Source: a virus. From it: a stretch of DNA of 22,256 nucleotides. The translations under genes and the position numbers were made by a program. Below are positions 1-22,256 of this stretch, piece by piece. The notes beneath the pieces are model-generated. The model ran no database searches. It saw only the letters and a program-made list of their open reading frames with translations, and had not been told where the DNA came from. Numbering within the stretch: position 1 is the first letter of the stretch; each line of letters opens with the position of its first letter. The DNA lies in the IMG/VR virus record IMGVR_UViG_3300022538_000522, positions 1 through 22,256 of that record. One strand, 5' to 3'.

Positions 1-114
1 ATGGGAAACTGGATTAGTTACGGATATGAGTTATATGTTCTATCTTTGCACTAATTTTAATCAAGATATAGGATCATGGGAAACTGGATTAGTTACGGAT
101 ATGAGTTATATGTT
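1..114 (+). repeat. 75-nt tandem repeat inside the BspA-like gene
   Basis: Bases 1-39 are identical to bases 76-114, a shift of 75 nt or 25 codons, matching the protein repeat unit. Near-identity at the DNA level suggests recent repeat duplication. It also explains why an assembly would end here. Confidence 0.85.
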
Positions 115-457
115 TCGTAGTATGGCACTCTTTAATCAAGATATAAGTTCTTGGGATACTTCAAGTGTTACAAATATGGAGCAAATGTTTCTTAGTTCAT
201 TATCTTTTGACCAAAACATAAGCAGTTGGGATATAACATTATTAACAAATGCAACTAATATGTTTTTGAATGTCACCCTCTCCACCGCTAATTATGATGC
301 ACTTCTTATGGGGTGGGAAGCTCAAACAGAGCAACCGAATGTAACCTTTCATGCTGGCAGTAGTGTTATGACAACTGGCGGTGCAGCAGAAGCAGCGAGA
401 GATGCTCTTGTCGCAAATGGCTGGACAATAACAGATAGCGGTGGGGTTCATACGTAA
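2..457 (+). CDS. BspA/DUF285 repeat surface or tail protein, 3' part
   Basis: The frame is open from base 2, so the gene begins outside the window. The visible part has 25-residue repeats of the form FNQDIxSWDTSSVTNMxxMF, the leucine-rich-like BspA/DUF285 repeat found in bacterial and phage surface proteins. A non-repetitive C-terminal domain of about 65 residues follows (GWEAQ... to ...GWTITDSGG), of the kind that commonly closes such proteins. Placed upstream of lysis genes, it is probably a tail fibre, tail-tip or adhesin protein (inference). Its stop overlaps the start of the GIY-YIG gene (TAATG). Family assignment is firm; the virion role is not proven. Confidence 0.8.
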   Translation, partial: WETGLVTDMSYMFYLCTNFNQDIGSWETGLVTDMSYMFRSMALFNQDISSWDTSSVTNMEQMFLSSLSFDQNISSWDITLLTNATNMFLNVTLSTANYDALLMGWEAQTEQPNVTFHAGSSVMTTGGAAEAARDALVANGWTITDSGGVHT

Positions 458-1116
458 TGATAGAAGCCGTTGGAGATGTAGAAATCAGTAGACAATTTAC
501 AATCTACAGCGCGACAAATATTGTGAATGGGAAAAGTTATATTGGCCAGACCGTTAAAACGCTTGGAAGAAGGAAAACAGAGCATAAGTTAGCGGCTAAA
601 AATGGTTCATCAACCTATTTTCATAATGCCATAAGAAAATATGGAATCGACAATTTTGTTTTTAAACCCGTTTGTCTATGTGAGTCAAAAGAACTGGCAG
701 ATAAAAAGGAATGCGAATTAATAAAATTTACAAAAGCGCCTCGCGGTTACAATTTAACGGATGGTGGTGAGGGAGCATCTGGAAATAAACCTTCTGAGAA
801 AACTCGGAAAAAACTAAGCCAAAAGAGTATCGGAAATCAGCGCGCTTTGGGCTATAAGCATTCTGATGTAGCAAAGGAAAAAATAGGCAAGGCAAGTATT
901 GGCAACACGCACAATTTGGGTCGTATACCTTCTAAGGAAACGCGAGAAAAAATGAGCAAAGCGCAAAAAGGTAGGAAACATATTGTTGAAACAAAGGAAA
1001 AAATTAGGAAGGCGCGCAAGGGAAAAAAGCAAACTGCTGAAACAAAGGAAAAACTGCGCCAAGCGGGAATGGGGAATACAAATGCAAGGAAAAAGTACAT
1101 TGGAGTTCACACATGA
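457..1116 (+). CDS. GIY-YIG homing endonuclease with NUMOD3-type repeats
   Basis: The N-terminal third carries the GIY-YIG fold signature: TIYSATNIVNGKSYIGQT, then RRKTEHK and a conserved glutamate-containing segment near ECELI. The remaining half is a series of basic repeats of the type PSEKTRKKLSQ and SKETREKMSKAQKG, which match the NUMOD3 DNA-binding modules of phage homing endonucleases such as the SegA/I-TevI group. It should cut DNA at an intron-less or related allele and promote its own spread. The gene is wedged between two small tail-region genes with overlapping stops and starts. Its last residues, GVHT, repeat the last residues of the gene before it. Confidence 0.9.
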   Translation: MIEAVGDVEISRQFTIYSATNIVNGKSYIGQTVKTLGRRKTEHKLAAKNGSSTYFHNAIRKYGIDNFVFKPVCLCESKELADKKECELIKFTKAPRGYNLTDGGEGASGNKPSEKTRKKLSQKSIGNQRALGYKHSDVAKEKIGKASIGNTHNLGRIPSKETREKMSKAQKGRKHIVETKEKIRKARKGKKQTAETKEKLRQAGMGNTNARKKYIGVHT

Positions 1117-1322
1117 TAACAGCAACTAGTATTGGTAAAAAGATGACTGGTGCGATGTTTCGACTTGTATATAAAGATAAAAAGGTCATGGCATTGATTG
1201 AAGGCGCAGAGGATACAGTTACTCATACAATCCATAAAGTAGAGGAATTTAAAACAAAGCAGGAAGCTCTTGACCGTATAAAAGAATTGGGGTTGGAATA
1301 TGACCATGAAAGCAATATTTGA
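1113..1322 (+). CDS. Small hypothetical phage protein (69 aa)
   Basis: I do not recognise a family. The protein is short, soluble and charged, with a lysine/glutamate-rich C-terminal half (VEEFKTKQEALDRIKELG) likely to be helical. GGAG lies seven bases before the ATG and the start overlaps the end of the homing endonuclease gene. Before the endonuclease arrived, this gene probably followed the BspA-like gene directly (inference from the shared flanks). Confidence 0.6.
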   Translation: MITATSIGKKMTGAMFRLVYKDKKVMALIEGAEDTVTHTIHKVEEFKTKQEALDRIKELGLEYDHESNI

Positions 1323-1515
1323 AGTACCCTGGGATAGTGCAATAAGTATGCCTGATATACCGTCCTTTGATGTGATTGAAGGTTATTCGCTTATATGGCC
1401 TCCGACTCCTGACAAAATAGATGTGCAGATAGAAGCAAACGAAGATGCTATAAATACCATGAAGAATGACTCCAAATATACATGGATAGAAGATGTGGAT
1501 GAAAGTGAGGAATAA
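1300..1515 (+). CDS. Small acidic hypothetical protein (71 aa)
   Basis: The protein is acidic, ending in EDVDESEE, with a proline-rich middle (MPDIPSF, WPPTPDK). No family is recognised. It overlaps the previous gene by 23 bases in another frame and its stop overlaps the next ATG (TAATG), as expected for a packed phage operon. An internal ATG at 1306 is an alternative start. Confidence 0.6.
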   Translation: MTMKAIFEVPWDSAISMPDIPSFDVIEGYSLIWPPTPDKIDVQIEANEDAINTMKNDSKYTWIEDVDESEE

Positions 1516-1784
1516 TGGCTGAAGATTATTTATACGTTAAAGTAGTAGCTCCCATATTGGCTGCTTGTGCTTCTTTTGGTGCGGCTGTTATGGCTTTTAG
1601 ACCGAGATTATTGCGTGCAGAGAAAGATATTAGAGATTTAGAAAAAGACAAGCTCAATAAAGAAACATTCTTAGAAGTCAAATCTCATATTGATACTAAA
1701 TTTGAAGTACAAGGCAGAGAAATAGGCGAAATAAAGATTGGTGTTCATAAACTACTTGAACGCAGGGGGAAATCAAGAGAATGA
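1515..1784 (+). CDS. Membrane-anchored coiled-coil protein of the lysis region
   Basis: Residues 8-28 (VKVVAPILAACASFGAAVMAF) form one hydrophobic segment. A charged, heptad-like helix follows (RAEKDIRDLEKDKLNKETF...). The layout, one membrane segment plus a coiled coil just before a peptidase, resembles small phage lysis accessory proteins of the XhlA or holin-associated kind. That role is inferred from architecture and position only. Translation is coupled to the preceding gene by TAATG. Confidence 0.65.
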   Translation: MAEDYLYVKVVAPILAACASFGAAVMAFRPRLLRAEKDIRDLEKDKLNKETFLEVKSHIDTKFEVQGREIGEIKIGVHKLLERRGKSRE

Positions 1785-1785
1785 A

Positions 1786-2205
1786 ATGGGAATGCATGAT
1801 ATGTCTTATCTAATGACACCTAAACTATGGGAAAAGATAGACTATTTTATACCTGATGATTTCGGCTGTGTTGATATGGATGGTATTCTTATTTACACAC
1901 TTCAAGAGATGCGAAAATTTATCGGCAAGCCAATTCATATTCATTGCGGTTATAAGGATAGGGCAGGTTATCATGGTAAAAAATGTGCCGCCGATCTTCA
2001 CATAGACGATCTTCACCCAATAGATCAGTTTGTTGTAGCAAGTCGTTTTGATAACTTCAATGGTATTGGAGTTTACAGGTGGGGGATTCATGTTGATACA
2101 AGACCTAAGATGTATAAGTACTCCCACGATTCACGGTGGGGATGTCTGACTAAAGGCGAATATGTAAAATTGGATAGTAACTTTTTCAGGGAATTGTTAG
2201 AATGA
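1786..2205 (+). CDS. Peptidase M15-type endolysin
   Basis: The 139-residue protein has the zinc-peptidase pattern of the M15/D-Ala-D-Ala carboxypeptidase-like family: HCGYKDRAGYHGKKCAAD gives the H-x6-D metal ligands, and WGIHVDTRP gives the second histidine. Such proteins cleave peptide cross-links of peptidoglycan and serve phages as endolysins. The M15 domain is the whole protein, with no cell-wall-binding domain. I chose ATG 1786 because an upstream in-frame ATG at 1738 lies deep inside the previous gene. The GGGGGA at 1764-1769 is rather far away. Its lysis role is supported by adjacent small membrane proteins. Confidence 0.85.
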   Translation: MGMHDMSYLMTPKLWEKIDYFIPDDFGCVDMDGILIYTLQEMRKFIGKPIHIHCGYKDRAGYHGKKCAADLHIDDLHPIDQFVVASRFDNFNGIGVYRWGIHVDTRPKMYKYSHDSRWGCLTKGEYVKLDSNFFRELLE

Positions 2206-2459
2206 ATGAGGTCAGATTCTTAACTCCAAAAGAAATTACACGGACTATAAAGAATATTGCTTACGATCACGATTGCAAGATAATAGAAATTAAACCAATA
2301 ATATGTAATAGAACCGGAAGAATTATTAACTATTTTGTCAATATTGATTGCCCGAAAGAAACTGAACTCGAATGTGCAATGGCTCTTGAAGACCGACTTG
2401 GTGAATATCTTGCAGAACCACCGAAGCAAAAACGTATATTAAAAGGATGGCCGGTATGA
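2202..2459 (+). CDS. Hypothetical protein (85 aa)
   Basis: No family is recognised. The sequence reads like a small alpha/beta protein, with an N-terminal helix (TPKEITRTIKNIAYDH), a central strand-rich part (IIEIKPIICNRTGRIINYFVNID) and a helix (ELECAMALEDRLGEYL). It overlaps the end of the endolysin gene by four bases (ATGA) and its own stop overlaps the next start, so it belongs to the lysis operon. Confidence 0.65.
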   Translation: MNEVRFLTPKEITRTIKNIAYDHDCKIIEIKPIICNRTGRIINYFVNIDCPKETELECAMALEDRLGEYLAEPPKQKRILKGWPV

Positions 2460-2614
2460 TAAAAGAAATATTAGATGATAAAATTCAGGTAATATGGGCA
2501 TTGTTAATTTTAGGGTTATTTGCTATGTTTGCCATTAATGACTCAACCACCATTATAAGCAATATAGTTTCGGGTTTACTTGGTATTGCTGTTGGTAGAG
2601 GATTAAATGAGTGA
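2456..2614 (+). CDS. Small two-segment membrane protein, possible holin
   Basis: This 52-residue ORF has two hydrophobic stretches, VIWALLILGLFAMFAI (about residues 12-27) and TIISNIVSGLLGIAVG (about 32-47), separated by a short polar turn. It starts on an ATGA overlap with the gene before and ends overlapping the ATG of the DUF1353 gene. Size, topology and place right after the endolysin fit a holin or holin-like protein, but the sequence does not by itself prove pore formation. Confidence 0.7.
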   Translation: MIKEILDDKIQVIWALLILGLFAMFAINDSTTIISNIVSGLLGIAVGRGLNE

Positions 2615-2960
2615 ATTTAAAACCAAACTGCAAGTAGAATCGGCAGGTAAGTTTTGGAAACTATTAGCACCATTGGTGTTTGAAAGTGATGAGTTTGGAG
2701 ACATAATAGTTCCAGCGGGTTTCTTAACTAATTTTGCAAGTGTTCCGAGAATACCTATTGTATATGCTATATTCGGTAATACTTCTCACAGGTCAGCTAC
2801 TTTACATGATTTTCTATATTCTAAAGATACCGATTTTACAAGAAAGACAGCAGATGGTATTTTCATTGAAGCTATGAAGTCAACTGGGCAACCTAAATGG
2901 CGTAGAGTTCCTATGTGGTGGGCTGTAAGGGTATTAGGGGAATGGCATTATAAAGGGTAA
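2607..2960 (+). CDS. DUF1353 family phage protein
   Basis: The segment LTNFASVPRIPIVYAIFG followed by HRSATLHDFLYS is the hallmark of DUF1353, a family common near lysis and tail genes of phages. A tryptophan-rich C-terminus (PKWRRVPMWWAVRVLGEWH) is also typical. The histidine-aspartate pair in LHDFLY may bind metal or act in catalysis, but the function of the family is not established. Length (117 aa) is within the usual range. Confidence 0.85.
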   Translation: MSEFKTKLQVESAGKFWKLLAPLVFESDEFGDIIVPAGFLTNFASVPRIPIVYAIFGNTSHRSATLHDFLYSKDTDFTRKTADGIFIEAMKSTGQPKWRRVPMWWAVRVLGEWHYKG

Positions 2961-2961
2961 A

Positions 2962-3210
2962 ATGAGAATATTACTAATAATTAGTCTTGTATTTATATTC
3001 ATGTGCGGATGCTCTATAACAACTACTATCAAGAAAAATGAGAAGATTATATATGAGGTTACTCAAAATAGAGGCTCTAATGTAAGCTTTGAAGATGGTC
3101 ATGGTGTTAAGATAACATCAGATGATAGAGGTCATAAATCAGGCTTTCTGCTTGTGCCAGCTGCTATCTTGAACAAGACTCCCGACATTAGTATAGAGCA
3201 GGATGATTAA
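2962..3210 (+). CDS. Small lipoprotein of the lysis region
   Basis: The N-terminus MRILLIISLVFIFMCGCS is a signal peptide with a lipobox-like MCGC, so cysteine 17 is the likely lipidated residue. The mature part, about 65 residues, is polar. A short lipoprotein at the end of a lysis cassette suggests an outer-membrane spanin subunit or a superinfection-exclusion lipoprotein (inference). No proline-rich Rz1-like stretch is seen. It is the last rightward gene before the convergent leftward operon. Confidence 0.7.
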   Translation: MRILLIISLVFIFMCGCSITTTIKKNEKIIYEVTQNRGSNVSFEDGHGVKITSDDRGHKSGFLLVPAAILNKTPDISIEQDD

Positions 3211-3213
3211 GGT

Positions 3214-3384
3214 TTATTTTTTTAACGATAAGGTTCCAAAGAATACAACCAAGATACAACTAAGCATCATCCACATAATTGATGACATCCTTTCGTGCAA
3301 AGAACAATCTTTAAACATAAGTATAATATTCCAACCAACCGTCACTATCCAAAAAAATAGACCACTACAAAATAATATTTTCAT
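3214..3384 (-). CDS. Small two-segment membrane protein (56 aa)
   Basis: Reading leftward from ATG 3384 gives a 56-residue protein with two hydrophobic stretches, LFCSGLFFWIVTVGWNIILM and SSIMWMMLSCILVVFFGTL, around a short charged loop. A purine-rich AGGGGGG element sits just before the start. It ends four bases from the stop of the rightward lipoprotein gene, so the two operons meet tail to tail. An overlapping rightward ORF (3203-3424) looks spurious. Function unknown. Confidence 0.65.
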   Translation of the reverse strand: MKILFCSGLFFWIVTVGWNIILMFKDCSLHERMSSIMWMMLSCILVVFFGTLSLKK

Positions 3385-3392
3385 ACCACCCC

Positions 3393-3821
3393 CTAATCTA
3401 ACTGTTTATCCTGTATCCTCTTAACAACGCCATCAATGAACTTCTCTGAGTCTATATAATTCTTAGTGTAGATGTGATTTTTATATAAGTCATTTTTAAA
3501 ATCTTTATTACAGTTTTCCACAATCCTTTGAATTAAATAAGCTAACTTATCTTGAGTTTTTTGCATTGTACTTTTGATATAATAATAGTAAGGCTGTGAC
3601 CGATCTGCTGATTCTGGATTAAAGGTTTCAGTAAAATATTTTACAATAATTTCTGATAGTTTTTCTTCAAAAACTTTTTCAGTTTTATTTCTTGCTTTTT
3701 CAGCAAGCTCCTGAAACCGCTTATCATATCCTTCAATCCTATCTACATATCCAGTATATAACCAGCCCAGAAGTCCAAAATTTACGATAATAACTATAAT
3801 CAATGGTATGTGCTTTTTCAT
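3393..3821 (-). CDS. Single-pass membrane protein with helical ectodomain
   Basis: The N-terminus HIPLIIVIIVNFGLLGWLYTGY is a membrane anchor. About 120 polar, mostly helical residues follow (RFQELAEKARNKTEKVFEEKLSEIIVKY...). An Rz-like i-spanin would have this topology, but position in a separate leftward operon and lack of a nested lipoprotein argue against it. No family is recognised. The start overlaps the stop of the next gene upstream (ATGA). Confidence 0.65.
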   Translation of the reverse strand: MKKHIPLIIVIIVNFGLLGWLYTGYVDRIEGYDKRFQELAEKARNKTEKVFEEKLSEIIVKYFTETFNPESADRSQPYYYYIKSTMQKTQDKLAYLIQRIVENCNKDFKNDLYKNHIYTKNYIDSEKFIDGVVKRIQDKQLD

Positions 3822-4228
3822 TCTTTCACCCTCCTTGCTTTTATAAATTCAAGAATATCATTCTCAAAATAGAACCGTTTACCCAATATATCATAATATT
3901 TCAATTCCAATATCCGCCAGTTCTTCAAATCAGCAGAAGTGAGACTTAAGAAATTCATAACTTCGCTTTCTGTTAAAAAGTTATTATTTCGCAACTGAAC
4001 AATTTGTTTTTTTGTTTCTATAAATCCAGTATTAATTTGTTCCTGCATTATAGTTAAACGATAATCTACAGTCATCAAACTTTTTCCTTCTTCTCTTTCT
4101 ATAAAACCACCAAGAAAGAATAGTCCTGCTGCAAACATCATAATCATAACCGCAGTAAGAAGGTTTAATATTGGCTTGAAAATCTTTTTGTATATCTCTA
4201 TTGTGCGATGTTTTTTCTTTTCACTCAT
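3818..4228 (-). CDS. Membrane-anchored protein with excisionase-like HTH
   Basis: Residues about 20-42 (LNLLTAVMIMMFAAGLFFLGGFI) form a membrane segment after a basic N-terminus. A linker helix (TIMQEQINTGFIETKKQIVQ) follows. The C-terminal 50 residues, FLTESEVMNFLSLTSADLKNW to LGKRFYFENDILEFIKAR, follow the pattern of the MerR/excisionase helix-turn-helix (HTH_17): L-T-x-x-E-V, then a recognition helix, then a G-K-x-x-Y-x-x-x-D-I-x-x-F wing. A DNA-binding domain behind a membrane anchor is unusual. ATG 4228 is preferred for its GGTGGA element; ATG 4240 is also in frame. Confidence 0.65.
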   Translation of the reverse strand: MSEKKKHRTIEIYKKIFKPILNLLTAVMIMMFAAGLFFLGGFIEREEGKSLMTVDYRLTIMQEQINTGFIETKKQIVQLRNNNFLTESEVMNFLSLTSADLKNWRILELKYYDILGKRFYFENDILEFIKARRVKE

Positions 4229-4229
4229 T

Positions 4230-4529
4230 TCATCCACCATTTTTTAATAGTTTACCAACTATTAAGATTATTATTAACAAAAAAACAACACCGATTGTCC
4301 CGCTTAATATTATTATCCATGTAGGAACACCAAGAATACTTACAGCATAAGGCGATTCTGGATGGCTGCTGCCAACAAACCATATTATAGTAGTTAATTT
4401 TTTCCAAAACAAGCCTATTATAGTAGCGATAAGAATTAAGACCGATATTATCAACGCTGTAATCATTACACGGTCTTCTGACTTCCTAATGTATTTTATG
4501 AGCTTACTATTGCGGATTAGTTTCATCAT
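4230..4529 (-). CDS. Two-pass membrane protein (99 aa)
   Basis: Two strongly hydrophobic segments are visible, VMITALIISVLILIATIIGLF (about 21-41) and TWIIILSGTIGVVFLLIIIL (about 70-89). Between them lies a roughly 28-residue loop with SSHPESPYA. The N-terminus is basic. It overlaps the 3' end of the secreted-protein gene by 23 bases. I do not recognise a family; holin, exclusion protein or accessory membrane protein are all possible. Confidence 0.6.
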   Translation of the reverse strand: MMKLIRNSKLIKYIRKSEDRVMITALIISVLILIATIIGLFWKKLTTIIWFVGSSHPESPYAVSILGVPTWIIILSGTIGVVFLLIIILIVGKLLKNGG

Positions 4530-4914
4530 ATACCTTTTCCTTGCAATCTAATCCATTATGCCATAATTTATTATGCCTATCTTGAGAATATTTTGTAGGA
4601 TTAACATTATTTAACCAAAATAAATTCATAGGATATTCCCCTTTGGCTATTCGTGGAAGAAAAGATTTTATTTGATATAGTTTATTTTTAATTCTATTAA
4701 GCTGTGGAACTCCATCGCTGGTATAGAGAGGTTCTGCTCCACCTGGACTTGGGCAAGTGCTAAATCTTATTTGGTCAACTATTTTTTCTATGGAATCAAG
4801 AGCAACATTAAGTTGTTCTGGTTGATAATGGGAATTTCTTGTTTCCATATCTTCCGCACCCACAAATGACGGAATTATAAGTAAGCTAATTAGAATTATT
4901 AGTATCTTTTTCAT
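4507..4914 (-). CDS. Secreted protein with signal peptide (135 aa)
   Basis: MKKILIILISLLIIPSFVGAED is a classic Sec signal peptide with cleavage likely after VGA. The mature chain contains two cysteines (STCPSPGG and LDCKEKV) that could form a disulfide in the periplasm or outside the cell. No known domain is seen. Exported non-virion phage proteins often alter the host envelope or block superinfection, but that is inference here. Confidence 0.65.
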   Translation of the reverse strand: MKKILIILISLLIIPSFVGAEDMETRNSHYQPEQLNVALDSIEKIVDQIRFSTCPSPGGAEPLYTSDGVPQLNRIKNKLYQIKSFLPRIAKGEYPMNLFWLNNVNPTKYSQDRHNKLWHNGLDCKEKVYDETNPQ

Positions 4915-5114
4915 TTTTTTTTCTCCATAAGTTCAGAAATATCAGTTTCAGATGGAATATTATAATCGCCTTCGGAATTAAAATCTAAAGCAAACTTAGT
5001 CGAGAGTGCATGGTGCAGATTATCATCAAGATAAATATCTCCAGCCTTCTTGTCAGATTCTGCGGCACATAACGCTATCCATGTATCTTTAATCTTTCTT
5101 AATCTAATAGCCAT
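4911..5114 (-). CDS. Conserved small phage protein (67 aa)
   Basis: The pattern MAIRLRKIKDTWIALCAAE, then GDIYLDDNLHHALSTKFALDF, matches a small protein seen in many phage genomes. I recall the family by its YLDDN-HHAL-TKF core but know no function for it. It overlaps the next gene downstream by four bases (ATGA), so the two are translationally coupled. Confidence 0.7.
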   Translation of the reverse strand: MAIRLRKIKDTWIALCAAESDKKAGDIYLDDNLHHALSTKFALDFNSEGDYNIPSETDISELMEKKK

Positions 5115-5121
5115 AATTTTA

Positions 5122-5289
5122 CTACCTATCTAATAATAAATAAAGTGCACCAATAACAAGTAATAGACAGCTCGTTGCAAGAAAAATTCCAGCAAGCCTA
5201 ACCGCATCGGAAAATATAGGAATTGTCAACAATATTAACCATAAACTACTAAGCATAAACGCCAATCCTTTTGCTTGTCTATTTGTCAT
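5122..5289 (-). CDS. Small two-segment membrane protein (55 aa)
   Basis: From ATG 5289 the leftward frame encodes a short basic N-terminus (MTNRQAKG) and two hydrophobic segments, LAFMLSSLWLILLTIPIF and LAGIFLATSCLLLVIGALYL, then DR and a stop. The start overlaps the end of the upstream zinc-binding gene. GGAGATTGATA upstream gives a ribosome-binding site. It is one of four small membrane proteins in this operon. Function unknown. Confidence 0.6.
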   Translation of the reverse strand: MTNRQAKGLAFMLSSLWLILLTIPIFSDAVRLAGIFLATSCLLLVIGALYLLLDR

Positions 5290-5509
5290 TATCAATCTCC
5301 TGTATAAAATTTATAGCCTGTTTATTATCTTTAAATAATATTACATCACATTCAGGGCATCGGTACTCATTAGTTTTATTATCTTGGGTAAACTCAATCT
5401 CGTCATATCTGCCCTTAGTATTAAGCTCATACACCATGAAACCACTAGCAATATTAATCAGGTATCTAATTTCTTTCATACATTCGGGACATTTTTTGCA
5501 CTTAATCAC
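5279..5509 (-). CDS. Small zinc-ribbon-like protein (76 aa)
   Basis: Two cysteine pairs, CKKCPEC near the N-terminus and CPEC near residue 52, suggest a bound zinc ion. The start is a GTG with GGGAGA upstream. No catalytic motif is seen. It follows the FkbM gene by 12 bases and overlaps the small membrane protein gene downstream. Confidence 0.65.
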   Translation of the reverse strand: MIKCKKCPECMKEIRYLINIASGFMVYELNTKGRYDEIEFTQDNKTNEYRCPECDVILFKDNKQAINFIQEIDNDK

Positions 5510-5521
5510 CGATCTCCCTTA

Positions 5522-6415
5522 TCACCTAACAAAAATGTAGTTATGCCCAGGAGAAATACCATAAACGTATTTGTGTTTTGACTTCAAGACGAATCCTCTT
5601 TCAGCCAAAAAATCTACAATCTCCTGTGTCTCGGGTCTGCTTTCAATAACCTCAACAAGAACGCTTTTAACTGTTGTATTCCGTAGTGTATTATCTGCCC
5701 CTATCAAGACAAGGTTTTCGATCCCGTCAACGTCAATTTTAATCCAATCTGGAAAGCCTAAGTATTGAACTAATTCATCTATTTTGAAACTCAGCATTTT
5801 TTGTTTAAATACTGGCGTGAAAGGCTTACCTAAATGATTAAGGCTTTCCCCAAGTGCATGGGCGGCATTACCCACTATTAAAGAGGAATAATTAAACGTG
5901 CTTAATCCGGTTACATCTGATACTGCTAACGGTATTGGAACGATACAGTCTTGGCAATCGTTTAGACGAACATTCTCGCACAATTTTCTGTAATTTGAGA
6001 ACCCCGGTTCAAACGCATAAATTTTTACTTTACCCCGTAAGAACTTGGCAGTAACTAAAGAATAAACCCCGACATTAGCACCTATATCAAAAAACACATC
6101 CCCTTTTTTAAAGTTATCTTCTATCCATTCTACTGTTTCCGGTTCTTTTTTGCATGAATTAAGCCGTGTCATTAGTTCAGTCTCAGACTCAATGTTTAGA
6201 AAAATATCATGTCTTTTGTAATCCATTTTTTTTATGGTTTTTGCAATTAAATCGTTTGGCTTCATTTTTGTCTGTCCATTATTACAATTACAATCTGTTT
6301 GTTGAGCAGTTATAGCAGCATTCCACGCTGACAAACATACATATTTAAGATTAACAATAGTTGGTAGTCCAAGTTCTTTTGGTTCATTTTTTTCCCACCA
6401 TTCATCAAACTTCAT
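5522..6415 (-). CDS. FkbM-family methyltransferase with phage N-terminal extension
   Basis: The SAM-binding core is clear: VFFDIGANVGVYSLVTAKF (motif I), IYAFEPGFSNYRKLCENV, then PLAVSDVTG, and later DWIKIDVDGIENLVLIGA and SVLVEV. This is the FkbM family, which O-methylates sugars, polysaccharides or small molecules. The first 60 residues (MKFDEWWEKN to SAWNAAITAQQ, then a CNCNNG linker) instead look like a small phage protein domain built on FDEWWEK and AWNAA, so the gene may be a fusion. ATG 6415 follows GGGGAG and overlaps the previous stop (TAATG). It may modify a host surface glycan (inference). Confidence 0.85.
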   Translation of the reverse strand: MKFDEWWEKNEPKELGLPTIVNLKYVCLSAWNAAITAQQTDCNCNNGQTKMKPNDLIAKTIKKMDYKRHDIFLNIESETELMTRLNSCKKEPETVEWIEDNFKKGDVFFDIGANVGVYSLVTAKFLRGKVKIYAFEPGFSNYRKLCENVRLNDCQDCIVPIPLAVSDVTGLSTFNYSSLIVGNAAHALGESLNHLGKPFTPVFKQKMLSFKIDELVQYLGFPDWIKIDVDGIENLVLIGADNTLRNTTVKSVLVEVIESRPETQEIVDFLAERGFVLKSKHKYVYGISPGHNYIFVR

Positions 6416-6597
6416 TACCACTCCCCTTCATTATCTATGTTAATCTTGTCCGACTCAAACGGCACAACCAATAAGGTAGCCCCCCTGACTTGTTTCCAAT
6501 ACGGCACGCCTTCGGGTCTGGATAGCACACTAAACGCAATACAAGCTATAATCAGGATTAATGCAATCGGTAGCCACCATCTTTCGTCAAATTTCAT
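6415..6597 (-). CDS. Small membrane protein (60 aa)
   Basis: The N-terminus MKFDERWWLPIALILIIACIAFSVL has one membrane segment. Its start, MKFDERWW, echoes the start of the following FkbM gene, MKFDEWW. ATG 6597 is favoured by GAGGAAG eight bases upstream; a GTG at 6606 is also in frame. The gene begins just inside the boundary of an attC-like site, so it would be the first gene of a cassette. Confidence 0.6.
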   Translation of the reverse strand: MKFDERWWLPIALILIIACIAFSVLSRPEGVPYWKQVRGATLLVVPFESDKINIDNEGEW

Positions 6598-6616
6598 TTC
6601 ACACACTTCCTCTTCC

Positions 6617-6713
6617 GATTAACGTCAAAAGTCACCAGCGAGCAGGGCATTAATCAGTATCGTTTACCCCCGAAAGCCGACCCTGCACATCTGCGTGAAG
6701 TGATTGGTTATAC
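6617..6713 (-). repeat. attC-like recombination site (leftward array, second)
   Basis: On the minus strand it opens with TATAAC and closes with CGTTAATC. After an unpaired spacer the left arm TCACGCAGATGTGCAGGG pairs with the right arm CCCTGCTCGCTGGTGA, leaving extra bases on the left arm only. The right side GGTGACTTTTGACGTTA is nearly the same as in the sites at 21249-21345 and 22122-22218. Arm bases differ between the copies while pairing is kept, which argues for a structural site. Confidence 0.75.
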
Positions 6714-7001
6714 AATTGCCCTAAGCCTATCTTTTATCCCATGCAATTCTTCGGTGAATTCCTTAATCATATACTTAGAGCTATGTGCGAGGATAAAGGC
6801 ATCACAAGCCAGACTACCCATAGATTTAAACTGCTTGAGTTTTTTTTCAGGTACACAGCTACTTTTCATCCAGTGTTCACAATTTCCACATTTTTCAGAT
6901 TGGACTGATTTTATCTGCCCCAGCTTATTTTGATATTGATCTTTAATTTGAAGAATTTGAGAAGCCTTGCCCAATGTATCAAAAATAATATCAATATTCA
7001 T
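6708..7001 (-). CDS. Cassette gene: small zinc-binding phage protein
   Basis: The middle carries CGNCEHWMKSSCVPEKKLKQ and later ACDAFILA, a four-cysteine pattern often seen in small phage zinc-binding proteins (CxxCxxW...C...C-x-x-F). Both ends are helical and polar. The whole gene lies between two attC-like sites, starting 20 bases after one boundary and stopping at the first box of the next. It therefore forms a complete cassette of about 399 bp. Function unknown. Confidence 0.7.
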   Translation of the reverse strand: MNIDIIFDTLGKASQILQIKDQYQNKLGQIKSVQSEKCGNCEHWMKSSCVPEKKLKQFKSMGSLACDAFILAHSSKYMIKEFTEELHGIKDRLRAIV

Positions 7002-7015
7002 ATCTCATTCCTGTT

Positions 7016-7146
7016 GTATAACGTATTTAGCTCACTTGCGTGAAACCGTTTTACCACATTTTTCACAAACCATATTTTTGCCTTTTACTATAAAATGATG
7101 TAAATCGCACGACTGTTTCACGTCAGAGTGAAGCGACTGGTTAGGT
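7016..7146 (-). repeat. attC-like recombination site (leftward array, first)
   Basis: This 131-bp site opens with ACCTAAC and ends with GTTATAC on the minus strand. The arms are GCTTCACTCTGACGTGAAAC (7115-7134) and GTTTCACGCAAGTGAGC (7030-7046). They pair almost perfectly, with one unpaired T in GCTTCAC and an unpaired internal segment (CTGA against CA). This one-sided bulge layout with R-type outer boxes is the folded attC architecture. The roughly 70-nt loop is coding. Confidence 0.85.
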
Positions 7147-7277
7147 GATGTATCTGTAGATCTGCTTCCACATTCACATTTATCGCTACTGCTCCAAGCT
7201 TGGTGGCATGCACATACTTGAGAATGGCCTTCTTTTATAAGACGTTTAAATTTATTAAGATCTTTATCTTCTTTCAT
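7032..7277 (-). CDS. Cassette gene: zinc-ribbon protein ending inside attC
   Basis: The 81-residue protein has a first cysteine cluster (CACHQAWSSSDKCECG) and, after a linker encoded by the left attC arm (TSPNQSLHSDVKQS), a second cluster (CDLHHF...MVCEKCGK). Its stop TGA lies in the right attC arm, in the sequence AAGTGAGCTAA. The upstream segment GTTAGGTGACTTATGAAA is identical to the start of the cassette at 21339. It is the first cassette after the attI-like element. Function unknown; zinc binding is likely. Confidence 0.65.
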   Translation of the reverse strand: MKEDKDLNKFKRLIKEGHSQVCACHQAWSSSDKCECGSRSTDTSPNQSLHSDVKQSCDLHHFIVKGKNMVCEKCGKTVSRK

Positions 7278-7292
7278 AAGTCACCTAACCAG

Positions 7293-7320
7293 TCTATAAC
7301 GTGCATTAATTCAATGATAT
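7293..7320 (-). repeat. attI-like boundary element, leftward copy
   Basis: These 28 bases are an exact inverted copy of 21067-21094 and contain the core GCACGTTATAGA. They lie four bases after the stop of the HNH-like gene and immediately before the first cassette. I see no convincing left arm, which is what distinguishes attI from attC sites. Confidence 0.65.
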
Positions 7321-7323
7321 TGG

Positions 7324-7602
7324 CTATTGTTTAAGCTTCTTAATATATCCGATTAACAGCCGTATAATCTCCTTATCAAACGATATATAATGTTTATACT
7401 GAAACGTGTTCTTACCTATCATCTCACATTCAGTATGCTTCTTACGGCTTAGAGGCACAGCAAGATAGTCGCTACCTCCTGCGCCACGTGATTTCGTATG
7501 GTGTGGTTCTGCTTCCTGTTCTGTGATAAGGCATAACTGTTTTCGTATGTATGCGAGATAGTCTTTGTCAATTTCTCGAATTGGCTTTTTATGTTCGTTC
7601 AT
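7324..7602 (-). CDS. HNH/DUF968-like small protein
   Basis: The core EAEPHHTKSRGAGGSDYLAVPLSRKKHTECEMIG matches the pattern of HNH-like phage proteins (HH-x-K-x-R-G-x-GG-SDYL-x-x-PL, then H-x-E and G). Related proteins include the Ref/DUF968 recombination-enhancement nucleases. One cysteine (CLI) precedes the motif, but a full zinc-binding pair is not evident, so it may be reduced. Such genes often sit next to single-strand annealing genes, as here. Confidence 0.65.
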   Translation of the reverse strand: MNEHKKPIREIDKDYLAYIRKQLCLITEQEAEPHHTKSRGAGGSDYLAVPLSRKKHTECEMIGKNTFQYKHYISFDKEIIRLLIGYIKKLKQ

Positions 7603-7605
7603 TTT

Positions 7606-7782
7606 TTATTGGAGTCCTAATATTTTTTCAATTGCGTTAATCTTGTACATTAAAATTAAGTATATCACACCAACTCCACCCAATAATATCCAAAGTTGTA
7701 CTTGTAAACATTTGGTTCTAATATACATAAGTTCTTTATTGGTTTTAATTCGGTCTTCTAAAACTTTGTATAGTTTAGGCAT
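7606..7782 (-). CDS. Small single-pass membrane protein (58 aa)
   Basis: ATG 7782 opens a frame with a polar helix (KLYKVLEDRIKTNKELMYI), one hydrophobic segment (LQVQLWILLGGVGVIYLILM) and a short basic tail (YKINAIEKILGLQ). AAGGATAAT precedes the start. It fits tightly between its neighbours. Function unknown. Confidence 0.6.
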   Translation of the reverse strand: MPKLYKVLEDRIKTNKELMYIRTKCLQVQLWILLGGVGVIYLILMYKINAIEKILGLQ

Positions 7783-7783
7783 A

Positions 7784-8218
7784 TTATCCTTCCTCTCTTG
7801 CTCTTGCTTCTAATTCTTCAGGCTTAACTTTTAAGAATTTCGCACATATATTCTTGGCTTCTTTGTATTTTAGGTTAGCTTCGTTATGCTCCATTTTATC
7901 AAAAGCGAATGACCGCAACTCAAAGTAAACCTTATTCTTATACACAATTACGTCATCTTTAAAGAACTTCATAGCCATCTTAACATTGCGCTTTACCTTT
8001 TCAGGCGTATCCCAATCAGGATTATCTGTGTTTGATGCTGTTAATCGGAATATGGCATGAATATATTTATTCTGCTGTACGCTTCGTGGCTTCTGTATTC
8101 CGTATGTTTTACACCTGATAAGCTGGTTCGGTTTATATTCCTTTGCCATGCTTAAATCTTCTTGGCTAAAGGGATTAAATGTATAGTCATCTTGGATCTG
8201 GAAGACTATCTCTTTCAT
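7784..8218 (-). CDS. Hypothetical protein of the recombination operon (144 aa)
   Basis: The central segment PRSVQQNKYIHAIFRLTASNT, followed by DTPEKVKRNVKMAM, resembles DUF1367- or NinB-like phage proteins, which carry R-S-x-x-Q-x-K/H near a helical core. The match is by pattern memory and is not firm. The C-terminus is helical and charged (KPEELEARAREEG). The start overlaps the previous stop by four bases. Confidence 0.55.
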   Translation of the reverse strand: MKEIVFQIQDDYTFNPFSQEDLSMAKEYKPNQLIRCKTYGIQKPRSVQQNKYIHAIFRLTASNTDNPDWDTPEKVKRNVKMAMKFFKDDVIVYKNKVYFELRSFAFDKMEHNEANLKYKEAKNICAKFLKVKPEELEARAREEG

Positions 8219-8424
8219 GCTTTAATCCTGTATTTTACATTAATCATTATTTCATCTTCTACGATTGGCAGTTTCGTGTCTAAAATATCATTTGTGCGTT
8301 CTAAGTGGTCATCTATAAGCACATCTAAAATATCATTTGCATCAATACTTCTTAGCACAGCCAAAGCTTTGAGCTTATCTATCCGCTTCTGTGATGTGCA
8401 ATAATTAAATTTAGACTTCTTCAT
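8215..8424 (-). CDS. Small hypothetical protein (69 aa)
   Basis: ATG 8424 follows a strong AGGAGG; an upstream in-frame ATG at 8460 lacks one and lies in the previous gene. The sequence SQKRIDKLKALAVLRSIDANDILDVLIDDHLERT looks like a ribbon-helix-helix or antitoxin-type dimerising segment, with a basic N-terminus (KKSKFNYC). That assignment is tentative. Confidence 0.6.
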   Translation of the reverse strand: MKKSKFNYCTSQKRIDKLKALAVLRSIDANDILDVLIDDHLERTNDILDTKLPIVEDEIMINVKYRIKA

Positions 8425-8432
8425 AAGTCCTC

Positions 8433-8666
8433 CTATATATCCATAACACCCTTGAGCCATTCATCTGTTTCTTTTTGAAGACGTTCCCTAAAAGATAGCT
8501 TTATCGTATTTGGATATTCAATATGCACAGCTGGCATAATTTTCCCTGGCATTATAGACCCTAAACCAGCACCAATAACCCCTAATTGCTGTTGAGCCAT
8601 TCTTTGCTGTTCCATCCTCGCTTGCCGTTGCAGACTAAGAGCACTACCATATAAATCCTCTACCAT
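8433..8666 (-). CDS. Small hypothetical protein, glutamine-rich helix (77 aa)
   Basis: The N-terminal half is a glutamine/methionine-rich helix (LQRQARMEQQRMAQQQLG). A glycine-rich turn (GVIGAGLGSIMPG) and a polar C-terminus with FRERLQKETDEWLKGV follow. No family recognised. It overlaps the stop of the coiled-coil gene upstream (TAATG), so the two products may act together. Confidence 0.55.
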   Translation of the reverse strand: MVEDLYGSALSLQRQARMEQQRMAQQQLGVIGAGLGSIMPGKIMPAVHIEYPNTIKLSFRERLQKETDEWLKGVMDI

Positions 8667-9037
8667 TAACCAGCATCCCCTTTTAATTTTACCTTAATAT
8701 CAGGCAATCTTTGCAGGATTTCACTATACATACCCTTGATGTCATTCTTCTGCACTTTTAAATCAGCTTCAATCTTATCACGGTATACGTCTTTTACTTC
8801 TGCAACCTTGAGATTAAAGTTGTGTTTTATGTTCATTTCCTTTTTCTTGAACTTTGACTCAAGCCGTTCTTCCTTGATTTTTACCATGTGCTCAATGTCT
8901 TCTTCCTCAATCTTTTTCTTGAGCTTTAAATCCTCAAGGTTTTCCTTCAGCTTTTTAATTTCCTTTTTGAGTTCTTTGACCTTAGTTTTTAATACGTTGT
9001 CCTCTAGTTCGTCATTACTTTTTTTATTCCAAAACAT
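8666..9037 (-). CDS. Coiled-coil protein (123 aa)
   Basis: Almost the whole chain is lysine/glutamate-rich heptad repeat, for example KTKVKELKKEIKKLKENLED and KKKIEEEDIEHMVKIKEE. It is expected to form a long coiled coil. The end (YSEILQRLPDIKVKLKGD) may be a binding tail. GGAGG lies before the ATG. Specific function is not evident; it lies beside recombination genes. Confidence 0.65.
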   Translation of the reverse strand: MFWNKKSNDELEDNVLKTKVKELKKEIKKLKENLEDLKLKKKIEEEDIEHMVKIKEERLESKFKKKEMNIKHNFNLKVAEVKDVYRDKIEADLKVQKNDIKGMYSEILQRLPDIKVKLKGDAG

Positions 9038-9052
9038 AATTATCCTCCTTGT

Positions 9053-9328
9053 TTAATGTGGTGGTATTTCGTTCTCATACGCATTAAGCGGTATTTCCTC
9101 GCTTTCAAATCCATCCTGCTTATCATGCTCCGCTTGCTCTTTATCCGTTGCATCTCTCATGGTGTCTATCGGCTCTGGTGCTTCATGTTGTAATATACGC
9201 ATACTCATCTTTGCGAACCTTTCGGCTTCTATTTCTAAATCTGATATATCAAGATGAAAAGTATCTGTTAGCCAAGGCACAAACGCTTCCTTAAGAAAAT
9301 TATGCTTAATTTGTCGAAAATCATCCAT
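9053..9328 (-). CDS. Hypothetical acidic protein with SSB-like tail (91 aa)
   Basis: The protein is acidic, with a helical N-terminal part (FLKEAFVPWLTDTFHLDISDL). Its C-terminus, LNAYENEIPPH, resembles the SSB-tip-like SSYENDIPF encoded just upstream at 9338-9394. At DNA level 9063-9079 and 9344-9360 are also similar. No catalytic motif is seen. GGAGG precedes the start. Confidence 0.6.
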   Translation of the reverse strand: MDDFRQIKHNFLKEAFVPWLTDTFHLDISDLEIEAERFAKMSMRILQHEAPEPIDTMRDATDKEQAEHDKQDGFESEEIPLNAYENEIPPH

Positions 9329-9337
9329 AATTACCTC

Positions 9338-9394
9338 CTAAAAAGGTATGTCATTTTCATAAGAAGAAAGTGGTGGTAATATTCTCATGCTCAT
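9338..9394 (-). CDS. Micro-ORF encoding an SSB-tip-like peptide
   Basis: ATG 9394 directly follows the TAA of the YqaJ exonuclease gene and is in the same frame. The 18-residue product ends SSYENDIPF. An acidic stretch closing in DIPF is the conserved C-terminal tip by which bacterial SSB recruits repair proteins. It may be a coupled mini-gene, a readthrough extension of the exonuclease, or the remnant of a lost ssb gene. Expression is unproven. Confidence 0.35.
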   Translation of the reverse strand: MSMRILPPLSSYENDIPF

Positions 9395-10012
9395 TTATGC
9401 TTGAAGCTTTTTTAATTTTATAACAACCGTAATTAATTCCGTATAAAAAGAATCGAGTTCCTTTTCAAGTTTGTCTATAAACTTTTCATCTCGATAAACC
9501 CTAACGGTTAATTCCGGCAAACCTCTGCAATAGCTTTGAAAATCCCATGATTCTAAGCCGGTAACAAAAAGGCTTCCTTGGCATTGTGTAAAATGCTCGG
9601 TTGGCAAAATACCTTTTAATAATCTTGCCACTTGGATTTTACCGATTGCGTCTTTAGTTTCAAATCCCCTTGATTTTTCCAATATAAGACCATCAGGGCT
9701 CACATGGTACTTCTTTTGTTCATCTTTGTAGCATAGAGCTACCCTCTGCATTTCGACCCCGTGTGTAAGCTCATAAAGCGTTCTGGATTCATCTTCAAGT
9801 AAAAGCCCTTCTTCCATTCGTTTGTTTTTATAATGTTCTGTTTTCTTATCTGTAATTATCTCACCAGCCAATTCATATAGATATTCGGTTCGTGATTTTG
9901 AAGGGTCACCTTTTGTAGTAACTATGCGCTTGAAAGAACTTGCCCCTGGATTTCCCATGCAGAGCTTGTCCCATTCCGGAGATCCCTGTTCAATGTCATC
10001 AACGATTATCAT
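9395..10012 (-). CDS. YqaJ/lambda-type exonuclease
   Basis: The 205-residue protein has the YqaJ pattern: QGSPEWDKL at the start, GASSFKRIV, MEEGLLLEDESRTLYE, then SPDGLI and FETKDA, and CQGSLFVTG. The aspartate of PDG and the E-x-K of FETK are the PD-(D/E)XK catalytic residues. It should digest the 5' strand of double-stranded DNA ends to make 3' tails for the annealing protein. It overlaps the ERF gene by four bases, the usual pairing of a two-component recombinase. Confidence 0.9.
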   Translation of the reverse strand: MIIVDDIEQGSPEWDKLCMGNPGASSFKRIVTTKGDPSKSRTEYLYELAGEIITDKKTEHYKNKRMEEGLLLEDESRTLYELTHGVEMQRVALCYKDEQKKYHVSPDGLILEKSRGFETKDAIGKIQVARLLKGILPTEHFTQCQGSLFVTGLESWDFQSYCRGLPELTVRVYRDEKFIDKLEKELDSFYTELITVVIKLKKLQA

Positions 10013-10719
10013 TTTTCGCCTTTTGCCTTTTTGAGAACCTCCATTGCTCTTGTAAATTCGCTTGATAGTATTTTATCTAAGGATTCTACGTTCATATGCT
10101 TTAAGAACTTAACTTTATCAACATTCTTACTGTTTATCATATCCACAAGAGAGCTTAATTGTTTTTCATCAACATACTCAACATCAGTGTTCTTGCCATC
10201 ATTATCCATGCCTTTTGCAGCAAGTCCGGTCAGGGCAAGTATCGTATATCTTTGCAGGTAAGTAATAGTTGAACCAAGAGCCTGTATTGCATTTTTCGCA
10301 CCGGAAGTGTCTGCCCCTGCCGTTAAGCTGGTTTCTTCTGAATGACCTTCTTTGTGGGTAATTTTGCATGTTACTGTAATACCACTTTCAGATTGGCTCT
10401 GTGTCCATGAAGCAAAAAGATCATGTTCGCTGAGAGATTTGTTAATTTCATTCGCAACATGATCGAGGCTGGGATGGTTGTAAGATGTTGAGCCATAAGA
10501 AACCTTTGTCTGTTTTAAAATCTCAGGCGGTTTGGCTTTAAATTGAGTCATGGCAATAATGTATGATTTTTTAGCTTGATTAGCTTCCCACCTTTCCTGT
10601 AGTTCCATGAGCTTTTCCATCTTGTCCAGATCAGCGCCTTGCTGAACAGCTATTGCTAACAAGGCTGCCGGTGTTTGCACATCTTTTATTGCTATTTCTT
10701 TTGTTTTCTTCTCATCCAT
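10009..10719 (-). CDS. erf: ERF-family single-strand annealing protein
   Basis: The ERF core is recognisable: MTQFKAKPPEILKQTKVSYG, the SLDHVANEINKSLSEHDLFA segment, then GITVTCKITHKEGHSEETSL and AKNAIQALGSTITYLQRYTI. ERF proteins anneal complementary single strands, aid genome circularisation and act with an exonuclease, here YqaJ. Length (236 aa) is typical. The C-terminal part after DGKNTD is a variable linker and helix. Confidence 0.9.
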   Translation of the reverse strand: MDEKKTKEIAIKDVQTPAALLAIAVQQGADLDKMEKLMELQERWEANQAKKSYIIAMTQFKAKPPEILKQTKVSYGSTSYNHPSLDHVANEINKSLSEHDLFASWTQSQSESGITVTCKITHKEGHSEETSLTAGADTSGAKNAIQALGSTITYLQRYTILALTGLAAKGMDNDGKNTDVEYVDEKQLSSLVDMINSKNVDKVKFLKHMNVESLDKILSSEFTRAMEVLKKAKGEK

Positions 10720-10721
10720 AG

Positions 10722-11648
10722 CTATAGCTCCTTTATTTTGCTTGTGAAGACAGCAAGTGATTGATTAATTGCATCAATCATACCATTGAGCAGGCCTTTA
10801 GATTCATCGCTTATTAATTCAGGCTCTGGAATAGAAATAACAGCATCTACCCATAGCAAGAGTTTCTCTTTGTCCGGCCTCAATGCTTCCTGCCGTGCCT
10901 TTTCAGCAATTTCGGCCTGCTCTTTATCCTTTTTCTCTTTAGCTTCTCGTTCAACCTCTTCTTTTGCAAATTTCTCTGCCTGAATCTTAGTATCTTTTTC
11001 AAAAGCCTCTCGATCCTTCCTATCCTGAATAGCTTGTTTTTCAGCCTCTATTGCTTCACGGTCAGCTACTAATTTTTCCTCTTTCTCAGTCTGCTCTTTC
11101 TTTATTTTTTCCAATTCAGCCCGTTCCTCGGCAAGTTTTTTTTCTTCGGCTTCTTTGGCCTTGCGTTCGACTTCCAGTAATTGTAACTTTTCATTATGCT
11201 TTACTGTTGACTCCACAAGAAGTTTAGCAAAATCTTCGTCTGAAAGCATTGCAACATCAATATATGGTAAAACAACACCAACAGCAAACAAATCATCAAC
11301 CCGTTTTTGATTCTTCTCCATTTCGAGCTTTTCTTTTTCAGCCCTGATACGTTCCTTTTCCTTTGTGATTTTATCTTCCTCTGTTTTCAGGTGGGTTTCA
11401 ATCGGCTCCATCAGGGCGAGAAGTTTCTTGGCGTTGGTATTGTTAGTCTTAATAAAGGTTTGAGCATCTTCATTGGAACGCTTGCGGAGCTTATCAATAG
11501 ACGTTCTGTGCTTGACCATAACCATTCGGCCAGAATGAACAGCCTCGAGACCCTCTGTGTCGTCAAGGTCTTTAATCGTCAGGTTCATATAAATATCTGA
11601 CAATTTTGCAATTTCCGCTTCATTTACATTATACTTTACTATTTCCAT
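10722..11648 (-). CDS. Coiled-coil recombination-operon protein
   Basis: The 308-residue protein begins with a folded part (residues 1-75) and continues as a long charged coiled coil rich in KAEEKKLAEERAELEKIKKE-type repeats (about residues 95-255). A compact C-terminal domain follows (LLLWVDAVISIPEPELISDE). Proteins of this build (DUF1351-like) are frequently encoded next to ERF or RecT genes. The exact role is unknown. Two bases separate it from the erf start. Confidence 0.75.
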   Translation of the reverse strand: MEIVKYNVNEAEIAKLSDIYMNLTIKDLDDTEGLEAVHSGRMVMVKHRTSIDKLRKRSNEDAQTFIKTNNTNAKKLLALMEPIETHLKTEEDKITKEKERIRAEKEKLEMEKNQKRVDDLFAVGVVLPYIDVAMLSDEDFAKLLVESTVKHNEKLQLLEVERKAKEAEEKKLAEERAELEKIKKEQTEKEEKLVADREAIEAEKQAIQDRKDREAFEKDTKIQAEKFAKEEVEREAKEKKDKEQAEIAEKARQEALRPDKEKLLLWVDAVISIPEPELISDESKGLLNGMIDAINQSLAVFTSKIKEL

Positions 11649-11890
11649 TATTCACCTCCATGAATAAATGTTGTGTGTATAAATTCTTCGATAAGCTCTA
11701 TTTCCTCTCTTGTACATGTATCGTCAAGCGCACCGCACTCCATCTGCTCCTTAATAATATGCGCCACCCGCAATGCTAATGTCGGCTTATTCTGCATCTG
11801 TGCTTGGACAGGTATGACCCTGCCTATGCCTAATATATTATCCTCTTGTATCTGCTCCATTAGATATTTTACTCTATCTGGTTTTGGCAT
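11648..11890 (-). CDS. Small hypothetical protein (80 aa)
   Basis: No family is recognised. The chain is mostly helical (DRVKYLMEQIQEDN, TLALRVAHIIKEQMECG, REEIELIEEFIHTTF). AGGAGG precedes the ATG and the stop overlaps the next start (TAATG), coupling it to the coiled-coil gene. Confidence 0.65.
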   Translation of the reverse strand: MPKPDRVKYLMEQIQEDNILGIGRVIPVQAQMQNKPTLALRVAHIIKEQMECGALDDTCTREEIELIEEFIHTTFIHGGE

Positions 11891-11899
11891 AGCTGCCTC

Positions 11900-12172
11900 C
11901 TATTCTATACAGTTTATTGCTTTTATAACCCCCACAAGATTAAGTTCGACAACCGTTTGTTTTAATACTTCATGTTCTTCTTCAACATCATCTTCAAAAT
12001 CAGGAGTATAGCCATATATTTGTTTTAATACTCCTCTATAATCATTAAGATTCTTATTAAAATAAGAATCTTCAACATCTTTGGTTGATAATGGACGTTC
12101 AGCGACCACTTTCCAACCACCCCTACATTTTTTTCTAACAACTTCCTTTCTCTTAATTATTATTTCATACAT
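11900..12172 (-). CDS. Small hypothetical protein (90 aa)
   Basis: The N-terminus is basic and strand-like (MYEIIIKRKEVVRKKCRGGW) and the C-terminal half acidic (DFEDDVEEEHEVLKQ). The motif KDVEDSYFNKNLNDYRGVLKQ is distinctive, but I cannot assign it. ATG 12172 has GGGGGAGGA upstream; a TTG at 12178 is an alternative. Confidence 0.6.
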   Translation of the reverse strand: MYEIIIKRKEVVRKKCRGGWKVVAERPLSTKDVEDSYFNKNLNDYRGVLKQIYGYTPDFEDDVEEEHEVLKQTVVELNLVGVIKAINCIE

Positions 12173-12174
12173 AA

Positions 12175-12414
12175 TCAATCCTCCCCCTCTATATAAAAAT
12201 TACCAAAAAAATCCTCGCTACTGCTACACAATTCCTGAAAACCCTCAATAAAATAGCCGATACGAATATGTTCGTCCATGTTTATTTCCGGCTGAGGATA
12301 CTCAAGGGCTTGATCGGCGAGAGTATTTATATCCTTGATAGCTGTCTGAATAGCATTAAATGCTTGCCAGATTTTGTGTCTGCGTAATGCGAAGTCTTCG
12401 TGTTTTGGTGGCAT
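12175..12414 (-). CDS. Small hypothetical protein, paralogue A (79 aa)
   Basis: It shares its plan with the gene at 13293-13535: MPP(K/R)H at the start, a helix, YPxPxIxMDEHIxIGxF in the middle and DxFFxxF near the end. A duplication within this operon is the simplest explanation. The DNA copies have diverged well, so the event is not recent. AAGGAG lies upstream. Function unknown. Confidence 0.7.
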   Translation of the reverse strand: MPPKHEDFALRRHKIWQAFNAIQTAIKDINTLADQALEYPQPEINMDEHIRIGYFIEGFQELCSSSEDFFGNFYIEGED

Positions 12415-12441
12415 GGTTAGGTCTCCTTGTTGGGTTATGGC

Positions 12442-12645
12442 TTATTTATTAAGAAGGCGACCAGCCCTTAAAAATACTGTAAGAGCCTTTTGCCCTTTTA
12501 AATATCTACCAATAAGTTGTCTTCCTTTTGAACTGCTTTCATGTTTATACATTTTTTCTAAGAATAATTCTTGTGCCATACTTAATTGCACAACCTCTGT
12601 TGGTATTTTGGTATAGCCCCAAAAAGCCATTATAGTTTGAAACAC
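12442..12645 (-). CDS. Small basic hypothetical protein (67 aa)
   Basis: The C-terminal half is basic (KGRQLIGRYLKGQKALTVFLRAGRLLNK). The start is probably GTG 12645 after GGAGGTAAA; an internal ATG at 12630 is possible. No known motif. Confidence 0.55.
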   Translation of the reverse strand: MFQTIMAFWGYTKIPTEVVQLSMAQELFLEKMYKHESSSKGRQLIGRYLKGQKALTVFLRAGRLLNK

Positions 12646-12684
12646 TTTACCTCCATATAACCATTAAGATACATTCAGAATCAA

Positions 12685-13002
12685 TCACCTCTTTGCGTCT
12701 ATCAATTCCGTCACTCTCGCCACAGGTTCATATGTTTTCTCGAATATATCTGGCTTGCATGGATAAAGCTCGCCTTTAATTCCTTGTATAATCCAATCGT
12801 CAAAATCAACTTTATGTACACCTTCAAGTGTTCCGCAAAATAGTTGTTCCTTAACTTCTTCTTCGCACCATAAAGCCCCTTCTGAAGGTTCTCTTTGCCA
12901 TGCTTCGTGTAACCAATTAGGCCATTCAGAGTTATCCCATCGTCTTTCTTCTGTCATTTGAAATGCTTCAATTATTACTGGTTTCTTTCTATACTTTGCC
13001 AT
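12685..13002 (-). CDS. Conserved phage protein, KKPVxIEAFQ family
   Basis: MAKYRKKPVIIEAFQMTEE is the signature start of a small protein present in very many phages. The later part, VDFDDWIIQGIKGELYPCKPDIFEKTYEPV, also fits that family (a W-I-I-x-G-x-x-G-E-x-Y-P-C-K-P-D-I-F motif). Biochemical function is not established. ATG 13002 follows GGAGGG; the in-frame ATG at 13014 would place that ribosome-binding site inside the gene. Confidence 0.8.
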   Translation of the reverse strand: MAKYRKKPVIIEAFQMTEERRWDNSEWPNWLHEAWQREPSEGALWCEEEVKEQLFCGTLEGVHKVDFDDWIIQGIKGELYPCKPDIFEKTYEPVARVTELIDAKR

Positions 13003-13026
13003 TTTTCCCTCCATGTCTTATGTTTC

Positions 13027-13290
13027 TTACGTTTTATTCTTTTGCTGTTCTTCCCATTCGTTGAGAAAAGTCTCACAAAATGCTAATATTGCCGTACCTA
13101 AACTGCGTATATTCTCAGCACCATAAAGTTCTACGCTTTGAGCTGGTTCAAATCCATAGTTTTCTGCGGCTATAGATGGAGATACAAGGGTAAGCCTTAT
13201 TCCTTCTTTGGTTAATATTATGCCATGAGAATAAGATGTTGGTTCAATTCTTGCCATTGCGTGTTTTAAATCTATCAATAGTGCTTCCAT
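13027..13290 (-). CDS. Small hypothetical protein (87 aa)
   Basis: The predicted order is a helix (MEALLIDLKHAMARIEP), strand-rich middle (HGIILTKEGIRLTLVSP) and a C-terminal helix (AILAFCETFLNEWEEQQ). No family is recognised. ATG 13290 is chosen because GGAGGA sits seven to eight bases before it. Confidence 0.6.
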   Translation of the reverse strand: MEALLIDLKHAMARIEPTSYSHGIILTKEGIRLTLVSPSIAAENYGFEPAQSVELYGAENIRSLGTAILAFCETFLNEWEEQQKNKT

Positions 13291-13292
13291 AA

Positions 13293-13535
13293 TCATTCCT
13301 CCACTTCATCTGGTGCAAATCTACAAAAAAAGTTATCGCTCTCACGACACGCATCCTGTACTTCATCAGTAAAAAAGCCAATCTTAATATGCTCATCCAT
13401 GTGTATATCTGGCACTGGATACGCAAGAGCAGCATCGGCGAAAGCTTCCATCCTGATTGCGTTCTCTTTGATGGCAATGTAGCAGTTAAATATCCTCTGT
13501 CGGTATGAGATTAGGTCTTTGTGTCTTGGTGGCAT
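13293..13535 (-). CDS. Small hypothetical protein, paralogue B (80 aa)
   Basis: This is the second copy of the family at 12175-12414 (shared PPRH start, YPVPDIHMDEHIKIGFF core and FF near the end). AAAAGGAG lies five bases before ATG 13535. Its upstream region contains half of an attC-like site (13560-13579), so the gene may once have been delivered or trimmed as a cassette. Confidence 0.7.
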   Translation of the reverse strand: MPPRHKDLISYRQRIFNCYIAIKENAIRMEAFADAALAYPVPDIHMDEHIKIGFFTDEVQDACRESDNFFCRFAPDEVEE

Positions 13536-13559
13536 AATCACTCCTTTTAGTCTGCCTTA

Positions 13560-13695
13560 TCTGCGTGAAGTGGTGTGTTATTCCCTTTGATTATTGCGGA
13601 TGCAAGACCAATCTAACACGAATGTGGAAACGATGCCTAGTCGTAAAATTCATTCTGTCCTACCTTGCCTTTCGGACATTGGATATCCGCAAACT
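13560..13695 (-). repeat. Half attC-like site plus long imperfect hairpin
   Basis: On the minus strand, AACACACCACTTCACGCAGA (13560-13579) is identical to the left arm of the site at 22126-22145, but no matching right arm follows. Next to it, TTGCGGAT (13594-13601) pairs with ATCCGCAA (13685-13692) and CCAAT (13608-13612) with ATTGG (13678-13682), closing a long structured spacer. No ORF is evident in these 136 bases. Confidence 0.6.
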
Positions 13696-13699
13696 ATAA

Positions 13700-13969
13700 T
13701 TACAATTCGAGTCTTTCTAAAATTTTCATAAGTCGCCCTATTTGCTGCATTATGGTTTCGTTTATTGTCCTTAATTCATTGGCTAATGGAACTAAAGTTG
13801 TTTCTGGTTTATCGCTATCGGGAGGTTTTGGTTCTGGCGATAACAATATTGACGACAAACGATCTTCAACCTTGTCTATTATTTCAACTAGTCTTTTAGA
13901 TTCAGTATGTCCGTTGTTTATTTGTCGCTGAATCTGCATTTCTCTTTTTTCATCTTCTTTTCCATCCAT
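13700..13969 (-). CDS. Small coiled-coil protein, paralogue of 19523-19795
   Basis: The 89-residue protein shares with the rightward gene at 19523 the pattern VEDRLSSIL, then P-E-P, then TTLVPLANELRTI, then RLMKILERLEL at the very end. The helical ends suggest oligomerisation. Copies lie on opposite strands on both sides of the regulator. AGGAG precedes ATG 13969. Function unknown. Confidence 0.7.
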   Translation of the reverse strand: MDGKEDEKREMQIQRQINNGHTESKRLVEIIDKVEDRLSSILLSPEPKPPDSDKPETTLVPLANELRTINETIMQQIGRLMKILERLEL

Positions 13970-13983
13970 AATAATCACTCCTT

Positions 13984-14280
13984 TTATTCTTCATAATCTG
14001 GCGGATCGCCAGCATCTTCATTAAACATCTTTTGACACTCAACCTTTTTACAATAATATCTATGATTATGGTTATTATTAATACCGTTAGCTTTTTTAGG
14101 ATCAACTCCCTGATCGCAAACATAGCACCTAACTGTTTGCTTTACATCTTCTATTTCTAAAAAATCATCACTAAGACATTCTGGACAACTTGGTTCGTGA
14201 TCTGATGTTGGAGCAATAAGATCATTATAAGTGCCTACCCACCAACATTTTTGGCATTCAATTTTTTCATTAAAGCTCAT
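13984..14280 (-). CDS. Double zinc-ribbon protein (98 aa)
   Basis: Two cysteine clusters are visible: CQKCWWVGTY...CPEC (residues about 9-35) and CYVCDQG...HRYYCKKVEC (about 52-85). Each could bind one zinc. Such small proteins are frequent in phage early operons and may bind nucleic acid or host proteins; no specific role can be assigned. AGGAGG stands upstream. Confidence 0.65.
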   Translation of the reverse strand: MSFNEKIECQKCWWVGTYNDLIAPTSDHEPSCPECLSDDFLEIEDVKQTVRCYVCDQGVDPKKANGINNNHNHRYYCKKVECQKMFNEDAGDPPDYEE

Positions 14281-14303
14281 ATCAATCTACCTCCTGCATG
14301 TAT

Positions 14304-14375
14304 GGGGCGCTATCTCCCTAGCCAATCTTCCCTTATAGACTTAATGTCATGATTTTTATAATATGACAGCGCCCC
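14304..14375 (-). repeat. Intergenic nested hairpin
   Basis: GGGGCGCT (14304-14311) pairs with AGCGCCCC (14368-14375), and inside it TGTCAT (14345-14350) pairs with ATGACA (14363-14368, overlapping by one base). On the minus strand the element is preceded by GGAATAACACAC, the same box that starts the half site at 13560, but no GTT box closes it. It may be an RNA processing or stability structure, or a degenerate attC. No T-run follows, so it is not a typical terminator. Confidence 0.5.
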
Positions 14376-14382
14376 GTGTGTG

Positions 14383-14709
14383 TTATTCCTCCCATTCTAA
14401 AGTCATTTTCATTCTTGGTTTATCGAGAAACCTATCCATTATACAGCCATCCATAATAGGATATATAAGACTGTCCGAACGACTTTTAAACCACAAAACG
14501 TTCTCAAACACAACCTTTTGCTTAACTCTGATTAGTTCCCATTCACCGAGAAAATTCTCAGGAGTTAACTCAATACCTCTTCCAAAATCAACAGAAACTC
14601 CACCATTTTTAAGTAAATATTGTGTTCCTTGTGGATTTACAATCTTTTTACACTTCCCATCATGCAAAGCCTGTACTGCTTCTAAAAATGTTAAGCCTTT
14701 TGTCTTCAT
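14383..14709 (-). CDS. Conserved small phage protein (108 aa)
   Basis: The start MKTKGLTFLEAVQALHDGKCKKI resembles the DUF2829-type phage family (FLEAL-x-x-L-x-x-G-K), and the later part (VVFENVLWFKSRSDSLI) is of mixed character. ATG 14709 follows GGAGGGG; an in-frame ATG at 14721 would include that site. It is the first gene of the long leftward operon and follows the leftward promoter. Confidence 0.65.
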   Translation of the reverse strand: MKTKGLTFLEAVQALHDGKCKKIVNPQGTQYLLKNGGVSVDFGRGIELTPENFLGEWELIRVKQKVVFENVLWFKSRSDSLIYPIMDGCIMDRFLDKPRMKMTLEWEE

Positions 14710-14769
14710 TTTCCCCTCCATGTCTTATGCTTATTACGTTTGCGTTGATTTCTGTTTTCATTTTAAATA

Positions 14770-14798
14770 TACCTATCACTTGGAATTAAGTCTGTCAA
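14770..14798 (-). promoter_or_regulatory. Leftward sigma-70-like promoter
   Basis: TTGACA (14793-14798 on the minus strand), a 17-base spacer, then TAGGTA as a weak -10. It faces the recombination operon. Its -35 context, TTGACAGACTTAA, matches that of the divergent promoter, suggesting a shared repressor site. Confidence 0.55.
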
Positions 14799-14831
14799 CA
14801 TTTATTTTCAACTAAGTTTAAATCTTTTTAC

Positions 14832-14860
14832 TTGACAGATTAAACTCATTGTAGTAGTAT
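14832..14860 (+). promoter_or_regulatory. Rightward sigma-70-like promoter of the XRE gene
   Basis: TTGACA (14832-14837), 17 bases, TAGTAT (14855-14860). AGTTTAAATC just upstream and GATTAAACT inside form an imperfect inverted repeat that could be an operator. The ATG lies nine bases after the -10, so the transcript would be almost leaderless. Confidence 0.6.
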
Positions 14861-14868
14861 TTTTTACC

Positions 14869-15045
14869 ATGAAAACTAAACCCATAAAAACATTGATAAA
14901 AAAGCTGATTAAGGTATGCGGTGGAAAAAAACAAGCCGCCGACAAAATAGGCATTTCTTTAGGATATATTTATATGATTGAAAAAGGAAGACCTGTTTCA
15001 TTAGGATTAAAAAAACTTGTAGAGATAGCTATAAATGAAATTTAA
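14869..15045 (+). CDS. Small XRE/Cro-type HTH regulator
   Basis: The 58-residue protein is a single helix-turn-helix domain: LIKVCGGKKQAADKIGISLGYIYMIEKG, with the Q-A-A-D-K-I-G-I-S turn typical of Cro-like proteins of the YdaS type. It lies between divergent promoters at the head of the leftward and rightward operons, the position of a Cro or CI-like switch. No ribosome-binding site precedes the ATG; the -10 spacing predicts a leaderless mRNA. Confidence 0.8.
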   Translation: MKTKPIKTLIKKLIKVCGGKKQAADKIGISLGYIYMIEKGRPVSLGLKKLVEIAINEI

Positions 15046-15089
15046 ATCTCATGTGCAAGGATAGGATAAAATAAATAAGTGGAGGCTTT

Positions 15090-15293
15090 ATGGAATGTAC
15101 ACTAAAAGCTAAAAAATCATATGTTATTTTCGCACACGAATTTGCAACTATGAATTTTAGTGTTTTATTTCATCGTAAATGTAATTGTGGCTGTGGCTAC
15201 TATCAGATATTTGGATTTGATGAAGATAGAAATAGTGAATCCATAAGACTTGATGTAATTATGCGAGATGAAACAAGGCATATGTACGAATAA
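15090..15293 (+). CDS. Small hypothetical protein with CNCGCG motif
   Basis: The middle contains RKCNCGCGYYQIFGF, a tight cysteine cluster that may bind zinc. The rest alternates strand-like segments (SYVIFAHEFATMNFSVLFH). GTGGAGG precedes the start. No family recognised. Confidence 0.6.
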   Translation: MECTLKAKKSYVIFAHEFATMNFSVLFHRKCNCGCGYYQIFGFDEDRNSESIRLDVIMRDETRHMYE

Positions 15294-15303
15294 ACCCAAC
15301 AAG

Positions 15304-15376
15304 GTGCGGTTAGCTCAGAGGGCGCAGAGCGTTCGGTTTTGTCTGAAAGATATAGGTTCGAATCCTATACCGCACT
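15304..15376 (+). tRNA. tRNA-like gene, anticodon uncertain (possibly UUG)
   Basis: Acceptor arms GTGCGGT and ACCGCAC pair, GCTC/GAGC form the D stem, and ATAGG-TTCGAAT-CCTAT form the T arm, with T as base 73. CCA is not encoded. The anticodon arm is irregular: TTCGG pairs with CTGAA around a six-base loop TTTTGT, one base shorter than normal. If TTG is the anticodon it would read glutamine, but the loop prevents a sure call. It could be degenerate or of unusual function. Confidence 0.75.
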
Positions 15377-15403
15377 ACTTAATTATTACATTAAAAGGAA
15401 GTT

Positions 15404-15748
15404 ATGAAACGAACAATTGTGTGTTTATGTGGTTCAACAAGATTTAGTGATGCTTTTCAGACCGCCAATTTATCTGAAACTTTGGCAGGGAAAATTGTGT
15501 TAACTATTGGTTGTGATTTTAAAAGTGATGATGAGTTGGGGTTAACCATAGAAGACAAAAAGCGACTCTATGTCTTACATCTACAAAAAATTGACCTTGC
15601 AGATGAAGTGTTAATACTAAATGTCGGTGGATATATAGGAGAAGATACTCAAAAAGACTTGGATTATGCAATATCCCAAAACAAAAACGTTAGATATTTA
15701 GAATCAACACCATTCGGTAATACTTCAACCATAAGAAATAAACCATAG
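15404..15748 (+). CDS. Nucleoside 2-deoxyribosyltransferase-like/DUF4406-type protein
   Basis: The start VCLCGSTRFSDAFQ and the segments KIDLADEVLILNVGGYIGEDTQKDLDYA and NKNVRYLE follow the Rossmann-like plan of nucleoside deoxyribosyltransferase relatives common in phages (G-S-T-R, D-x-A-D-E-V, G-Y-I-G-x-x-T-x-x-x-L-x-Y-A). They may recycle or modify nucleotides; many members are uncharacterised. AAGGAAG precedes the start. It directly follows the tRNA-like gene. Confidence 0.75.
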   Translation: MKRTIVCLCGSTRFSDAFQTANLSETLAGKIVLTIGCDFKSDDELGLTIEDKKRLYVLHLQKIDLADEVLILNVGGYIGEDTQKDLDYAISQNKNVRYLESTPFGNTSTIRNKP

Positions 15749-15757
15749 GAGGCTTAA

Positions 15758-15943
15758 ATGAACGAACAAATATTAATAGATGGCTTAATGCGTAGGCACG
15801 ATAAGCACGGTACAATTCCTGTATATCCAGAATATAAAGCAGATGAAGCGGATGACAGATTATGTGGTGTTTGCGGTCAAGATGATAGGGTGTCTCATGC
15901 AGGGTGCTTACAGATTGCTTCAACGCCACACCATAAGAAATAA
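15758..15943 (+). CDS. Small hypothetical protein (61 aa)
   Basis: It holds a CGVCGQ motif and a later HAGCLQ, perhaps one zinc site. The 3' end (CACCATAAGAAATAA) and the following TAGGAGG repeat the end of the preceding gene (ACCATAAGAAATAAA...TAGGAGG at 15727-15750), a small intergenic duplication. No family recognised. Confidence 0.55.
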   Translation: MNEQILIDGLMRRHDKHGTIPVYPEYKADEADDRLCGVCGQDDRVSHAGCLQIASTPHHKK

Positions 15944-15961
15944 GTCGTAGGAGGTAGGGGG

Positions 15962-16198
15962 ATGAAACCATGTGATTGTAAAAACCGGCAAGATAAAGAC
16001 AAAATGGAAGTGCAAGGAATAACTATTAATGATAATTCGATTAGAGTCCGACCGCCAGTTGTTATTTTGACAACTGGCTCATGTACTATGAAAATAACTC
16101 AATCTGTATTTAAAAGTTTTGCTCATTGGTATTTTGGAGATCAGAAGCAAAGCATCCAGTGGCAACCGCCCGCAACTTGTAAACTTCATGATAAATAG
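15962..16198 (+). CDS. Hypothetical protein (78 aa)
   Basis: An N-terminal CDCKNR and a later pair of single cysteines are seen. The middle is strand-rich (ITINDNSIRVRPPVVILTTGS). GGAGGTAGGGGG lies upstream of the ATG. No family recognised. Confidence 0.55.
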   Translation: MKPCDCKNRQDKDKMEVQGITINDNSIRVRPPVVILTTGSCTMKITQSVFKSFAHWYFGDQKQSIQWQPPATCKLHDK

Positions 16199-16213
16199 CG
16201 ATAAGAGGTAGCC

Positions 16214-16339
16214 ATGATAAAGGCTAAATGCCAAGACTGCGGTCATGTATTTTGGGCGGCTATAATTCTGGGTGAAACTAAATGTCCGAAGTGCGACAGC
16301 GAAAATACCTGTGTCGCAATTCATGTTTGTAATAGCTAA
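16214..16339 (+). CDS. Small zinc-ribbon protein (41 aa), paralogue A
   Basis: It has two cysteine pairs, CQDCGHVF and CPKCDS, spaced as in a zinc ribbon. The same layout recurs at 19316-19435 (CANCHHEF, CPKCGS, then VAI near the end), so the two are paralogues. GAGGTAGCC precedes the start. A nucleic-acid or protein-binding role is likely but unproven. Confidence 0.65.
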   Translation: MIKAKCQDCGHVFWAAIILGETKCPKCDSENTCVAIHVCNS

Positions 16340-16395
16340 TATAATGGAAAGTTTTCCGTCTATAGACTGGTTCTTTTGCTTGGAGGTAAACGAAA

Positions 16396-16635
16396 ATGCT
16401 TACTAAAAAACAAGTCATTGATATTTTAAATAATCCACACGCTTATACTAAAGATGCACGACAAGAAGCAGTTAAGGCTGGTATAAAGATATTGGATGAA
16501 ATAGCAATTGCGGAAGACGCAAAAGAACACACCGCTGCACCGGACAGCGAAGGTCGTGCGGTTTTCGAGGATGATATTAGATACATAACTTGCCATAAAT
16601 GCGGGAAACATTGGGATTTCTGTCGCTGCCGATGA
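16396..16635 (+). CDS. Cassette gene: helical protein with zinc ribbon from attC
   Basis: The N-terminal half is helical (KKQVIDILNNPHAYTKDARQ). From EHTAAPDSEG on, the frame runs through an attC-like site whose loop encodes CHKCGKHWDFCRCR, and it stops at the TGA of the right arm. TAAPDSEG is identical to a segment of the otherwise different cassette protein at 21351-21614, since both come from the same attC arm. TTGGAGG precedes the ATG. Confidence 0.65.
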   Translation: MLTKKQVIDILNNPHAYTKDARQEAVKAGIKILDEIAIAEDAKEHTAAPDSEGRAVFEDDIRYITCHKCGKHWDFCRCR

Positions 16636-16649
16636 GCTAATCATTATAA
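16522..16649 (+). repeat. Decayed attC-like site of a solitary cassette
   Basis: Left arm GCTGCACCGGACAGCGA (16534-16550) follows an AAC box and pairs with TCGCTGCCGATGAGC (16623-16637). The closing box reads ATTATAAG where GTT is expected (16643-16645), so the conserved cleavage triplet is lost and the site is probably inactive. The left arm is identical to the one at 21510-21526. Confidence 0.7.
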
Positions 16650-16655
16650 GAACAC

Positions 16656-16684
16656 TTGACACACATAATCAGGTTTGGTATGTA
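16656..16684 (+). promoter_or_regulatory. Sigma-70-like promoter of the replication operon
   Basis: TTGACA (16656-16661), a 17-base spacer, then TATGTA (16679-16684), with TATGAT four bases on as an alternative. It would drive a roughly 150-base untranslated leader before the GIY-YIG gene at 16838. Confidence 0.6.
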
Positions 16685-16745
16685 TGATATGAGGATATCT
16701 TATGAGATATTGCCGGAATCTCGACCAATCAAACTTTAAAGTTAG

Positions 16746-16817
16746 AAAAAGCGTATTAACAACCATTCAGCGCAATGCTGTTTTGGGGAGTCCGGCGCTC
16801 CAGTTAATGCGCTTTTT
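16746..16817 (+). promoter_or_regulatory. Three-way-junction leader element, possible attenuator or origin
   Basis: AAAAAGCGTATTAAC (16746-16760) pairs with GTTAATGCGCTTTTT (16803-16817) over 15 positions with one G-U. Inside are two small hairpins, CAGC-GCAAT-GCTG (16768-16780) and GGAG...CTCC (16787-16801). The right strand runs into TTTTTGTATTTTT, as in an intrinsic terminator. Region 16650-16837 holds no gene. Upstream of replication genes it could be an attenuator, a small RNA or part of the replication origin. Confidence 0.65.
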
Positions 16818-16837
16818 GTATTTTTAAGGAGATTATT

Positions 16838-17257
16838 ATGGAAAAAGTAAAAAAAAGACAGTTCGTTGAATATGCTGGAGATTGGGGTGTTAGCCCAGAA
16901 GGTTATTATAGTAAGTTTTTTAATTATTATAGTCGATTTTTTCTTTATTTTATATGTGATGAGGATTCTAAATATTTAAAAATTGGGATCTCAAAAGAAC
17001 CAGAAGAAAGAATAAAAGCTCTCCAAACTGGTTGTCCACTAAAACTCATCCTTCTTTTAAAGTTCTATGGTACTCAAGAAATAGAAACTAAACTACATGA
17101 CGAATTAAAAGAATATCGTTTAAGGGGTGAGTGGTATTCATTAACAGATGAAAATGGATGGAAAGTTAAAGCTGCAATAAAAGAACTGTGTTTGGGTTAT
17201 TTTTGCGGTATGACAATGCCAACGTTTAATATTGTTTATGGTGATATGGATGGGTAA
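16838..17257 (+). CDS. GIY-YIG/T5orf172-type nuclease-domain protein
   Basis: The segment FLYFICDEDSKYLKIGISKEPEERIKALQTGCPLKLILLLKF, then EIETKLHDELKEYRLRGEWY, matches the T5orf172/MUG113 branch of the GIY-YIG fold (Y-F-I, KIGIS, R-I-x-x-L-Q-x-G-x-P, E-x-x-L-H, GEW). Members occur widely in phages and may nick DNA or act as regulators. AAGGAG precedes the ATG. The gene follows a structured leader and heads the replication operon. Confidence 0.8.
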   Translation: MEKVKKRQFVEYAGDWGVSPEGYYSKFFNYYSRFFLYFICDEDSKYLKIGISKEPEERIKALQTGCPLKLILLLKFYGTQEIETKLHDELKEYRLRGEWYSLTDENGWKVKAAIKELCLGYFCGMTMPTFNIVYGDMDG

Positions 17258-17888
17258 ATCACCCGCATTTCAATTTTATCCTAAAGATTTTCTATCCGAT
17301 ATAAATGTTGCGTCTATGACTATGGAAGAACGCGGCATATATATTACCCTTCTTTCATATTGTTGGCTTGAAGGGTGCTTGAAGGGTGGTTCGCAGGTGG
17401 TTGAAGCAATTTGCAACCATCCGGAAAATTGGGATGAAATTTGGGATAAAGTAAGCCAATGTTTTTATGAAAAAGATGGGAAATTCTACCATAAACGGCT
17501 TGAAGAAGAACGGAAAAAACAAGAAGAATGGCGAGAAAAATCAAGACTTGGGGGGATAAAGAGTGGTAAAGCAAGAAGAAAATTTAAGGGTGGTTTAGGG
17601 GTGGTTGAACCAAAAGGCAACACTTCATCTTCATCTTCATCTATAAAGAAAATTAATAAAGAAAAATATGGTGAGTTTGTTTTATTAACTAAAAATGAGT
17701 ATAATAAACTAATAAAAAAATATTCTGAGTTTATCGTTAAAAATAAAATTGAGGATCTAAATAATTATATCGGTTCTAAGGGTGATAAATATAAATCCCA
17801 TTATCATACTCTTTTAGCTTGGTTAAGGAAAGATAATCCAGAAAAGCCAAAAAAACACGAACCATCATTAAAGGAACTTGTTTCCTAA
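17250..17888 (+). CDS. DUF1376-type replication protein
   Basis: The N-terminal domain SPAFQFYPKDFLSDINVASMTMEERGIYITLLSYCWLEG is DUF1376, typical of phage replication or helicase-loading proteins. A basic linker (EEERKKQEEWREKSRLGGIK) and a serine tract SSSSSSIKK follow; the tract is encoded by short TTCATC repeats near 17628. The C-terminal part resembles the helicase-loader ends of such proteins. It lies directly before dnaB and overlaps it (TAATG), so it is probably the initiator or loader. Start 17250 overlaps the previous stop. Confidence 0.8.
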   Translation: MGKSPAFQFYPKDFLSDINVASMTMEERGIYITLLSYCWLEGCLKGGSQVVEAICNHPENWDEIWDKVSQCFYEKDGKFYHKRLEEERKKQEEWREKSRLGGIKSGKARRKFKGGLGVVEPKGNTSSSSSSIKKINKEKYGEFVLLTKNEYNKLIKKYSEFIVKNKIEDLNNYIGSKGDKYKSHYHTLLAWLRKDNPEKPKKHEPSLKELVS

Positions 17889-19207
17889 TGGACAACAGAC
17901 TTCCACCACAAAATATCGAAGCCGAAGAATCACTATTAAGCGGTATTCTTATAAACAATGACACATTAATTGATATTGTTGATATTCTTTCACATGAAGA
18001 CTTTTATAGGACAGCCCACCAAAAAATATTCTCAGGTATTGCAAAGCTATATCTAAAAAAAGAACCTATTGACCTTATCACACTTCCTAATGTTCTCAAA
18101 GAAAGTGGGCATTTAGAAGAGATTGGAGGTGCGACATATTTAGCCACACTTGTTGATACCGTTCCTCTTGCTGTAAATGCAAAGCACTATGCTAAAATAG
18201 TTAAAAAAGCATCAGTAGCAAGGCAATTAATAGAAGCCTCAAACGATATAGCGAACTCAGCTTATGAGCTTAATGGAAATATGATTGAGATTTTAGATGA
18301 AGCTCAGTCTAAGATAATTAACATTAACTTTGATATTGATAATGATAATTTTGTATCGGCCGCTGATATAACGACACAAAGAGTTGAGCAATATGAAGAA
18401 ATGTCTAAAAGGGGCAAGGTTTACGGCATACAAACAGGCTTTTATAAACTCGATATTCTGACAGGTGGGCTAAAGGGTTCTAAGTTTATTGTAATGGCAT
18501 CAAGACCGCGAATAGGGAAAACAGCCCTTATGATGAACATGGCAAACAATATAGCAAAGGACAGTCATAAGGTAGGTATATTTTCCGTAGAAATGGACAA
18601 AGAAGAACTGATAGACAGGTCTATATCATCAAGGAGCGGGGTTAATTTAATAAAACTTACTACTGGAAACGGGCTAACGGCTGAAGATTGGCAACACATT
18701 ACTGATGCCGCATCTGAGATTTATGATTATCCGATAGTTATTGATGATACTGGCGGACTTAAAATACAAGAACTAAAGCGTAGGGCAAGAAAAATGGTCA
18801 AAGACGGAGTTGAGATAATATTCATTGACCAGCTTAGTAAAATTAGGGGCGGTAAGGGCAAGTCCGAATACGAAAAGCGGTCATTTATTGTCAATGAAAT
18901 AGCTATATTAAAAAAAGACTTGCGAATACCTGTCTGTCTTTTGGCGCAGATTAATAGGAAGCTCGAAGACCGACAAAACAAAAAACCTATACTTGGGGAT
19001 CTTAAAAGCACAGGAAGCCTTGAAGAAGATGCTGATATAATACTCTTAGGTCATAGGCAGTATGAATACACCCATGATGAAGACGACAAGCATCTTGCAG
19101 AATGGGAGATTGCAAAGCACAGACAGGGTGCTACCTGTAATATTGAGATGTATTGGGATGGCAAGACTACAACATTTAGTTCTATACAGGAGGGCTATAA
19201 TGAATAA
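17888..19207 (+). CDS. dnaB: Replicative DNA helicase, DnaB family
   Basis: The N-terminal domain (PPQNIEAEESLLSGILIN to YLATLVDTVP) and the RecA-like C-terminal domain are complete. Walker A is SRPRIGKTALMMNMA near residue 204, with S in place of the usual first G/A. IFSVEMDKEEL, the Walker B segment EIIFIDQLSKI, and LKSTGSLEEDADIILLGHR follow. At 439 residues it is near normal length. It unwinds DNA at the phage fork. Confidence 0.95.
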   Translation: MDNRLPPQNIEAEESLLSGILINNDTLIDIVDILSHEDFYRTAHQKIFSGIAKLYLKKEPIDLITLPNVLKESGHLEEIGGATYLATLVDTVPLAVNAKHYAKIVKKASVARQLIEASNDIANSAYELNGNMIEILDEAQSKIININFDIDNDNFVSAADITTQRVEQYEEMSKRGKVYGIQTGFYKLDILTGGLKGSKFIVMASRPRIGKTALMMNMANNIAKDSHKVGIFSVEMDKEELIDRSISSRSGVNLIKLTTGNGLTAEDWQHITDAASEIYDYPIVIDDTGGLKIQELKRRARKMVKDGVEIIFIDQLSKIRGGKGKSEYEKRSFIVNEIAILKKDLRIPVCLLAQINRKLEDRQNKKPILGDLKSTGSLEEDADIILLGHRQYEYTHDEDDKHLAEWEIAKHRQGATCNIEMYWDGKTTTFSSIQEGYNE

Positions 19208-19307
19208 AGACCAAGCCTACGAAAGAGAAAAGAAAAAACTCCCGCCCATGAAGCCAGCAGAGCATGAGAAAGCAATCCGGGAGATAGCGAGGAAGTTGAG
19301 GATATGA
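19200..19307 (+). CDS. Very small basic protein (35 aa)
   Basis: An AGGAGG lies seven bases before ATG 19200, which overlaps the end of dnaB. The product MNKDQAYEREKKKLPPMKPA, then HEKAIREIARKLRI, is a charged helical peptide. Many phages have such mini genes after a helicase; role unknown. Confidence 0.55.
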   Translation: MNKDQAYEREKKKLPPMKPAEHEKAIREIARKLRI

Positions 19308-19315
19308 GGTGAATT

Positions 19316-19435
19316 ATGATTAACGCTATTTGCGCAAATTGTCATCACGAATTTATTGCTATCGTTATCATGGGAATAACAGAATGTCCTAAATGTGGTA
19401 GTAAGGACACCCACGTTGCAATTTATGAGGATTAG
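19316..19435 (+). CDS. Small zinc-ribbon protein (39 aa), paralogue B
   Basis: Cysteine pairs CANCHHEF and CPKCGS form one zinc-ribbon, with the same layout as 16214-16339 and shared VAI near the end. AGGTGA precedes the start. It lies in the replication operon. Confidence 0.65.
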   Translation: MINAICANCHHEFIAIVIMGITECPKCGSKDTHVAIYED

Positions 19436-19522
19436 GCTTCCTTATATAGCGAAATAAGCAGACATCTCCAAAAATAAGTACATGGGTAGGGGTAAACACT
19501 AAAAACGAAAGGAGAACTTATT

Positions 19523-19795
19523 ATGATTAATGAAGCAGGTAAAACAGGAAAAGAGTCAGAGGTGAAAGAATTTTTGAATGGTAATCATAGAAGGGTAGAT
19601 AAATTAACAGATGTAGTAAGCCAACTTAAAGAACGATTGAGTTCAGTATTGCGAGTAGCAACACCAGAACCAGCGTGTGAGACAAAAGAAGCAAGAACCT
19701 TAGTGCCATTAGCTGAAGATTTAAAGGGACTATGCGACGGAATATCACAAGAAACAACACGCCTTGAAGACATTTTAAACAGACTTGAGCTGTAA
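19523..19795 (+). CDS. Small coiled-coil protein, paralogue of 13700-13969
   Basis: It shares LKERLSSVL, T-x-E-P-A, then ARTLVPLAEDLKGL and the ending RLEDILNRLEL with the leftward gene. N-terminal residues differ. AAAGGAG precedes the ATG. The 87 bases before it hold no other visible gene. Confidence 0.7.
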   Translation: MINEAGKTGKESEVKEFLNGNHRRVDKLTDVVSQLKERLSSVLRVATPEPACETKEARTLVPLAEDLKGLCDGISQETTRLEDILNRLEL

Positions 19796-19807
19796 GTGGT
19801 AAATGAT

Positions 19808-20377
19808 ATGAGTGAAGTAGATAGCAAAGAAGAACTGTATATGTCATGGTGGCTTTCCGAGCTAAAAGAAGCCGGATACATTAAATCATATCAACTTCAC
19901 CCACAAAGCTATATCTTATCAAACTTGCGCAAGTACAAATATGATAAACAGCTAAAGACTAAGACAAAAGAAATAGAAACTACTCTGATTGCAGGACATG
20001 TTTATACAGCGGATTTTGAAATTAAATGGCACGAAAAAGCAAGGCATATATTTTTTAATACGTTCAGGGATAAAGTATATCTTAAAAAGATTCCATTTGT
20101 GGCTCAAGATGTTTTTGGTTCAGATTTTAGTTCGAGCAGCATCGTTGAAATCAAAGTAACATTTGATAGGTTTCATACAAATCGAGAATTTTCTATAAAT
20201 CAAAAATGGATGTTGTTAAATCGGGACTTGTATGTGCAAAAGATAGTAGTTGCAAAGCTGTTTGAGAAAACTTTTGTACCAGAGAGATATTTAATGACAG
20301 ATAAAAGTGGAAAGAGGCGAAAGATTAAGTTTGAGGTTAGGAGTTTACGAGAATTTATAAATGACTCAAAAGTATAA
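19808..20377 (+). CDS. PD-(D/E)XK-like phage endonuclease
   Basis: The layout recalls DUF1064-type phage nucleases: SWWLSELKEAGYIKSYQLHP at the start, then HVYTADFEIKWHE and later SSSIVEIKVTFD. ADFE and VEIK give a candidate D...E-x-K active site. DUF1064 proteins are thought to be related to Holliday-junction or restriction-type nucleases. ATG 19808 is used; a GTG at 19796 is in frame. It follows replication genes, where a resolvase or nicking function would fit. Confidence 0.65.
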   Translation: MSEVDSKEELYMSWWLSELKEAGYIKSYQLHPQSYILSNLRKYKYDKQLKTKTKEIETTLIAGHVYTADFEIKWHEKARHIFFNTFRDKVYLKKIPFVAQDVFGSDFSSSSIVEIKVTFDRFHTNREFSINQKWMLLNRDLYVQKIVVAKLFEKTFVPERYLMTDKSGKRRKIKFEVRSLREFINDSKV

Positions 20378-20534
20378 ATACGCATGGGGCAATAATTCCA
20401 AAAGAGCCGAAATGAAAGGCAGAGAATGTATATTAATAGCTTCCGGCAAGAAAGGCTCTGTAATGATAAAATTTACTGATAACGGACAGAGAGAAATAGT
20501 GAGCCGGAGAGCGTTGAGGCGTATTAAATCTTAA
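20361..20534 (+). CDS. Small basic conserved phage protein (57 aa)
   Basis: The pattern KRAEMKGRECILIASGKKGSVM, then IKFTDNGQREIVSRRALRR, matches a small beta-rich protein often found in phages (M-K-G-x-x-C-x-x-L-A-x-G, V-x-I-x-F-x-D-G, S-R-R-A-L-R). It overlaps the nuclease gene by 17 bases. Function unknown. Confidence 0.65.
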   Translation: MTQKYKYAWGNNSKRAEMKGRECILIASGKKGSVMIKFTDNGQREIVSRRALRRIKS

Positions 20535-20551
20535 CAGCATAGGAGGTAATG

Positions 20552-20725
20552 ATGAGTGTGTATAACGATATGGCTAATGATGCCGGTTATTCTTATGATA
20601 CTGACGAAAATCAGCAAATGGCACAAATGCTGGAATGGGAAGAGGGACAAAAATTGCAAAGAGACTATGCCCGATATCTTGAAAATACAGAATATCGTGA
20701 AATATTATTTCGCAAGTTTTCCTAA
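20552..20725 (+). CDS. Small acidic hypothetical protein (57 aa)
   Basis: A strong AGGAGG is five bases before ATG 20552. The product (YNDMANDAGYSYDTDENQQM to REILFRKFS) is acidic and aromatic-rich. No family recognised. Confidence 0.6.
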   Translation: MSVYNDMANDAGYSYDTDENQQMAQMLEWEEGQKLQRDYARYLENTEYREILFRKFS

Positions 20726-20743
20726 ACCATAAAGGAGGACATC

Positions 20744-21067
20744 ATGCCATCACCGCAAAAAGTGCCGCAGGAAAAGATAAAAGCCATGCTTGCCGCTTAT
20801 GAAATGACCGGTATAGTAAGAAGATATGTTATTGCGGAAATGTGTAATGTTCCGGCCAGCATAGTTAAAGATATTTCCGAGTTCAAAGAACGGCGTACTT
20901 ACTTCAGGTACAAAAGAGGCAAATGGAAGCCAAGAGGAAAGGAGATGTGTGGGTGTTGTGGTATTCGGTCAATAGACAAAGAAGCAGGGTTAACGAAGCT
21001 ATGTTATACTTGCTTTGAGAGCAATGGCGGTAGTGTCGGGGATGATTTATATAAGGTTTGGATATGA
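20744..21067 (+). CDS. HTH plus zinc-ribbon protein (107 aa)
   Basis: The N-terminal half (IKAMLAAYEMTGIVRRYVIAEMCNVPASIVKDI) reads as a helix-turn-helix. After a basic linker (RYKRGKWKPRGKE), a CGCCG...CYTCF pair follows, a single zinc ribbon. DNA binding is likely. The stop TGA is directly at the start of the 28-nt attI-like element, so this is the last ordinary gene before the cassettes. Confidence 0.65.
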   Translation: MPSPQKVPQEKIKAMLAAYEMTGIVRRYVIAEMCNVPASIVKDISEFKERRTYFRYKRGKWKPRGKEMCGCCGIRSIDKEAGLTKLCYTCFESNGGSVGDDLYKVWI

Positions 21068-21094
21068 TATCATTGAATTAATGCACGTTATAGA
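21067..21094 (+). repeat. attI-like boundary element, rightward copy
   Basis: These 28 bases are identical to the inverted copy at 7293-7320, and similarity continues for about eight more bases (TGGTTA). The core GCACGTTATAGA has a GTT box at 21087-21089, from which the first cassette is counted. No convincing left arm is seen. Confidence 0.65.
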
Positions 21095-21126
21095 TTGGTT
21101 ATGTTTCTTGGGAACAGGAGATAAAA

Positions 21127-21312
21127 ATGAGTATATTAGACATGAAAAATAAAGACATTGAAAAATCATTATGCTATACTTGTTCTAATAGATTTCTATG
21201 TATATTCGCTTTAGAAGGTATAGTTCATACATGTAAAGACTATAAGAAATATAACACACCGCTTCACGCAGACAAGCAGGGTCGGCCTTCGGAGGTTGAC
21301 GATGGCTCTTAA
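21127..21312 (+). CDS. Cassette gene 1: small cysteine-containing protein
   Basis: The 61-residue product has CYTCSNRFLCIFALEGIVHTC, a four-cysteine motif that may bind zinc. Its last 19 residues (NTPLHADKQGRPSEVDDGS) are encoded by the attC-like site. CAGGAGA precedes the ATG. The cassette spans about 252 bp between GTT boxes. Function unknown. Confidence 0.65.
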   Translation: MSILDMKNKDIEKSLCYTCSNRFLCIFALEGIVHTCKDYKKYNTPLHADKQGRPSEVDDGS

Positions 21313-21345
21313 TCCCCTACTTGCTGGTGATTTTTGACGTTAGGT
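21249..21345 (+). repeat. attC-like site after cassette 1
   Basis: It opens ATATAAC and closes CGTTAGGTG, with GTT at 21339-21341. After unpaired spacers (ACACCGCT and GTCAAAAA), TCACGCAGACAAGCAGGG pairs with CCCCTACTTGCTGGTGA, leaving extra bases on the left arm. CCTTCGGAGG is a small hairpin in the loop. This is the folded attC plan. Confidence 0.85.
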
Positions 21346-21350
21346 GACTT

Positions 21351-21614
21351 ATGAAATATGAATACAAAAGTAAGCGTACAGACGATACAGATCCATTTAG
21401 AGGCTCAGTCATGGAATTAAATGCTATGGGTCAAAATAGATGGGAGTTGGTGGCGGTTATACTCTTTCATAGAGAGACAGAGTGGATATTTAAGCGTCAC
21501 CTAACCACCGCTGCACCGGACAGCGAAGGTGATATTGATTTAGAAAAAGAGTTTTGTCCAACGTGCGGTTCTACAAATATGTTCGGCGGAGTATGTCCAA
21601 TTCGCTGCCTGTGA
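21351..21614 (+). CDS. Cassette gene 2: DUF4177-like protein with zinc ribbon
   Basis: The N-terminal 48 residues (MKYEYKSKR to MGQNRWELVAVILFHRE and WIFKR) look like the small DUF4177-type domain (L-N-x-x-G-x-x-x-W-E-L-V). From HLTTAAPDSEG on, the chain is encoded by an attC-like site; its loop adds FCPTCGSTNMFGGVC and the stop TGA lies in the right arm. A second copy of the start of this gene lies at the window end. Confidence 0.7.
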   Translation: MKYEYKSKRTDDTDPFRGSVMELNAMGQNRWELVAVILFHRETEWIFKRHLTTAAPDSEGDIDLEKEFCPTCGSTNMFGGVCPIRCL

Positions 21615-21629
21615 GCTAAATTGTTATAA
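21499..21629 (+). repeat. attC-like site after cassette 2
   Basis: This 131-bp site opens ACCTAAC (21499-21505) and ends GTTATAA (21623-21629). GCTGCACCGGACAGCGAA (21510-21527) pairs with TTCGCTGCCTGTGAGC (21601-21616), with one unpaired G and a one-sided internal bulge. Its length equals that of the leftward site at 7016-7146. Confidence 0.85.
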
Positions 21630-21648
21630 ATCAGGAGGAGATATTATC

Positions 21649-21780
21649 ATGGATACTGAAGAATTATATCAAAACATAGATCAAGAGGAAGATATGTCGG
21701 ATGCGGAAAAACGTGAAAGTTATTTTACAGAAGTTGAAAACGATCAGGCTTATGAAGATTGGAAAGACAGAGGCCATTGA
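21649..21780 (+). CDS. Cassette gene 3: very small acidic protein (43 aa)
   Basis: AGGAGG precedes ATG 21649 by a little over ten bases. The product is acidic (MDTEELYQNIDQEEDMSDAE, ending QAYEDWKDRGH). It stops just before the next AAC box, so the cassette is about 263 bp. Function unknown; charge suggests a DNA mimic or inhibitor, without proof. Confidence 0.6.
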   Translation: MDTEELYQNIDQEEDMSDAEKRESYFTEVENDQAYEDWKDRGH

Positions 21781-21781
21781 T

Positions 21782-21892
21782 TTATAACACAGCACTGGAG
21801 CGGATTGCTAATGCTTGCGCCTACTCCAATGAATCGTCAGATTTAGACTGAAGGTGTTTAATTGGAATAAAGGCGCAACCACTCAGTTATAT
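21782..21892 (+). repeat. attC-like site after cassette 3
   Basis: TTATAAC at the start (AAC 21786-21788) and GTTATAT at the end (GTT 21886-21888) are the outer boxes. Inside, GCGCCTACTCCAAT (21817-21830) pairs with ATTGGAATAAAGGCGC (21861-21876), and CACTGG with CCACTC more weakly. The arms differ from the other sites, so the call is less sure than for its neighbours. Confidence 0.6.
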
Positions 21893-21917
21893 CGTTCTAT
21901 TTCTTGAGGATAAGAGG

Positions 21918-22106
21918 ATGATCATAAATTTAAACGTAAAAATTAAAGGTGGCCCGAGGACTCCAGTTGAGGTTGATGTATATGGGACTGCTGTAAATAC
22001 AAAAGTAATGAAATTTAAAAACGGCAGAACTATATCAGATAATGATATCGCTGTATGGATTAAACATCACTTAACTGAAATACTATCCGGGATACAGTAT
22101 GACTAA
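21918..22106 (+). CDS. Cassette gene 4: small hypothetical protein (62 aa)
   Basis: The product is compact (MIINLNVKIKGGPRTPVEVD, then TKVMKFKNGRTISDNDIAVW, then IKHHLTEILSGIQYD), probably alpha/beta. AAGAGG precedes the ATG. It lies between two attC-like sites in a cassette of about 326 bp. No family recognised. Confidence 0.65.
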   Translation: MIINLNVKIKGGPRTPVEVDVYGTAVNTKVMKFKNGRTISDNDIAVWIKHHLTEILSGIQYD

Positions 22107-22121
22107 ATTTAGTTAAACGAA

Positions 22122-22218
22122 ATAGAACACACCACTTCACGCAGACAAGCAGGGTCGGCCTTCGGAGGTTGACGATGGCTCTTAATCCCCTACTTGCTGG
22201 TGATTTTTGACGTTAGGT
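22122..22218 (+). repeat. attC-like site after cassette 4
   Basis: AAC at 22126-22128 and GTT at 22212-22214 bound a copy of the site at 21249-21345. The two are identical from 22135 onward, with one difference in the left arm (A against G at 22134). The upstream flank differs, as expected for cassettes with different genes. Confidence 0.85.
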
Positions 22219-22256
22219 GACTTATGAAATATGAATACAAAAGTAAGCGTACAGAC
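22135..22256 (+). repeat. 122-bp direct repeat at the window end
   Basis: 22135-22256 is identical to 21262-21383, a spacing of 873 bp. It covers most of an attC-like site plus the first codons of the cassette-2 gene. The window ends within the repeat. Confidence 0.9.
22224..22256 (+). CDS. Second copy of cassette gene 2, 5' fragment
   Basis: The first 11 codons (MKYEYKSKRTD) equal those of the gene at 21351. The rest is beyond the window. Either the cassette is duplicated or the contig loops onto itself. Confidence 0.6.
   Translation, partial: MKYEYKSKRTD

Follow-up and report, generated by a model that had tools for sequence, protein, structure and literature searches.

Divergent integron cassette arrays in a tailed phage begin behind a common, putatively attI-like leader

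CALINs, arrays of attC sites without intI, have been described in virulent phages, and IntI1 was able to recombine five of the six phage attC sites tested with attI1 (Qi et al. 2023, PMC9892861). Phage CALINs are therefore already known; the route by which cassettes enter phages and are retained in them had been open. The window analysed here is a whole 22,256-base IMG/VR virus record (IMGVR_UViG_3300022538_000522), and its two cassette arrays are CALINs of this known kind in a phage. The window encodes RecE- and Erf-like recombination proteins, NinB, an endolysin, a tail chaperone and a DnaB helicase. A second contig (G002) overlaps positions 15658–22256 at 100% and extends past the window end, and a third (G013) continues it; window, G002 and G013 span ∼61 kb, and these joined contigs encode a terminase and a major head protein. 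The leftward array is part of a tailed phage. The window end falls within a repeated cassette, a possible reason for the break in the assembly at this point. Elsewhere in the window lie 75-bp direct repeats coding FNQDIxxWDT-type repeats at the window edge (1–196), a GIY-YIG homing endonuclease gene surrounded by tail and lysis genes (457–1116) and a tRNA gene (15303–15378), for which ARAGORN made no anticodon call (given as 'tt').

The leftward array, on the minus strand, starts behind a leader at 7289–7320 (ATATCATTGAATTAATGCACGTTATAGACTGG; crossover G at 7289), which itself begins no more than 5 nt from the stop of the preceding ORF 7324–7602, whose product is DUF968-like, slightly below the Pfam cut-off. 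Cassette 1 (7022–7288) runs from TTAGGTG up to the G of R', and its start core GTTAGGT (7289) is complementary at 7/7 positions to R'' ACCTAAC (7146). Its 81-aa ORF (7032–7277) enters the 131-nt attC site (7016–7146; stem score 15.0; L'' arm with three bulges, L' arm with none) and ends at a TGA in the L' region. Cassette 2 (6623–7021) is joined by a second 7/7 link, between R' GTTATAC (7022) and R'' GTATAAC (6713), and carries a 97-aa open reading frame (6708–7001) and a 97-nt attC site of family A (6617–6713), which was assigned by stem, structure-alignment and bulge tests. Both sites show canonical R''/L''/L'/R' boxes. The initial annotation, which had called both sites attC-like and read both cassettes leftward, agrees with these results to the base: the R''-to-R' spans are 7146–7016 and 6713–6617 on the minus strand, both frames are open and the chain is exact. 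The leftward parts together form a two-cassette integron array (CALIN). Neither Pfam nor PHROG gave a match for ORF 7032–7277, and searches of Pfam, PHROG, isolated phages and plasmids assigned ORF 6708–7001 to no known family. A third leftward cassette was considered at an R''-like GATTAAC (6445) and not counted; no stem site was found there, and the link background gives an estimated chance of about 1 in 10. An FkbM-type methyltransferase gene (5522–6421) stands behind the array and is possibly older cargo.

The rightward array, on the plus strand, has its leader at 21067–21098, starting at the stop codon of ORF 20744–21067 and differing from the leftward leader by 1 nt. Four attC sites lie within the window: 21249–21345 for cassette 1 (ORF 21127–21312; start GTTATGT against R'' ATATAAC, 6/7), 21499–21629 for cassette 2 (ORF 21351–21614) and 21782–21900 for cassette 3, the last two identified by stem, link and bulge tests, and 22122–22218 for cassette 4 (ORF 21918–22106). 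Three more 7/7 links join them in the order 21249, 21499, 21782, 22122. A second copy of cassette 2 (21340–21623) follows, 873 bp from the first, and the array runs on into G002/L035 with two further attC sites in G002, where its end coincides with that of a convergent ORF, at the stop codon (L035 7087). This duplication, together with near-identical attC sites (95/97) on two different ORFs, is what cassette recombination is expected to produce. The proposed kinship of sites across the two arrays was borne out as well. The site at 6617 belongs to the same family as 21249 and 22122 (73/97 identical, with compensatory changes); in the family A stem alignment, which holds four sequences only, 96% of stem cells are paired and three pairs are changed on both sides, compared with 28–51% pairing if the alignment is slid. 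The site at 7016 shares plan and length with 21499, both being 131 nt (alignment score 22.5 against a shuffled maximum of 7), with similar ends and a dissimilar middle. The second array on the opposite strand thus passed the structural comparison with the rightward sites. On the minus strand at 13556–13581, upstream of ORF 13293–13541, a family A attC site is represented by its left half only (ATAACACACCACTTCACGCAGATAAG), the right half being absent; this is probably a cassette relic.

Both arrays begin at G/TT (the slash marks the crossover) immediately behind the 32-nt leader ATATCATTGAATTAATGCACGTTATAGAYTGG, and both leaders adjoin the upstream phage gene at its stop codon. A third copy, ATATAATGGAAAGTTTTCCGTCTATAGACTGG/TT, lies at 16339–16370 on the plus strand; it has the same ends as the array leaders (ATAT...TATAGACTGG/TT) and a different middle, and all copies in this phage end in TATAGAYTGG/TT. 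It heads a lone cassette (ORF 16396–16635) with an attC site at 16519–16652 on the plus strand, whose extended R'' GCAAAAGAAC is complementary at 10/10 positions to the cassette start GTTCTTTTGC. This site belongs to the 21499 family, its R' core being lost by decay to ATTATAA. The phage therefore carries three cassette insertions, each headed by a leader copy. Like an attI site, the leader stands at the head of the array with the crossover at G/TT; attI direct repeats were not seen in the leaders, as far as could be checked. The initial annotation had mentioned neither the common leader nor the third insertion, nor that the rightward array runs past the window end with a repeat of its own cassette.

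The window's own leader sequence was sought in other records and not found there. A complete circular phage of 46,124 bp with repeated ends, a terminase and a portal (G001), reached via its family A attC, contains three arrays; two of these are divergent, and at the head of each stands another leader, ATATCAGGGCAAATTKRCCTGATAATCAATGG. A search with free loop for this second family (ATCAGG..CCTGATAATCAATGG/TT, a 30-nt hairpin) gave 12 copies on 11 other viral contigs. Among 10 non-redundant copies, seven stand directly before a cassette whose R'' match is exact and one (L050) before a cassette matching at 6/7; the copies in L151 and L152 have no cassette within the contig sequence examined. By bulge polarity, the leader always lies at the attI end of the array, even in G012 and L155, where the cassette ORFs oppose the attC direction and hence would not be expressed by read-through from the leader side. 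Genes carried behind leaders of this kind include one of C5-cytosine methylase-like type, one for an Mrr-type nuclease and several that are radical-SAM-like. L151 and L154 are 98% identical upstream and diverge exactly where the leader ends; the continuation in L154 differs from that in L151 and, read by eye, closes in an attC-like sequence, so content at the leader site varies in nature. The near-identical L150 and L156 are set apart by a single 296-bp cassette-like insert with flanks GTTAGGAGG/CCTCCTAAC, a difference that may be a deletion by homologous recombination, as the right half of the insert's attC resembles the phage target. The window leader and the second family agree in length (32 nt), in the end TAWWSAMTGG/TT and, for several copies, in starting with ATAT, and are not demonstrably homologous. 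A cassette follows 7 of 18 copies of this motif, a set that takes in copies found by searching for part of it, compared with 6 of 1460 other TGG/TT sites.

No integron integrase was found in the window record or the contigs that overlap it (∼61 kb in all), nor in the complete G001. A PF00589 profile search was negative in 28 of the 29 virus records (G000–G027), many of which may be fragments, and TIGR02249, the integron integrase model, gave no match above cut-off in the virus records searched. The 337-aa tyrosine recombinase of G028 was rejected as IntI; its TIGR02249 match is far below cut-off, and it is a phage-type recombinase. The arrays have at least two attC sites with no intI nearby, as CALINs do, PF00589 being absent from G000, G002, G013 and G001, and the intI adjacent to attI that marks a complete integron was not found. 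Because G001 is complete and lacks an integrase, any IntI must come, at least for this phage, from the host or another element. The family A attC pattern gave three matches in 84,980 species genomes, all judged to be chance as no attC-like site covers them, and so pointed to no host. The leader pattern was absent from 767 sampled Pseudomonadota genomes and gave partial matches only, or none, in plasmids, isolated phages and E. coli. The leftward-array DNA matched no isolated phage and, among plasmids, gave one 38-nt match (E=0.06); the cassette ORFs tested had no match in isolated phages or plasmids.

Could the attC sites be inverted repeats that arose by chance? Minimum folding energy, uninformative as a sole test, leaves room for this reading, because most sites are unexceptional and only 7016 gets to z=−2.2. 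The chain test refutes it: the window holds five exact links, dinucleotide shuffles of the window gave 0 links in 40, the background chance of a link per AAC is ∼0.7–1.1%, and isolated single links outside arrays occurred at four loci only (136 loci, 1.7 Mb, array-bearing loci included). Each cassette start is complementary to its own R'' (NNNNAAC), within the R''...R' (GTTNNNN) plan of integron cassettes, and the L''/L' stems of the window sites have extrahelical bases solely on L'' (2–3 bulges on that arm in 6/6 sites). Scored with a symmetric penalty for bulges, the leader-proximal (L'') arm has the greater number of extrahelical bases in 26 of the 31 sites behind leaders and the smaller number in two (p=3e-6); since the chain test is symmetric in strand, this polarity is independent evidence of direction. 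Homology between the arrays and recurrence in other phages also speak against chance, which we regard as practically excluded; on these sequence features, the window elements are as good as certainly integron cassettes. The initial annotation had left repeated capture and inversion of one array side by side. The latter, in which one array with its leader was duplicated and inverted and its cassettes then turned over, draws on the leader being inverted between the two arrays with a single mismatch and on the similar twin leaders of G001. It predicts common cassette content, and the two arrays share no cassette ORF; moreover, similarity ends at the leader edges, and the third copy is clearly diverged, hence the copies are not all recent. 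Inversion is accordingly disfavoured and, to our minds, quite improbable, and repeated capture is favoured by the same leader, the absence of a common cassette ORF and the third leader at 16339.

From the exact junctions, the recurrence in unrelated phages and the presence/absence pairs, we infer that the leader probably acts as a phage-borne, attI-like docking site, and we consider it likely that phages carry such sites and load cassettes onto them via host IntI. During infection, a host integron integrase would recombine a circular cassette at the leader G/TT (attI × attC); cassettes arriving later would go in either at the leader or at an attC site already present, and shuffling or duplication could follow, as for cassette 21340–21623. 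IntI would act in trans, and the cassettes would presumably be transcribed by read-through from the preceding phage operon. The cassettes may instead be genuine and have entered via host IntI at non-specific attG-type sites, the leader being an ordinary phage element (a terminator or gene-end repeat) that is a good or tolerated target. IntI insertion at attG is known (Loot et al. 2024, as reported in PMC12444791 and PMC12901181), the leaders lie at gene ends, the second-family hairpin could act as a terminator or as an attG-type hot spot, and the CALIN of phage TJE1 sits behind a predicted terminator (PMC9892861). The third array of G001, which may be attG-like, has no leader; it lies antisense between the portal and terminase genes (L038 6943–7998), and its last R' GTTA provides the terminase stop codon. 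However, an attG is a scattered, divergent target without conserved flanks in those reports, whereas the leaders are conserved over 30–32 nt on unrelated contigs, the cassette starts at the same base each time and the leader without exception occupies the attI end, so that we judge this account unlikely. Distinctly improbable, in our view, is that the leaders derive from ancestral attC sites, as truncated right halves left over from first cassettes. The second-family leader does resemble L''-L'-R' without R'', being a short hairpin with one bulged base, a spacer and G/TT, but an upstream AAC box is not consistent, and in several phages the gene before the leader takes its stop codon from it.

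On the docking-site reading, the recurrent site and the natural presence/absence pairs make the entry route directly testable, and such a site would connect the integron cassette pool with phage accessory genes, and back to bacteria. We put at about even the prospect that there is a class of phages with dedicated docking sites (a hairpin leader ending TAWWSAMTGG/TT) in several copies, in both orientations and at operon ends, where a host integrase in trans would bring in and swap accessory genes, anti-restriction methyltransferases for example; this would amount to an integrase-less phage integron. As far as the literature searched shows, attI-like leaders kept by phages appear to be new. As at attG sites, described in the accounts of Loot et al. 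2024 above, the cassettes behind the leaders are inserted outside integrons; the attG sites of those accounts are scattered and divergent, whereas the leaders are conserved 30–32-nt elements. With the attI of complete integrons they share the head-of-array position, the crossover at G/TT and the uniform attC polarity of the cassettes; they differ in lacking an adjacent intI, in occurring in several copies per genome and both orientations, and, by eye, in sequence from attI1. In the Shewanella prophage M16-3 (PMC9892861), a copy of attI heads a prophage CALIN as the leader heads the window arrays, and its end ..CTAATAAAATG/TT is loosely like the leader end ..TAATCAATGG/TT (7/10, by eye); unlike in the window phage, that attI is the one of a complete integron within the same prophage. 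The phage arrays described here resemble the CALINs of Qi et al. 2023 (PMC9892861) in DNA methyltransferase cargo and in divergent attC directions, seen there in P12002L. They differ in that no conserved head site was described there for the intI-less arrays of virulent phages, whereas the arrays of the window have one leader in common, and leaders of an analogous family turn up repeatedly on other phage contigs.
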